Made by a program: the position numbers and the translations under genes. From NCBI RefSeq assembly GCF_003344865.1, contig NZ_CP031165.1, positions 2,671,910 to 2,735,909 on the forward strand: a stretch of 64,000 nucleotides of DNA. Reading direction: 5' to 3'. The notes under the pieces are model-generated. The model did no database searches, had not been told where the DNA came from, and saw only the letters and a program-made list of their open reading frames with translations. Shown one piece after another: positions 1 to 64,000 of this stretch (within the stretch, counting starts at the first letter, position 1; every line of letters starts with the position of its first letter). Origin of the DNA: Euzebya pacifica. Its GTDB lineage: Bacteria > Actinomycetota > Nitriliruptoria > Euzebyales > Euzebyaceae.

Positions 1-639
1 AGCGTCCGGCGGGGCCGCAAGCTGGTCTACACCCAGGAGTACTTGGCGTTCCGAGGCACGTTGGGGATGGGCTCGATCGTGCTGGCCAAGGGCCACCCGG
101 AGCGCAAGGGGGTGGTGGAGCGGGCCAACGGCTACCTGGAAACGAGCTTCATGCCCGGACGCAGCTTCGGCTCGATCGACGACTTCAACACCCAGCTGGG
201 CCTGTGGCTTGAGGACCGGGCCAACGTCAGGGTCCACGCCGGGCTGCGCCAGCGGCCCTCCGAACGCATCGACGCCGACCTGGCCGCGATGCTGCCGCTG
301 CCGCCGGTGCCGCCCGATGTCGATTGGACCCACACCGTCCGGTTGGGCGCCGACCACTGGGTGCGGGTGGACACCAACGACTACTCCGTCCACCCGGGCG
401 CGATCGGCCGCAAGGTCACCATCCGCCGCACCGCCGATCAGGTCGTGGTGACCTGTGGCCGCGACGAGGTCGCCCGCCACGACCGGGTCCTCGCCAAGCA
501 TCAGACCATCACCGACCCGGCCCACGACGCCGCCCGCAAGGCCCGCGCCCAGCTGCTCGAGCTGCCCGTCGCCGGCCCCGACACCGGTGTGGAGCAGCGG
601 GACCTCGCCGACTACGACCGGCTGCTCGGGGTGGCCTGA
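1..639 (+). CDS. istA: IS21-family transposase IstA, 3' part
   Basis: The reading frame is open from the first base, so the 5' part is outside the window; 212 codons remain. It holds the end of the DDE integrase core, with the likely catalytic Glu in a KGVVERANGYLE segment, followed by the basic C-terminal Mu-transposase-like region. IstA cuts and joins the element ends, and in this family IstB acts as its AAA+ helper. The TGA at 637-639 shares its A with the ATG of istB, the usual translational coupling of this pair. No frameshift is visible in the part present, so the element may still be active. Confidence 0.93.
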   Translation, partial: SVRRGRKLVYTQEYLAFRGTLGMGSIVLAKGHPERKGVVERANGYLETSFMPGRSFGSIDDFNTQLGLWLEDRANVRVHAGLRQRPSERIDADLAAMLPLPPVPPDVDWTHTVRLGADHWVRVDTNDYSVHPGAIGRKVTIRRTADQVVVTCGRDEVARHDRVLAKHQTITDPAHDAARKARAQLLELPVAGPDTGVEQRDLADYDRLLGVA

Positions 640-1424
640 TGGCAACCACGCCGGCGTCGGCCACCGACAGCCACCTGGCCTACCTGTGCCGGGCCATGAA
701 GGCCCCGTCCCTCGCGGCGGCCGCCCCGCGGCTGGCCGACCGGGCCCGCGAGGAGGGCTGGACCCACGAGGCGTTCCTCGCCGCGTGCCTTGAGAAAGAA
801 GTCGACGCCCGCGCCGCCCACGGCGGCCAGGCCCGCATCAAAGCCGCGAAGTTCCCGGCCCGCAAGACCCTGGAGGACTTCGACTTCGACCACCAGACCT
901 CCGTCAAGCGCGAATTGATCGGCCATCTCGGCCAGCTCGACTTCGTCGACGCCCGCGCCAACGTGGTGTTCCTCGGCCCGCCCGGCACCGGCAAGACCCA
1001 CCTCTCCATCGCGCTGGGCATCCGCGCCTGCCTGGCCGGTCACCGCGTCGCCTTCGCCACCGCCGCCCAATGGGTCGACCGGCTCGGCGCCGCCCACGCC
1101 GCCGGCCGGCTCCAGGACGAACTCCGCGCCCTCGGCCGCGTCCCCGTCGTGGTCATCGACGAGGTCGGCTACATCCCGTTTGAGGCCGAGGCCGCCAACC
1201 TGTTCTTCCAACTCATCGCCGCCAGATACGAACGCGCCAGCGTGATCATGAGCTCCAACAAGCCATTCAGCCGGTGGGGCGAGGTCTTCGGCGACCCCGT
1301 CGTGGCCGCAGCCATGATCGACCGGCTCGTCCACCACGCCGACGTCGTCCCGCTCAAGGGCGACAGCTACCGCCTCAAGGACCGCGACCTCGGCCGCGTC
1401 CCCGCCGCCGACCCAGCACCATGA
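639..1424 (+). CDS. istB: IS21-family helper ATPase IstB
   Basis: A 261-residue AAA+ ATPase of normal IstB length. The Walker A motif GPPGTGKT is at residues 113-120 and the Walker B motif VVVIDEVGY is about 60 residues later; an SSNKPF sensor-like segment follows. The ATG overlaps the istA stop by one base, which decides the start; the frame is open further upstream only because the DNA is GC-rich. IstB forms an ATP-dependent assembly on DNA that supports target choice and transposition by IstA. The gene is intact. Confidence 0.95.
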   Translation: MATTPASATDSHLAYLCRAMKAPSLAAAAPRLADRAREEGWTHEAFLAACLEKEVDARAAHGGQARIKAAKFPARKTLEDFDFDHQTSVKRELIGHLGQLDFVDARANVVFLGPPGTGKTHLSIALGIRACLAGHRVAFATAAQWVDRLGAAHAAGRLQDELRALGRVPVVVIDEVGYIPFEAEAANLFFQLIAARYERASVIMSSNKPFSRWGEVFGDPVVAAAMIDRLVHHADVVPLKGDSYRLKDRDLGRVPAADPAP

Positions 1425-1431
1425 ACTCCAG

Positions 1432-1485
1432 AGGGGGTCAAGATTCAACCGCTGCAAGGGGGTCAGATTTCGCCCGCTGTTGACA
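1432..1485 (+). repeat. IS21 right terminus with repeated transposase-binding motif
   Basis: Two 23-bp copies starting AGGGGGTCA and ending CCGCTG lie at 1432-1454 and 1457-1479, period 25 bp. They are followed by TGTTGACA ending at 1485. IS21-family ends are known to carry repeated internal copies of the terminal sequence that bind transposase. The left end is not available for comparison. Confidence 0.75.
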
Positions 1486-2001
1486 CTCACCGACTATGCC
1501 CGTGATGCGTCCGATCGAGGGGTGGCCTTCGCCATCAGCTCGGCACTCGGGCTTCGGCTGACGACGCTCGAGGAGATTGCAGCCATCGTGGACGGCCGCG
1601 GTCAGTTTCCGGGCTCGGCACGGATGAGGAGGGTGCTCGCCGATTTCGGTGACGCCGAGTCCCACTCTCGTCGTGAGCGCTCCTTGCGACGAGAGCTGTT
1701 GCGTCTGGGTGTCCCGATCGTCGACGGCAGCCATGACATCCTGGACGAGCGGGGGAGGACCGTCGCGCAGGCTGACGTGGCTGTCCCCGCGGTGCGTCTC
1801 AACGCCGAGGTCGACGGACCGCACCACTTCGCTCCCGCGCAACAGGCCTCCGACAGACGGCGGGACCGCAACCTCAAGGCCATCGACTGGGACGTCGTCC
1901 GCTACCTCTACTACGAGATCGATGAGGACGTGGAGAGGGTCGCCCGGGAGATCGCTGACCTGTATCACCGGCGGCTGCGCGCCCTCCAGCAGGCCGCCTG
2001 A
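1486..2001 (+). pseudogene. DUF559-type endonuclease-like protein, 5' part removed by the IS
   Basis: The frame reads about 170 residues of a typical actinobacterial AbiEi/DUF559-type protein. It starts mid-protein at LTDYARDASDRG, the linker after the winged-helix region, and continues into the restriction-endonuclease-like fold (AQADVAVPAVRLNAEVDGPHH, then RDRNLKAIDWDVVRYLY). Full-length relatives are near 280-300 residues, so the N-terminal 40% is missing. Sequence before 1486 is IS DNA. A TTG at 1480 inside the IS end could start translation of the remnant. Most likely a dead gene, unless the remainder lies in frame on the far side of the IS. Confidence 0.75.
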
Positions 2002-2023
2002 CGACACCTTCAGGGCGGCCCTC

Positions 2024-2287
2024 GGATCGCGCTGGTCATCGCGTATGGGCGACGCAGCCCCCGATCGCGCCAGCTGACGGACGCCACGGCTGAGCGGATC
2101 GTGCCGGTCATCGCGTATGGGCGACGCAGGCCCCGATCACGCCAGCTGACGGACACCGGGGCTGAGCGGATCGCGCTGGTCATCGCGTATGGGCGACGTA
2201 GGCCCCGATCGCGCCAGCTGACGGACAACGCGGCTGAGCGGATCGTGCCGGGCATCGCGTATGGGCGACGTGGGCCCCGATCGCGCC
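2024..2287. repeat. 72-bp tandem repeat of an extended palindrome, 3.7 copies
   Basis: Units start at 2024, 2096, 2168 and 2240 (the last partial), spaced exactly 72 bp. Each has a left arm like GGATCGTGCCGG, a central self-complementary part CATCGC / GCGACG around TATGG, and a right arm GGCCCCGATCGCGCC. The two outer arms are complementary (GATCG-GCC against GGCCCCGATC), so each unit can form one long hairpin. Related copies lie at 29581-29709. Several frames are open only because 72 is a multiple of three; I do not call a gene here. This stretch fills most of the gap between 2001 and 2370. Confidence 0.9.
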
Positions 2288-2369
2288 GATGGCCGCCCGG
2301 TCCCGCCGCCAGCCACCCGGTCGGGCCGCCCGGTCATGCCGGACGACCACCCCACCCCCGACGAGGGGG

Positions 2370-2663
2370 CTAGAGGCCTTCGGCGTCCTCGAAGCCGATG
2401 CCCCAGAGGCGGTCGAGGTCTTCGGAGGCGTAGGCGCGGAAGGCGATCATCGTGTGGGTGGCGGTGACGCCCTCGACCTTGGCGATCTCGCCGGTCACGA
2501 CGTCGGCGATCTCCTCGTGGGAGCGCACGCGGACCATCACGACCAGCTCCCAGTCACCGGTGACGGAGTAGACCTCGCTCACCCGCTCGATGTTGGCGAG
2601 GGCGGTCGCCGTCTCGGGGATCAGGTGGACGTCGACATGAAGCAACACGATGGCGGTGATCAC
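2370..2663 (-). CDS. Stand-alone Lrp/AsnC ligand-binding (RAM) domain protein
   Basis: A 97-residue protein that corresponds to the effector-binding RAM domain of Lrp/AsnC regulators without the DNA-binding helix-turn-helix. It opens MITAIVLLHVD, continues with a VSEVYSVTGDWELVVMVRV core typical of the alpha-beta sandwich, and ends in a THTMIAFRAY strand. Such stand-alone domains bind amino acids and may form oligomers or modulate full Lrp proteins; which applies here cannot be seen. The start is GTG 2663, supported by a TATCGT promoter element seven bases upstream. It lies divergent to the peptide importer. Confidence 0.85.
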   Translation of the reverse strand: MITAIVLLHVDVHLIPETATALANIERVSEVYSVTGDWELVVMVRVRSHEEIADVVTGEIAKVEGVTATHTMIAFRAYASEDLDRLWGIGFEDAEGL

Positions 2664-2670
2664 GACCTGT

Positions 2671-2676
2671 ACGATA
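2671..2676 (-). promoter_or_regulatory. -10 element TATCGT, probable leaderless promoter of the RAM-domain gene
   Basis: TATCGT on the minus strand ends seven bases before GTG 2663, so transcription would start at or beside the start codon. No convincing -35 is seen. Confidence 0.45.
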
Positions 2677-2763
2677 CCGCCCCGTAGGTACCGCCCGCAG
2701 TCCGGCCCACGGTGAATCGCCTGCGCGCTTGACTCCTGGGGGTAGTCTGCCCTCTTGTGCTAC

Positions 2764-2794
2764 TACGGTCGTAGGACCGATCCTTCTGAAAGGA
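2764..2794 (+). promoter_or_regulatory. -10 element and ribosome binding site of the peptide importer operon
   Basis: TACGGT at 2764-2769 fits the TANNNT form used across this window. AAAGGA at 2789-2794, seven bases before ATG 2802, is a clear Shine-Dalgarno site. A TTGACT at 2729 is too far away to be its -35. Confidence 0.45.
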
Positions 2795-2801
2795 ATTCTA
2801 G

Positions 2802-4592
2802 ATGACCACGTCCAACCTGCGAAGGCTGCTTGCCGCCCTCGCCCTGAGCGCGCTGGTACTTGCCGGCTGCTCCAGCTCCGACGAGGGTGACACCGCCGAG
2901 GACACCACCGAGGACACGGGCGCCGAGGCCACCGACGAGGAGGCCACCGACGAGGAGGCCACCGACGAGGAGGCCACCGACGAGGAAGAGCCCGCCGACG
3001 AAGAGCCGACCGACGAGGGTGACGAGGCCGCTTCCGGCGACCGCGTGTCCACCTACATCGGCCAGCCCGAGAGCCTGACCCCCACCAACAACACCGAGTC
3101 CGAGGGCAACGCTGTCCTCTCGGCGCTGTTCACCACCCTGATCGAGTACGACTCGGAGAACAACTACGAGCCGGTCATGGCGAACGCCGCGTCGATCGAG
3201 ACCGAGGACAACCAGACCTACGTCGTCACCCTGAACGAGGGCTGGACCTTCCACGACGGCACGCCGGTCACCGCTGAGTCCTACGTCAACGCGTGGAACT
3301 ACGCTGCCTACGCCCCCAACGCGCAGTCGGTCGCTGGTTTCTTCCTGCCGATCGCTGGCTACGAGGACATGCAGTGCGGCACCACCACCGACGCCGATGG
3401 TGAAGAGGTCGCTGACTGTGACACCGCTCCGCCGGCTGCCGACACCCTCTCCGGCCTGACCGTGGACTCCGAGACGCAGTTCACCATCACGCTGACCGAG
3501 GCCGAGCCCTTCTTCATCACCCGTCTGGGCTACCCGGCCTACGCGCCGCTGCCCGAGTCGTTCTACGACGACCCCGCCGCCTTCGACCGCGCCCCCATCG
3601 GCAACGGTCCCTTCATGATGGCTGGTGAGTGGGAGGACGACGTCGTCATCAACACCGACGCCTACCCGGACTACCAGGGCACCCCTGCCCAGATCCCCGG
3701 CATCGAGTTCCGCATCTACGCCGACGTCAACACCGCCGTGACCGACCTGGTCGCCGGCAACCTCGACATCGTCGACGCCGTGCCGCCGGAGCAGTGGGAG
3801 AGCACCATCAGCCAGGTCCCGAACAGCGACCTGTCCCCCTCCTCCTCCATCAACTACATCGGCTTCCCGAACTACGCTCCGCCGTTCGACGACGCGACGC
3901 TCCGCGCCGCCCTGTCGATGGCCATCGACCGTGAGGCCATCACCGAGGGCATCTTCGGTGGCCTGCGTCAGCCGGCCAACAACATCCTTGCTCCGGTGAT
4001 CCCGGGCTACGAGGACGTTGTCTGCGACGAGTGGACCTTCAACCCCGAGCTCGCTGCCGAGCGCTTCGAGGAGTTCGGTGGCGTCGAGGCCCTGGGCGAC
4101 TCGATCGAGATCTGGTTCAACGAGGGCGGCGGCCACGACCTGTGGATGGACGCAGTCATCACCCAGTGGGAGCAGAACCTGGGCATCCCCGCGTCCAGCG
4201 TCACCTTCCAGCAGCTGCCGTTCGCGGAGTACCTGGAGCTCGCTGACACCCAGCAGCTGACCGGTCCGTTCCGCCTCGGCTGGGGCATGGACTACCCGCA
4301 CCCGCAGAACTACCTGCAGATCCTGCTGGAGCTCACCGCTCCCGAGGGCGGCAACAACGCCACCTTCTGGACCAACGACGAGTACTCCAGCCTGGTTGCC
4401 GAGGCGCTCGCCGTCCCGGACGTCGAGGAGTCCCTCCCGACCTGGCAGGAGGCCAACGCGGTCGCCTGTTCCGAGGCTCCTGTTGCCCCGATGTTCTACG
4501 GGCAGAACAGCTACGCCTGGAACGACACCGTGAGCAACGTGTCCGTCGACGCGTTCTCCAACCTGGACTACACGGCCCTGACCCTGGGCTAG
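2802..4592 (+). CDS. Oligopeptide ABC transporter, substrate-binding lipoprotein
   Basis: A 596-residue extracytoplasmic binding protein of the family-5 (peptide/nickel/dipeptide) type. It has a signal peptide with lipobox LAGC at residues 20-23, so Cys23 should be lipidated and anchor the protein outside the membrane. Residues about 25-78 form an extremely acidic Asp/Glu/Thr spacer with repeated TDEEA units. The family-5 core follows (for example GWTFHDGTPVTAESYVNAWN). It is the first gene of a five-gene importer with two permeases and two ATPases downstream, and is separated from them by a strong hairpin. The substrate is inferred to be short peptides; nickel or other ligands cannot be excluded. 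Confidence 0.95.
   Translation: MTTSNLRRLLAALALSALVLAGCSSSDEGDTAEDTTEDTGAEATDEEATDEEATDEEATDEEEPADEEPTDEGDEAASGDRVSTYIGQPESLTPTNNTESEGNAVLSALFTTLIEYDSENNYEPVMANAASIETEDNQTYVVTLNEGWTFHDGTPVTAESYVNAWNYAAYAPNAQSVAGFFLPIAGYEDMQCGTTTDADGEEVADCDTAPPAADTLSGLTVDSETQFTITLTEAEPFFITRLGYPAYAPLPESFYDDPAAFDRAPIGNGPFMMAGEWEDDVVINTDAYPDYQGTPAQIPGIEFRIYADVNTAVTDLVAGNLDIVDAVPPEQWESTISQVPNSDLSPSSSINYIGFPNYAPPFDDATLRAALSMAIDREAITEGIFGGLRQPANNILAPVIPGYEDVVCDEWTFNPELAAERFEEFGGVEALGDSIEIWFNEGGGHDLWMDAVITQWEQNLGIPASSVTFQQLPFAEYLELADTQQLTGPFRLGWGMDYPHPQNYLQILLELTAPEGGNNATFWTNDEYSSLVAEALAVPDVEESLPTWQEANAVACSEAPVAPMFYGQNSYAWNDTVSNVSVDAFSNLDYTALTLG
2925..2984 (+). repeat. 15-bp coding tandem repeat, four identical copies
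   Basis: GAGGCCACCGACGAG is repeated four times without change at 2925, 2940, 2955 and 2970. It encodes the EATDE part of the acidic spacer of the lipoprotein. Perfect copies of a codon-multiple unit suggest that the spacer length can change by slippage without breaking the frame. Confidence 0.9.
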
Positions 4593-4608
4593 TCCTGCAG
4601 TGATGAGC

Positions 4609-4648
4609 ACGGCCCCGGTGTGCGCGTTCGCGCGTGCACCGGGGCCGT
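4609..4648 (+). terminator. Strong hairpin between binding-protein and permease genes
   Basis: Arms ACGGCCCCGGTG (4609-4620) and CACCGGGGCCGT (4637-4648) are perfectly complementary, with a further CGCG/CGCG pairing inside. It starts 17 bases after the stop of the binding-protein gene and has no U-tract. In importers such a hairpin often limits read-through or protects the upstream mRNA, giving more binding protein than membrane parts. A TACGTT at 4695-4700 could be a secondary promoter behind it. Confidence 0.7.
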
Positions 4649-4734
4649 CTCTCGTAGGGTGGTGCGAATCACTGCCGTCGTACCTCGCCGTGGGTACGTT
4701 TTGTCGGTCCGAAATCAATGTGGAAGGTTGATAC

Positions 4735-5691
4735 GTGGGTCGTTACATGATCCGGCGGATCCTTCAGTTCATACCCGTGCTGCTCGGCGCGACGTTCCTG
4801 ATCTTCGCCTCCGTCTTCTCCCTCGCGGGTGACCCGATCCGCGCCCTCTCCGGTGACAGACCGGTGCCGCAGAGCGTCGTGGACCAGCTCCGCGACGAGT
4901 TCAACCTCAACGACCCGCTGCTGGTCCAGTACGGCAAGTACATGGGCGTCATCGCCCAGGACGACAGCGGCGAGCGCGAGGGCCTCCTGACCGGTGACTT
5001 CGGGACCACGTTCCGTGGCCGGCCCGTGTCGGAGATCATGAAGGACAAGCTCCCCGTCTCCATCAGGCTGGGTCTGAGCGCCTTCGTGATCGAGGCGATC
5101 ATCGGCGTGATCGCCGGTGTGCTCGCCGCGCTCCGCAAGGACGGCTTCATCGACACACTGGTGAAGGTGTCGACGGTGGCGGTGATCTCAATCCCCATCT
5201 TCGTCCTCGCGCTGTACGCCCAGTACGGCTTCGCCGTGAACCTCGGCCTGCTGCCCGTCGCCGGCATCCAGGCCGGCTGGCAGAGCTACGTCATGCCGGC
5301 GTTCGTCCTGGCCTCGGTGTCGCTGGCCTATGTCTCGCGCCTGACGCGGACGAGCGTGATCGAGAACCTCCGTGCCGACTACGTGCGGACCGCGAAGTCC
5401 AAGGGCATGAACAACCGTCGTGTGGTGGGCATCCACACCCTCCGCAACTCGATGATCCCGGTGCTGACCTACCTGGGCATCGACCTCGGTGCGCTGCTGA
5501 GCGGCGCGATCATCACCGAGACCGTCTTCAACCTGCCAGGTATCGGTCGTGAGGTGTTCAACGCGGTGAAGAGCCAGGACGGCGCCGTCGTGGTCGGGAT
5601 CGTCACGTTCCTGATCCTCGTCTACATGGCCGCCAACCTCTTCGTCGACTTCCTCTACGCCGTCCTCGACCCCCGGATCCGTTATGAGTAG
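4735..5691 (+). CDS. Peptide ABC transporter permease, DppB/OppB type
   Basis: A 318-residue inner-membrane permease of the binding-protein-dependent transport family. It begins MGRYMIRRILQFIPVLLGAT, a typical first membrane segment, and carries a large external loop (about residues 35-100). The EAA loop that contacts the ATPases is around RADYVRTAKSKGMNNRRVV. The GTG at 4735 is preceded by GGAAGG. The gene overlaps the next permease by eight bases. With that partner it forms the peptide channel. Confidence 0.95.
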   Translation: MGRYMIRRILQFIPVLLGATFLIFASVFSLAGDPIRALSGDRPVPQSVVDQLRDEFNLNDPLLVQYGKYMGVIAQDDSGEREGLLTGDFGTTFRGRPVSEIMKDKLPVSIRLGLSAFVIEAIIGVIAGVLAALRKDGFIDTLVKVSTVAVISIPIFVLALYAQYGFAVNLGLLPVAGIQAGWQSYVMPAFVLASVSLAYVSRLTRTSVIENLRADYVRTAKSKGMNNRRVVGIHTLRNSMIPVLTYLGIDLGALLSGAIITETVFNLPGIGREVFNAVKSQDGAVVVGIVTFLILVYMAANLFVDFLYAVLDPRIRYE

Positions 5692-6709
5692 CAGCGCCCC
5701 CTCCGAGACCTACGAGCGCGTCCCGCTGGAGATCGGCAAGTCCAAGGCCGGCATGGACACCGAGGGTGTCGGACGCGAAGCCTCCCTGTGGAAGGACGCC
5801 GGACGCCAGCTCGTCCGCAACCCCGCCTTCGTCATCGCGTCGATCCTGATCCTGATCTACGTCTTCATGGCGCTGTTCCCGCAGGTCATCGCCCCCAACG
5901 GCGTGACCCGTGAGCTGTGCAACACCCGCCTCGGTGCCCAGCCGCCGTCCTCGGAGTTCCTCTTCGGCCTCGACGACAAGGGCTGCCCGTACTTCGAGCG
6001 GGTCATCTACGGCGTGCGTCCCTCGATGCTCATCGGTCCCTCGGTGACCGTGTTCGCCTTCTCCATCGCCCTGATCTTCGGCACCCTCGCCGGCTACTAC
6101 GGCGGGATCATCGACACGCTCATCGCGCGTGTCACCGACATCATCCTGGCGCTGCCGCTGATCCTCGGCGCCCTGGTGCTGATCACGGCCTTCCGCAACG
6201 CCTCGCCCGACGACCCCGAGGTCTCGCCGATCATCAGGGTCCTCGCCGGCGTCTTCCAGACCGTCGACGGGTTCGTCAACGTCAACGGCATCGGCATCGT
6301 CGTGTTCGTGCTGGTGATCCTCGGCTGGCCATCGATGCTCCGCCTGGCTCGCTCCTCCGTCATCGCCAACAAGAACAGCGACTACGTCGAGGCAGCTCGT
6401 GCGCTCGGCGCGTCGGACCTGCGGATCATGACCCGCCACATCATCCCGAACTCCCTCGCCCCGATCCTGGTCTACGCCACGATCACCATCGGCGCGGTCA
6501 TCGTGGGTGAAGCGGCGCTGTCCTTCCTCGGCGTCGGCCTGCAGACCCCCGCCATCTCGTGGGGGCTCCAGCTGTCGACGGCGCAGAACCGGATCCAGCA
6601 GGACCCGCACCTCATGTTGTTCCCGGGCGCGTTCCTCGCCGTGCTGGTGTTCAGCTTCATCCTGCTCGGCGACGCCCTTCGCGACGCACTGGACCCGAAG
6701 CTGCGATGA
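5684..6709 (+). CDS. Peptide ABC transporter permease, DppC/OppC type
   Basis: A 341-residue second permease of the importer. An N-terminal cytoplasmic stretch of about 40 residues leads into the first membrane helix, as in DppC/OppC. The EAA loop is visible near SDYVEAARALGASDLRIMTRHIIPN. Its ATG lies eight bases inside the 3' end of the preceding permease gene, so translation is coupled. It should pair with the DppB-like subunit in the membrane and receive substrate from the lipoprotein. Family assignment is firm; peptide specificity is inferred. Confidence 0.95.
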   Translation: MSSSAPSETYERVPLEIGKSKAGMDTEGVGREASLWKDAGRQLVRNPAFVIASILILIYVFMALFPQVIAPNGVTRELCNTRLGAQPPSSEFLFGLDDKGCPYFERVIYGVRPSMLIGPSVTVFAFSIALIFGTLAGYYGGIIDTLIARVTDIILALPLILGALVLITAFRNASPDDPEVSPIIRVLAGVFQTVDGFVNVNGIGIVVFVLVILGWPSMLRLARSSVIANKNSDYVEAARALGASDLRIMTRHIIPNSLAPILVYATITIGAVIVGEAALSFLGVGLQTPAISWGLQLSTAQNRIQQDPHLMLFPGAFLAVLVFSFILLGDALRDALDPKLR

Positions 6710-6752
6710 CCCACCGGAACCACGCCCAGCACACCCCGATCGGAGTGGCCCG

Positions 6753-7808
6753 ATGACCGACTACACCAACGATGCAGCCGCCACGCGTGGCGCAACCGCC
6801 GTCGCCAACAACACCGACGTCCTGCTCGAGGTCAAGGACCTCAACGTGGAGTTCCGGACCGACCGGGGCGTCGTCAACGCCGTCAACGGAGTCAAGTACA
6901 AGGTCCGGGCCGGGGAGACCGTCGCCATCCTCGGGGAGTCCGGGTCGGGCAAGTCGGTCTCCGCCCAGGCCATCATGGGCATCATCGACAGCCCCCCCGG
7001 CTTCATCACCTCCGGAGAGATCCTGTACCGCGGCGAGGACCTCCTCACCATGGACGAGGAGAAGCGGCGGTCCATCCGCGGGGCCAAGATCTCGATGGTG
7101 TTCCAGGACGCGCTGAGCTCGCTCAACCCGGTGTTCACCATCGGATGGCAGCTCAGCGAGATGTTCCGGATCCACCAGGGGGCGAGCCGCGTCGAAGCCA
7201 AGGAGCGCAGCATCGACCTGCTCGAACGGGTCGGCATCCCGTCCCCGGAGAAGCGGGTCGACTCCTACCCCCACGAGTTCTCCGGTGGCATGCGCCAGCG
7301 GGCCATGATCGCCATGGCCATCGCGCTGGACCCCGAGGTGCTGATCGCCGACGAGCCGACCACCGCGCTGGACGTGACGGTCCAGGCCCAGATCATGGAG
7401 CTGCTCGCGGGGCTGCAGGAGCAGTACGGCATGTCGATGGTCCTGATCACCCACGACCTCGGCGTCGTTGCCGAGGTCGCCGACCGGGTCAACGTCATGT
7501 ACGCCGGACGCATCGTCGAGCACGGGTCGGGCCTGGAGGTCTTCACCAACCCGGCGCACCCCTACACGGTGGGCCTGATGGAGTCGATCCCCCGCGCCGA
7601 CCTGAAGGGCACCCAGCTGACGCCGATCGTTGGGTCACCGCCGGACCTCGCCCATCTGCCGAGCGGGTGCTCGTTCCACCCCCGCTGCCGGTTCCGCCGC
7701 ACCAACTGCTTCGACGTCGAACCGCCCGCCGTCGAGGTGCCCGGTGACGACCGCTACGCCGCTTGCCACTACACCGATGAGGTCCTCGAAGCCGATGTCC
7801 GTGTCTGA
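6753..7808 (+). CDS. Peptide ABC transporter ATP-binding protein, OppD/DppD type
   Basis: A 351-residue ATPase. The Walker A motif GESGSGKS is at residues 61-68, the signature is FSGGMRQR, and Walker B with switch is [18 protein letters not shown] and THDLG. The C-terminal oligopeptide-type extension has the cysteine pattern ([16 protein letters not shown]) seen in proteins that bind an iron-sulfur cluster. The ATG at 6753 follows a GGAG site and gives the usual N-terminus; the longer open frame upstream lies over the permease gene. It forms a heterodimer with the next gene product and powers import. Confidence 0.95.
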
Positions 7809-8847
7809 AGCCACAGAGTCCACGCCCGGCCCGTCCTACGACAGCACGCCGCTGCTGCAGGTCGAGGGTCTGGTCAAGCACTTCCCGATCAAGCAGGGGA
7901 TCGTGTTCAAGCGCACGATCGGCCATGTCCAGGCCGTCGACGGGGTGTCGTTCGACCTCTATCCCGGCGAGACGCTCGGCCTCGTCGGTGAGTCCGGGTC
8001 GGGCAAGTCGACCGTCGCCCGCACCCTCCTCCGGCTGCACGAGCCGACCGCCGGCAAGGCGATGTACGAGGGCGAGGACCTCTTCCAGATGTCGTCCGGG
8101 GACATGCGCAGGCGTCGTCGCGACATCCAGATGATCTTCCAGGACCCCTACGCCTCGCTGAACCCGCGCATGACGGTTCGCGACATCGTGACCGAGGGCT
8201 GGAAGATCCACAGCGGCCTGGTCGCCAAGAAGAACTGGGAGCAGCGGGCCGGCGAGCTGCTGGAACGCGTGGGCCTGAACCCCGACCACATCAACCGCTA
8301 CCCCCACCAGTTCTCCGGTGGTCAGCGGCAGCGCATCGGCGTGGCCCGGGCGCTGGCGCTGGAACCCAAGATCATCGTGGCCGACGAGCCCGTCTCGGCG
8401 CTGGACGTGTCGGTCCAGGCGCAGGTCATCAACCTGCTCGAGGAGATCCAGGACGAGTTCAACCTGTCCTACATCTTCATCGCCCACGACCTGTCGGTGG
8501 TCCGCCACATCGCCGACCGCGTGGCGGTCATGTACCTCGGCCGGGTCGTCGAGATCGGGACCGAGGACGAGATCTACGAACGTCCCACGCACCCCTACAC
8601 CCAGGCGCTGCTGTCGGCCACGCCCATCGCCGACCCGGTGCTGGCCCGCGAACGGCCCGACCGGATCCTGCTGCAGGGCGACCTGCCGTCCCCGTCCGAC
8701 CCGCCGTCGGGCTGCCGGTTCCGCACCCGTTGCTTCAAGGTCCGGGAGGAGTGCTCCAAGGAGGATCCGGCGCTGGTCGACCGGTTCGGTCACGGCCACC
8801 CGTCGGCATGCCTGTTCGCCGAGGAGCAGAAGGTCCTCCACAAGTAG
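7795..8847 (+). CDS. Peptide ABC transporter ATP-binding protein, OppF/DppF type
   Basis: A 350-residue ATPase, last gene of the importer. Walker [10 protein letters not shown] is at residues 65-73; the signature FSGGQRQRIGVARAL and Walker B IIVADEPVSALDVSVQAQ follow. The C-terminus again has an oligopeptide-type Cys-rich extension (GCRFRTRCFKVREEC). ATG 7795 overlaps the end of the OppD-type gene by 14 bases; GTG 7801 is an alternative six bases later. With the OppD-type partner it completes the transporter. Confidence 0.95.
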   Translation: MSVSEATESTPGPSYDSTPLLQVEGLVKHFPIKQGIVFKRTIGHVQAVDGVSFDLYPGETLGLVGESGSGKSTVARTLLRLHEPTAGKAMYEGEDLFQMSSGDMRRRRRDIQMIFQDPYASLNPRMTVRDIVTEGWKIHSGLVAKKNWEQRAGELLERVGLNPDHINRYPHQFSGGQRQRIGVARALALEPKIIVADEPVSALDVSVQAQVINLLEEIQDEFNLSYIFIAHDLSVVRHIADRVAVMYLGRVVEIGTEDEIYERPTHPYTQALLSATPIADPVLARERPDRILLQGDLPSPSDPPSGCRFRTRCFKVREECSKEDPALVDRFGHGHPSACLFAEEQKVLHK

Positions 8848-8863
8848 GGCCACGGCGCTGACC

Positions 8864-8882
8864 CCGGCTGGGCGTCAGCCGG
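8864..8882. terminator. Weak hairpin between convergent genes
   Basis: CCGGCTG (8864-8870) and CAGCCGG (8876-8882) form a seven-base stem with a five-base loop, 17 bases after the last importer gene and overlapping the 3' end of the convergent nuclease gene. No U-tract follows. Confidence 0.4.
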
Positions 8883-10614
8883 TCGGGGCCGCTGTGGCCG
8901 TCGACGTCCGCGTCCGCCGCTTGTCGGCCAATGCAGCTTCGGGACGACCGGCCCGGCGCCGCCGTGCGGCAAGCGCGACCGCCTCGGCCTCGAGCGTTGC
9001 CCCGCTGGCGACGGGCCAGCCGTAGGGCGCGTCGCTGTGCTCCAGGCGGGCGTCGGGACCGTGCACCCAGGAGCCGATGATCGCCACCTCCTCGGGCGGG
9101 GGCACCTCGTTGGGGGAGGGGCGGGCGGCGAGCTCGGCCACGGCACGATCGACGTCCTCGGGAGCCACCACGACGGTGCCGACCAGCCATCCGGCGCGGG
9201 CGACCAGGACCTCGCGACGTGACGGCGTCCGTGCGGGCCGCGACACCGCCAGGGTGCCCGCCGCCCGCAGCGCCTGATCGCGCCTCGTACGGGTGACCCA
9301 CGACACGATGGCGTCCATGCGGTCGCGGTAGTCCGCCGCTTCCTCGTAACGCGACTGCTCGGCCCGGGCCGACATGCGGTCCCGAAGGACGCGCAGGGCC
9401 GGTTCGACGTCGCCGGACAGGACCTGCTCAGCTGCGCTGGTGACCTCGGCGTAGCCCTCGACGTCCACCCGACCGATGCACGGCGCGACGCAGCGTCCCA
9501 TCTCGGCCAGGGCACAGGCGGCGAAGCGGGTGTCGGCAACCATCTTCGTCGTGCAGCGCCGGATGGGGATGGCGTCGTGGATGGCGGCGACCACGAGGTC
9601 TGCGACCCGACGGGAGGGGAGGGGACCCAGGACCACCGCACCATCGGAGCCTGGTGAGCGGACGATCGACAGCCGTGGGTACGCCTCGCGGGTCACCTTC
9701 ACCCAGACGGGGGTGCGGACGCGCTTGCCCCGCTTGTTGAACCGTGGACGGTGCTGGCGGATCTCGCGTGCCTCGCGCACCTCGGCCTCGACGGCCGTCG
9801 GCGTGACGGTGTGGTCGACGCGCTTGGCCTCCTTGACGAGCTCGGCGATCCGGCGGCGCCGGTCGGTCCCGAAGTACTGCCTGACCCGGGCACGGAGGTC
9901 CGTGGCCTTGCCGACGTAGAGGACCTCGCCGGACGCCGAGACGAAGCGATACACGCCGGGGGTGTCAGGCAGGTCGTCGGCCATCTTCCGCCGCGATGTG
10001 AAGACCGGCATGTTGCGGACCTTGCTGAACTCGATCAGGTCATCAAGCGTGACCACGCCGTAGCTGCCGGCCCGTTCGAGCAAGCCGTGCAGCACGTCCA
10101 CCGTGGCGCGGGCGTCGGCCAGGGCGCGATGGACGGGCACGGTGGAGGAGCGGAAGTGCACGGCCAGCGACGACAGCTTGTGGTTGCGGGTCTCGTCACC
10201 GACGACCCGTCGGGCGAGCTGGGCCGTGCAGACGACGGGGTGGTCCAGCCGGGGGTAGTCCAGCCGCTCGAGGGCCGCGTTGAGGAACCCCACGTCGAAC
10301 CGTGCGTTGTGGGCAACCAGGGTGCACCCGCGGGCGAACTCCACGAACGACGGCAGCACGGCGGAAACGGGCGGGCGTCCGTTGACCGAGGCGTTGGAGA
10401 TCCCGGTGAGGGCGGTGATGGCCCGAGGCACGGAGACGCCCGGGTCCACCAACGTCGACAGCTCGCCCAGCAGCTCGCCCTGCCGGACCTTGACCGCGCC
10501 GATCTCGGTGATCCGGTCCCGTTCGGGTGACCCGCCGGTGGTCTCCAGGTCGACCACGACGAAGGTGGTGTCGACCAGCCGCTGGCCGAGGTCGCTGAGG
10601 GAAGGTTGGAACAT
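8875..10614 (-). CDS. DnaQ-like 3'-5' exonuclease fused to UvrC/Cho-type GIY-YIG nuclease
   Basis: A 579-residue two-domain DNA repair enzyme. Residues 15-180 are a DEDDh exonuclease: DLETTG at 22-27, HNARFD at 102-107, HRALADA at 162-168. Residues about 213-300 are a UvrC-type GIY-YIG nuclease (PGVYRF at 219-224, VLYVGK at 231-236), followed by a UVR-like segment (EQSRYEEAADYRDRMDAI). The RNase-H-like and helix-hairpin-helix half of UvrC is missing, as in E. coli Cho. The same fusion is known in actinobacteria (for example Rv2191). It probably makes the 3' incision at lesions and trims DNA. A LexA box sits in its promoter, so DNA damage should induce it. Confidence 0.9.
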   Translation of the reverse strand: MFQPSLSDLGQRLVDTTFVVVDLETTGGSPERDRITEIGAVKVRQGELLGELSTLVDPGVSVPRAITALTGISNASVNGRPPVSAVLPSFVEFARGCTLVAHNARFDVGFLNAALERLDYPRLDHPVVCTAQLARRVVGDETRNHKLSSLAVHFRSSTVPVHRALADARATVDVLHGLLERAGSYGVVTLDDLIEFSKVRNMPVFTSRRKMADDLPDTPGVYRFVSASGEVLYVGKATDLRARVRQYFGTDRRRRIAELVKEAKRVDHTVTPTAVEAEVREAREIRQHRPRFNKRGKRVRTPVWVKVTREAYPRLSIVRSPGSDGAVVLGPLPSRRVADLVVAAIHDAIPIRRCTTKMVADTRFAACALAEMGRCVAPCIGRVDVEGYAEVTSAAEQVLSGDVEPALRVLRDRMSARAEQSRYEEAADYRDRMDAIVSWVTRTRRDQALRAAGTLAVSRPARTPSRREVLVARAGWLVGTVVVAPEDVDRAVAELAARPSPNEVPPPEEVAIIGSWVHGPDARLEHSDAPYGWPVASGATLEAEAVALAARRRRAGRPEAALADKRRTRTSTATAAPTG

Positions 10615-10621
10615 CTGTTCG

Positions 10622-10650
10622 ATGGTTCACGAACGGACGTTCGATGTCAA
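10622..10650 (-). promoter_or_regulatory. SOS promoter: consensus -35, LexA box in the spacer, leaderless start
   Basis: On the minus strand TTGACA (10650-10645) is a perfect -35. A 17-base spacer follows, then AACCAT (10627-10622) as a weak -10, seven bases before ATG 10614. The LexA/SOS box CGAACGGACGTTCG (10630-10643) fills almost the whole spacer and matches every position of the actinobacterial consensus CGAACRNRYGTTYG. Bound LexA would block RNA polymerase directly. Confidence 0.85.
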
Positions 10651-10764
10651 TGACGGTCGGCGTCGCGGCGAACATCGAAGGAGTTCCGCCGCGCCGGGAG
10701 GATTTCGGGCGGGTGACGTCGAACTCTCCAGCCGATCCCGCTCAAACCGAGGAGAACCCCCTTC

Positions 10765-12300
10765 GTGCGCACCACTGCCCTGTCCCTTGCCGTACTGCTC
10801 GTCCTCGGCGTGCTCTCGCTCGCCCCGGCCTCGGCGACCGAGGGCGGCGAGAACATCACCCCGGTCGACAACATCCCCTTCCCCAGCGTCGACAGCGGCG
10901 AGGGGACGGACTCCGACTTCCTGACCTACGACATCGACCCCACGGACGGCGTCAACGAGCGCACCGTCGGCGTGTTCGGCTCCATCGGCGCGGGCGCCTT
11001 GATCCTCGACGTCACCGACGGCGGCGCCCCCACCCAGCTGGCGTTCTACAGCTGCTCCATCGGTCAGGGCGACATCCAGATCTTCCAGCAGGGCGACAAG
11101 ACCTACTTCGCCTTCACCGACGACGGCTACTCGACGGAGCGCAACGAGCCCAGCGCGTGCCAGCAGTGGGCGAAGGGCGACGCGGACTTCACCGGCGGCA
11201 ACAAGCAGGGCACGTTCATCGTCGACATCACCGACCCGACGTCGCCGACGAACGTCGACTTCATCCCGTTCCCGCGCGGCTCCCACAACCAGACGGTCCA
11301 CCCGTCGGGCAACTTCCTCTACAACTCCAACTCCGAGCTGATCACCAACGCCGCCAACGCCGGCATCGAGGTCTGGGAGATCACCGACATCGCCACCACC
11401 GCCCCGGTGAACCACGGCGTCATGCCGCTGCCGGTTCGTCCGGGCCTGGGCACGGACTCCCACGACATCACCTTCAACGCCGACGGCTCCCGGGCGTACT
11501 CCGCGGCGCTCTCCCAGACGGTCATCATCAACACCGAGGACCCCGCGGAGCCCTTCGTCGTGACCTCCTTCGTGGACCCCGCCATCAACGTGGAGCACCA
11601 GGCCAACCCCGTCACCCTCACCGACCCGCTGCTGGGCGAGCGCGAGTTCCTCATCGTCGAGGACGAGTTCGCCGGCGCCGCGGGTGCCGAGCAGACCTGT
11701 CCCTCCGGTGGCACGCACGTCTACGACATCACCGACGAGACGCTTCCCGTCAAGGTCGGGTCCTGGTACGTCGGCGACGTCGCCAACACCAACGCGATTG
11801 GCCTGAACTCGTGCACCGCGCACGTGTTCGACATCCACGAGGACGCCCAGATCATGACCATGTCGTTCTACGGCGGCGGCGTCCGGGTGATCGACCTGAC
11901 CGGTCTGGTCGGCCTCAGCGTCGGCGGCGTCGGCGTGGGCATGAAGGAGATCGGCTACCACCGCTTCGAGGACTCCAACTCCTGGTCGGTCAAGGCCCCG
12001 CTGGTGGAGCGCAACGAGGACGGCAGCCTGAAGGACTTCCACCTCTACTCCAACGACATCAACCGCGGCGTGGACACCTACCTGTTCAGCACCGGTGGTG
12101 AGGTGGCGACCGGCACCGGCAACGGTGAGTGGTTCCCCGGCACGTCGTTCGTCGAGACCTTCGGGGCAGCCGTCACGCCGGCCGACTACGAGCCCTTCTG
12201 CCTGCTGCGCGCAGCGGGCGAGACGGTCCGCGGCATCGCGGCCCCCGCCCTCATCGACGGCGGGACCGGCGTGCTCCTTGGCGACATCACCGCCGCGTAG
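10765..12300 (+). CDS. Secreted LVIVD-repeat-like beta-propeller protein
   Basis: A 511-residue protein with a signal peptide (hydrophobic residues 5-20, cleavage near ASA-TE at 24-25). The mature part has repeated segments such as GALILDVTDGGAPTQL, GTFIVDITDPTSPTNV, THVYDITDETLPVKV and GVRVIDLTGL. These match the LVIVD repeat pattern of extracellular beta-propellers. No catalytic motif or cell-wall anchor was found. The GTG at 10765 follows a GAGGAG site and places the signal peptide correctly. The role is unknown; surface binding or adhesion is a guess from the fold. A perfect hairpin ends the gene. Confidence 0.75.
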   Translation: MRTTALSLAVLLVLGVLSLAPASATEGGENITPVDNIPFPSVDSGEGTDSDFLTYDIDPTDGVNERTVGVFGSIGAGALILDVTDGGAPTQLAFYSCSIGQGDIQIFQQGDKTYFAFTDDGYSTERNEPSACQQWAKGDADFTGGNKQGTFIVDITDPTSPTNVDFIPFPRGSHNQTVHPSGNFLYNSNSELITNAANAGIEVWEITDIATTAPVNHGVMPLPVRPGLGTDSHDITFNADGSRAYSAALSQTVIINTEDPAEPFVVTSFVDPAINVEHQANPVTLTDPLLGEREFLIVEDEFAGAAGAEQTCPSGGTHVYDITDETLPVKVGSWYVGDVANTNAIGLNSCTAHVFDIHEDAQIMTMSFYGGGVRVIDLTGLVGLSVGGVGVGMKEIGYHRFEDSNSWSVKAPLVERNEDGSLKDFHLYSNDINRGVDTYLFSTGGEVATGTGNGEWFPGTSFVETFGAAVTPADYEPFCLLRAAGETVRGIAAPALIDGGTGVLLGDITAA

Positions 12301-12328
12301 ACCGCACAACCGCAGGCAACACCTGACG

Positions 12329-12355
12329 ACGGGCCCGGCGCATCGCCGGGCCCGT
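12329..12355. terminator. Bidirectional terminator hairpin
   Basis: ACGGGCCCGGCG (12329-12340) and CGCCGGGCCCGT (12344-12355) form a perfect 12-base stem with a three-base loop, between convergent genes ending at 12300 and 12361. Confidence 0.85.
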
Positions 12356-12360
12356 TCGCG

Positions 12361-13284
12361 TCAGACCTCCTCGAGCAGGGCCATCTCCTCGGCGGTCAGC
12401 TCGAGGTCGGCCAGGGCCAGCAGGTCGGGCAGCTGGTCGACGGTGCGGGCCGACGCGATCGGCGACACGACCGTCGGTCGCTGCGCCAGCCACGCCAGGG
12501 CGATGGTCGCCAATCCCACCGACCGCGCGTCGGCGATGGTGTCCATGGCGGACAGGACGCGGTCGCCGCGGGCGTCGGCGTACTTCTCCACACGCGACCC
12601 GCGCATCGACTCCGCCGCCTCGCCGTCGCGGTGCTTGCCGGTCAGGAACCCGCTGGCCAGCGAGAAGTACGGGAACGTGGCCAGCCCCAGGTCCGCCGAC
12701 GCCGGCAGCACCGCCTCCTCCACCTCCCGCTCCAGCAGGTTGTAGTGCGGCTGGTAGGCCACGTACCGGGGCAGGCCCTCGGCCTCGGCCACCGCGGCCG
12801 ACTCGCGCAGCCGGCCGCCGCTGAAGTTCGAGGCGGCGATGTGGCGGACCTTGCCAGCATCCACGAGCTGCCCGAAGGCGCCGAGGGTCTCGGCGATGGG
12901 GGTCTCGGCGTCGTCGGTGTGGGCGTAGTACAGGTCGATGTGGTCGACGCCGAGCCGCTCCAGCGACGCGTCGGCCGCCGCACGGATGGTGTCCGGCCGC
13001 AGGTTGTCCAGACCGGTCTTCATGCCGACCTTCGTCGCGATGACCATCCGGTCGCGGTTGCCGCGGGCGGCCATCCAGCGGCCGATGATCGCCTCGGACT
13101 CACCGCCCTCGTTGCCGTCGACCCACGCCGAGTAGACGTCTGCGGTGTCCACGAAGTTGCCGCCGGCGTCGGCGTAGGCGTCGAGTACCCGGAAGGACTC
13201 GGCCTCGTCGGCGCCCCATCCGAAGACGTTGCCGCCGAGGCAGAGCGGGTGCACGGTCAGGTCGGTGGTGCCGATGCGCTTCAT
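12361..13284 (-). CDS. Aldo/keto reductase
   Basis: A 307-residue NADPH-dependent oxidoreductase of the aldo/keto reductase superfamily. The catalytic tetrad is visible: Asp and Tyr in NFVDTADVYSAW, Lys in VIATKVG, and His in DLYYAHTDD. The C-terminal SPIASARTVDQL segment is the usual cofactor-phosphate binding region. The start ATG 13284 gives the standard MKRIGTTDLTVHPLCLGG N-terminus; the longer open frame starts at a TTG with no family match. The natural substrate cannot be told. A second member of the family lies at 42707-43675, only distantly similar. Confidence 0.93.
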   Translation of the reverse strand: MKRIGTTDLTVHPLCLGGNVFGWGADEAESFRVLDAYADAGGNFVDTADVYSAWVDGNEGGESEAIIGRWMAARGNRDRMVIATKVGMKTGLDNLRPDTIRAAADASLERLGVDHIDLYYAHTDDAETPIAETLGAFGQLVDAGKVRHIAASNFSGGRLRESAAVAEAEGLPRYVAYQPHYNLLEREVEEAVLPASADLGLATFPYFSLASGFLTGKHRDGEAAESMRGSRVEKYADARGDRVLSAMDTIADARSVGLATIALAWLAQRPTVVSPIASARTVDQLPDLLALADLELTAEEMALLEEV

Positions 13285-13341
13285 GGGAGAAGGACTACCC
13301 GGCCACCCACTTGGTTGCAATTCGAAGCACTCCGACCATGC

Positions 13342-14778
13342 TCAACCCTCGCGTGCCGCGCGAGCCTCCCTTCCGCGGTACTCGAAGAAGAACTGCGCTG
13401 CCGTCTCGCGGACGGCCAGCGACCACGACGGATAGGCGTGGGTCATCTGGGCCAGCCGACCTGTGATCACCTTCTGCTTCACCGCCAGGGCCACCTCGTG
13501 GATCATCTCCCCGGCAGGCGGGGCCACGATCGTCGCGCCGACGAGGTTGCCGCCGGCCAACCCCCGGACGAGGGTGTGCGGCCCGGCGACGAGCTTGACG
13601 AAGCCCGCGGTCTCGCCGGTGACCTTCGCGCGGTCCGTCTCGGCGATCGGCATGTAGGCGACCCGTGCGTGATCGCCGTACTCGGCGAACGCCTCGGCCT
13701 CCGACAACCCGACCCGGCCGATCTCCGGCTCGGTGTAGGTCACCCACGGCACCACACGGTCGTCGTAGGACATGGGGATCAACCCGAGCGCGTTGTTGAC
13801 CGCCAGCTGTCCCTGGTCGTAGCCCACATGCGTGAACTGCAGGCCTCCGGTGATGTCGCCGACCGCGAACACGTCATCGGCGGTCGTGCGCATCTTCTCG
13901 TCGACCTTCACGAACCCCCGGTCGGTGAGCTCCACGCCCCCCTTCTCGATGGCCAGCCCGTCGGTCACCGGCCGACGACCGGTCGCAACCAGGACCTCGT
14001 CCGCGGCCACGACGCGGCCGTCCTCGGTGGTGATCGTGACCCCGTCCGGACCCCGGATCACCGACGCCACGAACGACCCCAGCTCGAAGGCCACACCCTC
14101 GTCGGCAAGGACGTCCTGGATGACCCGGGACGCCTCGGGCTCCTCCTTGGTCGCCACCCGCGACTCGCCCTCCACCACCGTGACCTGTGTGCCCAACCGC
14201 TGGAACGCCTGCCCCAGCTCCAGGCCGATCGGCCCACCCCCGAGGATGGCCAGCCGTCCGGGCCGGGAGGTCAGCTCGAAGACGGAGTCGTTGGTCAGGG
14301 GGCGCGCGTCGGCCAGGCCGTCGACGGGGGGGAGGGCGGCCGTGGTCCCGGTTGCCAGCACGATGGCCTTCGAGGCCCGCACCGTCGTCCCGTCGACCGA
14401 CAACCGACCGGGGGCGGTGAACGACGCCTGGCCGGTGATCACCTCGATGCCCTGGCTGCGCAACGTGGGTTCGTCCTCGTCGGTCGACACGTGTGTGCGT
14501 CGGTCATGTACCGCGCCGATCACGCGTTCCCACGGCACGTCGCCATCGAACCCCAGGTCCCGCGCGGCCTTGACCTTCTTGGCCTCCGTGATGAGGGCCT
14601 TGGACGGGACGCAGCCGGTCCACGTGCAGTCCCCACCCAGGCGATGGCGTTCCACGAGGATGACCGAGTGCCCCTTCCTGGCGGCGGTCCACGCCGCCGC
14701 GAGTCCGGCCGCGCCGGCACCCACCACCACGAAGTCGGCCTCGCAAGAAGCGGTGGAAGCGGTCGGTGGAGGTGTCAT
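13342..14778 (-). CDS. FAD-dependent pyridine nucleotide-disulfide oxidoreductase
   Basis: A 478-residue flavoprotein of the dihydrolipoamide dehydrogenase / mercuric reductase group. The FAD-binding GAGAAG is at residues 20-25, the redox-active disulfide is Cys51 and Cys56 in GGDCTWTGCVPSK, the NAD(P)-binding motif is LGGGPIGLELGQAF, and the second FAD motif is VFAVGDITGG. The C-terminal active-site region reads HAYPSW where dihydrolipoamide dehydrogenases have HxHPT. No heavy-metal domain or C-terminal cysteine pair is present, so mercury reduction is unlikely. The reaction is probably reduction of a small disulfide or quinone; the substrate is open. Confidence 0.9.
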   Translation of the reverse strand: MTPPPTASTASCEADFVVVGAGAAGLAAAWTAARKGHSVILVERHRLGGDCTWTGCVPSKALITEAKKVKAARDLGFDGDVPWERVIGAVHDRRTHVSTDEDEPTLRSQGIEVITGQASFTAPGRLSVDGTTVRASKAIVLATGTTAALPPVDGLADARPLTNDSVFELTSRPGRLAILGGGPIGLELGQAFQRLGTQVTVVEGESRVATKEEPEASRVIQDVLADEGVAFELGSFVASVIRGPDGVTITTEDGRVVAADEVLVATGRRPVTDGLAIEKGGVELTDRGFVKVDEKMRTTADDVFAVGDITGGLQFTHVGYDQGQLAVNNALGLIPMSYDDRVVPWVTYTEPEIGRVGLSEAEAFAEYGDHARVAYMPIAETDRAKVTGETAGFVKLVAGPHTLVRGLAGGNLVGATIVAPPAGEMIHEVALAVKQKVITGRLAQMTHAYPSWSLAVRETAAQFFFEYRGREARAAREG

Positions 14779-14846
14779 GGTGGTCCCAGCTGGCTAGAAC
14801 AAGGGGTGTGCCGTTCGTATACCCCCGGCACCGGAGGCAGACGCAC

Positions 14847-15362
14847 ATGACCGACAACACCACCGCGACCAGCACCGTTCCCGATCGGGATCGCAACGCC
14901 GACGGACGGCCCGAGAACGCACGTCCTCGCGACCGATTCGGTGCCCCCCTGCCGCGTGGGGCCAGCAACGAGCTGATCGACCGCGTCGAACCCGAGGACG
15001 TCTGCACCAGCCTCGAGCAGACCCACGCCGCTGCCGTCGAGCTGTTCGACCAGCAACGGTTCTTCGAGGCCCACGAGTTCTTCGAATGGGCGTGGAAGGG
15101 GCCGTTCACCCCCGACGAGGAACGACCCTTCTACAAGGGCCTGGCGCAGCTCGCGGTCGGCTACACCCACACCCAACGCGGCAACGCCAAGGGTGCGGCG
15201 TCGCTCCTGCAGCGGGGAATCGACCACGTTGGCCCGTTCGGCCCGATCCACGCCGGAGTCGACGTGGCCCGCGCGATCGAGGACGCGCGCCGATTCGCGG
15301 AGACCGTCGAGGCCGTGGGGCCCTCCCCGGACCTGACCTTCCCGCGATTCCCCCGCGGATGA
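14847..15362 (+). CDS. DUF309 family protein
   Basis: A 171-residue protein with a DUF309 core (QQRFFEAHEFFEWAWKG, then YKGLAQLAVGYTHTQRGN). This all-helical family is widespread, but its function is unknown. The N-terminal 50 residues are polar and look disordered. ATG 14847 is preceded by GGAGGC at the right distance. It is transcribed away from the flavoprotein gene across a gap of only 68 bases, so the two may share control. Confidence 0.88.
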   Translation: MTDNTTATSTVPDRDRNADGRPENARPRDRFGAPLPRGASNELIDRVEPEDVCTSLEQTHAAAVELFDQQRFFEAHEFFEWAWKGPFTPDEERPFYKGLAQLAVGYTHTQRGNAKGAASLLQRGIDHVGPFGPIHAGVDVARAIEDARRFAETVEAVGPSPDLTFPRFPRG

Positions 15363-15389
15363 ACAGGCACTCTCGGTACGGGCGGGGAG

Positions 15390-15395
15390 TAGGCT
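15390..15395 (+). promoter_or_regulatory. -10 element TAGGCT, probable leaderless promoter of the response-regulator pair
   Basis: TAGGCT ends nine bases before ATG 15405, with no Shine-Dalgarno site in between. No clear -35. Confidence 0.4.
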
Positions 15396-15404
15396 CTGGC
15401 GACA

Positions 15405-15851
15405 ATGGCTGATCCCGCCCGCCCCATTCGTGTCCTCCTCGTGGAGGACTCACCGTCCGACGTTGCGTTGACCGAAGTGGTGTTCGGGCAGGCGAAGACC
15501 GACATCCAGCTCGACGTGGCCAACGACGGCATCGAGGCGCTGGAGTACCTCGAGGCCCGCGACTGCGACATGGCCGCCATGCCCGACCTCATCCTGCTCG
15601 ACCTCAACATGCCCCGCATGGGTGGTCACGAGGTGCTCGAGCGGCTGAAGGCCCACGATCACTGGCGGCGGATACCCGTGATCGTGCTGACCACGTCGAA
15701 GGCCGAAGCCGACATCCTGGGCGTCTACGACCGACACGCCAACTCCTACATCGCCAAGCCTGTGGACCTGCCGGAGTTCATCGATGTGGTCAGCCGCATC
15801 GAGGACTACTGGCTCTCCGTGGTGCAGCTACCAACTCGAACCGGCTCGTGA
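15405..15851 (+). CDS. Single-domain response regulator, Rcp1-like
   Basis: A 148-residue receiver domain without an output domain. The acidic pair is in LLVEDSPSD (residues 11-19), the phospho-acceptor is Asp66 in LILLDLNMPRMGG, and the conserved Lys is in SYIAKPVD. The extended form, with an insertion before the Asp and the segment HDHWRRIPVIVLTTSKAEAD, is typical of the Rcp1 type that works with phytochromes. It overlaps the next gene by four bases (GTGA), so both are made together. The partner kinase is probably the next gene product or an unseen photoreceptor. Confidence 0.92.
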   Translation: MADPARPIRVLLVEDSPSDVALTEVVFGQAKTDIQLDVANDGIEALEYLEARDCDMAAMPDLILLDLNMPRMGGHEVLERLKAHDHWRRIPVIVLTTSKAEADILGVYDRHANSYIAKPVDLPEFIDVVSRIEDYWLSVVQLPTRTGS

Positions 15852-16936
15852 ACCGCGTCATCCGGCGCCTACTCCTCGTCGAGGACTCGCCGAGTGACGC
15901 CGTGCTGATCACCTCGCTGGTGGAGGAGCGCAGCGCATGGGACGTCGTGCACGTCCCCACCAACACGGCCGCGACGGCGGCTCTGGAGAACGGATCGTTC
16001 GACGCCGTGCTGCTGGACCTCGGCCTTCCCGATGGTGAGGGGCTTGCATCGGTCCGGGCGATGCGGGATTCCTTCGACGTGCCCATCATCGTCCTGACCG
16101 CGCGTCCAGAGGCGACGTGGGGCACCGAGGTCGTGCGCAGCGGGGCCCAGGACTTCATCTCCAAGGACGAGGCGGACGCCGCGGGACTCGAACGGGCGCT
16201 GCGGTACGCCGTCCAGCGCCACGCCCAGGTGCAGCAGCTCGGGCGTGCCCAGCGACGGCTGCAGCGATACGCGCGCGCCGTCGCCCACGACGTCCGGACC
16301 CCCATCGCCACGATCCGCGGGTTCGCGGAGATGATCCTGGTGGAGGAGCAGACCCGTGGCGCAGCCGACAGCCGAACCGTCGACTACGCCGGACGGATCG
16401 TGTCCCAGTCCAAGCGGTTGCTGGACATGGCCGCCGACCTGCTGGAGGACGCCACCGACGACACCGACGCCGTGGTCGACATGACCGCCGGGGCTCGCTG
16501 GGTCGAGGAGCTGCTGGGCAACCGGATGGATGCGCTCGGTGCGCAGATGACCATCACCCGGCTTCCTCGCCTGCAGGGCAAGCGCACCGTGCTGCGGCAG
16601 GTCCTGCTGAACCTCAGCAGCAACGTCCTGGACCATGCCAAGGGCACCGACCTGGAGATGCGCTGGTCGTCCATGCGTCGCAGCGACGGGGGCTGGGACG
16701 TGATCCTGGAGGACAACGGCGAGGACGTCCCGGACGCCCTGATCTCGCTCGGACAGCCGCTGCCGGTGCTGCCGGTCGAGGCCAACGCGACCGGTCACGG
16801 CATCGGCCTGCGCGTGGCAGCAGCCGGCATGGCCGAACACGACGGCGCCGTGTGGCTGTCCCGCGGGCGATCCGGCGGGCTGCGCGTGACGCTGGAGTTC
16901 CCCGAGTCGGCGTCGACGGATCCCAAGCCCCTCTGA
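15848..16936 (+). CDS. Receiver-histidine kinase hybrid
   Basis: A 362-residue soluble protein. Residues 5-120 are a receiver domain (LLLVEDSPSD; acceptor Asp57 in AVLLDLGLPDG). A helical linker leads to a HisKA domain with His147 in VAHDVRTP, and a HATPase_c domain (LLNLSSNVLDHA, LEDNGEDVPD, GHGIGL). No sensor or membrane part is present, so input most likely comes through the receiver domain. The N-box is slightly degenerate (LSSN for the usual xENA), so ATP binding should be tested before kinase activity is assumed. It is coupled by GTGA overlap to the Rcp1-like gene and lies beside a photolyase gene. Confidence 0.9.
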   Translation: MNRVIRRLLLVEDSPSDAVLITSLVEERSAWDVVHVPTNTAATAALENGSFDAVLLDLGLPDGEGLASVRAMRDSFDVPIIVLTARPEATWGTEVVRSGAQDFISKDEADAAGLERALRYAVQRHAQVQQLGRAQRRLQRYARAVAHDVRTPIATIRGFAEMILVEEQTRGAADSRTVDYAGRIVSQSKRLLDMAADLLEDATDDTDAVVDMTAGARWVEELLGNRMDALGAQMTITRLPRLQGKRTVLRQVLLNLSSNVLDHAKGTDLEMRWSSMRRSDGGWDVILEDNGEDVPDALISLGQPLPVLPVEANATGHGIGLRVAAAGMAEHDGAVWLSRGRSGGLRVTLEFPESASTDPKPL

Positions 16937-16964
16937 CGTCCCCGGGCGTCGGGATCGATCGCGC

Positions 16965-18368
16965 TCAGGTCGCCTGGGACCACCAGTCCATCGCACGCTG
17001 CCGCGCCTCGGCATGATCCACGATCGGCGCCGGGTAGTCCTCGCCGATGATGACGCCGAGGGCCTCCTGGTCCTCCTCCGACAGCCGCCACGGTTCGTGG
17101 AGCCTGTTGTTCGGCAGGTCGGCCAGCTCGGGCACCCACCGTCGGACGTAGACCCCGTCGGGGTCGAACCGTGTGCCCTGGGTGGTCGGGTTGAAGATCC
17201 GGATGAACTGCTGCGCGTCAGTACCGGTCCCCGCGGCCCACTGCCAACCACCGTTGTTGCTGCAGGTGTCGCCGTCCACGAGGTTGGCCATGAAATGGGC
17301 CTCGCCCCGGCGCCAGTCGACCAGCAGGTCCTTGCACAGGAAGGACGCCACGATCATCCGTGCCCGGTTGTGCATCCAGCCCATGGTGGACAGCTGGCGC
17401 ATGGCGGCGTCGACGATGGGGAACCCGGTCTGCCCCTCCGCCCACGCCTCGAACGCGTCGTCATCGTCGTGCCACGGCAGGTCCCGGTACTCCTCCCTGA
17501 ACGCACCGCGGGCCGTGTCGGGCCACTCCGCCATGACGTGCAGGTAGAAGTCTCGCCATGCCAGCTCCGTGGCATAGGTGTCCTGACCCGGATTGCGACG
17601 GTCGAGGCGAGTCCAGGCCTCCCGCGCGGACAGGCACCCCATGTGGAGGTCGGGGGACAACCTCGACGTGCCGGGGACGCCCAGCACGTCCCGCCGGTCG
17701 TCGTAGTCGTCTACCGGGCCGTCGAGCCAGTCGTCCAGGCGTTCCCGGGCAGGACCCTCGCCACCGTCGGGCCACGCCTCATCGGGGCCCCGGACGTCCA
17801 GCTGGGGGACCTCGGTCGGTGCCACGGTGTCGATGCGGCCCACACCGTCGGGAGCCCTCGGCAGCGCCGCAGGAGGGGTCAGCGGCTCGCCGTGGTCCCG
17901 TTGCGTCCAGGTGCGATGGAAGGGCGTGAACACCTTGTAGACGCTGTCGGATCCGGTCCGTACCGACCCGGGAGGGGCGATCGACACCCCCTGATGGCGC
18001 TCCAGCGTCCGGCCGTCGTCGGCCAGGGCCTTCTCCACGGCATCGTCACGGGCGACCGCGAACGGTGTGTGGTCGGCGGTCACGTGCACCGCGTCGACCT
18101 CCAGGTCCTTCGCCAGGGCCGGAACAACGTGCCGCGGGTCGCCGAGGACCACCATCAGCTGGCCGCCCAGGTCACCCAGCCGGTTGTCGAGGTCGACCAG
18201 CGCCTGCCGCAGGTATCGCTTGCGTGCAGGCGATACCCGTTCGTGGTCGAGCAGGTGTGGGTCGAGCACGAAGACGCATGCCAGTCGGTCGGCATCGGCT
18301 GCCGTCACCAACGCCGGCAGGTCGTGGGTCCGCAGGTCCCGCCGGAACCACATCAGCTCGGTTGTCAC
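16965..18368 (-). CDS. Deoxyribodipyrimidine photolyase / cryptochrome family
   Basis: A 467-residue flavoprotein. The N-terminal antenna domain begins MTTELMWFRRDLRTHDLPAL. The C-terminal FAD domain has the typical ELAWRDFYLHVM, TGFPIVDAAMRQL, GWMHNRARM and WRRGEAHFM segments. This fits class I CPD photolyases, which use blue light to split cyclobutane pyrimidine dimers. GTG 18368 is chosen because it gives the family N-terminus and follows a GAGAGGA site; the longer frame is not supported. It is convergent with the receiver-kinase gene. Confidence 0.93.
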   Translation of the reverse strand: MTTELMWFRRDLRTHDLPALVTAADADRLACVFVLDPHLLDHERVSPARKRYLRQALVDLDNRLGDLGGQLMVVLGDPRHVVPALAKDLEVDAVHVTADHTPFAVARDDAVEKALADDGRTLERHQGVSIAPPGSVRTGSDSVYKVFTPFHRTWTQRDHGEPLTPPAALPRAPDGVGRIDTVAPTEVPQLDVRGPDEAWPDGGEGPARERLDDWLDGPVDDYDDRRDVLGVPGTSRLSPDLHMGCLSAREAWTRLDRRNPGQDTYATELAWRDFYLHVMAEWPDTARGAFREEYRDLPWHDDDDAFEAWAEGQTGFPIVDAAMRQLSTMGWMHNRARMIVASFLCKDLLVDWRRGEAHFMANLVDGDTCSNNGGWQWAAGTGTDAQQFIRIFNPTTQGTRFDPDGVYVRRWVPELADLPNNRLHEPWRLSEEDQEALGVIIGEDYPAPIVDHAEARQRAMDWWSQAT

Positions 18369-18444
18369 AGCTGTCCTCTCCGCCGGTACGCTCTTCCCCG
18401 CAGTGACCGACACTTCTACCCAGCCCGAGGCGGTGCACACGCCG

Positions 18445-18708
18445 ATGAGCGAACGAACCGACGACCCTGCAGCGGTCGGACTCAAGCCCGGAACACGCTA
18501 CAAGTGCGAGGGATGCGGCAACCTGACCCGGTTCGACGTGACCGTGACCGAGCACGCAACGCGGTTCTGGCATGCCGAGCTGTCGGGGGAGGGGCGGATC
18601 GAGTCCGCCGACGACGCCAGCATCGACATCGAGTCGGTCAGCTGTCGCTGGTGCGGCTCCGCCGACAGGATCGTGGTCGAGCGAGCCCCGATCGGCGATC
18701 CCGCCTGA
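18445..18708 (+). CDS. Small zinc-ribbon protein
   Basis: An 87-residue protein with two CxxC pairs (YKCEGCGN and VSCRWCGS) about 45 residues apart, which should bind one zinc. Similar short proteins are common in actinobacteria; none has a known role that I can name. The start is uncertain: ATG 18445 gives MSERTDDPA, while GTG 18403 would add 14 residues. It lies 69 bases upstream of the sepH gene on the same strand and divergent to the photolyase gene. Confidence 0.75.
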   Translation: MSERTDDPAAVGLKPGTRYKCEGCGNLTRFDVTVTEHATRFWHAELSGEGRIESADDASIDIESVSCRWCGSADRIVVERAPIGDPA

Positions 18709-18762
18709 CGGCAACCCTGCGGACGGTGGTCGAGGGTGACGTACCGCCACCTGCCGCGTCGA

Positions 18763-18768
18763 TAGGGT
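18763..18768 (+). promoter_or_regulatory. -10 element TAGGGT, probable leaderless promoter of sepH
   Basis: TAGGGT ends nine bases before ATG 18778. The same hexamer stands before several other genes of the window. No strong -35. Confidence 0.4.
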
Positions 18769-18777
18769 AGGGCCACG

Positions 18778-19653
18778 ATGCAGGCCCTGGACCTCGTCGG
18801 CTGCACCGCCGACATGACACACCTCGTGCTGGTCGACCCGTCGACCGGCGAACGGTTCCGGGCGCGGCTGACCACCCAGCTGATCACCACCCTCGTGGAG
18901 ATGCTGGAGTCCAGCGACGACGACCGGCTCAGCCTGCTGCGAGAGGTCACCAGCGCCGCGACGCACGACGTGAGCGTGGCGCCCGTCGACGCCGACGCGC
19001 CGTCGCCGGCCGCAGCGCTCGTGTCCCTGGGCACGCTGACCGTGGGGCAGGCGCCGCGGGCGAAGCTGGACGGGTCCGCCTCCCGGTTGTCGCCGTCGGA
19101 GATCCAGCGGCTGCTGCGCGCCGGCAAGGCGCCGGAGTCCGTGGCCGAGCAGGCCGGCGTGTCGCTGGACTGGGTGCTGCGCTGGTTCCAGCCGATCGCG
19201 GCCGAGCAGGGCAAGGTCATCACGTCGGTCCTCGGCGGTCGACAGGAGCGCGAGGGCTTCGGCCTCTCCGACGACCTGATCGGCGACTCGGTGCGGACCA
19301 ACCTGCTTGCCCGTGACGTCGAACCCGACGAGGAGGACGTCCAGTGGTCGGCCTCGCGGCCCGAGGGGCGCCCCTACTGGACGGTCACGCTGCGGTTCAC
19401 CGAGGGCGAACGTGTCCGTCGGGCGACCTGGCGCTACGACATCGGGACGGGGCGGGTCAGCCCGCGCGACGACCTCGCCGTCGACCTCGGCTGGACCGCG
19501 CCGATCACGCACCCCTCACCGGGACGCATGCACCACAGCGGCGGCGAGCCCGCGCCGGCCCCACAGGATCGAGCCGGTCCACCCCCGCCACCGGCACCCC
19601 GTCCGAACCGCTGGGCCCCACCGACCCCACCGTCTCCGCGACGTCAGCGCTGA
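18778..19653 (+). CDS. sepH: SepH-like cell division protein (DUF3071)
   Basis: A 291-residue protein of the SepH family, which in Streptomyces helps FtsZ assembly at division sites. The N-terminal domain ends in the characteristic helix-turn-helix-like segment LSPSEIQRLLRAGKAPESVAEQ, then AGVSLDWVLRWFQPIAAEQ. A second conserved part is VQWSASRPEGRPYWTVTLRF, then RRATWRYD. The C-terminal 60 residues are Pro-rich and disordered. It is shorter than the Streptomyces protein. It sits between a zinc-ribbon gene and an M48 protease gene. Confidence 0.85.
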   Translation: MQALDLVGCTADMTHLVLVDPSTGERFRARLTTQLITTLVEMLESSDDDRLSLLREVTSAATHDVSVAPVDADAPSPAAALVSLGTLTVGQAPRAKLDGSASRLSPSEIQRLLRAGKAPESVAEQAGVSLDWVLRWFQPIAAEQGKVITSVLGGRQEREGFGLSDDLIGDSVRTNLLARDVEPDEEDVQWSASRPEGRPYWTVTLRFTEGERVRRATWRYDIGTGRVSPRDDLAVDLGWTAPITHPSPGRMHHSGGEPAPAPQDRAGPPPPPAPRPNRWAPPTPPSPRRQR

Positions 19654-19666
19654 GCACGACGGCCTC

Positions 19667-20953
19667 GTGACGTCCGACGACGCGACCGTGTCCACAGCTC
19701 GGGCCGGGTCCCGGCTGTCGGTGCTCTGGTGGGCCCTCGCCGGTCTCGCCGTGCTCGGCGCCGTGCTGGGCGAGGTCGTCCGTCCGCTGGCCGATGCCGT
19801 GGGACGCGCCGACCTCGTCGCCGCGGGCGTGCCACCAGCGGTCCTTGCAGAGGCCGACGCCTATCGGGCGGGCCTGCGACCGCTCGCGATCACGAGCCTC
19901 CTGCTGCGCGTGGCCGTCGGCCTGGTCGTGCTGTTGCCTGCTGTCCGCCGGCGGGTCGCAGGCCGGTTGCGGCCGCGCAGCGACCGGCTGGCCGCGGCCG
20001 GTCGACGACAGCTCCGCCCCCTCGTCGCTGGGCTGCTCGGCGGTGTGGTCTGGGTCGTCTCGGACCTGGTCAGGCTGCCGCTGCAGTGGATCGCGGTGCA
20101 GCGTGCCGTCGACGTGGGCCTGGTCACCCAGTCGACGGGGGAGTGGCTGCGTGACTGGGCCGTCGTGCACGGCCCCTACTGGCTGGGTGTCGTGGCCGTC
20201 GTGACGCTGGTGGCGTGGCTGGTCGAGCGCCGGCCGAGGGACTGGGTGCCGGTTGCCGGCCTTTCCCTCGGCGTGGCCGGGGTGGCGCTGGTCCTGCTCA
20301 GCCCCCTGCTCTTCGAGCCGCTGCTGCTGTCGTTCCGTCCGCTGGAGGATCCCGAGCTGCGTGCCGACATCGACCGGCTGGCCGACCTTGCGCTCGGGGA
20401 GGCCCCCGACCGGGTGCTCGTCGCTGACGCGTCCCGTCGGACGACCGCGTCCAACGCCTACGTCTCCGGGCTCGGCGGCACCCGGCGGATCGTGCTGTAC
20501 GACACCCTCCTGGCCGATGCACCCCACGATCAGGTGCTGGCCATCGTGGCCCACGAGCTGGCCCACGATGCCAACCGCGACCTCGAACGGACGGCCGCCG
20601 CCATCCTCGGCGGATCGGTCGTGGCCGTGGCCGCCGTCCAGGTGCTCTTCGGGCGTCGGCTGCGCGACCACGACGGGCACGTCCGCCCCGAGATGACGGT
20701 CGCGATCGTCGGTGTCGGCCTTGTCCTGGCGGTGGCCAGCGCCCCGGTCGAGCGATGGTCCTCCCGCCGCGCCGAGTCCGCCGCCGACGCCACGGCCCTG
20801 GAGCTCACGGGTGACCCGGACACCTTCGTGGCGATGATGGTCGGACTGGCCCAGCGCAACCTGTCGGACCCGGACCCACCCGACTGGGCCGTCTCGCTGT
20901 GGTTCTCCCACCCACCGGTGGCCGAACGAATCGGCCGTGGACTGGGGCAGTGA
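19667..20953 (+). CDS. M48 family membrane metalloprotease, CAAX-protease-1-like
   Basis: A 428-residue integral membrane zinc protease. The zinc site HELAH is at residues 296-300 and the third ligand Glu lies near residue 370 in RRAESAADATAL. Several hydrophobic helices precede and surround it (about 18-38, 75-93, 117-140, 173-187, 198-222). This is the Ste24-like layout, used in bacteria for membrane protein quality control. GTG 19667 lies 13 bases after the sepH stop, so co-transcription is likely. The exact start could be slightly downstream. Confidence 0.9.
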   Translation: MTSDDATVSTARAGSRLSVLWWALAGLAVLGAVLGEVVRPLADAVGRADLVAAGVPPAVLAEADAYRAGLRPLAITSLLLRVAVGLVVLLPAVRRRVAGRLRPRSDRLAAAGRRQLRPLVAGLLGGVVWVVSDLVRLPLQWIAVQRAVDVGLVTQSTGEWLRDWAVVHGPYWLGVVAVVTLVAWLVERRPRDWVPVAGLSLGVAGVALVLLSPLLFEPLLLSFRPLEDPELRADIDRLADLALGEAPDRVLVADASRRTTASNAYVSGLGGTRRIVLYDTLLADAPHDQVLAIVAHELAHDANRDLERTAAAILGGSVVAVAAVQVLFGRRLRDHDGHVRPEMTVAIVGVGLVLAVASAPVERWSSRRAESAADATALELTGDPDTFVAMMVGLAQRNLSDPDPPDWAVSLWFSHPPVAERIGRGLGQ

Positions 20954-21016
20954 CCCCGAACCCCTGTCCGGTCGACGTACCACCCGTCATCGCTGACCCC
21001 TCATGCTCCATTGCCC

Positions 21017-22177
21017 ATGGCCTCCACCTCGTCGTCCCAGCCCGCTGACCAGTCACCGGCGCCGCGCAGCCTGTGGGTGACCAACGACTTCCCGCCCCGC
21101 TCGGGTGGGATCGAGCAGTTCGTCGCCAACGTCGTGGCAACCCTCGATCCCGAGGGGGTGATGGTGCTGGCCTCGCCGTGGGAGGGCGACACGGCCCACG
21201 ACGCGGCCCTGCCCTACCGGGTCGACCGCATCAGCCGTCGACCCCTGCTGCCCACCCCGGGGGTCATCAGGACCGTCAACGCCGCCATCGCCGAACACCG
21301 TGCGGATGTGGTCGTGTTCGGCTCGGCCTGGCCGCTGGCGGAGATGGCCGGCCGCCTCGATGCGCCCACCGTGGCCATCACCCATGGCCGGGAGGCCGGG
21401 ATGTGTCGCGTCGGGTTCGCACCCTTCATGCGCCGGCTGGGACGTCGCAACACCGTCATGACGCTGCTGAGCGACTACACCGCCGAACGGCTGGAGCCGC
21501 TGCTGGCCCCCCTGACGAGGCTGCACCGGCTTCCGGGTGGCGTCGACACGGCGGTCTTCACCCCGGACGGTCCGACCATGCGGGAGCGCCACGGCCTCGG
21601 CGATGCACCGACCGTGGTGTGCATCAGCCGCCTCGTGCCGCGCAAGGGCCAGGACACGCTCGTCCGGATCTGGCCGCGAGTGCAGCAGGCGGTGCCCGAT
21701 GCGCGACTGCTGCTCGTGGGCACCGGTCCCATCGGTGACTCCCTCGAGGACGCGGTTGCCGCCGCCGGCCTCGAGCACGAGATCACCTTCACCGGTGAGG
21801 TGCCATGGTCGGAGCTCCCCGCGTACTACCGGACCGGAGACGTGTTCGCCATGCCCTGCCGCACGCGACTGGCCGGCATGGACGTGGAGGGCCTCGGACT
21901 GGTGTTCCTCGAGGCCCAGGCGTCCGGGGTACCGGTGATCGTCGGGGACTCCGGCGGCGCGCCAGAGACCGTCCAGCACGGTGTCACCGGCCTCGTCGTC
22001 GACGGTGACGACGACGAGGACGTCCTCGCCGCGGTCGTCGACCTGCTGGCCGACGAATTCCGTCGGAGGACCATGGGGGCCGCCGCGGTCGAGCACGCAC
22101 GCAGCCGGTGGGCCTGGCCGGTCATCGGCCGGCAGCTCGTGACTGCCATGCGGGACGCCGTCCACAACGAGGGCTGA
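21017..22177 (+). CDS. GT4 glycosyltransferase, PimB'-like mannosyltransferase
   Basis: A 386-residue GT-B glycosyltransferase of family GT4. It opens LWVTNDFPPRSGGIEQ, has VCISRLVPRKGQD at the start of the C-terminal domain, and the donor-site motif MPCRTRLAGMDVEGLGLVFLE followed by GGAPE. This pattern is very close to actinobacterial PimB', which adds the second mannose to phosphatidylinositol mannosides using GDP-mannose. Assignment is by pattern recognition; related GT4 enzymes use other sugars. ATG 21017 is preferred over a TTG six bases upstream; no good ribosome site is seen for either. Confidence 0.85.
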   Translation: MASTSSSQPADQSPAPRSLWVTNDFPPRSGGIEQFVANVVATLDPEGVMVLASPWEGDTAHDAALPYRVDRISRRPLLPTPGVIRTVNAAIAEHRADVVVFGSAWPLAEMAGRLDAPTVAITHGREAGMCRVGFAPFMRRLGRRNTVMTLLSDYTAERLEPLLAPLTRLHRLPGGVDTAVFTPDGPTMRERHGLGDAPTVVCISRLVPRKGQDTLVRIWPRVQQAVPDARLLLVGTGPIGDSLEDAVAAAGLEHEITFTGEVPWSELPAYYRTGDVFAMPCRTRLAGMDVEGLGLVFLEAQASGVPVIVGDSGGAPETVQHGVTGLVVDGDDDEDVLAAVVDLLADEFRRRTMGAAAVEHARSRWAWPVIGRQLVTAMRDAVHNEG

Positions 22178-22182
22178 TCGAC

Positions 22183-22213
22183 TTGTTGGGAGACCGCCGG
22201 TCTACAGTACGAT
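22183..22213 (+). promoter_or_regulatory. Promoter of the permease/TIGR03943 unit
   Basis: TTGTTG (22183-22188) and TACGAT (22208-22213), spacer 19; the -10 ends seven bases before GTG 22221, a leaderless layout. No Zur-type dyad was seen. Confidence 0.45.
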
Positions 22214-22220
22214 CTCGGCG

Positions 22221-23283
22221 GTGAGCACCGACACGACGGACATCGCAGGGGTCCGACGAACGAAGAATCCGGACGGGCCGTCCCTCGGCGGACGACGATT
22301 CCCGTCGCTGGAGCTCCTGGCGGTCGGCCTGGTCGCCGCGGTGCTGCTGCGGCCGACGATGGCGGGCCTCTTCGACGATCCGGCCCTGCAGACGTGGTCC
22401 ACGATCTTCGTGTCGATCGTGATCCAGGCGCTGCCGTTCCTCGTCCTCGGTGTCCTCGTGTCGGGGGCGATCGCGGCGTTCGTGCCGGCCTCGACCCTCG
22501 TGCGGTTGATGCCGACCAACCCCCTGTTCGGCGTCCCCCATGGCCGGGCTCGCCGGTGCGGCGCTGCCCGGATGCGAGTGCGGATCGGTGCCGATCGCGG
22601 GCCGACTCGCCCAGCGGGGCGCCTCTCCGGCGGCGGCCTTCGCGTTCATGCTGGCCGCCCCGGCGATCAACCCTGTGGTGCTTGCCGCGACCGCCGTGGC
22701 ATTCCCCGGCCGTCCCGACATCGTCATCGCCCGCTTCGTCGCGTCGCTGATGGCTGCGGTGCTCGTCGGCTGGATCTGGGCCAGGTTCGGTGACGACGAC
22801 CTGCTCCGCACGGCGACGGGCGGCGAGGACGCCAGCACCCCGTGGTCGATGTTCACCACGGTGGCTGCCCACGACTTCCTCCACGCCGGCGGGTGGCTGG
22901 TCCTCGGCGGGATGACGGCCGCGACCCTGCAGGTGGCCGTGCCCCGCACCGTGCTGGACGTGCTGGCCGGCAACGAGGTCGTCGCGATCCTCGCCCTCGC
23001 CACCCTCGCGGTGGTGCTGGCCATCTGCAGCGAGGCGGACGCCTTCGTCGCCGTCGGCCTCAGCCAGTTCTCCACCACCGCACGGCTGGCGTTCCTCGTC
23101 GTCGGCCCCGCCGTCGACGTCAAGCTGGTTGCCCTGCAGGCCGGGGTGTTCGGCCGTCGGTTCACCGCACGCTTCGCCCCGTTGGCGTTCGTGGTGGCGC
23201 TGGGGTCGGCCGTTGTCGTGGGCCTCGCCGCCGGTGCGATCACCGGCAACATCACCTGGACAGAGGGAATCGTGGTCCGATGA
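22221..23283 (+). pseudogene. ArsP/UPF0718-type permease with a +1 frameshift in a C run
   Basis: Two consecutive frames together encode one permease. The first (from GTG 22221) reads to TNPLFGVP; the protein then continues as MAGLAGAALPGCECGSVPIAGRL in the +1-shifted frame, which ends at 23283. The break is the CCCCC at 22534-22538, where four C would keep the frame. The joined product would be about 353 residues with two permease halves and the conserved CECG segment of the DUF318/ArsP_1 family. These permeases pair with TIGR03943 proteins, as here. Either a true mutation, a sequencing error, or reinitiation at ATG 22540 splitting it into two parts. The permease role (metal or metalloid related) is inferred. 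Confidence 0.8.
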
Positions 23284-23311
23284 CGCACTCACCGTTGATG
23301 AGGCAGGGCTG

Positions 23312-24052
23312 ATGGACGAACGTGCACAAGGTGCCCTCCTGCTGGCCGTCGCCGGCGTTGCCGTGCGACTCGGCCTGTCGGGTTCGGCGCTGGACTACAT
23401 CAAGCCGTCCTACGTGCCGTTGCTGGTCGCATCCGGTGTCGTCATCGGGGTGCTCGGCGCCCTGGTGCTGGCCCGCGCCATCCGCGCGCTCGACGACCCC
23501 CACGACCACGACGAGGCGTCCGACCACGGCCACGGGCACAACCACTCCTCGGCGCCGCGGATCGCTTGGATGCTCGCCGCGCCGTTGTTCGCGGTGCTGC
23601 TCGTCGCGCCACCACCCCTCGGCGCGTTCGCGGCCAACCGTCAGTCGGGTGTGGTCCAGCAACGCTCGGCCGTCTGGCCGCCCCTGCCCGAGGCGGTCGA
23701 CGGGGTGGTGCCGCTGTCCCTCGGCGAGTACGCCGGCCGCGCGCTGTACGACCCCGACCTGTCGCTCGCCGGCGCCGACGTCCAGCTGACCGGGTTCGTG
23801 TCCGGCGTCCTTCCGGACGGCTTCGTCCTGACTCGGTTCGCCCTCTCGTGCTGCGCCGCTGACGGCACCGCCATCGACGTGCACGTCCGCAGCGACCAAC
23901 CCGCTCCGCCCGTCGACACGTGGGTGCAGGTGACCGGCCAGTGGGAGAACCGGGACGGGCACGTCGTCGGCGAGCTCACGACCGACCCACCGCTGCTGAC
24001 CGCCGAGTCCCTCGTGCGCGTCCCGCAACCCGCCGAGCCCTACGAGACCTGA
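23312..24052 (+). CDS. TIGR03943 family membrane protein with His-rich loop
   Basis: A 246-residue protein with two N-terminal membrane segments (about 8-24 and 33-54), a His/Asp-rich loop (HDHDEASDHGHGHNH, residues about 66-80), a third membrane segment near 88-110, and an external beta-rich domain with DVQLTGFV and FVLTRFALSCCAADG. This is the partner normally encoded beside UPF0718-type permeases. The His-rich loop probably binds zinc or a similar metal. ATG 23312 is used; it begins 28 bases after the permease frame. Function as a metal-handling pair is inferred from context. Confidence 0.85.
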   Translation: MDERAQGALLLAVAGVAVRLGLSGSALDYIKPSYVPLLVASGVVIGVLGALVLARAIRALDDPHDHDEASDHGHGHNHSSAPRIAWMLAAPLFAVLLVAPPPLGAFAANRQSGVVQQRSAVWPPLPEAVDGVVPLSLGEYAGRALYDPDLSLAGADVQLTGFVSGVLPDGFVLTRFALSCCAADGTAIDVHVRSDQPAPPVDTWVQVTGQWENRDGHVVGELTTDPPLLTAESLVRVPQPAEPYET

Positions 24053-24102
24053 GCGGGGCCTACGGTGCGTCCGACGTATCGTCACCCTCTGTGTTGAGAT
24101 CG

Positions 24103-24131
24103 TGGACTCAGGGCAACCTGCGTTCTATACT
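24103..24131 (+). promoter_or_regulatory. Promoter TGGACT-17-TATACT, leaderless
   Basis: TGGACT (24103-24108) and TATACT (24126-24131) are 17 bases apart. The -10 ends seven bases before ATG 24139, so the mRNA should begin at or next to the start codon. One of the best promoter matches in the window. Confidence 0.65.
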
Positions 24132-24138
24132 CAGCGTC

Positions 24139-24534
24139 ATGAGCGAGACACTCGAAGTCGGTGCGGTCGTCCGCAGGTTCCTGCAGGCGCGCCGTCGCGG
24201 GCCGTTCGAGCTGCGGGAGCTGACCCGCCTGCTCCACAACGACGCCACCTACGTCGAGGTGATCGACGGCGAACGCCTGACCGTCAGCGGGGGCAACGGC
24301 ATCGCCGAGCTGCTGCAGGCCGTCTGGGCCCGTCGTGGGGACGACGAGACGATGTCGATCGTCCGCTCCGGCGTCACGAGCGACACCACCGCCGTCGGGC
24401 ACTGGCGACGTGTCACCGCGGACGGCACCGTCGTCCACGGTCGCGACCGTTACACCGTTGCCGATGGGTTGATCGTGGAGATCGAGGTGGAGGAGTTCGC
24501 TTCAGCGGCCGTCCCCACCTACGTCCGCATCTGA
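24139..24534 (+). CDS. SnoaL/NTF2-like small protein
   Basis: A 131-residue protein that looks like a single NTF2-like fold: two N-terminal helices (VVRRFLQARRRGPFELRELTRLL), the NDATYVEVIDGERLTVSGGNGI segment and a C-terminal curved sheet (ADGTVVHGRDRYTVADGLIVEIEVEEF). The Asp/His set of active SnoaL cyclases or isomerases is not obvious. Fold assignment is by pattern only. It has its own leaderless promoter and ends in a hairpin shared with the convergent exporter operon. Confidence 0.65.
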   Translation: MSETLEVGAVVRRFLQARRRGPFELRELTRLLHNDATYVEVIDGERLTVSGGNGIAELLQAVWARRGDDETMSIVRSGVTSDTTAVGHWRRVTADGTVVHGRDRYTVADGLIVEIEVEEFASAAVPTYVRI

Positions 24535-24552
24535 CCGGTCGAGGGTCGGACC

Positions 24553-24568
24553 AGCCCCGGGCGGGGCT
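24553..24568. terminator. Short hairpin between convergent genes
   Basis: AGCCCC (24553-24558) and GGGGCT (24563-24568) with a four-base loop, between the stop at 24534 and the convergent stop at 24567. Confidence 0.5.
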
Positions 24569-25394
24569 ACTCCAGGCGTCGGAACCGCGCGACGCTGAGC
24601 GGGACGAAGACGCACAGCAACGCGATGCTCCAGCCGAGGGCCAGCAGCAGCGGCTGCAGGACCGGGCCGCTGACCGCCATGCCCCGAGCCGCATCGGCCG
24701 TCGCGCTGACCGGTGAGTTGCGCGCGATGAACGCCAACCACTCCACGGTGACGGAGTCCGGAGGCACGAAGACGCTGGAGATGAACGACAACGGGAACGC
24801 GGTGACGAACGCTGCGGCCTGGGCCGACTCACCGCCGGGCACCATCAGCGCCACCCAGCCGAACACCCACGACAGGGCGTAGCCGAACACCGCGACCACC
24901 AGCAGCGCCCCCAACGCCCCGATGGGGCTCGTGAACCGGAAGCCCACCAGCATGCCGAAGACCGCCATGAGCACGATCACCGCCAGCGAGCGCACCAGGT
25001 CGGCGATGGTCCGCCCGATCAGCACTCCGGAACGCGACATGGGCAACGACCTGAACCGGTCGACGACCCCACGCTCGAGGTCCTCGGCCAGGCCGACCGC
25101 GGTCTGGGTCATCCGGAAGATCGTGGACTGCACGAAGATGCCGGGCAGCACGAACGCGAGGTAGGTGTCGAACCCCTCCGGGAGGGACCCGCGGACGGCC
25201 CCGTCGAAGACGTAGCCGAAGAGCAGCACGAACATGACGGGCTGGATGGTGGAGAACACCAGCAGGCGGGGCAGGCGGGTGAAGTGCTTGAGGTTGCGCT
25301 TGCCGATCGTCCAGCCGTCCTGCAGCGCCTTGACGAGGCCGTTGCGCGGACGACGGCGTTCCAGCGAGGTCGCGTCGAGCAGCGTGGAGGTCAT
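24567..25394 (-). CDS. ABC-2 type exporter permease, DrrB-like
   Basis: A 275-residue membrane protein with six predicted helices and the ABC-2 signature region (RSLPMSRSGVLIGRTIADLVRSL). It belongs with daunorubicin-resistance DrrB and related exporter permeases. Its ATG overlaps the TGA of the ATPase gene by four bases, so both are translated together. The longer open frame upstream lies inside the ATPase gene. Substrate unknown; drug or lipid export is usual for the family. Confidence 0.9.
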   Translation of the reverse strand: MTSTLLDATSLERRRPRNGLVKALQDGWTIGKRNLKHFTRLPRLLVFSTIQPVMFVLLFGYVFDGAVRGSLPEGFDTYLAFVLPGIFVQSTIFRMTQTAVGLAEDLERGVVDRFRSLPMSRSGVLIGRTIADLVRSLAVIVLMAVFGMLVGFRFTSPIGALGALLVVAVFGYALSWVFGWVALMVPGGESAQAAAFVTAFPLSFISSVFVPPDSVTVEWLAFIARNSPVSATADAARGMAVSGPVLQPLLLALGWSIALLCVFVPLSVARFRRLE

Positions 25395-26419
25395 CGGGTC
25401 GCCTCGTCGTTCAGGGCAGGAGCGTCGGCCGTGGCGGGTTCGGGGGTCGGTGCGGCGGCAGGTCGTTCCGTCAGCTGCAGGAACACCTCGTCGAGGGATG
25501 CCCGGCGCAGCCCGAGGTCGTTGACGGCCACACCCGCGGCCTCCAGCGCCCCGGCGACGCGCTGGACGGTCTCGAGCCCGTGGCCGAGCTCCGTGGGAAC
25601 CTCGAGGTCGGCGTGGGCCGCGTGGACCCCGCGGGCGGCCAGACCGGCACGGGTCAGCGCCGCACACGCCGCATCGACCCGGTGGGGGTCGGCGAGGAGG
25701 ATCTCGACGGTGACCCCGCCGGCGGCGGCCTTCAGCTCGTCGCCCGTGCCGTCGGCGATGATCCGCCCGTGGTCGATCACCAGGATGCGGTCGGCCAGCT
25801 GGTCGGCCTCCTCCAGGTACTGGGTGGTCAACAGCAGCGTGGTACCCGCCGACACCAGCTCGGTGATGACGTCCCACATCTGGTTGCGCGTCCGTGGGTC
25901 CAGCCCAGTCGTCGGCTCGTCCAGGAACAGCAGGCTCGGCGGCACGATGAGGCTGGACGCCAGGTCCAGCCGGCGACGCATGCCCCCGGAGTAGGTCGAC
26001 GCGCGACGGTCGGCGGCCTCGACCAGGTCGAACCTCGTCAGCAGCTCGTCGGCCCGCACCCGGGCCGACCGGCCCGAGAGGCCCAACAGGTCGGCGAACA
26101 TCACCAGGTTCTCGCGTCCGGTCAGCAGGCCGTCGACGGCGGCGTACTGACCGGTGAGGGAGATCCGGTTGCGCACCTCGTGGGGTTCGGCGACCACGTC
26201 GTGGCCGAACACCCGGACCGTGCCGGAGGTCGGGCGCAGCAACGTCGCGAGGATGCGGACGAGGGTCGTCTTGCCGGCGCCGTTGGGGCCCAGCAGCCCC
26301 ACGACACCACCTGGACGGACCACGAGGTCGACGCCATCCAGCGCGACGGTCTCCCCGAAGGAACGGGTGAGCCCCTCGACCTGGATCGCCGGCTGATCGG
26401 ATTCGGCGGGTTCGGTCAC
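25391..26419 (-). CDS. ABC exporter ATP-binding protein, DrrA-like
   Basis: A 342-residue ATPase with Walker A GPNGAGKTT, signature YSGGMRRRLDLA, Walker B LLFLDEPTTGLD and the DrrA-type C-terminal region (RRASLDEVFLQLTE) that contacts its permease. GTG 26419 is chosen: it gives a normal N-terminus and lies six bases after a TACCGT promoter element. It is the first gene of a two-gene exporter operon with the ABC-2 permease. Confidence 0.92.
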   Translation of the reverse strand: MTEPAESDQPAIQVEGLTRSFGETVALDGVDLVVRPGGVVGLLGPNGAGKTTLVRILATLLRPTSGTVRVFGHDVVAEPHEVRNRISLTGQYAAVDGLLTGRENLVMFADLLGLSGRSARVRADELLTRFDLVEAADRRASTYSGGMRRRLDLASSLIVPPSLLFLDEPTTGLDPRTRNQMWDVITELVSAGTTLLLTTQYLEEADQLADRILVIDHGRIIADGTGDELKAAAGGVTVEILLADPHRVDAACAALTRAGLAARGVHAAHADLEVPTELGHGLETVQRVAGALEAAGVAVNDLGLRRASLDEVFLQLTERPAAAPTPEPATADAPALNDEATR

Positions 26420-26425
26420 GGACAG

Positions 26426-26431
26426 ACGGTA
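26426..26431 (-). promoter_or_regulatory. -10 element TACCGT, probable leaderless promoter of the exporter operon
   Basis: TACCGT on the minus strand ends six bases before GTG 26419; there is no Shine-Dalgarno site between them. Confidence 0.45.
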
Positions 26432-26512
26432 CCCAACGGACTCGTCGGTGCAGCAACAACGGTGGCCGCTCGTGGGGCAGGATGGCACCCCGACAGGCAG
26501 GAGCGACGCTCG

Positions 26513-28826
<2,314 letters not shown>

Positions 28827-28830
28827 GCCG

Positions 28831-29493
28831 ATGGCCGACCTGCCCCTGATCCTCGACCTGGCCGCCGAACACGTGCCGGCCACCCTGCTGCGGCAGCAGC
28901 GGCTGGCTCGCCTCGTGGGTGACGAGGTCGGCGAGCTCGACCTCGAGGCCGGCCTGGCGCGCTTCGGGTCCGAGATGCAGTTCGCCGCCCAGCTCGTCGG
29001 CGCGACCGACGAGGTGGCCGACACGTTCACGTGGGCCTGGGCCGCCCAGGAGGGGTCGTTCGATCGCGGCCTCGTGAGCGGTGTCACCGCGCTGCGCGAC
29101 TACGGCGTGGCCAACGGCGTGGACGAGCTGTCGGAGGCGGTCTGGTCGGTGCTGGACGTCGATCCGTTCCTGCTGGCTGCCATCGCCCGCGGCTGGACCC
29201 AGGCGTCGGCGATGTACCGCTTCCCCTACTTCGAGGGCGCCATGTACGCCCTGCTGGGCGACGTGCCGCTGCCGCCGGTCCAGGCACAGGAGTTCGTCCA
29301 GGCGCTGACCACAGGGGTGGCCATGGCGCCGATGGACCACCGGGTCGCCACGGTCGCGTTGTGCCGTGATGCCGGCCTGTCGACCACCGGCCTCGACGAG
29401 ATCGTCGTCGCCACCATCGGGACGACCGCGGTGACCGTGGCCTTCACCCGCGACGGCCGCATCGACGGCGTCGACATCACCGGCGTCCGCTGA
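28831..29493 (+). CDS. DUF6882-like protein
   Basis: A 220-residue soluble protein resembling the DUF6882 family: GELDLEAGLARFGSEMQFAAQLVGATDEVADTFTWAWA is close to the family pattern with its TWLWAW core. There is no signal peptide or catalytic motif. The gene begins four bases after the guaB1 stop with a GGTGAG site overlapping that stop, so it is co-transcribed. A link to purine metabolism is only suggested by position. Confidence 0.75.
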   Translation: MADLPLILDLAAEHVPATLLRQQRLARLVGDEVGELDLEAGLARFGSEMQFAAQLVGATDEVADTFTWAWAAQEGSFDRGLVSGVTALRDYGVANGVDELSEAVWSVLDVDPFLLAAIARGWTQASAMYRFPYFEGAMYALLGDVPLPPVQAQEFVQALTTGVAMAPMDHRVATVALCRDAGLSTTGLDEIVVATIGTTAVTVAFTRDGRIDGVDITGVR

Positions 29494-29580
29494 GGACCGC
29501 CGAACGACGCCGACCGGAATCCCAGCGGCTCGACCGGCCGGCGTGATGGTCGGGCCGGCCGGCTGACGGTGAATTCCGAC

Positions 29581-29709
29581 GCGATCGGGGCCCTGACCAC
29601 CCATGGGTGGGTTCAGGCACGATTCGGGCCGGGACCGGGTAGTCGGGCCGGGTGGTCGGCGGCGCGATCGGGGCCCTGACCACCCATGGGTGGGTTCCGG
29701 CACGATTCG
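29581..29709. repeat. Two dispersed copies of a 46-bp palindromic repeat
   Basis: Copies at 29581-29626 and 29664-29709 agree at 45 of 46 positions and are 83 bp apart. Each contains the perfect 14-bp palindrome CCACCCATGGGTGG, the left arm GCGATCGGGGCCC and the right arm GCACGATTCG. Read on the minus strand they align without gaps to the 72-bp units at 2024-2287. They fill the gap between convergent genes at 29493 and 29742. Confidence 0.9.
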
Positions 29710-29741
29710 TGTCGTCCGGTCGACGCCCAGCCAGGGCGCTG

Positions 29742-31718
29742 TCAGCCATTCGGCCCCGACTGGAACTCCGGCAGGTCGATGTCGTCGGCCGGGTCGAACC
29801 CCAGGACGTGCCCGTAGAAGGCCAACCGCGCCTCGAGGGAACGGGTGATGTTGGCGGCCTTGCGGAAGCCGTGCTGCTCGCCCTCGAACAGGATGTAGGC
29901 GTGGGGGATGCCCCGTCGCCGCAGCGCGGCGACGATCAGCTCGGCCTGCGCCGGGGGGACGACTGCGTCCTCGTCGCCCTGCAGCACGATCATCGGGGTG
30001 GACAGGGACTCGACGTGGGTGATGGGGGAGCGGTCGACGTACACCTGCTCGTCCTCGGGCCAGGGACCGACCATGGAGTCGAGGTAGCGCGACTCGAACT
30101 TGTGGGTGTCGGTGGCGAGGGCACGCAGGTCGGCCACGCCGAAGAGGCTGCCGCCGGCGGCGAACGTGTCGGTGGTGCACAGGGCCAGCAGCGTCGTGTA
30201 GCCACCCGCGCTGCCGCCCTCGATGATCAGGCGGTCCGGGTCGGCGAGTCCCTGCGCGACCAGGTGGCGGGTTGCGGCGATGGTGTCGGCAACGTCGTGG
30301 ATGCCCCAGCTGCCGCGCAGCGCATCCCGGTAGGCCCGGCCGTAGCCGACCGAGCCGCGGTAGTTGACGTCGACCACCGCGAAGCCGCGTGAGGTCCAGT
30401 ACTGCGCGGTGCCGTTGACGGTCGTCCGTGCGGCGCTGGTCGGCCCGCCGTGGGTCAGCACCACCAGCGGCGGTCGTTCGTCGTCGGGACCGACATGGGT
30501 GACGCTGGTCGGCGGGTAGTACAGCCCGTGGGCCACGGCATCGTCGGCGGTCGGGAAGGTCATGTGCTCGGGCACGGCGCCGATCTCGGCGGCCGCGTCC
30601 TCGCGAGTGGCGCTCAGGCGGGTGGCCCGTCCCGTGGTCGGATCGACCCGCAGGACACCGGTCGGCAAGGCGGGGCCGCCAGCGATCATCGCCAGGTCCG
30701 ACCCCACGGTCGCCAACGAGCCGACGAGACCGACCCCGTCGATCTCCAGGGCGACCCCGCCGCCCGCGCCGTCGAGTCGTCGGGCATGGGCGTAGCCGTC
30801 GGACAGCGTCTGGACGTGGACCGCACCGTCGACGACGGCAAGCTGGCCGATGCCGTGCACCCAGCGAGGTGCCCCGCTGTCGACCGCTTCGTCCTGCAGG
30901 CGCTGCGTGCTCCCGTTGGCCCAGGCGAAGACGTTCCACCAGCCGTCCGGGTCGTCACTGAACAGCAGCCGATCGCCGTCCCACAGCGCATCAGCCACGG
31001 CGCTGCCGTCCCCACCGGCGACGTGTCGAGCCTCGCCGAGGGAGGGCGACTCGCCGAGGCGCAGGTCCGCGACCCACAGGGCCGCGCTGTCCCACGGCAT
31101 GTCCGGGTGGTCCCACTGCAGCCAGGCCATCCGCGTGCCGTCGGCGTCGACGAACGGCCCGCCGACGAAGTCCGGGCCGGTGACCAGGACGGTGCACTCG
31201 CCCGACGCGAGGTCGACGTGCACGATCTCGTTGACCGCCTCCTCCGTCCCGTGGACGTTGACGTTGCCCCGGGGCCGGTCGGGACCGTGCGTCTCGCGGA
31301 TCGCCACGAACCCCTCGCCACCCGGGAGGACCGTCATCTGGGCCCAGCGGATACCCGCAGCGGTCGACGGTTCGGGGGTCACCGGGGTCGCGGCCCCGTC
31401 GACGATGCGGTGGACGCGCTGGTCGTCCCAGCTGCAGGCCAGCACCACGCCGTGGCCGGCGCCGAGCGCCCCGCCGCCGTACTCGCCGACCCTCGTGCGG
31501 GCGTTGAACCCGACGGGGGAGAGGACCTCGGGACCGTCCGCCCCCGCACGGACGACGGCGACGCGCCCGCCGTCGGTCGGGTCGCTCTGCAGCCACAGGA
31601 CGTCGGCACCGTCCACGACGAGGTCGTTGTAGCCGACGGACGCCGCTGCCAGGTCGGCAGCGGACAGCGGGGACGGCCAGGTGCCGTACGGGGCGACGAT
31701 GCGGTCGGGGTCGGACAC
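29742..31718 (-). CDS. S9 family peptidase, prolyl-oligopeptidase-like
   Basis: A 658-residue serine peptidase. The N-terminal 400 residues form a beta-propeller; the C-terminal alpha/beta-hydrolase domain has the nucleophile Ser503 in GGSAGGY, the acid Asp584 in QGDEDAVVPP and His616 in EGEQHGF. No signal peptide is present, so it probably acts in the cytoplasm on short peptides. The order of motifs fits the acylaminoacyl-peptidase/DPP branch. GTG 31718 is preceded by GAGGAGGAA and a TAGGGT -10 element at 31756-31751. A link with the peptide importer at 2.8-8.8 kb is possible but not shown. Confidence 0.92.
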   Translation of the reverse strand: MSDPDRIVAPYGTWPSPLSAADLAAASVGYNDLVVDGADVLWLQSDPTDGGRVAVVRAGADGPEVLSPVGFNARTRVGEYGGGALGAGHGVVLACSWDDQRVHRIVDGAATPVTPEPSTAAGIRWAQMTVLPGGEGFVAIRETHGPDRPRGNVNVHGTEEAVNEIVHVDLASGECTVLVTGPDFVGGPFVDADGTRMAWLQWDHPDMPWDSAALWVADLRLGESPSLGEARHVAGGDGSAVADALWDGDRLLFSDDPDGWWNVFAWANGSTQRLQDEAVDSGAPRWVHGIGQLAVVDGAVHVQTLSDGYAHARRLDGAGGGVALEIDGVGLVGSLATVGSDLAMIAGGPALPTGVLRVDPTTGRATRLSATREDAAAEIGAVPEHMTFPTADDAVAHGLYYPPTSVTHVGPDDERPPLVVLTHGGPTSAARTTVNGTAQYWTSRGFAVVDVNYRGSVGYGRAYRDALRGSWGIHDVADTIAATRHLVAQGLADPDRLIIEGGSAGGYTTLLALCTTDTFAAGGSLFGVADLRALATDTHKFESRYLDSMVGPWPEDEQVYVDRSPITHVESLSTPMIVLQGDEDAVVPPAQAELIVAALRRRGIPHAYILFEGEQHGFRKAANITRSLEARLAFYGHVLGFDPADDIDLPEFQSGPNG

Positions 31719-31750
31719 GGTCGGGTTCCTCCTCGGTCGAGACAGCCGCG

Positions 31751-31756
31751 ACCCTA
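31751..31756 (-). promoter_or_regulatory. -10 element TAGGGT of the S9 peptidase gene
   Basis: TAGGGT on the minus strand, followed by about 27 bases with a GAGGAGGAA ribosome site before GTG 31718. Here a normal leader is present. Confidence 0.45.
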
Positions 31757-31838
31757 GTCGGCGTCCCGACCGGCGTCGACGGTGGTGCGCGGCCGGTCGG
31801 GCCGCCCGGCCACCTCGCCCGTCGGGTGACTCGCCGCG

Positions 31839-31844
31839 TACCCT
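31839..31844 (+). promoter_or_regulatory. -10 element TACCCT, probable leaderless promoter of leuS
   Basis: TACCCT ends eight bases before ATG 31853. No T-box leader fits in this short distance. Confidence 0.4.
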
Positions 31845-31852
31845 CGGGCACG

Positions 31853-34504
31853 ATGAGCAGCGACACCAACGGCGCCCCGCGCAGCCACGCCTACGACCCC
31901 GCCACCATCGAGCCCCGGTGGCAGGCGTACTGGGCCGAGCACGAGACCTTCAAGGCGGTCGAGGACCCCTCCCGCGAGAAGTTCTACGCCCTCGGCATGT
32001 TCCCGTACCCCTCGGGGTCTGGGCTGCACGTCGGCCACCCCGAGAGCTACACCGCCGTCGACCTCGTCGCCCGCTACAAGCGGATGAAGGGCTTCAGCGT
32101 CCTCAACCCCATGGGCTTCGACAGCTTCGGCCTGCCCGCCGAGCGTGCCGCCCAGCGCGACGGCATCCACCCGGCCGTCATCACCGACGAGCGCATCGAG
32201 TACTTCCGCACCCAGCTGCGTCGCCTCGGGTTCGCCTACGACTGGTCGCGGGAGGTCGTCTCCTCCCACGCCGACTACTACCGCTGGACGCAGTACATCT
32301 TCCTGAAGCTCTACGAGAAGGGGCTGGCCTACCTCGACGAGGTGCCGGTGTGGTGGTGCGAGGCACAGGGCACCGTGCTGTCCAACGAGGAGGTCGTGGA
32401 CAACCGGTACGTCGAGACCGGTGACCCGGTCGTCCGGCGGAACATGAAGCAGTGGATGCTGCGGATCACCGAGTACGCCCAGGAGCTGCTGGACGACCTC
32501 GACCAGCCGCTGCCCGACGGGCAGGAGCTGGACTGGCCCGAAGGCGTCCTGGAGATGCAGCGCCAGTGGATCGGTCGGTCCGAGGGCGCGGAGGTCACCT
32601 TCGTCATCGATGGGACCGACGAGGACTTCGTCGTCTATACCACCCGTCCCGACACGCTGTTCGGGGCCACCTACTGCGTCCTGGCGCCCGAGCACCCGCT
32701 GGTGGCGAGGATCACCACCGACGCGCAGCGCGCCGAGGTCGAGGCGTACGTGGAGAAGGCCATCTCCCGTTCCGAGCTGGACCGGCAGATGGGCGACGCC
32801 AAGGACAAGACGGGTGTCGACACCGGCGCTCGGGCCACCAACCCGGTCAACGGCGAGGCCGTGCCGATCTGGGTCGCCGACTACGTCCTGTCCAGCTACG
32901 GCACTGGCGCCATCATGGCCGTGCCCGCTCACGACGAGCGCGACCACGCCTTCGCGCGCAAGTTCGACCTGCCGATCGTCCCGACCTACACGCTGCCCGA
33001 CGGCCACGACATCCAGGCCGAGGCCTACGTCGCCAGCGCCGGTGAGACGGTGATCAACTCCGGCGAGTTCGACGGCATGGCGCTGGAGGACTGCAAGGCC
33101 GCCCTGATCGACTGGCTCGAGGCAGAGGGGAAGGGCGAGCGGAAGGTCAACTTCAAGCTGCGTGACTGGCTGTTCAGCCGTCAGCGCTACTGGGGCGAGC
33201 CGTTCCCGATCCTCCACATCCTCGACGACGAGGGGAACCCGACCGGCGAGATCGTCCCGGTCCCCGTGGAGGACCTGCCCGTCGAGCTGCCGCACGTCGA
33301 CGAGTACAAGCCGACCGCCACCGGCGAGCCGCCGCTGGCCCGTGCGACCGACTGGCTGTACACCACCGCTCCCGACGGCCGTCCGGCGATGCGCGAGACC
33401 AACACGATGCCGCAGTGGGCGGGGTCGTGCTGGTACTACCTGCGCTACACCGATGCCGACAACACCGAGCTGCCGTTCAGCCAGGAGAACGTTCGCTACT
33501 GGGGCGACGTCGACCTCTACATCGGTGGGGTCGAGCATGCCGTCCTGCACCTGCTGTACGCCCGCTTCTGGCACAAGGTCCTGTTCGACATCGGCCTGGT
33601 GCCGACCCGTGAGCCGTTCACCCGGTTGGCCAACCAGGGGATGATCCTGGCCAACAGCTATCGGCGGACGACCGGCAAGTACGTCCACCCCGACGACGTC
33701 GAGCAGCGGCCCGGCCAGACGGTCACCATGACGAGCGCCCACACCCAGGAGGAGGTCCGGACCGACTGGTTCGTCACCGGCACCGACACCCCCGTGGAGC
33801 AGAAGTCGGGGAAGATGGGCAAGAGCCTGAACAACTCCGTGGACCCGCTGGAGATCATCGAGCGGTTCGGTGCCGACACCCTGCGGCTGTACGAGATGTT
33901 CATGGGGCCGCTGGACCAGACGAAGGTCTGGAACACCTCCGGCTGCGAGGGCATCCACCGCTTCCTGTCGCGCACCTGGCGGCTGTTCGTCGACACCTCC
34001 GACGCCGAGACCGCCGGTCAGCTGCGTCCGATGCCCGAGGAGACCCCCCGCGAGGCCCGCAAGGCCCTGCACACCGCCATCAAGGAGGCGACGACGGGCA
34101 TCGAGGAGCTGAAGGTCAACACCCCCATCGCCAAGATGATGGAGCTGGTCAACACCTGCAGCGGCAAGCCGATGGCGAAGGCCGACATGGAGGCGTTCGC
34201 GCTGATCCTCTCGCCCTACGCCCCGCACCTGGCCGAAGAGCTGTGGTCACTGATGGGCCACGACGAGTCGCTCGCCAACGAGCCGTGGCCCGAGTGGGAC
34301 GAGTCGGCCCTGGTGGAGGACACCATCACCATCGCCGTGCAGGTCCAGGGCAAGCTGCGCGGCACCGTCGAGGTTCCCAACGGCGCCGACAAGGACACGG
34401 TCCTGGCCGCCGCCAGGGCCGAGGTGGCCGCACAGCTGGACGGCAAGGTGATCCGCAAGGAGATCGTCGTCCCGGGCCGCCTCGTCAACTTCGTGGTGGG
34501 CTAG
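31853..34504 (+). CDS. leuS: Leucyl-tRNA synthetase
   Basis: An 883-residue class I aminoacyl-tRNA synthetase that charges tRNA-Leu. The HIGH-type motif is HVGH at residues 59-62, the editing (CP1) domain contains the conserved TTRPDTLFGATYCVLAPEHP, and the KMSKS-type loop is KMGKS at 654-658, followed by LNNSVDP. The GK-x-GKSL variant is also seen in mycobacterial LeuRS, so it is not a defect. The C-terminal anticodon-binding and tRNA-contact domains are present. ATG 31853 is preferred over an upstream frame extension. Confidence 0.97.
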   Translation: MSSDTNGAPRSHAYDPATIEPRWQAYWAEHETFKAVEDPSREKFYALGMFPYPSGSGLHVGHPESYTAVDLVARYKRMKGFSVLNPMGFDSFGLPAERAAQRDGIHPAVITDERIEYFRTQLRRLGFAYDWSREVVSSHADYYRWTQYIFLKLYEKGLAYLDEVPVWWCEAQGTVLSNEEVVDNRYVETGDPVVRRNMKQWMLRITEYAQELLDDLDQPLPDGQELDWPEGVLEMQRQWIGRSEGAEVTFVIDGTDEDFVVYTTRPDTLFGATYCVLAPEHPLVARITTDAQRAEVEAYVEKAISRSELDRQMGDAKDKTGVDTGARATNPVNGEAVPIWVADYVLSSYGTGAIMAVPAHDERDHAFARKFDLPIVPTYTLPDGHDIQAEAYVASAGETVINSGEFDGMALEDCKAALIDWLEAEGKGERKVNFKLRDWLFSRQRYWGEPFPILHILDDEGNPTGEIVPVPVEDLPVELPHVDEYKPTATGEPPLARATDWLYTTAPDGRPAMRETNTMPQWAGSCWYYLRYTDADNTELPFSQENVRYWGDVDLYIGGVEHAVLHLLYARFWHKVLFDIGLVPTREPFTRLANQGMILANSYRRTTGKYVHPDDVEQRPGQTVTMTSAHTQEEVRTDWFVTGTDTPVEQKSGKMGKSLNNSVDPLEIIERFGADTLRLYEMFMGPLDQTKVWNTSGCEGIHRFLSRTWRLFVDTSDAETAGQLRPMPEETPREARKALHTAIKEATTGIEELKVNTPIAKMMELVNTCSGKPMAKADMEAFALILSPYAPHLAEELWSLMGHDESLANEPWPEWDESALVEDTITIAVQVQGKLRGTVEVPNGADKDTVLAAARAEVAAQLDGKVIRKEIVVPGRLVNFVVG

Positions 34505-34529
34505 GACCGGAGCCGCACCGGGGATCGAC

Positions 34530-35318
34530 ATGGACACCGCGATCGAGCTCCAGGCCGTCGGCATGACCCGCCAGCGGCAGGTCGTGCTGCACGACGTCGA
34601 CTGGCGCGTCGAGGACGGTGAGCGGTGGGTGCTGCTCGGCCCGAACGGGGCCGGCAAGTCCAGCATCCTCAAGGTCGCCGCGACCTACGACCACGCCTCG
34701 ACCGGCACCATCAGGGTGCTGGGTGAGACCCTGGGTCGGACGCTGGTGCAGGACCTGCGCCTGCGGCTCGGCTACACCGCGTCGTCGCTCGAACGCCTCA
34801 TGGACCAGCGCATGTCCGTGCGTGAGGCCGTCGCCAGCGGATTCGACGCCAAGCTGGTGCGGTTCGGATCGACCCACGACGAGGAGCGGTGGGCGGCTGT
34901 CGATGCGTCACTGGCCCGCGTCGGACTGGCCGCGATCGCCGATCGCCGGCTCGCCCTGCTGAGCGAGGGCGAACGCCGCCGGGTGCAGATCGCCAGGGCG
35001 ACCCTGACCGGGCCCGAGCTGCTGCTCCTCGACGAGCCGACCGCTGGGCTGGACATCGCCGGCCGGGAACAGCTGCTGGGCCTGCTCGAGGACATCGCCG
35101 CTGACCCGGCGGTTCGTGCGGTCGCGCTCGTCACCCATCACGTGGAGGAGATCCCTCGTGGGTTCACCCACGTCGCCCTCGTCGCGGACGGGACGATCGT
35201 CGAGGCCGGGCCGATCGAGGAGGTCCTCACCTCCGCGGCGCTGTCCCGTGCGTTTGACCATCCACTCGAGGTGCGGCACCAGGACGGTCGCTTCGCCGCA
35301 CGCGGCCTGCAGACCTGA
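34530..35318 (+). CDS. Stand-alone ABC ATP-binding protein
   Basis: A 262-residue ATPase with Walker A GPNGAGKSS, signature LSEGERRRVQIA, Walker B LLLLDEPTAGLD and H-loop THHVEE. The general type resembles ModF/YlmA-like ATPases (iron- or molybdate-type) that have no adjacent permease. The signature has SEGE in place of the usual SGGQ. It lies 25 bases after leuS on the same strand. The partner membrane protein and substrate are unknown. Confidence 0.88.
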   Translation: MDTAIELQAVGMTRQRQVVLHDVDWRVEDGERWVLLGPNGAGKSSILKVAATYDHASTGTIRVLGETLGRTLVQDLRLRLGYTASSLERLMDQRMSVREAVASGFDAKLVRFGSTHDEERWAAVDASLARVGLAAIADRRLALLSEGERRRVQIARATLTGPELLLLDEPTAGLDIAGREQLLGLLEDIAADPAVRAVALVTHHVEEIPRGFTHVALVADGTIVEAGPIEEVLTSAALSRAFDHPLEVRHQDGRFAARGLQT

Positions 35319-35349
35319 CCGAACCCATTCGGGACCGCGACCCGAGCGG

Positions 35350-36165
35350 TCAATCCGTCTCGGTTGGAACCGGAAGCCGCAGCAGGAACGCCGCCCCGCC
35401 GGTGGGTGAAGGCGATTCGTCCAGCCACAGGGCGCCGCCCACCGCCTCGACCAGCCGCCGGCACAACGCCAGGCCCACACCCATGCCGGTGCCGCGCTCC
35501 TTGTCGAGGCCGCGCTGGAAGATGGTGAAGACCCGATCGCGGTCGGCCTCGTCGATGCCGACCCCGTTGTCGCTGACCCGCAGCGTCACCTCCCGGGGTG
35601 TGCGGTCGATGACGTCCACCTGGACCTCGACCGACGGAACGTCGGCATGGCGGGCTGCGTTCTCGGCCAGGTTGTCCAGCAGTCGATGGGCATCGACGGC
35701 CGTCATGGCGATCGGTCCGACGGCGTTCCCGACCAGCCGAGCGTGGGGGTGCCGTGCCTCCAACTCGCGGGCGACCTGCTCGACGATCGGGTCGAGGTCG
35801 GTGGCTGCGGAGTGCCCGGCGACCGTCCCTGCGGCGAGGACCTCCACCAGGCCGTCGATGAGCTCGATGGTGTAGTCGGTGGAGGCGACCATGCGCTCCA
35901 GCACCTCTGTCAGCAGCGGCTCCTCGATCTGCCTCGCCGACAGCAGCTTGGCGAACCCGCTGATGGTCGACAACGGGTTCTTGATGTCGTGGGTCGCCGA
36001 CGCCGCTACGGCACGGAGTGTCGCGTGCTCCTGCTGGGCGGCCTCGAGGATGCGAGCCGACCGTGCGATCGCCCGTTCGGCAACCTGCTCGGCCTCCTCA
36101 CGGGCCTGTCGCTCCCGCTCGACGACCCGCCGGAGCCGCGCGATTTCGTCGTCCCGAGCGCTCAC
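35350..36165 (-). CDS. Soluble sensor histidine kinase
   Basis: A 271-residue cytoplasmic kinase. An N-terminal coiled coil (about residues 5-50) leads to the H-box ASATHDIKNPLSTISGF, then a HATPase_c domain with N-box LLDNLAENAARHA, G1 VSDNGVGI, F-box FTIFQRG and G2 GTGMGVGLALCRRL. No sensor domain is visible, so the signal probably comes from a partner protein through the coiled coil. No response regulator gene is adjacent. The start is GTG 36165. Confidence 0.9.
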   Translation of the reverse strand: MSARDDEIARLRRVVERERQAREEAEQVAERAIARSARILEAAQQEHATLRAVAASATHDIKNPLSTISGFAKLLSARQIEEPLLTEVLERMVASTDYTIELIDGLVEVLAAGTVAGHSAATDLDPIVEQVARELEARHPHARLVGNAVGPIAMTAVDAHRLLDNLAENAARHADVPSVEVQVDVIDRTPREVTLRVSDNGVGIDEADRDRVFTIFQRGLDKERGTGMGVGLALCRRLVEAVGGALWLDESPSPTGGAAFLLRLPVPTETD

Positions 36166-36348
36166 GAGCGGCGCCTGCGCATGGCGGTGCCACGCTGCCC
36201 GCGACTGTCCGGCCTCCCGTTCACCTCTCCATCATGCGTCATCGCCAAGCCACCCGTCTCGTGGCGAGGCGAGCGGCCGGCTGCCCGGGCGGCACGGAGA
36301 TGACAGCATGGCGGTTCCCGCCCGTTTCGACGAAGGCCCCACCTGCCC

Positions 36349-38334
36349 ATGAGCGTTGCCCGCGACTTCGACACCATCGACGACCTCGACCTGGACCCGG
36401 CGGTACGTCCGCAGGACGACCTGTTCGGCCACGTGAACGGCAACTGGGTCGAGCGCACCGAGATCCCCGACGACCGCGCCACCCACGGGTCCTTCGCCAT
36501 CCTCAACGACATGTCGGAGGAGCAGGTCCGCACGATCATCACCGACGCCGCCGAGGGACGGATCACGGGCGAGGAGGCGACCAAGATCGGTGACCTCTAC
36601 GCGAGCTTCGTCGACGAGGAGACCGTCGAGGCGCTGGGCGTGACGCCGCTGCAGTCGACCTGGGCGCGCATCGCTGACGTGGCCGACACCGACGGACTCG
36701 TCGCCCTGATGGGCCAGCTGGCACGTGAGGGCGTCGGCGGGGTCGTCTCGTTGTCCCCCTGGATCGACCGCGGCAACCCCGAGCGGTACCTGCTGCACCT
36801 GGCCCAGAGCGGCCTCGGGCTGCCCGACGAGTCCTACTACCGGCTCGACGAGCACGCCGAGATCCGCAGCGCCTACGTCGGCCACGTCGAACGGATGATG
36901 GCCCTGGCCACAGACCACGGCCTGGCACCCATCGGGGACGGGGACCCCGCCGCGGTTGCCAACGACGTCATGGCGCTGGAGACCCGCCTGGCTGCCGCCC
37001 ACTGGGACCGCACCGCCACCCGCGATGCGGCGAAGACCTACAACCTGGTCGACGCCGACGGACTGGCCGGTTTGCTGCCGACCGCGCCGACGTGGCTGAC
37101 CGCCATGGGCCTGGCCGAGTCGCAGTGGGCCGAGGTCGTCGTCGGACAACCCGACGTGCTCGAGGCCGTGTCGACGGCGCTGGACGAGGTCGACCTCGTC
37201 GTGTGGCAGCGATGGCTGGCGTGGCGGGTCCTGCGCAGCACCGCCTCCTACCTCTCCTCACCCTTCGTCGACGAGCGCTTCGACTTCACGGGCCGGATCC
37301 TCACCGGTGCCAAGGAGCTCAAGGAGCGCTGGAAGCGGGGCGTGGCCACCGTGCAGGGCGTCATGGGCGAGGCCGTCGGCAAGCTCTACGTCGAGCGCCA
37401 CTACCCGCCGGAGGCCGAGGCGCAGATGGCCGAGCTGGTCGACAACCTGCTGAAGGCCTACGAGGCACGCATCTCCACGCTCGACTGGATGGCCGAGGAG
37501 ACCCGGAAGGAGGCCCTCGCCAAGCTCGCGACGTTCCGTCCGAAGATCGGTCGCCCCGTCAAGTGGCGTGATTACGGTGACCTGGTGATCGACCCGAAGG
37601 ACCTGGTCGGCAACCTGCGACGGGCGGCAGCGTCGACCTTCGACTGGGAGGTCGGCAAGGTCGATCGTCCGGTGGATCGTGACGAGTGGTTCATGACGCC
37701 GCAGACGGTCAACGCCTACTACAACCCGGCGATGAACGAGATCGTCTTCCCCGCCGCGATCCTGCAGCCGCCGTTCTTCGACCCGACGACCGACCCGGCC
37801 TACAACTACGGCGCCATCGGGGCCGTCATCGGCCACGAGATCGGCCACGGATTCGACGATCAGGGATCCCGCTACGACGGCTCGGGGACGCTGCGCGACT
37901 GGTGGACCGAGGGCGACCGCGAACGATTCGACGAGCGGGCGCAGGCGCTGAAGGACCAGTACTCGGCCTTCTCGCCACGCGACCTGGGTGAGGAACACAC
38001 CGTCAACGGCGAGCTGACGGTGGGGGAGAACATCGGCGACCTCGGTGGCGTCGCCGTGGCCCACCACGCCTACCGGCTTTTCCTCGGTGGCCAGGAGGCG
38101 CCGGTCGTGGACGGGCTCACCGGCGACCAGCGGTTCTTCGTCGGCTGGGCGCGCGTGTGGCGTGTCGCGAGCCGGACGGAGGAGGCGATCCGTCGGCTGA
38201 CGGTCGACCCGCACTCACCGCCGGAGTTCCGCGTGAACGTCGTGCGGAACATCGACGCGTTCCACGAGGCGTTCGGCACCACGTCCGAGGACGGGCTGTG
38301 GCTCGAGCCGGATCAGCGCGTCGCGATCTGGTAG
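36349..38334 (+). CDS. M13 family zinc metallopeptidase (neprilysin/PepO-like)
   Basis: A 661-residue zinc endopeptidase. The metal site is HEIGH at residues 496-500 (VIGHEIGHGFDDQGSRYDGSG), with the third ligand Glu near 560 in TVGENIGDLGG; the family substrate-binding NAYYNP segment and the C-terminal VRNIDAFHEAF are present. There is no signal peptide or membrane anchor, as in bacterial PepO-like forms, so it should act in the cytoplasm on oligopeptides. ATG 36349 is the first in-frame start with a family-like N-terminus (DLDPAVRPQDDLFGHVNGNW). Confidence 0.95.
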   Translation: MSVARDFDTIDDLDLDPAVRPQDDLFGHVNGNWVERTEIPDDRATHGSFAILNDMSEEQVRTIITDAAEGRITGEEATKIGDLYASFVDEETVEALGVTPLQSTWARIADVADTDGLVALMGQLAREGVGGVVSLSPWIDRGNPERYLLHLAQSGLGLPDESYYRLDEHAEIRSAYVGHVERMMALATDHGLAPIGDGDPAAVANDVMALETRLAAAHWDRTATRDAAKTYNLVDADGLAGLLPTAPTWLTAMGLAESQWAEVVVGQPDVLEAVSTALDEVDLVVWQRWLAWRVLRSTASYLSSPFVDERFDFTGRILTGAKELKERWKRGVATVQGVMGEAVGKLYVERHYPPEAEAQMAELVDNLLKAYEARISTLDWMAEETRKEALAKLATFRPKIGRPVKWRDYGDLVIDPKDLVGNLRRAAASTFDWEVGKVDRPVDRDEWFMTPQTVNAYYNPAMNEIVFPAAILQPPFFDPTTDPAYNYGAIGAVIGHEIGHGFDDQGSRYDGSGTLRDWWTEGDRERFDERAQALKDQYSAFSPRDLGEEHTVNGELTVGENIGDLGGVAVAHHAYRLFLGGQEAPVVDGLTGDQRFFVGWARVWRVASRTEEAIRRLTVDPHSPPEFRVNVVRNIDAFHEAFGTTSEDGLWLEPDQRVAIW

Positions 38335-38471
38335 CGCCCGACGTCGGTGGTCGCCGCTGATTCGGCGGCCACCGGGGCAGTGGGGGCGTCGGTGGCCACG
38401 GCCGCCCCACCGAAGACGCTCAGCAACAACATGCCGAGGACGACGGCGACGGTGATGGTGCGAGCGGTCAT
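38313..38471 (-). CDS. Small secreted or membrane-anchored peptide
   Basis: A possible 52-residue protein starting MTARTITVAVVLGMLLLSV, with a clear hydrophobic core and an AVA-TD cleavage-like site near residue 26, and a short polar tail. ATG 38471 is preceded by GGGAG at eight bases. Its 3' end overlaps the convergent peptidase gene by 22 bases. The composition fits a signal peptide, but no homolog is known to me, so it remains tentative. Confidence 0.45.
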   Translation of the reverse strand: MTARTITVAVVLGMLLLSVFGGAAVATDAPTAPVAAESAATTDVGRYQIATR

Positions 38472-38553
38472 GGGTGCACTCCCGGAGGTGGAGGGTTCTG
38501 CTGCACCCAACGAAACGACCTCCACCGCGTGACGGTTGAGGCCATTCCGGGGG

Positions 38554-39597
38554 TCACATTCGGGCTAGTCCGTCCACCGCTGCTTCGAGCTCGTCCAGCG
38601 CTCCGGGCCGCGGGACGCGGGCGGTGACCAGCCCGACGGAGAGGCCCGACCGGTGGTCGTGCCATGCCGAGCAGCCCCCGATCCCTCCCATCCCGAACGC
38701 GACCTCGTCCACGACGGTGCCGAGCGCCCAGTCGTAGTGGCCGCCCATGGCCAGGTCCTGACCGGAGGTGTGGGCGGTCCACGACCGCTGCTGCAGCTCA
38801 AGTCCGAGCGTGGCCCGGCCCCATTCACCGGCCCATGCGGCGTACATGCGGGCCAGCCCGGCGGCCGACGCCCAACCGGTGACCGCTGGGGCCAGCGGGG
38901 CGTTGGCAGGGGTGAGGGCGTTGACCCAAGCGACGTCACGCAGCGGTTCGAGCTGGTTGAGCAGCCGGGTCAGCAGCGGCGGCCGGCCCGGGCCGAGGGC
39001 GGCCAGCACGCCGTCGGGGTCAGTCAGCGGGACGGCGTCGGCGGGTGGGCTCATCACGAGGTCCAGCCCGAGCGGACCGGCGACCGTCTGCTGCCACAGG
39101 TCATCGATCCGGCTGCCGGTGGCGTGCTGGAGGATCGCGCCGACGACGTGCCCGTAGCTGTAGACGTGCTCGCAGGGGGTGCCGGCTTCTGCCCAGGCGG
39201 GCTGGTCGGCCAGCCGCGCCGTGGCCTTGTCGAGGTCTGCCAGAATCCCAACGTCGATCGCCCCGTCCGGCCAGCCGGGCACGCCGGCGCCGTGGGACAG
39301 CGCCTGGGCCACGGTCACCTCGCCCTTGCCGTGGACACCGAACGCCGGCCACACGTCGGCGACGGGGGCGTCGAGGTCGAGGAGGCCGCGCCCCGCGGCG
39401 ACGACGGCGGTCAGACCGACCGCGGCCTTGGTCACCGAGTACAGGAAGACCGGGCTGTCGACGGACATCGGTCGTGGCCCCGGGCCGGCAGCCAGCGACA
39501 CGACGGTTCGTCCGTCGCCGTCGACGACGTGGAGCGCGAGGGGATGCTCGCGGGCGGCTGCCTCGAACGCGTCCTCGACGTCGGTGATGGTCGTCAC
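38554..39597 (-). CDS. Serine hydrolase, beta-lactamase/class C-like
   Basis: A 347-residue member of the beta-lactamase-related superfamily (esterases, D-peptidases). The catalytic SxxK is S54-V-T-K57 in FLYSVTKAAVG, and the Tyr motif is YSY in HVYSYGHVV. The third motif is less clear (HTSGQ or GIGGCSAW). There is no signal peptide, which argues for an intracellular esterase rather than an antibiotic-degrading enzyme. Starts at GTG 39597, 25 bases after the stop of the acyltransferase-gene orientation neighbour on the same strand. Confidence 0.88.
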   Translation of the reverse strand: MTTITDVEDAFEAAAREHPLALHVVDGDGRTVVSLAAGPGPRPMSVDSPVFLYSVTKAAVGLTAVVAAGRGLLDLDAPVADVWPAFGVHGKGEVTVAQALSHGAGVPGWPDGAIDVGILADLDKATARLADQPAWAEAGTPCEHVYSYGHVVGAILQHATGSRIDDLWQQTVAGPLGLDLVMSPPADAVPLTDPDGVLAALGPGRPPLLTRLLNQLEPLRDVAWVNALTPANAPLAPAVTGWASAAGLARMYAAWAGEWGRATLGLELQQRSWTAHTSGQDLAMGGHYDWALGTVVDEVAFGMGGIGGCSAWHDHRSGLSVGLVTARVPRPGALDELEAAVDGLARM

Positions 39598-39622
39598 GAC
39601 AGCCCCCTGTGGGTCGTGCTGG

Positions 39623-40309
39623 TCAGCCGTCCAGCTGCGGCATGTAGGTCGGGTCGATGGCGCGCAGGTCGTCGGTGGCCTGCTGGATCAACGCCTCGGT
39701 GGCCTCCTTGACCTTCCGGGCGTTGCCGCGGTGGTCGTCACCGGTCAGCCACACGGGCTGGTCGCTGAGACGGCACACGACGGTGCGGCGACGCAGCGAG
39801 AAGGAGGGGACCTTGCGCCCCTTCGGCCACACGCGTTCGGTGCCGACCAGGGCGATCGGCATCACGGGGACGTCGGAGGCCACCGCGAGGCGAGAGACTC
39901 CTGTGCGGACGGGGCCCATCGACAGGGGCTCGTCGGGATCCCAGTGCACCGTGCCCTCCGGCATGATGCAGACGCTGTCGCCGGACTTGAGGGCGTCGAC
40001 GGCAGCGGACAACGAGCCGACGGGGTCGGTCTTGCGGTACACGGGGATGGCGTCGATCACCGAGACCGCCCAGCCGTAGACCGGCATCTTCCAGAACTCC
40101 GAGGCGATCATGATCCGGGCGTACCAACGGAAGTGCTCCAGCCCGATCACGGCCAGCGGGAAGTCGTACACCGACCGGTGGTTGGCCGACATGATCCACG
40201 CCGGATGGTCGTTGATGCAGGCGCCGCCTCGGAACTCGAAGCGGATGAACGGCAGGCTCAGGAGCCACAGAAGACGCGAGATGCCTCGCAGGAGCAGCTG
40301 GGGACGCAT
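39623..40309 (-). CDS. 1-acyl-glycerol-3-phosphate acyltransferase (PlsC-like)
   Basis: A 228-residue membrane-associated acyltransferase. The catalytic NHRSVYD (NHX4D) follows a hydrophobic N-terminal helix; the second motif region has YRKTDPVGSL, and the glycerophosphate-binding part is MPEGTVHWDP. Such enzymes make phosphatidic acid or acylate other lipid acceptors. ATG 40309 has a TAGGGT element six bases upstream and no Shine-Dalgarno site, which supports this start and a leaderless mRNA. Confidence 0.92.
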   Translation of the reverse strand: MRPQLLLRGISRLLWLLSLPFIRFEFRGGACINDHPAWIMSANHRSVYDFPLAVIGLEHFRWYARIMIASEFWKMPVYGWAVSVIDAIPVYRKTDPVGSLSAAVDALKSGDSVCIMPEGTVHWDPDEPLSMGPVRTGVSRLAVASDVPVMPIALVGTERVWPKGRKVPSFSLRRRTVVCRLSDQPVWLTGDDHRGNARKVKEATEALIQQATDDLRAIDPTYMPQLDG

Positions 40310-40315
40310 GACACC

Positions 40316-40321
40316 ACCCTA
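40316..40321 (-). promoter_or_regulatory. -10 element TAGGGT, probable leaderless promoter of the acyltransferase gene
   Basis: TAGGGT on the minus strand ends six bases before ATG 40309. Confidence 0.45.
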
Positions 40322-40562
40322 CGCATCCGTAGGTTGGGAAGGAGCAATCCCCATCCGGCCTGTCGGGCAGGGTCGCGTCTTCCGCTCTGAGTGCCTCCCG
40401 GCTTGTTCGAACAGCGCCGTCGGCGGGGCACGGCTGGCCTCGCGTCCAGGCTGTTCGGTCGCACCTTGCAGCGACAACTGTTGGGGTTGGGGTTGTCCGT
40501 CCGTTCGAGTTCCGGGAGGGCTTGGCGGACTCGACGATGGATCGTTCTCCGGAACCCGGCGG

Positions 40563-41837
40563 TCATGCAGCTTCCGCCGGTGGGTCTCGGCTGATCTCGA
40601 CGCCGGTTTGGGTGGTCCAGGTGCGTTGGCCGGGTGGGCCGAGCAGCCGGTAGTGGCGTCTGGATTTCTGTCGGTGATGGGTGGTGCAGAGCCAGGCGAG
40701 ATCGGACAGTCGCGTCTGTTTGGTGATGGCCCAGCCGGTGACGTGGTCGATCTCCAGCAGGTGGTCGGCGGTGCAGCCCGGCACCTCGCAGCAGTAGCCG
40801 CGGGCCTCGAGGGCGGTGCGCTGGTGGGCGGTGACCTGCCGGCCGAGGTGGGCGACGGTCACATCCTGTCCGTTGGTGATGACGTAGGTGATGTGGGCGT
40901 CGGGGATCTGCTCGCGGACGGCGGACAGGGCGACCGGTCCGATGCCAGCGATCTCGCAGGTCTCGCCGTCATGCACCTCACCCCGTACGAGTGCCGAGCC
41001 GTCGACGCGGATGATCACCTTGGTCTGCCGACCCGTCCGTGATGGTTTCCTTGCCGGTGTGCGGGGGGCGTCGGGCACCTGTTCGCTGCCGTCGGCCTGT
41101 CCACTGATGGTGGTGGCGTGTCCTTCGAGGAGGTTGAGGAGGGCGTCGAACCGGTAGCAGGCATCGTCCTCGCGTCGGCCGGCGGCATGGGCGGTCCGGA
41201 ACACCGCGTCGTGCTCACCACGCAGCGCCGCCTCGATCCGTGCACCCAGATCGCCGGGGCCGGACAGGAACGCTTTCCATTCGCCGTCGGTTTCGGTCCA
41301 CGATCGGAACGCCCGTCGGGTCAGGTGCCGACGGCGGGTGATCTCGGGGTCGGGGTCGGCTGCGGTGCGGATGTCGCGGGCCTTCTTCCGCAGCTCGGCC
41401 AGCGTCTGCGCACCCGCCCCGCCGATCAGCTCGCCCGCCTTCTCCGGCGCATCAGCGACCGTCTCGGAGACCACGACGGCCTGGTCGGTCGACAGGGTCC
41501 CGTCGGTGACGGCCTTGTCCACATCGGGCTGGTTCACCAGCTGCTCGGAGGTCTTCAGCACCTTCTTCGCAGCTGCGGTGGAGATGCCGGTCGCGGCGGC
41601 GATCAACGACGCCGCGTCCTTCGCCCCGGCGGTCTCGTGTGCAGACGTCTCGGCAGCGCGTCGGGCGGCCCGGGTGAGCATCCCGTCGACCAGCCGACCC
41701 GCACGACCCAGATCCACCACCAACCCCGCCACGTCACCATCGGGGATCTGGTCGGGGTCGAACCGGCTGGCGAGGGTGTGGAGGTGGGTGACCAGCTCGG
41801 TCACCTCACCCGCCTCGACCACCCCTTGCCCACCCAT
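40563..41837 (-). CDS. DUF222 / HNH endonuclease domain protein (13E12-repeat type)
   Basis: A 424-residue protein. Residues 1-300 are a DUF222 region (helical, with VEAGEVTELVTHLHTLASRF and a long Ala-rich part); the C-terminal 70 residues are an HNH nuclease (CCEVPGCTADHLLEIDHVTGWA, then LAWLCTTHHRQK). These multi-copy proteins are characteristic of actinobacteria; their role is unsettled, though an association with mobile DNA is often suspected. ATG 41837 is chosen over longer starts because a TATACT -10 element lies 40 bases upstream, inside the longer frame. The 253 bases after its stop (to 40309) show no gene. Confidence 0.88.
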   Translation of the reverse strand: MGGQGVVEAGEVTELVTHLHTLASRFDPDQIPDGDVAGLVVDLGRAGRLVDGMLTRAARRAAETSAHETAGAKDAASLIAAATGISTAAAKKVLKTSEQLVNQPDVDKAVTDGTLSTDQAVVVSETVADAPEKAGELIGGAGAQTLAELRKKARDIRTAADPDPEITRRRHLTRRAFRSWTETDGEWKAFLSGPGDLGARIEAALRGEHDAVFRTAHAAGRREDDACYRFDALLNLLEGHATTISGQADGSEQVPDAPRTPARKPSRTGRQTKVIIRVDGSALVRGEVHDGETCEIAGIGPVALSAVREQIPDAHITYVITNGQDVTVAHLGRQVTAHQRTALEARGYCCEVPGCTADHLLEIDHVTGWAITKQTRLSDLAWLCTTHHRQKSRRHYRLLGPPGQRTWTTQTGVEISRDPPAEAA

Positions 41838-41877
41838 GTCCCCGACCCCAGTTCTCGCTGTCCCGATCGTGTGTTCG

Positions 41878-41883
41878 AGTATA
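41878..41883 (-). promoter_or_regulatory. -10 element TATACT of the DUF222/HNH gene
   Basis: TATACT on the minus strand, 40 bases upstream of ATG 41837; a G-rich segment (GGTCGGGG) before the ATG may serve as ribosome site. The 278 bases up to the next gene are locally less GC-rich. Confidence 0.45.
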
Positions 41884-42115
41884 CCGCAGTGGGGGTCTCG
41901 GATCGCCTGTTTCCCCAGCTCAGAAGCTATTTCGGATGAAATATCAGTGGTGATCATCTCTGCTTCGTGGCTGCTGTTGGACGGTGTCATCCAGTGTTGG
42001 GAACCACCCGGCACCACGTGACGTCGTACCGGTTCCTCGGGGTGGGCGACCACGCCACGTTGACGAGAACGGGGGTCTACCATCGGCAACGGCGGGCGAA
42101 CGATGGGGGCTGAAC

Positions 42116-42679
42116 GTGATCGAACGGATGGACGCGCTGGACGCGCTGGACGCCAAGGCGTACCGAGTGGTCCTCGGCGCCATGCAGACGGAGCGGGGCC
42201 GCGTGGACGACTCGGGCTGCGTCGTCGTCACGCATACCCAGCGGGCTCGTGCTGTTGGCTGGACGCTCGTGTCGGTCCTCGCCCTTGCTTGGGTGGTCGC
42301 GGTTGTTCTCGAACCCGTCCTGCTCGGGCCCGCCCTGCCAGTGCTCGTCGGGGCCGGCCGGCTGGTGTGGATGCGGCAGGGCATCATATCGGTGACCTTC
42401 GATGACCTCGGCCTGGCCCTCCCGGGACGGCCTGCCCAGCGGTGGTCATGGGACGAGGTCGAGTCTGTCGAGGTCATCCGGCGTGGCGAGGAGCCGGATG
42501 TCCGTGTCTGGGTCCACGGTCGTCGCAGTCCGCTGATGGTCAGCGGCCCAGGCCTGCTGGCAACAGGTGGGTCCGCGGCCGAGATGGCCCAGCAGGCAGC
42601 GGGCCGAGCCGGCGTCCCCGTGATCCAGACCCTGCCCCGATCAGACCCCAATCGGACACACGAACGCCCCCGCCGATGA
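42116..42679 (+). CDS. Membrane protein with a PH-like domain
   Basis: A 187-residue protein. Two adjacent membrane segments (about residues 42-80, VGWTLVSVLALAWVVAVVLE and the next) are followed by a soluble beta-rich domain (ISVTFDDLGLALPG, SWDEVESVEVIRRG) that resembles small bacterial PH domains. The function is unknown. GTG 42116 follows TGGGGG; ATG 42128 is an alternative. A TACCAT -10-like hexamer lies at 42078-42083. The stop codon lies in the loop of the terminator hairpin. Confidence 0.7.
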   Translation: MIERMDALDALDAKAYRVVLGAMQTERGRVDDSGCVVVTHTQRARAVGWTLVSVLALAWVVAVVLEPVLLGPALPVLVGAGRLVWMRQGIISVTFDDLGLALPGRPAQRWSWDEVESVEVIRRGEEPDVRVWVHGRRSPLMVSGPGLLATGGSAAEMAQQAAGRAGVPVIQTLPRSDPNRTHERPRR

Positions 42680-42689
42680 CGGGGGCGTT
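42663..42689. terminator. Bidirectional terminator hairpin
   Basis: AACGCCCCCG (42663-42672) and CGGGGGCGTT (42680-42689) form a perfect ten-base stem, loop seven, between convergent genes ending at 42679 and 42707. The plus-strand stop codon is in the loop. Confidence 0.85.
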
Positions 42690-42706
42690 GGCAGGTGCTG
42701 GACGGC

Positions 42707-43675
42707 CTAGCCGAAGATCTCGTCGATCCGGGTCATGACCTCGTCGTCGAGGTCGGCCAGGACGTCGAGGGCCTTCATGTTCTCCGTGACCTGCTCGGGA
42801 CGGCTGGCCCCGGTGATCACCGTGGACACGTTCGGGTTCTTGGCGCACCAGGCGATGGAGAGCTGGGCCAGCGTGCAGCCGAGGTCGTCGGCGACGGTCT
42901 TCAGCTCGCGCACCTTGGCGTTGGTCTTCTCGTTGGTCAGCATCTTCTGCAGCCACTCGTACCCCGGCAGGGTCGCGCGGCTGCCCTCGGGCACCCCGTC
43001 GAGGTACTTGCCGGTCAGCAGTCCCGACGCCAGCGGTGACCAGGTCGTGAGGCCCAGCCCGATGTCGTCGTACAGCCGCGCGTACTCCTCCTCGACCTTG
43101 TCGCGCCAGACGAGGTTGTACTGCGGCTGCTCCATCACCGGCTTGTGCAGGTGGTGCGTCTCGGCGATGTGCCACGCGGCGCGGATCTCGTCGGCGCTCC
43201 ACTCCGAGGTGCCCCAGTACAGCGCCCGGCCCGAGCTGACGATGTCGCTCATCGCCCAGACCGTCTCCTCGATGGGGGTCTCGGGGTCGGGGCGGTGGCA
43301 GTAGATCAGGTCCAGGTGCTCCAGGCCCATCCGCTCCAGCGACGGGTCGATCGCCTCCATGAGGTACTTACGGTTCAGCGTGTTCTTGCTGTTCACGCCG
43401 TCCTTGATGCCCCAGAAGAACTTGGAGGAGATGACGTAGCTGTGCCGCTCCCAGCCGAGCTTCTTGATCGCCTCGCCCATGATCGTCTCGGACTTGCCGT
43501 CGGAGTAGATCTCGGCGTTGTCGAAGAAGTTGACGCCGTGCGCGTAGGCCTCCTCGAGGCAGTCGGCCGCCTTGGCGACGTCCAGCTGGGGACCGAACGA
43601 CACCCACGATCCGAAGGAGAGCACGCTCACCTTCAAGCCGGAGCGTCCCAGTCGGCGGTAGGTCATGTCGGTCAC
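42707..43675 (-). CDS. Aldo/keto reductase, potassium-channel-beta-like
   Basis: A 322-residue NADPH-dependent reductase of the Kv-beta/YghZ-like branch. The tetrad is Asp and Tyr in [12 protein letters not shown], Lys in VISSKFFWG and His in LIYCHRPDP. The [17 protein letters not shown]-type region (here [17 protein letters not shown]) and the cofactor motif [10 protein letters not shown] are present. GTG 43675 has GAGG at a normal distance; ATG 43666 is also possible. It shares the fold, but not the branch, with the enzyme at 12361. The substrate is unknown. Confidence 0.93.
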
Positions 43676-43802
43676 GTCGATGCCTCGCAGTCAGTGTGAA
43701 TTCGAACCGTCGGGCAGCCTACTGGTGGCCCGACCTCGTGCATCCCTTACATGCCACGAGAAGGGGTGGTCGCACACCCTCGTGCGTGAAAGGATCGCCC
43801 CC

Positions 43803-44540
43803 ATGGAGACCATCGCAGACGGCATCATCCGGCTCGGCAGCCGGCTGCACAACTTCTACCTGCTGATCGAGGGCGGAAAGGCCACCGCCATCGACGTCGG
43901 CTGCTCGGGAGACCTCGGCACCCTCGTCGAGGGGCTGGCCGCCGAGGGGCTGACGCTGGACGACGTGGAGGGGATCGTGCTCACCCACGCCCATGCCGAC
44001 CACGCCGGCGCCGCGCGCGAAGCCGCCGACAAGGGGGTGACGGTCCACGCACACCGCGACGAGGTCGACCGCCTGCTCGGCAAGTACGAGGGGAAGGAGG
44101 CCATCACGCCGCTGGACCTCCCGCTGTGGAAGCCGGCGGTGTGGACCTTCCTGTCCACGCTCGCCCGCCGAGGCGTCCTCAAGCAGCCACGCCTCATCGA
44201 CGTCACCGAGTTCGACGACGGCGACACCCTCGACCTGCCGGGCAAGCCCGTCGTGATCCACACCCCCGGCCACACCGAGGGTCACACGGCCTTCCACGTC
44301 CCGGACAAGAAGGTGCTGTTCTCCGGTGATGCGATGGTCACCATCGGCCTGATCGGTCCCGGACCGGGCCCGCAGCTGATGCCCAAGCAGTTCCACAACG
44401 ACGTCGACCTGGCGACCGCCTCGCTCGAGCGCCTGGAGGGCATCGAGGCCGACATGGTCCTCCCCGGCCACGGCGACGCCTACAAGGGCACACCCGAGTC
44501 CATGGTGGAGAAGGTCCGGGCCCGCCTCGGCGCCGCCTGA
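43803..44540 (+). CDS. MBL-fold metallo-hydrolase
   Basis: A 245-residue metallo-beta-lactamase-fold enzyme. The metal motif THAHADHAG is around residues 58-66, with further ligands in HTPGHTEGHT, FSGDAMV and VLPGHGD. This set fits the glyoxalase-II-like and hydrolase branch with a binuclear metal centre. There is no signal peptide. ATG 43803 follows AAAGGA and gives the expected METIADGIIRL start. The substrate is unknown; thioesters or lactones are common in the family. Confidence 0.92.
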   Translation: METIADGIIRLGSRLHNFYLLIEGGKATAIDVGCSGDLGTLVEGLAAEGLTLDDVEGIVLTHAHADHAGAAREAADKGVTVHAHRDEVDRLLGKYEGKEAITPLDLPLWKPAVWTFLSTLARRGVLKQPRLIDVTEFDDGDTLDLPGKPVVIHTPGHTEGHTAFHVPDKKVLFSGDAMVTIGLIGPGPGPQLMPKQFHNDVDLATASLERLEGIEADMVLPGHGDAYKGTPESMVEKVRARLGAA

Positions 44541-44567
44541 GTCGCGGCCGCATCCACCCGGCGGGGG

Positions 44568-44573
44568 TACCGT
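44568..44573 (+). promoter_or_regulatory. -10 element TACCGT, leaderless promoter of the small membrane protein
   Basis: TACCGT ends six bases before ATG 44580. A GTG at 44574 directly after it would be inside the promoter, so the ATG is the better start. Confidence 0.45.
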
Positions 44574-44579
44574 GTGGCC

Positions 44580-44765
44580 ATGGACAGCTTGCAGACGATG
44601 CGTTGGATCCTGGTCAGCATGACCGCTGCGGCGGGCGTGGTGGCGTTCGCCCTCGGCTACGTGATCCCCGGGATCATCCTGCTGTTCGGCGTGTCCCTCC
44701 ACGTCATGCACTGGTACGCCCACCGCAACGGCCTGCTGGGCACTGGACCGACCGACACCCAGTGA
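44580..44765 (+). CDS. Small membrane protein
   Basis: A 61-residue protein with two closely spaced hydrophobic segments (about residues 9-26 and 28-41) and a short polar tail. The start ATG 44580 is favoured over GTG 44574 by the promoter position. No family is recognised. It follows the MBL hydrolase gene by 39 bases with its own promoter. Confidence 0.6.
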   Translation: MDSLQTMRWILVSMTAAAGVVAFALGYVIPGIILLFGVSLHVMHWYAHRNGLLGTGPTDTQ

Positions 44766-44787
44766 CCGGCCCGGCCCCTCACAGGGG

Positions 44788-45486
44788 TCAGGCGGTGACG
44801 GCCTCCCGTGGCAGGTGTGCCACGTCGGAGAAGTACTCCAGCGACCAGATCGCCCCGCCGGCGATGGGCCTGGTTCGCAGGACGGTGACCGACGCGTGGT
44901 CGCAGGGGAACCGCTCCCACTCCCACGGCTGCGGTTCGAGGCCAAGCAGGTGGCTGGTGACCACCGAGTTCGTGCCGGCGTGGGCGAACATCAGCAGCGA
45001 CTTGTTGGCGCGTTCCTTCTCGTACCAGAGGTTGTCGGGGTCTCCCCGGTGCCGTTCGATGCCCTGATCGGCCAGGAACCCGTCGAGGCCCTCCGTGACC
45101 CGTCGGTGGAAGTCGATGAAGCGTTCACCACCGGGTGAGCCGTTCCACCACTCGTCCCGCGGACGGGCGCGCATCTCGGAGATGATCCGGACGACCTCGG
45201 TCTCGGGCTGCCCCTCCCAGTGATCGGGCGACCCGATCTCCAGCAGCCACGGCAGCACCTCGGCCTCGGCGCCCAGCACCGATTCCACCGCGGCGGCCGT
45301 CTCGCGGGTGCGCCGAGCAGGAGAGGTGATGAGGGCATCGAAGTCGGGTGACTCCTCGCCTGCCAGCCACTCGGCCAGCCGTTCGGCCTGCATGCGACCC
45401 AGCGGCGTCAGCCCGGGGCTGTTGGTCGAGGTTCCATCGGGGTTGGCCCACGCCGGTTGGGCGTGGCGCACGAGCACGAGTTCCAT
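44788..45486 (-). CDS. Histidine phosphatase family protein
   Basis: A 232-residue phosphoglycerate-mutase-like phosphatase. The phospho-acceptor His is in LVRHAQP at the N-terminus, with a second catalytic His in FAHAGTNS. This family includes phosphoglycerate mutases, sugar and nucleotide phosphatases. ATG 45486 has a TAGGGT element eight bases upstream, so the mRNA is probably leaderless. It is downstream of glgX on the same strand, separated by 22 bases and its own promoter. A role in sugar-phosphate metabolism is possible. Confidence 0.9.
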   Translation of the reverse strand: MELVLVRHAQPAWANPDGTSTNSPGLTPLGRMQAERLAEWLAGEESPDFDALITSPARRTRETAAAVESVLGAEAEVLPWLLEIGSPDHWEGQPETEVVRIISEMRARPRDEWWNGSPGGERFIDFHRRVTEGLDGFLADQGIERHRGDPDNLWYEKERANKSLLMFAHAGTNSVVTSHLLGLEPQPWEWERFPCDHASVTVLRTRPIAGGAIWSLEYFSDVAHLPREAVTA

Positions 45487-45494
45487 GGCCGAGA

Positions 45495-45500
45495 ACCCTA
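45495..45500 (-). promoter_or_regulatory. -10 element TAGGGT, probable leaderless promoter of the histidine phosphatase gene
   Basis: TAGGGT on the minus strand ends eight bases before ATG 45486. Confidence 0.45.
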
Positions 45501-45508
45501 TCGGCCCG

Positions 45509-47694
<2,186 letters not shown>

Positions 47695-47698
<4 letters not shown>

Positions 47699-50145
47699 AT
47701 GCACTCCAGGAGGGCTACGGGAAGGATGGCAAACGCGTCGGACAGCCGGACACGGCCGTCGACGACTGGGAGGGAACGATCGGTCAGCACGTCGGTGACC
47801 CGGCCGACGTCGCCGACGTGGACGACGGTGTCGTCCCACACCTCGCCGATCGGCCAGCCGCCGTCGGCCAGCGCGAGCGGCAGACGAGTGGCCAGGGCGA
47901 CCACGGACGGCAGCGTGCCGGGCTCGGGCACCCCGAGGGGACCGTCGGTCGAGGCGGTGCGTCGCAGGGCCGCGACGTGATCGGCCGCCGTGCCGTCGAC
48001 CCGGGGGGTCTCGCAGCGGGTCGACAGGAACACCGCGGACAGGTCACGACGGGCCCGCAGGGCCCGCTGGGTCACCAGCGCCTTGACGGCGCCGTCCTGC
48101 CAGGTGTCGCGAAGCTCCTCCGGGTCGAGGGTCTCGGCGCGGTCGCGCAGCTTCTCCAGCCGACCGACGTCCAGCGGTCGGCGGTTGTCCGGATCGGTCA
48201 GGCTGCCGTCCCACGTCTCGCAGCCGCGGTAGACGTCTGGCACGCCCGGGGCCGCGATCTTCAGCAGCACCTGCGCGAGGCTGGTGCAGGCGGCGGGAAC
48301 GGCGATCCGCTCGACCAGCGCATCGATCTGGGTGCTGGCCGGCCCGTCGGCCAGCAGGGTGTCCAGCCATGCGAACACCGCGTCCTCGTACGGCTCGTTG
48401 GGGTCACGATGGGTGGTGTGCAGGGCGGCTTCTCGCAGCGCCTTGCGAGTCGAGTCGACCAGCCGTTCGCGGTGGGCTGCGGGGTCCTCTCCCGGCTCGA
48501 GGTCGCGAGTCGCCAGGACCGTCTGCAGCAGCAACCAGCGGGCGTGACCGTCCACCGCGTCGGCAGCCGAGCCGACCGACACCGCCTCGAAGAGGTCGAC
48601 GAAGGCATCCGGGACCTCGGCGAGGGCGGTCAGGCGGGCACGGACGTCCTCGCTGCGCTTGGTGTCGTGGGTGGATGTCGTCGTGCCGGCCAGCGGGCTC
48701 CGCACGGCCCGGGTGGTCAGGAAGTCGGTGACCGTGTCGGGGGACCAGACTGCATCCAGCAGGGCCGCATCGGCGCCGACCTCGCACAGCCCCGACAGGG
48801 CGACGTCGCGGAACAGCAGCCGATCCTCGAACCCCTTGGCGGCGGCCGGTCCGGTCAGCTGCTGCCAGCGCAGCAGGGCCGGTCGCCCCTCGTCACCGAG
48901 CAACAGCCCCGCGACGGGCACGGCCTCGGGTGCGCCGGCCTCGTCGGCGGCACGGGCCGCAGCCCCGATGGCCGAGCGGTCCGACTCCGACGGCTCGCCC
49001 TCCGGGCCGACGTAGGTCCGGTAGCCGTGCAGGTGGGCGGTGAGATAGCGCACCCCACGGCGAAGCATCGCCTCGGAACGGCCGCCGGAGATCGGCAGCA
49101 GGAGCGCGACGATGCGGTCGACCTCGGCCACGAAGAGCTCGTCCATCGCGGCCAGCTTCGACCGGGCCAGCCTGGCGCGGGTCCCCAGAGGGACGCCGGT
49201 CTGCTGGGCGAAGGCGCGGCGCAGGGCCTGGTGCCCGGACGGGTCGGTCAGCCACGACTGCAGGGCGGCGTTGACCTCGTAGCCGGTGGTGCCGTCGACG
49301 GGCCAGCCGGGCGGCAGCAGCTCGCCGGACTCCACGATCTTCTCCACGACCAGCCAGCGGTCCTCACCGATGCGGTCGCGCAGGGTCTCGAGGTAACCGG
49401 CGGGATCGCGCAGCCCGTCGATGTGGTCGATCCGCAGGCCGTCGACGGTGCCCTCGTCCACCCAGCGGAGGATCGTGGCGTGGACGGCGTCGAAGACCTG
49501 GGGCTCCTCCACGCGCAGGCCGGCCAGCTCGTTGACGGCGAAGAACCGCCGCCAGTTGAGGATCTGCTCGCCGTGCTGCCACTCGTGCAGGGCGTAGTGC
49601 TGCTGGGCCAGCACCTGCTCGACCGGCGCGTCGATGTCGGTGTCGGGGGCCAGCGGCAGGCGCAGCTCGTGGTGGACCAGCATCCCGTCCTCGACCCGCA
49701 GGTCGCCGTCGGCGATCGCCTGCTCGACCGATGTGCCGAGGACGGGCAGCACCAACGGGCCGGCGTCGAAGTCCACGTCGAAGGTCCTCGCATGCGGCGA
49801 GGCGGGCCCCCGGGCCAACAGGTCCGCCCACCACGGGTTGTCGGGCGAGGCAGCCATGTGGTTGGGGACGATGTCCAGCACGAGCCCCATGTCGTGGGCG
49901 TCGACGGCGGCGCGCAGGGCCGCCAGTCCCTCCTCACCACCGAGCTCGGGGTTGACCCGGTCGGGGTCGACCACGTGGTATCCGTGCGTCGCGCCAGCGG
50001 GGACCTCCTGGATCGGGGAGGCGTACACCCAGTCGACGCCGATGGCGTGCAGGTGGGGGACCAGGGCGGCAGCGTCGTGCAGCGTGAAGGCGTGCGTCAG
50101 GTGCAGCCGGTATGTCGAGGTGGGGACTGCGGTTCGGCGGGTCAC
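47695..50145 (-). CDS. treY: Maltooligosyltrehalose synthase TreY, copy 1
   Basis: An 816-residue GH13 enzyme that turns the reducing end of maltodextrins into a trehalose unit. The family motifs are canonical: DIVPNHMA, nucleophile Asp in [12 protein letters not shown], Glu in [14 protein letters not shown], then [10 protein letters not shown] and [14 protein letters not shown]. The GTG start overlaps the treZ stop, and its stop overlaps the glgX start; both junctions are GTGA. Hence TreZ, TreY and GlgX should be made together. The N-terminus [16 protein letters not shown] is the usual TreY start. Confidence 0.95.
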
Positions 50146-52076
50146 GGTGCTCCAGTGGGGGAGGAGTGGGTGGATGCAGGGGTGGGCAGGACGCTCGGGG
50201 CCGTGGTGGGGACGCCGAGGACGACGACGCTGCGGGGTGGGACGACGTGGTCGTCGGGCTGGCCGGGGCCGCCGTACCGCACGTCGGCGGTGGACAGCAG
50301 GACTCGTCCGGCGGAAGGCACGTCGATGGGGCTGTCGGTGAGGTTGCCCCAGACCTCGACTTCCCACGCCGGCATCTCGTGACCGGGCGGGCGGCGTCGC
50401 ATCCGGACGACCCCGTCGGCGACCACCTCGGCGTCGAGCAGGTCCCGGCGGCCGGCCGACAGCGCCGGTTCGGTGCGGCGCAGGGCCAGGAGGTCCTGCC
50501 ACAGGGTGCGTCGTTGCCGACCGTCGACGCTGGTGGCCGCCGACCGGTCCAGCGTCGAGCCGAGGAAGGTCTCCATGGCCAGGGGGTCGGGCACCTCGCC
50601 CTGCCACGAGGAGAAGTACTCGAACTCCCGGCGACGGCCGTCGCGGATCGCCTGCCGCAGCTCCTCCCCGGGCATGTCGGAGAAGAAGGCGAACGGCTTC
50701 GTCTCGCCGTACTCCTCGCCCTGGAACAGCATCGGCGTGTGCGGCGACACGCACAGCAGCGCGGCGGCGACCCGGACCATGTCGGCGTCGACCAGCGTGG
50801 TCAGGCGGTCACCGGCGGCCCGGTTGCCGACCTGGTCGTGGTTCTGGATGCACGCGACGAGACGCCTCGAGGACACGTCGTCGGGGACCGGTGCACCGAC
50901 GACGCGGTCGCGGAAGGTGCTGTGCACGCCGTCGTGCACGAGGCCGTTGGTCCAGGCCCGCACGAGCTTCGCCAGCGGATCGACGTAGTCGACGTAGTAC
51001 CCGTCGGTCTCGCCGGTGACGGCGACGTGGATGGTGTGGTGGACGTCGTCGGCCCACTGGGCGTCCAGCCCCATGCCACCGACGGAGCGGGGTCGGATCC
51101 ACGAGGGGTCGTTGCGGTCGGTCTCGGCGATCAGGTGCAGCGGCCGGCCGGTGCGCTCCGACAGGTCGGTGACGGCGTCGGCCAGCTCGGCCAGGAGGTG
51201 CGTGGCGCTGCCGCGGTCGTCCAGCGCATGCACGGCATCCAGTCGCAGGCCGTCGATGCGGTGGTCCCGCAGGAACGCCAGGGCGCTGCCGAGGACGAAT
51301 TCCCGTACCGGCCCCGACTGCGGACCGTCGAGGTTGATCACCCTGCCCCACGTCGACTCGGCGTCGGACTGCAGGTACGGCCCGAAGCGGGGAAGGTAGT
51401 TGCCGCTCGGCCCCAGGTGGTTGTGGACCACGTCGAGGATGACCGCCAGCCCCACTCGGTGGCAGGCGTCGACGAACGCCGCCAAGCCGTCGGGCCCACC
51501 GTAGGCCTGGTGGACCGCCCACCAGGCAACCCCGTCGTATCCCCAGTTGTGGGCGCCGTCGAAGCCGTTGACCGGCATGACCTCCACGTGGGTCACCCCG
51601 AGGTCGACGAGGTCCTCGAGATGCTCGGTGGCCGCGGCGAAGGTCCCCTCCGTGGTGAACGTGCCGATGTGCAGCTCGTAGATCACGCCGCCGGTCACCG
51701 GCGTCGCGCGGAACCGATCGGCCTCGAACGCCCACGTCCGGGGGTCGACGACCGCCGACGGACTGTGCACCCCGTCGGGCAGCCAGCGTGCCGCTGGATC
51801 AGGCAGCGGGTCGTCTCCGTCGAGGCGGTAGGCGTACCGGGTGCCGTGGGCGGCGACGGCCGAGGCGTGCCACCAGCCGTCGCCGGCGTCGGCCATCGGC
51901 CGTTCCTCACCGGCAACGACCAGGACCACCTCCTCGGCGGCCGGGGCCCAGAGGCCGAAGGACGTGACGGTGTCGTCGATGGGACGGGCACCGTGGTGGC
52001 GGGGGAGTGGGAGGTCGGACACGCACGCCGTGATACCCCACACGGGCCCAACGGTCACCTGTTCGCCTCGTGTCAT
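50142..52076 (-). CDS. treZ: Maltooligosyltrehalose trehalohydrolase TreZ
   Basis: A 644-residue GH13 enzyme that releases free trehalose from maltooligosyltrehalose. It has an N-terminal beta domain (about residues 30-110), VILDVVHNHLGP, nucleophile Asp in IDGLRLDAVHAL, Glu in LIAETDRNDP and Asp in CIQNHDQVGN. The start is ATG 52076, 24 bases after the MFS gene; a GTG seven codons downstream (VTVGPVW) is possible. It is the only treZ in the window, although two treY genes are present. Confidence 0.94.
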   Translation of the reverse strand: MTRGEQVTVGPVWGITACVSDLPLPRHHGARPIDDTVTSFGLWAPAAEEVVLVVAGEERPMADAGDGWWHASAVAAHGTRYAYRLDGDDPLPDPAARWLPDGVHSPSAVVDPRTWAFEADRFRATPVTGGVIYELHIGTFTTEGTFAAATEHLEDLVDLGVTHVEVMPVNGFDGAHNWGYDGVAWWAVHQAYGGPDGLAAFVDACHRVGLAVILDVVHNHLGPSGNYLPRFGPYLQSDAESTWGRVINLDGPQSGPVREFVLGSALAFLRDHRIDGLRLDAVHALDDRGSATHLLAELADAVTDLSERTGRPLHLIAETDRNDPSWIRPRSVGGMGLDAQWADDVHHTIHVAVTGETDGYYVDYVDPLAKLVRAWTNGLVHDGVHSTFRDRVVGAPVPDDVSSRRLVACIQNHDQVGNRAAGDRLTTLVDADMVRVAAALLCVSPHTPMLFQGEEYGETKPFAFFSDMPGEELRQAIRDGRRREFEYFSSWQGEVPDPLAMETFLGSTLDRSAATSVDGRQRRTLWQDLLALRRTEPALSAGRRDLLDAEVVADGVVRMRRRPPGHEMPAWEVEVWGNLTDSPIDVPSAGRVLLSTADVRYGGPGQPDDHVVPPRSVVVLGVPTTAPSVLPTPASTHSSPTGAP

Positions 52077-52100
52077 GCGGTCACCCGGGCAGGCGGGGGT

Positions 52101-53459
52101 TCACGCGACCTCGGGAGCGGACTCCTCCAGCTCCAGGCCCTTGGTCTCGGGCAGGAACCGGTAGCCGATCATCGAGATCGCGCACGGCACCGACACCACC
52201 CACGACGCGACCGAGAACGACCCCGACACGTCGGCAACCCAGCCGAACAGCAGCAGCCCGACCACGGCGCCCACGGTGGTGCAGGCCGTGATCCAGCCCG
52301 CCGCGGTGGCACGGATGGAGGTCGGGAAGATCTCCGCCGCGGTGGCCCCGACGGCGGGGGCGTAGCTGGAGCCGATGAACAGGCTGAGGACGTAGCCGAC
52401 CAGCGCCCCCCATGCGCCGGCGGAGTAGGTCAGCACACCGCAAGCGGCCAGCCCGACCTTGGTCCACATGGCCGTGGGGATGCGCCCGTAGCGGTCCGCC
52501 AGCCGCACCCCGATCGCCAGGCCGGCCGCACCGAGGATCGCAGCGAAGGGGATGACGAGGGCGAGGGTGCCCGGCGAGACCCCGGCGACCTGCTCGGCGT
52601 ACAGGAACAGGTAGGTGTTGACCGGTCCGGTCAGGAACGCCACGAAGAACGTGAGGGTGCACAGCAGGACGAGGCGGCCACGAAGCTCCGGGGGGACGCG
52701 TCCCAGCCGCTTGCTGGTGGCAGCGTCGGCCTCGACCAGCCGCGCCGACCGGTCGGGCTCGGTCACGAGGCGGGCGACCAACGGCAGTGTCAGCAGCAAC
52801 GGCACGGCGATCAGGAAGAGGGTTCGGAAGCCGATCTCGCCGTCGGTGATGCCGCGCAGGACGACGGGGATGCCAGCGCCGGTGCCGTAGCCGACCGTCA
52901 CGAGGGCGATGGCCTTGGACCGGTCGACGGTGGCGACCTCCTCAGAGGCGATCACCCCGGCGACGGCGTTCGTGGCCGACATCAGCGGCCGTGCGAGGGC
53001 CAGGAGGGCGACGAACCACCAGAACGTCGGCATGCCCGCGGACGCGGCGGTCAGCACGAGGGCGACGGCCGTCGTGGCCAGCAGGACCACACGCCGGCCG
53101 TGGCGGTCGGCCTGGCGGGCCAGGGGGAGCGCGGCGAGGGACGCCAGGCGGATGACGCCCAGCCCCAGCCCGAGCACCGTGCCGGACAGTCCGGCTTGCG
53201 CGGTGATCGATCCGTCCGCGCCCTCGGTGACGGTGCCGAAGGCCGCGGCGATGTCGGGGAGGGCCGCGGTGGCGGAGAACTGCGCGAACCCGGCGTAGGC
53301 GCTGAAGACGGCGGCCACCACGACCGAGGGGTGCAGCCAGCCGTAGACACGGGGAGCCCCCGTGTCGGGCACGGACGAATGGTCGTCGGCAGGAGGGGCA
53401 GCCAAGAGGAGGGTGTCCTGGTGTCGAGGAGGGTGTGTCGGGAGGCGGTCTGCCGCCAC
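52101..53459 (-). CDS. Major facilitator superfamily transporter, sugar-porter-like
   Basis: A 452-residue transporter with 12 predicted membrane helices. The two repeats of MFS motif A are visible (RQADRHGRRVVLL and RLADRYGRIPT), and the C-terminal half ends in RFLPETKGLELEE, the PETKG motif of sugar porters. Its place at the head of the tre operon suggests transport of trehalose or maltodextrin, import or export; this is inferred. GTG 53459 is the assigned start; later GTG codons (for example 53372) could remove a non-membrane N-terminus of about 30 residues. Confidence 0.88.
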   Translation of the reverse strand: MAADRLPTHPPRHQDTLLLAAPPADDHSSVPDTGAPRVYGWLHPSVVVAAVFSAYAGFAQFSATAALPDIAAAFGTVTEGADGSITAQAGLSGTVLGLGLGVIRLASLAALPLARQADRHGRRVVLLATTAVALVLTAASAGMPTFWWFVALLALARPLMSATNAVAGVIASEEVATVDRSKAIALVTVGYGTGAGIPVVLRGITDGEIGFRTLFLIAVPLLLTLPLVARLVTEPDRSARLVEADAATSKRLGRVPPELRGRLVLLCTLTFFVAFLTGPVNTYLFLYAEQVAGVSPGTLALVIPFAAILGAAGLAIGVRLADRYGRIPTAMWTKVGLAACGVLTYSAGAWGALVGYVLSLFIGSSYAPAVGATAAEIFPTSIRATAAGWITACTTVGAVVGLLLFGWVADVSGSFSVASWVVSVPCAISMIGYRFLPETKGLELEESAPEVA

Positions 53460-53585
53460 GTCCGGGCAGCGGCCCGAAGCGTAGCGGCGCCATCAGCCGT
53501 GCTCGTCGACCGGGGGCGGGACGTGCGATCGCCCCAGCGACCCCGCCGCCGAGATCTGCTGGTGCTGTGGAACAGTAGGTGGCGC
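53460..53585. promoter_or_regulatory. Shared divergent control region of the two trehalose operons
   Basis: Only 126 bases separate the start of the MFS-treZ-treY-glgX operon (minus strand) and glgX2-treY2 (plus strand). Both promoters must lie here. AGGTGG, three bases before ATG 53586, is a short-spaced ribosome site. No clear operator was recognised. Confidence 0.55.
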
Positions 53586-55751
53586 ATGACCGCCACCGAC
53601 GACACCCGCCTGATGACCTGGCCCGGCCGGCCCTACCCGCTTGGTGTGCACTGGGACGGTCGCGGCGTGAACGTCGCGGTGTTCTCCGAGGTGGCCGACG
53701 CGGTGGAGATCTGCCTGTTCGGCGATGGTCCGCAGGCCGACCACGAGACCCGGATCGAGCTGCCGGAACGCACCGGCTTCACCTGGCACGCCTACCTGCC
53801 CGGCATCGCGCCGGGCCAGCGGTACGGCTTCCGGGTCCACGGCCCGTGGGCCCCGCGGGGTGGGGTCCTGTGCAACCCGGCCAAGCTGCTGATCGACCCC
53901 TACGCACGGGCGATCGACGGCGACATCACCTGGAATCCGGCCTGCTTCGGATTCGATGCCGTCGATCCCATGCGCCCCCAGACCACCGACAGCGCGCCGT
54001 ACGTGCCGAAGTCCATCGTCGTCAACCCGTTCTTCGACTGGCGTGACGACCGACCGCCGTCGCGGCCGTGGTCGGAGACGATCATCTACGAGACCCACGT
54101 CAAGGGTGCGACGGTCCGCCATCCCGGCGTGCCCCGCCGGGTGCGGGGCACCTATGCGGGGCTTGCGTCAACCGCGATGGTCGAGCACCTCGTGGACCTC
54201 GGCGTGACGGCCGTGCAGCTGCAACCCGTCCACCACTTCCTCACCGACCATTTCCTGTGGAAGAAGGGGTTGTCGCAGTACTGGGGCTACAACTCCATCG
54301 GCTACCTCGCCCCCCACGCCGGCTATGCCTCCCAGGGGCGGCTCGGCCAGCAGGTGTACGAGTTCAAGGCGATGGTCGCCGACCTGCATGCCGCCGGGCT
54401 CGAGGTCATCCTCGACGTGGTCTACAACCACACCGGCGAGGCCGACCACCGCGGCCCCACCGTGTCGCTGCGTGGCATCGACAACCCGTCGTTCTACCGG
54501 CTGGACCCCGAGGACCCTCGGCGCTACGTCGACTACACCGGCACCGGCAACTCCATGAACGTGCAGCACCCCAACGTGCTGCAGCTGATCATGGACTCGC
54601 TGCGGTACTGGATCACCGAGATGCACGTCGACGGGTTCCGCTTCGACCTCGCGGCGACCCTGGCCCGCGAGCTGCACGACGTCGACCGGCTGAGCGCGTT
54701 CTTCGACATCATCCAGCAGGACCCGGTCATCTCCCAGGCCAAGCTGATCGCCGAGCCGTGGGACGTCGGCGAGGGTGGCTACCAGGTCGGCAACTTCCCC
54801 GTCGGCTGGACCGAACTCAACGGCAAGTACCGCGACAGCGTCCGGGACTGGTGGCACGGTGACGGGGTGGTCGGTGGGCTGGCCAGCCGCCTGTCGGGCT
54901 CCTCCGACCTGTACGCCCACAACGGCCGTCGGCCCTACGCCTCCATCAACTTCGTCACCGCCCACGACGGCTTCACCCTGGCCGACCTCGTCAGCTACGA
55001 GCGCAAGCACAACGACGCCAACATGGACGGCGGCACCAGCGGCGAGGACCACAACCGGTCGGCCAACCACGGCGTGGAGGGGCCGACCGACGACCCCGAG
55101 GTCCTCGGCCTCCGCGCCCGCCAGCAGCGCAACTTCCTGGCGACGCTCCTCCTCAGCCAGGGGGTGCCGATGGTGCTCGGCGGCGACGAGATGGGCCGGA
55201 CGCAGCACGGCAACAACAACGCCTACTGCATCGACTCGGGCCTGACCCACTACGACTGGCTGCAGACGCCCCAGTCGACGCGGTTGCTGGACTTCACGAC
55301 ACGGCTCATCGAAGTTCGCCGACGCCACCCGGTGTTCCGCCGGCGGTCCTACTTCACCGGAGAGGAGGACCTGCACTGGCTGCGCCCGGACGGGCAGGCG
55401 ATGCATGCCGACGACTGGCACAGCCCGGACAGCCATGCGCTGGCCTTCTACCTCAACGGCGAGGAGATCCCCAGCCGTGACGACCGCGGCCGGCGGACCG
55501 TCGACGACAGCTTCCTGGTGCTGCTGAACGCCCACCAACACGGCATCGACTTCGTGCTGCCCGGTCACGACTACGGCCATCGCTGGCGCACGGTCATCGA
55601 CACCGCCGAGCCGGAGCTCCTCGAGGCCGACGCCCCGTTGGTGGAGGCTGGTGCGACGCTGCCCCGGATCGACCGTTCGCTCCTGCTGCTGCGCCGTATC
55701 GTGCCGGCCGGCCCCCATCCGAACCGACCACTCACCGAATCGAGACGATGA
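53586..55751 (+). CDS. Glycogen debranching enzyme GlgX/TreX, copy 2
   Basis: A 721-residue paralog of the enzyme at 45509, with the same architecture: CBM48 start (PGRPYPLGVHWDGRGVNVAVFSE), [10 protein letters not shown], Asp in [11 protein letters not shown], Glu in LIAEPWD, Asp in FVTAHDGF. All catalytic residues are kept, and several stretches agree with copy 1 almost word for word (for example [11 protein letters not shown]). Loops around the substrate site differ, so branch-length preference may differ. The ATG of treY2 overlaps its stop by four bases. The open frame extends far upstream, but this is not coding. Confidence 0.94.
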   Translation: MTATDDTRLMTWPGRPYPLGVHWDGRGVNVAVFSEVADAVEICLFGDGPQADHETRIELPERTGFTWHAYLPGIAPGQRYGFRVHGPWAPRGGVLCNPAKLLIDPYARAIDGDITWNPACFGFDAVDPMRPQTTDSAPYVPKSIVVNPFFDWRDDRPPSRPWSETIIYETHVKGATVRHPGVPRRVRGTYAGLASTAMVEHLVDLGVTAVQLQPVHHFLTDHFLWKKGLSQYWGYNSIGYLAPHAGYASQGRLGQQVYEFKAMVADLHAAGLEVILDVVYNHTGEADHRGPTVSLRGIDNPSFYRLDPEDPRRYVDYTGTGNSMNVQHPNVLQLIMDSLRYWITEMHVDGFRFDLAATLARELHDVDRLSAFFDIIQQDPVISQAKLIAEPWDVGEGGYQVGNFPVGWTELNGKYRDSVRDWWHGDGVVGGLASRLSGSSDLYAHNGRRPYASINFVTAHDGFTLADLVSYERKHNDANMDGGTSGEDHNRSANHGVEGPTDDPEVLGLRARQQRNFLATLLLSQGVPMVLGGDEMGRTQHGNNNAYCIDSGLTHYDWLQTPQSTRLLDFTTRLIEVRRRHPVFRRRSYFTGEEDLHWLRPDGQAMHADDWHSPDSHALAFYLNGEEIPSRDDRGRRTVDDSFLVLLNAHQHGIDFVLPGHDYGHRWRTVIDTAEPELLEADAPLVEAGATLPRIDRSLLLLRRIVPAGPHPNRPLTESRR

Positions 55752-58300
55752 TGAGCCGTCCCGTGGCCACCTACCGGCTGCAGCTCACCGAGGACCAGCC
55801 GTTCGCCGCTGCAGAGGCGTTGCTGCCCTATCTCGACGACCTCGGGATCAGCCACATCTACTGTTCGCCGGTGCTGAAGGCGCGACCGGGCACCCGGCAC
55901 TTCTACAACGTCGCCGACCACACGCTCGTCGACCCGGTCCTCGGCGGCGAGGCCGGGCTGCGCCAGCTGGCCGCCGCCGCCCACGACCGCGGGATGGGGC
56001 TGGTCGGCGACATCGTCCCCCACCACATGGGGGTGGGGCCGTGGTCACCGCTGTGGGAGCGGCTGCTGACCGAGGGCCGCTCCAGCGTGGCCGCGAAGTT
56101 CTTCGACGTCGACTGGGAGACCCCCCTGCCGGGGGCAGCCGACAAGGTCATCATGCCGGTGCTGGCGGACTCCTACGGCGATGCGCTGGCCGCGGGCGAC
56201 CTGACGCTGGTGGAGGTCGACGGCCACCCGCGGGTGGCCTACGGCGACCTGACGTTCCCGGTGAACGCCGATTCGGCGAAGGCGCTGGAGCGCACCGGCC
56301 TGGAGGGCATCGCCGGCATCCCCGGACAGGCCCGGTCGTGGCAGCGCATGCACTCGCTGCTCGAGCAGCAGCACTACCGGCTCGTGTCCTCCACCGCAGG
56401 CATCCGGCTGGTCAACTATCGCCGGTTCCTCGACGTCGACGAGCTGGCCGCCCTGCGGGTCGAGGACGACACCGTCTTCGACACGACCCACGAGCTCATG
56501 GTCCAGCTGGTCACCGACGGGGTCTTCGACGGCCTGCGGATCGACCACATCGACGGCCTGGTCGACCCCGGTAGGTACCTCCAGCGCCTGCGTGACGCGG
56601 TCGGTCCCGACACCTGGATCGTGGTGGAGACCCTGACGTCACACGATCAGCGCCTGCACGAGGGCTGGCCGGTCGACGGCACCACGGGGTACGAGGCGTT
56701 GCGCGCGACGCTCGGCGTGCAGGTCGACCCGGCGGGGCTGCGACAGATGGCCCAGGTGGCCGGGGCGCACGACGCCCTGCCCGGCCCCGAGGACCGCTGG
56801 CGGATGAAGGTCGACGTGCTCGACGTCGAGCTCGGCCCCGACCTGCGGCGCTGCGCCCGCGTGGTCTGGACGGCCTGCCAGGACGAACCGACTGTTCGCG
56901 ACGTCGACTACCGCACGTTGCTGGAGGCGGTCAGCCGGCTGGCCACGTCGTTGCCGCGCTATCGCAGCTACGTCGACCCGCAGACGGGAGAGTCCACCGA
57001 GGCCGACCGCGAGACCGTGGCCGCAGCGGTCCGCATGGCCCGACGCGAGGTCGGCCGCGGGACGGTGCCCGACCGGTTGTGGACCCACCTTGAGGCGCTG
57101 CTGACCGGACAGGTCCGCTGGACCGCCGCAGCAGGCGAGGCGGTCACGCGGTTCCAGCAGCTGACCGGACCGGTGTCGGCGCTGGGCCTGGAAGAACGGC
57201 TGTTCCACCGGCACCACGCCCTGGTGGCGGCCTGTGAGCTGGGCTGCGATCCCGACGACGTGGCCCGGACCCTCCCCGCGTTCCACGCGGAGGTCGAGGC
57301 GATGCCGCACGCCGGCATGCGGACCACGGCCACCCACGACACCAAGCACAGCGAGGACGCCCGCCTGCGCATGGCGGCCCTGACCGGCATGGCCTCGGAC
57401 TGGGCGATCGCCGCGTCCACCCTCGTGTCGCGAACCTCGCCGCCGAGCCGCTCGCTGGCGCTGCGCCTCCTCCAGGTGGCGATCGGGGTGTGGCCGGCCA
57501 CCGACGACGGGTCGACCCCGCTCGCGGAGGTCATGGACCCTGCGCTGCCCGACCGATTCGCCACCTACGCGGTCTGGGCCGCCCGGCTGGCCGACCAGAT
57601 CACCAGCGACCGCACGCCGGACCTGGATGCCGAGGCGGCCGTTCGCCGGTGGTGTGCGCTGGTGTGGGACCCGGAGGGCCCCATCGTGCCGACGCTGCGA
57701 CCGCTGGCGCTGCGCGCCGCCGAGATCGGCATGGCGGCGAGCCTGTCGATGTCGTTGACCCGCCTGGCCCTTCCCGGCGTGCCCGACACCTACCAGGGCA
57801 CCGAGCGCTGGGACGACTCCATGAGCGACCCCGACCAACGGCGCCCCGTGGACTTCGAGGACCTGGCGTCCGCCGTCGACGGCCTGCGGCCCGCGCACGC
57901 CGGCGGGTTGTGGTCGGCGCGTCGCGATGGTCGAGTCAAGCAGCACGTGGTGCGGACCGCGCTGCGCCTGCGGCGGGACATCCCCGACCTGCTCGGCCCC
58001 GATGCGGGCTACCGGGCCATCGAGGCGTCGGGACGCTGGGCGGAACACACCCTGGCGTTCGCCCGTGGTGACGTCGACGACCCCGATGTGGTGGTCGTGG
58101 CGCCGCGGGCCTTCGGTCGCATCACCGACGGCGGTCGGTTCGACCCGCTGGGCCGCATCTGGGCCGACACCGACCTTGCCCTGCCCGAGCAGACGACATG
58201 GACCGACGTGCTGACCGGGCACACTCGTCAGGGGGGACGCCTTGCCGCTGCCGAGCTGCTGGCCAACCTCCCCGTGGCGCTGCTGCTGCGGCAGCGCTGA
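55748..58300 (+). CDS. TreY-like maltooligosyltrehalose synthase, copy 2, divergent
   Basis: An 850-residue paralog of TreY. Catalytic Asp in [12 protein letters not shown], Glu in WIVVETLTSHD and the THDTKHSEDARLRM segment are present. Differences to canonical TreY: DIVPHHMG in place of DIVPNHMA (Asn to His in GH13 region I), THDTKHSED for THDTKRSED, and loss of the GELLPPGWP form ([15 protein letters not shown]). It is 34 residues longer than copy 1. Either a TreY with altered chain-length use or an enzyme with changed product. ATG 55748 overlaps the glgX2 stop. Confidence 0.9.
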   Translation: MMSRPVATYRLQLTEDQPFAAAEALLPYLDDLGISHIYCSPVLKARPGTRHFYNVADHTLVDPVLGGEAGLRQLAAAAHDRGMGLVGDIVPHHMGVGPWSPLWERLLTEGRSSVAAKFFDVDWETPLPGAADKVIMPVLADSYGDALAAGDLTLVEVDGHPRVAYGDLTFPVNADSAKALERTGLEGIAGIPGQARSWQRMHSLLEQQHYRLVSSTAGIRLVNYRRFLDVDELAALRVEDDTVFDTTHELMVQLVTDGVFDGLRIDHIDGLVDPGRYLQRLRDAVGPDTWIVVETLTSHDQRLHEGWPVDGTTGYEALRATLGVQVDPAGLRQMAQVAGAHDALPGPEDRWRMKVDVLDVELGPDLRRCARVVWTACQDEPTVRDVDYRTLLEAVSRLATSLPRYRSYVDPQTGESTEADRETVAAAVRMARREVGRGTVPDRLWTHLEALLTGQVRWTAAAGEAVTRFQQLTGPVSALGLEERLFHRHHALVAACELGCDPDDVARTLPAFHAEVEAMPHAGMRTTATHDTKHSEDARLRMAALTGMASDWAIAASTLVSRTSPPSRSLALRLLQVAIGVWPATDDGSTPLAEVMDPALPDRFATYAVWAARLADQITSDRTPDLDAEAAVRRWCALVWDPEGPIVPTLRPLALRAAEIGMAASLSMSLTRLALPGVPDTYQGTERWDDSMSDPDQRRPVDFEDLASAVDGLRPAHAGGLWSARRDGRVKQHVVRTALRLRRDIPDLLGPDAGYRAIEASGRWAEHTLAFARGDVDDPDVVVVAPRAFGRITDGGRFDPLGRIWADTDLALPEQTTWTDVLTGHTRQGGRLAAAELLANLPVALLLRQR

Positions 58301-58337
58301 CCCCGGTCGTCCCGACCCCGATCCACCGAGTGCACCC

Positions 58338-59303
58338 GTGACCCACACCGCCGACGTCGCCCCAACCGGCGGCCGCATGCCCAACGACACCGCCCCCTCG
58401 ACCATCGGCCTGCGGGTGCTGCAGGGCATGGGGATGGGCACCGCTGACGTCATCCCGGGTGTCTCGGGCGGCACCGTGGCGCTGATCCTGGGCATCTACA
58501 CCCGGCTGATCGGGGCGATCCGCACGCTGGCACAGTCACCGACTGCGCTGCTGCGCGGCGACGTGACCTCGGCGGGGGAGCGGTTCCGCGCGGTGCCGTG
58601 GCCGTTCGTGCTGCCCGTCGGCGTCGGCATGGTGCTGGCGCTCGGGCTCGGTTCGGTAGTGCTGCCGCCGCTGCTGGAGACCTACCCCGTCGAGACCTCG
58701 GCGCTGTTCTTCGGCCTCATCGTCGGATCGTTGTCGGTGCCGTGGTCGCAGGCGGTCGAGGCGAACGGGTCGGCGTCGCGCGCGCCGCTGGTCGCGTTGG
58801 CCGTGGTGTTCGCCGTCGCCGCGTTCCTGCTGACCGGGCTCCCCGAGATCGTCATCGACCATCCTCCGCTGTGGCGGGTGTTCCTGTCCGCGTCCGTGGC
58901 GATCTGCGCGATGATCCTCCCCGGCGTCAGCGGCGCGTTCCTGTTGCTTGCCCTCGGCATCTACGAGCCCACGCTGGAGGCCGCCAGCGATCTGGACGTG
59001 CCCTACGTCGCCACGTTCGTGGCCGGCGCCGTCGTGGGGCTGGGCGCGTTCTCCAAGCTGCTTTCGCACCTGCTGGAGCACCGCTTGGCCGTCACCATGG
59101 CCGCGTTGACCGGCCTCATGGTCGGCGCGCTGCGGGTGCTCTGGCCCTGGAACGAGGAGGGCACGCTGCACGGCCCCGACGGATCGGGCGAGGCCGTCGT
59201 TGCCCTGCTGATCGGCCTGGTCGGCTTCGCCATCGTCCGCGGCCTCCTGCTGCTGGGTCGTCGCACCGGCCACCCCGCGGAGCACACCGACGTGATCCAG
59301 TAG
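58338..59303 (+). CDS. DUF368 / PopT-like undecaprenyl phosphate translocase
   Basis: A 321-residue membrane protein of the DUF368 family. It has GMGMGTADVIPGVSGGTVALILGIY near the N-terminus and a second AMILPGVSGAFLLLALGIY, the internal repeat of the family, with about eight membrane helices. DUF368 proteins (PopT) recycle undecaprenyl phosphate across the membrane for cell-envelope synthesis. GTG 58338 or ATG 58377 could be the start; neither has a strong ribosome site. It lies 37 bases after treY2, so it may share that transcript. Its job is probably unrelated to trehalose, except that both concern osmotic and envelope stress. Confidence 0.88.
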   Translation: MTHTADVAPTGGRMPNDTAPSTIGLRVLQGMGMGTADVIPGVSGGTVALILGIYTRLIGAIRTLAQSPTALLRGDVTSAGERFRAVPWPFVLPVGVGMVLALGLGSVVLPPLLETYPVETSALFFGLIVGSLSVPWSQAVEANGSASRAPLVALAVVFAVAAFLLTGLPEIVIDHPPLWRVFLSASVAICAMILPGVSGAFLLLALGIYEPTLEAASDLDVPYVATFVAGAVVGLGAFSKLLSHLLEHRLAVTMAALTGLMVGALRVLWPWNEEGTLHGPDGSGEAVVALLIGLVGFAIVRGLLLLGRRTGHPAEHTDVIQ

Positions 59304-59308
59304 CCCCG

Positions 59309-60415
59309 TCAGCCCCCGCGGCCGGGCGCGACGGCGGTGTAGACGTTCCGGTAGCGCCGGGCGGTCGCCGGCCACGACAGCTCCTCGGCGCGTGCCAGAC
59401 CGGCTCGTGCCAGCCGTTCCCGCAGCGGGCGGTCGACCAGGAGTCGCCGCAGGGCGCTTCGCAGGGCGGTGGGGTCATCGGGGGGCACGCGCAGCCCGAC
59501 ACCGTCGGGCACCAGGTCGCGCAGGCCACCGACGTCGCTGACCACGACCGGCGTACCGGCCGCCATCCCCTCGAGCGCGGCCAGGCCGAACGGCTCGTAC
59601 AACGACGGCACGACGACGATGGTGGCCGAGGCGAGCAGCCTGGCCAGCGCGGGCTGGGGGAGATGCCCCTCGAAGCGGACCCGGTCGTGCGCCTCGCGCC
59701 GCAGGGCCGGGCCATGGGACCCGCGTCCGGCGATCCGTACGTCCAGCGGCAGGTCCTCTGTCGCCGCCATCAGGACCTGTGCGCCCTTCTCGTACTCCAG
59801 TCGCCCGGCGACGACCACGCGGTCGTGTCGGCGTCGCACCCCGGGCGGTTGCCAACGGGCCGGATCGACACCGTTGGGGATGACGTCCGCGGCCGGCGCG
59901 CCGAGCCAGTCCGTCACCGCCTCCACCATCGGGGTCGAGCACACGACGACACGGTCGGCCAGGCCCACGAGCGCCCGTTCCTGGGCGTCGATCCAGGCGG
60001 AGATGCCTGGAGGCAGGTGCCCCTGGTGCCTGCCGCGCTCGGTGGCGTGGACGGTGGCCACGACCGGCACGCCCATGGCACGTGCCAGGACTCGTGCGGC
60101 ATGGCCGGCCATCCAGTCGTGCACGTGGAGCACGTCCACGGCCACGTCGCTGGTCAGGGCCCGCTCGGCCATCGCGATGTTCGCGTCCAGCACGTCGGCC
60201 AGCCAGCGGTCCTCGGGCAGCAGTTCGGGTGGGGCGGCAGCACGCAGCACCCGCAACCGGTCGGGGGCGGGCGGGTCGGGCTCCGATGATGCCGGGGTCA
60301 GGACGGTGACGTCGACGCCGTCAGCGGCCAGCGCGGCGGACAGGCCCTCGACGTGTCGGCCCAGGCCGCCGAACAGCCTGGGCGGGTACTCCCAGGCCAC
60401 CTGCAGCACGCGCAT
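59309..60415 (-). CDS. GT4 glycosyltransferase, Rv3032-like alpha-glucan synthase type
   Basis: A 368-residue GT-B enzyme. It begins MRVLQVAWEYPPRLFGGLGRH, has HATERGRHQG, VVVAGRLEYEKG and the donor-site PSLYEPFGLAALEGMAAGTP. This is the pattern of mycobacterial Rv3032, an alpha-1,4-glucosyltransferase for glucan and methylglucose lipopolysaccharide elongation, and of GlgA/GlgM-type relatives. Its place beside debranching and trehalose genes supports an alpha-glucan role. ATG 60415 is chosen for the family N-terminus; TACCGT stands eight bases upstream. Specificity is inferred. Confidence 0.88.
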   Translation of the reverse strand: MRVLQVAWEYPPRLFGGLGRHVEGLSAALAADGVDVTVLTPASSEPDPPAPDRLRVLRAAAPPELLPEDRWLADVLDANIAMAERALTSDVAVDVLHVHDWMAGHAARVLARAMGVPVVATVHATERGRHQGHLPPGISAWIDAQERALVGLADRVVVCSTPMVEAVTDWLGAPAADVIPNGVDPARWQPPGVRRRHDRVVVAGRLEYEKGAQVLMAATEDLPLDVRIAGRGSHGPALRREAHDRVRFEGHLPQPALARLLASATIVVVPSLYEPFGLAALEGMAAGTPVVVSDVGGLRDLVPDGVGLRVPPDDPTALRSALRRLLVDRPLRERLARAGLARAEELSWPATARRYRNVYTAVAPGRGG

Positions 60416-60423
60416 CGGCCGGG

Positions 60424-60429
60424 ACGGTA
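60424..60429 (-). promoter_or_regulatory. -10 element TACCGT, probable leaderless promoter of the glycosyltransferase gene
   Basis: TACCGT on the minus strand ends eight bases before ATG 60415. Confidence 0.45.
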
Positions 60430-60472
60430 CAGGCCCGGGCGGGTCCCGCCGAAGACGACCGGCAGCACACGC

Positions 60473-60503
60473 CAATCGGCAGAGAAACCCTCAATTGGCA
60501 GAG
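60473..60503 (+). repeat. Direct repeat CAATYGGCAGAG, candidate operator
   Basis: CAATCGGCAGAG (60473-60484) and CAATTGGCAGAG (60492-60503) agree at 11 of 12 positions and are 19 bases apart, close to two helical turns. They lie between the divergent starts at 60415 and 60532; the second copy overlaps a TTGGCA -35-like hexamer. Confidence 0.55.
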
Positions 60504-60525
60504 GAGGCCTCCACTTCCGTAGCTT
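60495..60525 (+). promoter_or_regulatory. Promoter TTGGCA-19-TAGCTT, leaderless
   Basis: TTGGCA (60495-60500) and TAGCTT (60520-60525) are 19 bases apart; the -10 ends six bases before ATG 60532. It overlaps the second direct repeat. Confidence 0.5.
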
Positions 60526-60531
60526 CGTGGC

Positions 60532-61338
60532 ATGGAGTCCTACCTCGCCGATCACGTCACCCGCGTCGGAGCCGGCAACGGCGAACCGTTGCTCCTGATC
60601 CACGGCCTCGGCCACTGCAAGGAGGCGTGGGATCCCGTCATCGGACTGCTCGGCGCCCGCTTCGACGTGGCAGCGATCGACCTGCCCGGGTTCGGTGGCG
60701 CACCCGCGCTGGAGGAGACGCCGGACGACCACAGCCTCTCGGCCTTCTGCGAGCAGGTCATGGACGGCCTGGGCTGGGACCGCGCCCACGTGGCCGGCAA
60801 CTCCCTCGGCGGGCTGATCGCCATCCGCATGGCCAGCCGGGGCAGGGCGCTGTCGGCCACGGCCCTGTCGCCCGGCGGCATGATCCGCGGGTGGGAGAAG
60901 CCGTGGGCCCGTGGGATGTTGCGGGTCGCCAAGCACGTCCCGTCGCGGCTGCTGCCGCTGGGCGTCTTCTCCGACACGGCGCTCGGCCGGAAGGCGCTGC
61001 TCGGATTGATGTTCGGCAAGCCGGGCCGGATGACCCCGTCCTACGCACGGTCGGCGATGGCGGCACCTGCCCGGGCGACGGTGTTCGAGGAGACGCTGGA
61101 CGCCGTGGACGAGATCGACCACCTCCCACCCCCGACGGTGCCGGTCACGATCGCTTGGGGCAGCCGGGACATGCTGCTGTTCCCGTGGCAGGGCCAGCGC
61201 TGGAAGGCCACGCTGCCCGACGCCCGCCTGGTGACCCTGCGGGGGCTCGGGCACGTGCCCATGCCCGACGACCCCGGCTTGGTCACCGACGTCATCACCC
61301 GCACCACCGAGCTCGCGCAGGACGCCCCCTCGACCTGA
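60532..61338 (+). CDS. Alpha/beta hydrolase
   Basis: A 268-residue alpha/beta-hydrolase. The oxyanion motif is LLLIHGLGHCKEAW, the nucleophile is Ser in VAGNSLGG, the acid is probably Asp in AWGSRDML, and the His is in GLGHVPMPD. This fits small esterases, lactonases and related enzymes. It has no signal peptide. ATG 60532 agrees with a leaderless promoter. It is divergent to the glycosyltransferase gene. The substrate is unknown. Confidence 0.9.
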   Translation: MESYLADHVTRVGAGNGEPLLLIHGLGHCKEAWDPVIGLLGARFDVAAIDLPGFGGAPALEETPDDHSLSAFCEQVMDGLGWDRAHVAGNSLGGLIAIRMASRGRALSATALSPGGMIRGWEKPWARGMLRVAKHVPSRLLPLGVFSDTALGRKALLGLMFGKPGRMTPSYARSAMAAPARATVFEETLDAVDEIDHLPPPTVPVTIAWGSRDMLLFPWQGQRWKATLPDARLVTLRGLGHVPMPDDPGLVTDVITRTTELAQDAPST

Positions 61339-61446
61339 TCGGGTGAGCCGGGTCCGTCCGGCCGGCCGGAGTGGCGTACGCACTGGCCCGGTCATCTGCC
61401 CTACCCTGTGCAGACCACGTACACACCGACTCAGGAGGACACCGTC

Positions 61447-62442
61447 GTGGCGACGTCGTTCGGATCCGCATTCGCGAAGGTCATGGCAATGGCCACCTTC
61501 ACCGACGGGGCGTTCGACGAACCGGTACTGGGGCCCGTGGAGCCGCTGCAGCTGTCCCCGGCCGCCCACGTCCTGCACTACGGCTCGGCGTGCTTCGAGG
61601 GCATGAAGGCCCACAAGGGCGCCGACGGCACGGTGCGGATCTTCCGCCTCGACGCCCACGTCGCCCGCATGCAGCGGTCCTGTCGTGCGCTGTACCTGCC
61701 CGTGCCCGACGCAGACGTCCTGTCCGGCATGATCACCGACGTGGTGCGGGCCAACCTCGAGGAGGTCCCCGACCCGCCCGGCGCGTTGTACCTGCGCCCG
61801 GCGATGATCGGCACCGAGCCCAACATCGGCGCGGCCGCCCGCGCGTCCAACCAGGGGATGCTGTACGTCCTGGCCTCACCGGTCGGCGACTACTTCGACT
61901 CCTCCAAGACCCTCGTCCTGGGCGTCGAGACCGACCTGCCCCGCACCACGCCCCAGTTCGGTGAGGTCAAGACCGGCGCCAACTACGCCATGGCGCTCGG
62001 CGTGACCCGCCGCTACGCCGCGGAGCACGGCACCGACCAGGTCCTGTTCGCCCCCAACGGCGAAGTGCAGGAGACCGGCGCAGCCAACTTCATGATGATC
62101 GACGACCGCACGATCATCACGCGGGCGCTGGACTCCTCGTTCCTGCACGGCATCACGCGCGACTCGGTGCTGACGCTGGCCAAGGAGCACGGCTTCGACG
62201 TGGAGGAGCGGACGATCACGGTGGAGGAGATGACCAGCCGGATCGACACCGCCGAGTGCGCGCTGTCGGGTACCGCGGCCGTCCTTGCGCCGGTCGGGGC
62301 GTTGGTCGTCGACGGCGAACGGCTGACGGTCCGCGACGGTCAGCCCGGCCCCCGGACCACCGAGCTGCGGACGGCCCTCACCGCGATCCAGCGGGCCGAG
62401 GCCGCCGACACCTTCGGCTGGACCACCCCCGTCACCGCCTGA
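61447..62442 (+). CDS. ilvE: Branched-chain amino acid aminotransferase
   Basis: A 331-residue PLP enzyme of fold type IV. The PLP lysine is in FGEVKTGANYAMALG, with HYGSACFEGMKAHKG, YLRPAMIGTEP and FAPNGEVQETGAANFMM as family segments. It catalyses the last step of Leu, Ile and Val synthesis, or the first step of their breakdown. GTG 61447 is chosen because a perfect AGGAGG (61433-61438) lies eight bases upstream; an earlier GTG at 61408 would add 13 residues that include that site. A TACCCT at 61402-61407 could be its -10. Confidence 0.95.
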   Translation: MATSFGSAFAKVMAMATFTDGAFDEPVLGPVEPLQLSPAAHVLHYGSACFEGMKAHKGADGTVRIFRLDAHVARMQRSCRALYLPVPDADVLSGMITDVVRANLEEVPDPPGALYLRPAMIGTEPNIGAAARASNQGMLYVLASPVGDYFDSSKTLVLGVETDLPRTTPQFGEVKTGANYAMALGVTRRYAAEHGTDQVLFAPNGEVQETGAANFMMIDDRTIITRALDSSFLHGITRDSVLTLAKEHGFDVEERTITVEEMTSRIDTAECALSGTAAVLAPVGALVVDGERLTVRDGQPGPRTTELRTALTAIQRAEAADTFGWTTPVTA

Positions 62443-62448
62443 CCCACC

Positions 62449-62567
62449 CGCGTGTCGGACAACGGGCCGCCCGTCGTGAACACCCGACAAGCGGTGTGGT
62501 CGGCCGACGGGCACGATCGGACGCGTGTCGGGAAACAGGCCGCCCGTCGTGAACACCCGACAGGCGG
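62449..62567. repeat. Two 46-bp intergenic repeats with inverted TGTCGG ends
   Basis: Copies at 62449-62494 and 62522-62567 agree at 42 of 46 positions, 73 bp apart. Each starts near TGTCGG and ends near CCCGACA, so the ends are complementary around a G/C-rich GCCGCCCGTCGTGAACA core. They fill the space between convergent ilvE and the epimerase gene and could fold into two terminator-like hairpins. Confidence 0.8.
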
Positions 62568-62575
62568 CCGGGGTG

Positions 62576-63466
62576 TCAGCGTCCCAGGACGTGGCGCAGG
62601 GCCGGGCCCAGGTCGGGGAAGGCGAACTCGTAGCCGTCGGCCAGCAGCCGCACGGGTTCGACCCGCTGGGAGTGGAACAGCAGCGCGTCGGCCAGCTCGC
62701 CCAGCAGCAGCTTGGGCCCGAAGGCGGGCACTGGCAGGAACGCCGGCCGGTTCAGCACGTCGGCCAGCACCTCGGTGAACTCCGCGTTGGTCGTCGGGTG
62801 CGGGGCCGTGACGTTGTAGGCGTCGTTGGCGTCGTCGTTGGACAGCGCCCACCGGACGGCCCCCGACACGTCGTCGATCGCGACCCACGGCCACCACTGC
62901 TCACCGGAGCCGAAGCGGCCGCCCGCACCCAGCTTGAACAACGGCAGCATCTTCTGCAGGGCGCCTCCCGACGGGTCCAGCACGATGCCGAACCGCGGGT
63001 GGACGACCCGGACACCGGCGTCGCGGGCAGGCTCGGCGGACTCCTCCCAGACCTTGACGACCTCGGCCAGGAAGTCATCGCCCGGCGGGGTCTTCTCGGT
63101 GATGACCTCGTCGCCCCGATTCCCGTAGAGCCCCACCGCGCTGGCGGAGATCAGGACGCGGGGACCACCGTCGGCCTTCGCAACGGCCTCGGCGATCGTC
63201 GTTGTGCCCTGGCGGCGGCTCTCCATGATCCGCTGCTTCTGCTTGTCGGTCCAGCGGCCTGCGCCGATGGACTCACCCGCGAGGTGGATGACGGCGTCGA
63301 CACCGCGCAGCGCGGAGGGATCGAGCGGTCCCTCGGGGCGCCACCGGATCTCGCCGGCGTTGGCGTGGCGGCGCACCATCGGCACGACCTGGTGCCCGTC
63401 GGCGAGGAGGTCGGCGGACAGCCGCGAGCCGATCAGGCCGCTGGATCCGGTCATGGCGATCTTCAT
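62576..63466 (-). CDS. TIGR01777 family NAD-dependent epimerase/dehydratase
   Basis: A 296-residue extended SDR-type protein. The nucleotide-binding GSSGLIGSRL is at residues 7-16 and VDAVIHLAGESI follows; the C-terminal conserved segment with PVPAFGPKLLLGELADALLFHSQRV is typical of TIGR01777 (YfcH/SulA-like). This family is found in many bacteria; its substrate is not known with certainty. ATG 63466 gives the usual MKIAMTGSSG start. Confidence 0.92.
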   Translation of the reverse strand: MKIAMTGSSGLIGSRLSADLLADGHQVVPMVRRHANAGEIRWRPEGPLDPSALRGVDAVIHLAGESIGAGRWTDKQKQRIMESRRQGTTTIAEAVAKADGGPRVLISASAVGLYGNRGDEVITEKTPPGDDFLAEVVKVWEESAEPARDAGVRVVHPRFGIVLDPSGGALQKMLPLFKLGAGGRFGSGEQWWPWVAIDDVSGAVRWALSNDDANDAYNVTAPHPTTNAEFTEVLADVLNRPAFLPVPAFGPKLLLGELADALLFHSQRVEPVRLLADGYEFAFPDLGPALRHVLGR

Positions 63467-63605
63467 GTGTGTCTCCGGGGGGTGGGGAGTTGGTCCTGGG
63501 CCGACAGGCGGGTCTGTGCCGGTGTCCGAGCACGACGCGTCGGCAAGGTTCGCACAGATCTACCCCGCACCGTGGAGGGGCATTCGTCCTGGGCGCTCTT
63601 GGCGC

Positions 63606-63611
63606 TACCAT
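63606..63611 (+). promoter_or_regulatory. -10 element TACCAT of the tRNA gene
   Basis: TACCAT ends ten bases before the mature 5' end of the tRNA. No clear -35. The 155 bases between the epimerase start and the tRNA hold nothing else that I can name. Confidence 0.4.
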
Positions 63612-63621
63612 TCCCTGCCCC

Positions 63622-63695
63622 GCCCCCGTAGTCCAACCGGCAGAGACACACGACTCAAACTCGTGCCAGTGTGGGTTCGAATCCCACCGGGGGTA
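63622..63695 (+). tRNA. tRNA with CAA (leucine) anticodon in a class I body
   Basis: A 74-base cloverleaf. The acceptor stem is GCCCCCG / CGGGGGT (one G-U pair), discriminator A; the D loop has GG at 18-19; the anticodon stem is CACGA / TCGTG with loop CTCAAAC, so the anticodon is CAA (codon UUG, Leu); the T arm is GTGGG-TTCGAAT-CCCAC. The variable loop has only five bases (CCAGT), whereas bacterial tRNA-Leu normally has a long variable arm. The CCA end is not encoded. It may be an active Leu tRNA of unusual type or a tRNA-like gene. Confidence 0.85.
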
Positions 63696-63723
63696 CCCGT
63701 CGCCGACCGGAGCACGTCCACGA

Positions 63724-64000
63724 ATGCGCAATCCGTTCCCCTCCGCCCGAGACCGGGCGGCACGGAAGCTCGTGCGCATCCGGAGCAAGGTCGCCGACCT
63801 GGACCGCCAGCTGGCGGTCCTCGACGAACAGCTGATGTTCCTCAGCCAGGTCGAATCCGAGGCGCAGACCGATGCGGTCGTCGCCGGACACGACGTGGCA
63901 GCCCGGGAACATCGCGCTGCACGGTCCGACCTGGACCGCACACGACGCCAACGAGACGAAGTCAAGGCCTCTCGGGACCGTCTGCTCGTGGAGCAGGACA
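63724..64000 (+). CDS. Coiled-coil protein, 5' part
   Basis: An open frame from ATG 63724 to the end of the window (92 complete codons). The product is rich in Arg, Asp, Glu, Leu and Gln and forms an almost continuous coiled coil (KVADLDRQLAVLDEQL, then SDLDRTRRQRDEV). Similar short coiled-coil proteins are conserved in actinobacteria without known role. It starts 28 bases after the tRNA. The opposite strand is also open here, but the plus-strand product has the more natural composition. The C-terminus is outside the window. Confidence 0.65.
   Translation, partial: MRNPFPSARDRAARKLVRIRSKVADLDRQLAVLDEQLMFLSQVESEAQTDAVVAGHDVAAREHRAARSDLDRTRRQRDEVKASRDRLLVEQD

Follow-up and report, generated by a model that had tools for sequence, protein, structure and literature searches.

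Palindromic repeats of the REP/REPIN type with their RAYT transposases (REPtrons), the AbiE type IV toxin-antitoxin systems and the Vsr-type homing endonucleases, in which a Vsr-like nuclease is linked to selfish DNA, are the described systems closest to the locus analysed here. Species that carry several REP families have repeat-specific partner genes, as stated in the available text of PMC3733652, and REP-like repeats devoid of a RAYT have had no partner enzyme, which the same text says of the CGTC-tagged REPs. AbiEi proteins autoregulate by binding inverted repeats, as described for Streptococcus and M. tuberculosis in the available part of PMC7319586, and PMC12907096, in its accessible portion, presents a Caulobacter DUF559 protein as a Vsr-like endonuclease of the PD-(D/E)XK type on which a DNA damage response depends. 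In the open-access literature, no paper linking DUF559 to palindromic repeats was found by title or abstract start, nor any paper on Euzebya repeats by title.

The Euzebya pacifica window (i.e. the whole stretch of 64,000 nucleotides analysed) holds copies of a palindromic repeat at 2 kb and at 29.6 kb. We assessed the distribution of this repeat in the genome of the window (G000), in the other three congeners (G001, G002 and G003) and in more distant genomes. The repeats are associated with a gene encoding an AbiEi-DUF559 protein, and we propose that a putative PD-(D/E)XK-type nuclease serves REP-like repeats here instead of a HUH transposase.

Layout and distribution of the repeat family

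The element is 42 nt long and consists of two ends, GATCGTGCC and GGCCCCGATC (consensus, by eye), with a 23-nt core between them. At 29.6 kb, two copies lie 83 nt apart and share 93 % identity over 55 nt; the four units at 2 kb follow one another at 72-nt spacing and align to them without gaps, which confirms the original prediction that both loci belong to one family. The coordinates of all features are collected in the table below.

Table. Palindromic elements and associated genes (positions in the window unless a locus is named)
Feature	Position	Strand	Evidence or remark
IS21-type transposase, C-terminal part (1-639), and IstB (639-1424), within the nuclease gene	1..1424	+	PF22483, PF01695
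C-terminal part of AbiEi-DUF559 gene	1483..2001	+	tblastn with intact congener protein, 87 % identity over 172 aa; PF04480, E 1.4e-6
Element, unit 1 of array 3' of DUF559 gene remnant	2025..2066	+	40.6 bits
Element, unit 2 of same 2-kb array	2097..2138	+	64.9 bits
Element, unit 3 of 2-kb array	2169..2210	+	51.5 bits
Element, unit 4 of 2-kb array	2241..2282	+	60.5 bits
DUF6882 gene, left neighbour of 29.6 kb copies, convergent pair	28831..29493	+	
42-nt palindromic element, copy 1	29583..29624	-	covariance-model score 54.6 bits, E 3.7e-9
42-nt palindromic element, copy 2	29666..29707	-	covariance-model score 59.0 bits, E 4.1e-10
Peptidase S9 gene, right neighbour of 29.6 kb copies, convergent pair	29742..31718	-	
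N-terminal part of split gene	L055:6144-6521		outside window
Upstream inverted array	L055:5942-6055		outside window

Known element types were also considered. No Rfam RNA family scored over its gathering threshold, the sole match in the window being a tRNA, and an intrinsic terminator was rejected, as positions 29000-30500 hold no G+C-rich hairpin followed by a U-tract; a promoter and terminator scan of the same interval returned nothing. Short-period repeats were observed at 2878-2995, in the N-terminal coding region of a gene called at 2802-4592.

A search of the G000 genome with the two conserved ends and a free gap of 15-31 nt gave 50 matches, 46 of them exactly 42 nt long, and none in the reversed control. 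The model-based genome scan that had been suggested along with the prediction likewise recovered many further copies: covariance model R1 found 56 at 37 bits or more, dispersed over the chromosome. All 56 lie on the 5.80-Mb contig (p 0.005 by copies, 0.04 by clusters), and the second contig (571,580 bp) contains no strong family element according to R1. By eye, the strands of the genome-wide copies are balanced. Among 61 related genomes, the family was found in the four congeners only (63, 50, 49 and 19 matches per genome), with the exception of one weak match in the other 57.

Placement was assessed against genes called with a simple codon-usage script. Convergent intergenic regions account for 29 of the 66 regions with elements versus 38 of 348 in the background (p 2e-9), and divergent ones are depleted (6/66 versus 140/348), the 66 regions including orthologous loci of several species and the list including seven weak G000 candidates. 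Within tandem regions, 23 of 31 element groups are antisense to the genes (p 0.011, with each orthologous locus counted on its own), and 12 of 14 are so in G000 alone (p 0.013). Sixteen of the 112 copies scoring at least 36 bits lie mainly within called genes. In two species, a pair of elements with 72-nt spacing sits at the same position of one and the same called gene (L077:5945-6058 and L088:5949-6062), with a core type that differs between the species and is identical within each.

Many element positions are common to G000 and G002, which suggests that movement is slow. The 29.6 kb site is empty in G002, where 13 nt separate the aligned blocks versus about 250 nt here, the whole intergenic stretch being different. 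No clean insertion or empty site defining a mobile unit was found in these comparisons, the others showing larger indels, degenerate remnants or no alignment.

Pairing, covariation and exchange of cores

The original prediction held that the ends are conserved and that the core changes in sequence while keeping its pairing. Both points are borne out by an alignment of 47 42-mers (45 end-pattern matches plus the two 29.6 kb copies, one identical duplicate and four matches of other length being excluded), in which the invariance of the ends is partly imposed by the search pattern: 46 inner-stem cells are changed on both sides and still paired, versus 22.7 +/- 3.6 in shuffled alignments, and none of 500 shuffles reached 46. 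The covariation statistics that had been called for remain strong with 137 copies from four species (119 distinct), i.e. 142 double-changed paired cells versus 70.4 +/- 5.8, and the score falls every time when partner columns are shifted by 1-3 positions. In G001, the copies share one hairpin; a single pair in it occurs in several Watson-Crick forms, the adjacent pairs being fixed. In single-strand folding, the window copies do only modestly better than shuffled sequences (z of -2.5 and -0.9 for the 29.6 kb copies, -0.7 and 0.1 for two 2-kb units); the argument for structure is one from covariation and not from folding energy.

Comparison of orthologous positions between G000 and G002 gave insight into how cores change. 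Of 27 pairs made, one was dropped for weak flanks, pairing within arrays being ambiguous; over the remaining 26, identity amounts to 97 % in the ends, 81 % in the flanks and 59 % in the cores. The core type is kept at 16 of these positions and switched as a block at the other 10 (6-10 of 23 nucleotides identical). Forty-one inner-stem pairs of G000 have both partners altered in G002, and 29 of these still pair there. Tandem units at one locus are often identical or nearly so. Given the contrast in identity and the block switches, we infer that the ends act as a sequence-specific site, whereas in the cores it is the pairing that is maintained, with exchange or correction affecting a core as a whole. 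Block change of the core at orthologous sites also means that exchange between copies contributes to covariation, and selection on structure is therefore not its sole possible cause. As to the suggestion that the structure is recognised by a protein, such recognition is probable.

The flanked nuclease gene and its relatives

In all four congeners, one DUF559 gene has inverted element arrays on either side, and in each of them the locus lies between a Glycos_transf_3 and an AsnC_trans_reg gene; an AbiEii nucleotidyltransferase is not among these immediate neighbours. The gene is intact in G001, G002 and G003 (293-300 codons), with the arrays on both sides oriented outward. Around the G003 gene, the elements belong to a divergent variant, to which R1 gives low scores (19-25 bits). 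In G000, the 2-kb array (2025-2282) is the downstream flanking array of the gene, which an IS21-type element (window 1-1424 and L055:6522-8712) splits in this genome only, the congener copies being free of it. The G001 nuclease gene (L257:1456-2358) is inverted relative to its conserved neighbours, as expected from recombination between inverted arrays. When 938 called genes were surveyed, two had elements within 400 nt on both sides, one being the partner gene (in G002) and the other a small G000 gene; this set comprises selected stretches and the window, the split G000 gene is not one gene in it, and the G001 and G003 nuclease loci fall outside it.

PADLOC AbiEi profiles match the protein over residues 5-165 approximately, and PF04480 (DUF559) matches its C-terminus over the curated cut-off. 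Solved nucleases (3hrl, 4oky and 4oq2) give weak sequence matches only (E 0.004-0.009). The original prediction had pointed to a RAYT transposase. This idea was not upheld: PF01797 gave no match in the window's own genome or in the three congeners (0/4), the same search being positive in 5 of 14 control genomes, and the repeat-linked gene encodes an AbiEi-DUF559 nuclease.

We further asked how far the repeat type follows the nuclease. For dispersed copies, the nearest core was that of a copy flanking the genome's own nuclease gene in 22 of 22 cases examined in G001 and 11 of 11 in G003, versus 21 of 37 in G002 and 13.5 of 49 in G000 (ties shared). Many dispersed G000 copies are of a second core type, 29 of the 49 being nearer to the G003 type. 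Sequence variation among the G001 copies is slight (mean identity 93.7 %; 22 copies, 12 of them distinct).

G002 carries a second DUF559 gene, 37 % identical to the partner protein and with a different palindrome on both sides (second family, L251:570-695 and 1810-1935). The strongest test was a search of six genomes with model R2, built solely from the four copies flanking this paralog, because it predicted a dispersed family from the flanks of a gene. R2 matched 34 distinct positions at 18 loci in G002 and nine positions at six loci in G000; of the remaining genomes, G004 had one match (E 2e-4) and G001 a single borderline one (E 0.04), with none in G003 or G006. All 18 close pairs in this family are spaced 82 nt apart. 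No counterpart of the G002 paralog was found among four G000 protein matches.

Relatives of the partner protein (E 1e-10 or better) are present in 44 of 66 genomes of the class, the four congeners included. In the class sample outside the genus, 8 of 19 DUF559 genes have an inverted flank pair scoring above all 171 control genes (maximum 20), as determined with 500-nt flanks, the targets being delimited by their profile matches and the controls by called gene ends trimmed by 60 nt. The arms of these eight fold as hairpins, less clearly in one downstream arm (L289) and in a composite pair (L290); L296-L298 (scores 17-19) were left uncounted, their arms being no clear hairpins, and L306 was excluded from both comparisons, being near a contig end. 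A variant with called gene ends and 400-nt flanks again placed 8 of 19 above all 172 controls (maximum 15), the set being partly different: L307, L296, L297 and L298 entered, and L288, L292, L293 and L294 dropped out, the called ends of the latter genes not coinciding with the ends of the profile match. An initial control, which combined flanks taken from separate loci and gave one pair a score of 110.5, was replaced by control genes from the same stretches. Outside the class, in a sample of the phylum, 5 of 17 DUF559 genes scored above 20 versus none of 158 controls (maximum 17.5), two further targets (17.5 and 16.5) being left uncounted; inverted hairpins stand on both sides of the DUF559 genes at L323, L324, L331, L338 and L339, outside the class. 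Shuffled flanks agree with the control-gene result. An inverted pair above controls is absent for 11 of the 19 genes within the class and for 12 of the 17 outside it.

The hairpins around different genes differ in sequence. G017 holds nine further occurrences of its hairpin in addition to the two at the gene. A search of G024 with its own hairpin returned the query only and missed even the known downstream copy, so that this result carries little weight.

A candidate mechanism and its alternatives

Our interpretation, which we consider probable, is that a REP-like 42-nt family has one chromosomal AbiEi-DUF559 gene as its partner, the product of which would bind and cut the elements. By analogy with AbiEi, the N-terminal domain would be a DNA-binding module reading the conserved ends. 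Once the protein has bound the ends, the palindrome would be extruded as a hairpin or cruciform, and the DUF559 domain, of the Vsr/PD-(D/E)XK kind, could nick or cut it. Repair would then copy the element to new, mostly intergenic sites and might also homogenise or exchange cores among copies. Binding, cutting and the moving or maintaining of repeats by the protein are thus the presumed part of the scheme; the association of the repeats with the gene is observed. The scheme is weakest at three points: no clean insertion was found, flanking hairpins could not be detected at many DUF559 genes, and the G000 copies give a mixed result.

The covariation could also be mutational and not selected, arising from template-switch correction of quasi-palindromes together with core exchange between tandem and dispersed copies. 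This explanation, which we regard as rather unlikely, draws on the block switches at orthologous cores between conserved ends and flanks and on the near-identity of tandem units; against it, unpaired asymmetric outer-stem positions (T or C opposite CC) stay uncorrected in 47 of 47 aligned copies, the ends being partly fixed by the pattern, and the single variable pair of G001 varies among Watson-Crick forms between fixed neighbours. Moreover, it would account for the covariation and not for the nuclease link, and it is compatible with the nuclease-partner interpretation. The placement of the elements bears on two other readings. If they were bidirectional terminators or RNA hairpins of 3' ends that spread through ordinary recombination and, around the nuclease gene, serve as insulators only, their enrichment in convergent and depletion in divergent regions would be explained, as would the mostly opposite orientation of element groups in tandem regions (23/31). 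We judge this to be unlikely: the U-tract terminator was not found in 29000-30500, terminator function needs no long conserved ends, some copies (16/112) lie mainly inside called genes, and neither the repeat type that follows the adjacent nuclease nor the palindromes around unrelated DUF559 genes are explained.

Operators, through which an AbiEi-type protein would regulate itself and distant genes while its nuclease domain acts elsewhere, are more doubtful still. The AbiEi-like N-terminal domain fits this idea, as does the binding of inverted repeats by the known AbiEi proteins of Streptococcus and M. tuberculosis (available part of PMC7319586); because such proteins autoregulate at inverted repeats, copies upstream of the gene are explicable without mobility. 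However, the downstream side of the gene has copies too, and the dispersed copies are depleted in divergent promoter regions, the places where operators are expected. Least probable are classical REPs mobilised by a RAYT that has since been lost. Size, palindromy, extragenic bias and tandem arrays are indeed REP-like, but PF01797 has no match in the four congeners, the near-identical G001 copies suggest recent spread, and another nuclease gene sits at the position expected for the RAYT. Returning to the nuclease-partner interpretation, terminator or operator functions may exist in addition to it.

These data suggest that actinobacteria have a type of nuclease-linked repeat that had not been recognised before. 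Whether the system is a widespread, independently evolved counterpart of REP/RAYT is evenly balanced in our view; AbiEi-DUF559 nucleases would then recognise, spread and keep their own hairpin families, repeat and nuclease would co-diversify with replaceable cores, and the chemistry would be of the PD-(D/E)XK and not of the HUH type. If true, a repeat-specific flanking nuclease of another superfamily would be, for actinobacteria, the partner enzyme that RAYT-less REP-like repeats have had to do without. A large DUF559 subfamily, whose members are at present annotated as unknown or antitoxin-like, would also gain a candidate function, and the co-evolution of a nuclease and a short DNA hairpin would gain a testable model.

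Among known systems, the CGTC-tagged REPs resemble the family in being REP-like palindromes with no RAYT flanked by them; they are said, in the available text of PMC3733652, to have no dedicated flanking transposase, whereas a nuclease gene flanks the repeats here and the ends are not CGTC. The likeness to AbiE lies in the N-terminal half of the protein, which matches AbiEi profiles, and in the binding of inverted repeats by AbiEi (available part of PMC7319586); the difference is that a nuclease domain is fused here and that the sites are dispersed over the chromosome. Vsr-type homing endonucleases differ in that no intron or intein was seen here and the repeats are short palindromes. From REPtrons, the locus is set apart by its partner, an AbiEi-DUF559 protein and not an HUH Y1 transposase (PF01797), and by its ends, GTAG being absent at the foot of the stem. 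It nevertheless shares with them short imperfect palindromes with conserved ends, both dispersed and arrayed, mostly extragenic and present in tens of copies, and the inversion of these repeats on both sides of a nuclease-encoding gene.

Follow-up and report, generated by a model that had tools for sequence, protein, structure and literature searches.

Bacterial leucine tRNAs are by textbook rule class II, with a long variable arm, and a gene that combines a leucine anticodon with a short variable loop raises the question of which amino acid it carries and whether it is in use at all. Such a gene lies at 63622–63695 of the window, i.e. the whole stretch of 64,000 nucleotides of Euzebya pacifica DNA analysed here, and an initial annotation, made from the letters alone, had left two alternatives, an unusual leucine tRNA for the codon UUG or a tRNA charged with another amino acid. 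We find that it is very probably this organism's regular chromosomal tRNA-Leu for UUG, built on a class I body, which would be expressed, charged with leucine and read UUG as leucine. The gene is real and, judged from its sequence, looks functional; it departs from the textbook rule but is nothing exceptional within its phylum.

The gene encodes a complete class I cloverleaf with anticodon CAA

The gene and its parts are as follows.

63622–63695 (+): tRNA-Leu(CAA), class I, 74 nt, CCA not encoded (ARAGORN, Rfam and numbering)
63631–63647 (+): D-arm, positions 10–25, with A15, G18G19, A20a and G21 (leucine-type D-loop) and a C13·A22 mismatch (numbering; A15, A20a and G21 in all leucine tRNAs of the genome)
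63656–63658 (+): anticodon CAA, reader of UUG (ARAGORN, Rfam and numbering)
63666–63670 (+): short variable loop CCAGU, U48 pairing with A15 (numbering; U48 present in all 38 class I Leu(CAA))
63695 (+): discriminator A73 (numbering)

ARAGORN called a tRNA-Leu(caa) at 63622, and the Rfam model RF00005 matched 63622–63695 over its full length (model positions 1–71 of 71) with 55.1 bits (E = 3.9e-9; gathering score 29). Residue-by-residue numbering gave an acceptor stem of 7 bp including a G1·U72 wobble, a D-stem of G10–C25, U11–A24 and C12–G23 with C13·A22 unpaired, the anticodon C34A35A36 and a variable loop of C44 C45 A46 G47 U48. These 5 nt place the tRNA in class I (variable loop of 4–5 nt) and outside class II (long variable arm of at least 10 nt). 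The complete 74-nt class I cloverleaf with anticodon CAA that had been described is thus confirmed by ARAGORN, the full-length Rfam match and the numbering; another anticodon alignment under a covariance model had been named as its possible refuter, and the Rfam alignment puts the same CAA anticodon in place. The minimum-energy structure computed for the bare transcript differs from the cloverleaf, as is not uncommon for an unmodified tRNA. The G1·U72 wobble (window positions 63622 and 63694) is shared by the majority of Leu(CAA) genes, class I and class II alike, in the window's class, while Mycobacterium has G1–C72.

Leucine identity elements are retained without the long arm

In E. coli tRNA-Leu, A73, A15–U48, G18G19 and A20a are essential for leucylation, and the sequence and folding of the long arm are uncorrelated with it, arm-less variants staying active (PMC9976931, a review). 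By the numbering, the tRNA at 63622–63695 has all of these elements, sharing with the class II tRNA-Leu of E. coli type also the 13/22 mismatch and the anticodon CAA. All 8 leucine tRNAs of this genome combine A15–U48, A20a, G21 and A73, a combination seen in none of the 65 other tRNAs parsed.

The discriminator A, already taken to fit leucine, was borne out as A73, which all leucine tRNAs of the genome carry. The T at position 48 and the mismatched fourth pair of the D-stem (C13·A22) are present as first described, but were wrongly taken for oddities; they are rather marks of leucine identity, because U48 forms the A15–U48 pair and positions 13 and 22 are mismatched in all leucine tRNAs of this genome, and because A15–U48 is essential in E. 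coli. This tertiary set supports the first alternative, a leucine tRNA for UUG, and its presence in every leucine tRNA and none of the 65 others speaks against the second. On these features the gene is very probably a true leucine tRNA for UUG, without the long arm but with the other features that the leucine enzyme is known to read.

The class of leucine tRNA follows the codon box

The genome (6.37 Mb) consists of a 5.80-Mb contig, on which the window lies, and a second contig of 0.57 Mb. According to the genome tRNA list, the chromosomal Leu(UAG), Leu(GAG) and Leu(CAG) are class II and Leu(CAA) and Leu(UAA) are class I; therefore the split follows the codon box, the UUR readers being class I and the CUN readers class II. 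No CAA-anticodon gene other than that at 63622–63695 was found on the chromosome in this list. The genome-wide check for a class II tRNA-Leu(CAA) that the initial annotation had proposed thus gave none on the chromosome and one on the second replicon, inside an array of 32 tRNA genes. The array (L061 4979–18605, about 345–359 kb of the second contig) covers most amino acids and holds three class II leucine tRNAs, including the Leu(CAA), which has a mismatch in its anticodon stem.

Class I and class II forms alternate at one conserved locus

The genes around the tRNA are the following.

62576–63466 (−): divergent upstream gene, NAD-dependent epimerase family with DUF1731 (Pfam; context only)
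63724–64000 (+): small downstream open reading frame, running off the window
64066–64659 (window-equivalent, just beyond the window): gene of an ANTAR-type regulator, a conserved neighbour, named ANTAR from reading of the sequence alone

The ANTAR gene adjoins Leu(CAA) at 40 of 52 class I loci and 15 of 16 class II loci, counts in which a few loci appear more than once, and none of the Leu(UAA) genes; the class II tRNA-Leu of relatives thus sits at the same ANTAR-adjoining locus as the gene studied here. Among 66 genomes of the window's class, 11 had class I Leu(CAA), 38 had class II and none had both on the chromosome, while by pattern neither form was found in 17; a class II pattern match in genome G004 was discounted as not tRNA-like. 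Because of the shared ANTAR locus and the mutual exclusion within the class, the two forms are alternatives of one gene.

The class I Leu(UUR) pattern occurred in 27 of the 66 genomes of the class and in 83 of 396 genomes sampled from the phylum, about seven of these 83 being evident chance matches. Carriers among the matches listed include Mycobacterium, Nocardia, Rhodococcus, Gordonia, Corynebacterium, Bifidobacterium, Nocardioides, Amycolatopsis and some Streptomyces such as Streptomyces lincolnensis, from a scan of named carriers that was selected for class I and yields no frequency. Class I Leu(CAA) at the same chromosomal place is, by these comparisons, widespread in the Actinomycetota; hence the word 'unusual' in the initial annotation holds against the textbook class II rule but not against the gene's own phylum.

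The two forms differ in their core as well as in the variable loop (about 15 nt in class II versus 5 nt here). The class I Leu(UUR) set, drawn from relatives and named genomes (38 CAA and 86 UAA), has C12–G23 and C13·A22 throughout and mostly A9 and A46, while the class II set (n = 12) has G9, G12–C23 and G13·A22; the tRNA at 63622–63695, with A9, C12–G23 and C13·A22, is of the former kind. The search pattern prescribed A14, A15, A20a, G21 and A22 (and G23 for the named genomes) in most class I sequences, so that agreement at these positions proves nothing. The positions U48, A73, A9, C12, C13 and A46 were free in the pattern. Among them, U48 and A73 are present in every one of the 38 class I Leu(CAA); of the 86 class I Leu(UAA), 85 have U48 and all have A73. 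Loss of the arm is accompanied by a rebuilt D-stem core with A9, C12–G23, C13·A22 and mostly A46.

How one form came to stand in place of the other bears on origin. Four genomes of one genus divide evenly, G030 and G032 carrying class I and G034 and G059 class II Leu(CAA), and in G030, G032 and G034 the gene was seen to adjoin the ANTAR gene; in a tree of the ANTAR proteins the class label changes about 5 times, at least 3 of them on well-supported branches. Both observations would fit a swap of the forms at the locus through transfer or recombination, with a phage or a tRNA array as a conceivable source, in both of which class I-length tRNA-Leu genes occur, instead of a change within the gene. 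Against a swap, the two forms of Leu(CAA) have almost the same acceptor and T arms in the class, in keeping with a within-gene change, and a gene of 74 nt is too short to settle its origin. We regard such a swap as quite possible, though not as the reading to be favoured; it is compatible with the gene being the standard chromosomal tRNA-Leu for UUG.

A single leucyl-tRNA synthetase and the reading of UUG

31826–34504 (+): leucyl-tRNA synthetase (LeuRS), the presumed charging enzyme (TIGR00396, 1014.7 bits, positions 1–842 of 843)

The LeuRS said to be encoded in the window was located at 31826–34504. No other full-length LeuRS was found in the genome, where the next match to TIGR00396 scores 61 bits. 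Because the leucine set is present and the long arm is dispensable in E. coli, this single LeuRS most likely charges the tRNA at 63622–63695. In the mechanism that we propose, the one enzyme would charge the expressed class I tRNA, and UUG would be decoded as leucine. The LeuRS gene itself has a single UUG. All 29 homologues have Leu at the corresponding residue, and 28 of the 29 encode it by a CUN codon. In the same comparison for the UUG codons of a second gene of the window, Leu was the commonest residue but made up 46 of about 150, a loose signal that is nearly uninformative.

It is very unlikely that the gene is decaying or unexpressed, with the reading of UUG left to Leu(UAA) or to the class II Leu(CAA) in the array on the second replicon. 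The array does hold such a gene, and scans near the tRNA, of a kind that is weak for GC-rich actinobacteria, gave neither a sigma-70-like promoter nor a terminator match. Against this, the gene is 96–100% identical among four congeners, three congeners have no class II Leu(CAA) by pattern, the stems are intact and the locus has been kept across the phylum. Charging with another amino acid and a recoded UUG, to which a class I body could in principle open the tRNA by admitting other synthetases, is scarcely credible and was rejected in view of the leucine identity elements, the invariant leucine position on which the LeuRS UUG falls, the lack of another CAA reader found on the chromosome and the same class I gene serving phylum members such as Mycobacterium.

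The LeuRS carries about 50 extra residues (about 610–660) directly before the KMGKS motif, which are absent from most sampled Actinomycetota LeuRS and are probably the leucine-specific domain. An adaptation of LeuRS to class I tRNA was considered for this insert and rejected, its presence not tracking with class I among the compared genomes (from tables, with no statistic).

Relation to known short-armed leucine tRNAs

In much of the Actinomycetota, mycobacteria included, the UUR tRNAs break the rule of class II leucine tRNAs in bacteria, and the interest lies more in this phylum-wide pattern than in the single gene at 63622–63695. In M. tuberculosis, tRNA-Leu-2, 3 and 5 are listed with long variable loops (PMC11541572), a list which implies that the remaining leucine tRNAs have none. 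Class I Leu(CAA) was found in M. asiaticum and M. colombiense; the mycobacterial gene differs from that of the window in its acceptor stem sequence, with G1–C72 for G1·U72, and in having the ANTAR gene on the other side and in opposite orientation. The human mitochondrial tRNA-Leu(UUR) has an origin separate from the bacterial short-armed form. It is likewise charged by LeuRS without a long variable arm, and differs by a weak anticodon stem and a mitochondrial LeuRS (PMC9976931). In the open-access literature searched, no paper was found that treats class I as a usual property of UUR tRNAs in actinobacteria or reports a class switch, which is weak evidence of absence.

The class I UUR tRNAs amount to a natural, in-cell test of the laboratory result that LeuRS dispenses with the long arm, and they matter for tRNA annotation models and for the study of mycobacterial toxins that act on tRNAs via the variable arm. 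A wider proposal, speculative and on balance unlikely, is that the core tRNA-Leu(CAA) of Actinomycetota switched repeatedly in place between the classes, and that a class I UUR set apart from the class II CUN set lets the cell treat UUR codons separately, e.g. for modification, for regulation or as a defence against tRNA-targeting toxins that recognise the variable arm. Pairs of genomes from one genus that differ in form at the same locus allow the question to be tested directly.

Short variable loops are also known from mobile clusters, such as a mycobacterial tRNA cluster with a short-loop tRNA-Leu(TAG), for which the long loop was called the expected form (PMC6582537). The class I tRNA-Leu of mobile clusters and phages, some of the phage genes being similar to that at 63622–63695, are extra copies, whereas the latter is a core chromosomal gene. 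A tRNA-Leu similar in length and sequence was seen in phages of Synechococcus, Microcystis, Pseudomonas, Myxococcus, Gordonia and Streptomyces, most annotated as such (records H2–H19). Class I-length leucine tRNAs with several anticodons were observed in tRNA clusters of an Actinomycetes MAG (L201), Microcoleus (L211) and Acidobacteria (L220), and class I-length Leu(UAA) in stretches with two or three tRNAs each that by record name belong to Planctomycetota (L160), Rokuibacteriota (L163) and Deltaproteobacteria (L187).
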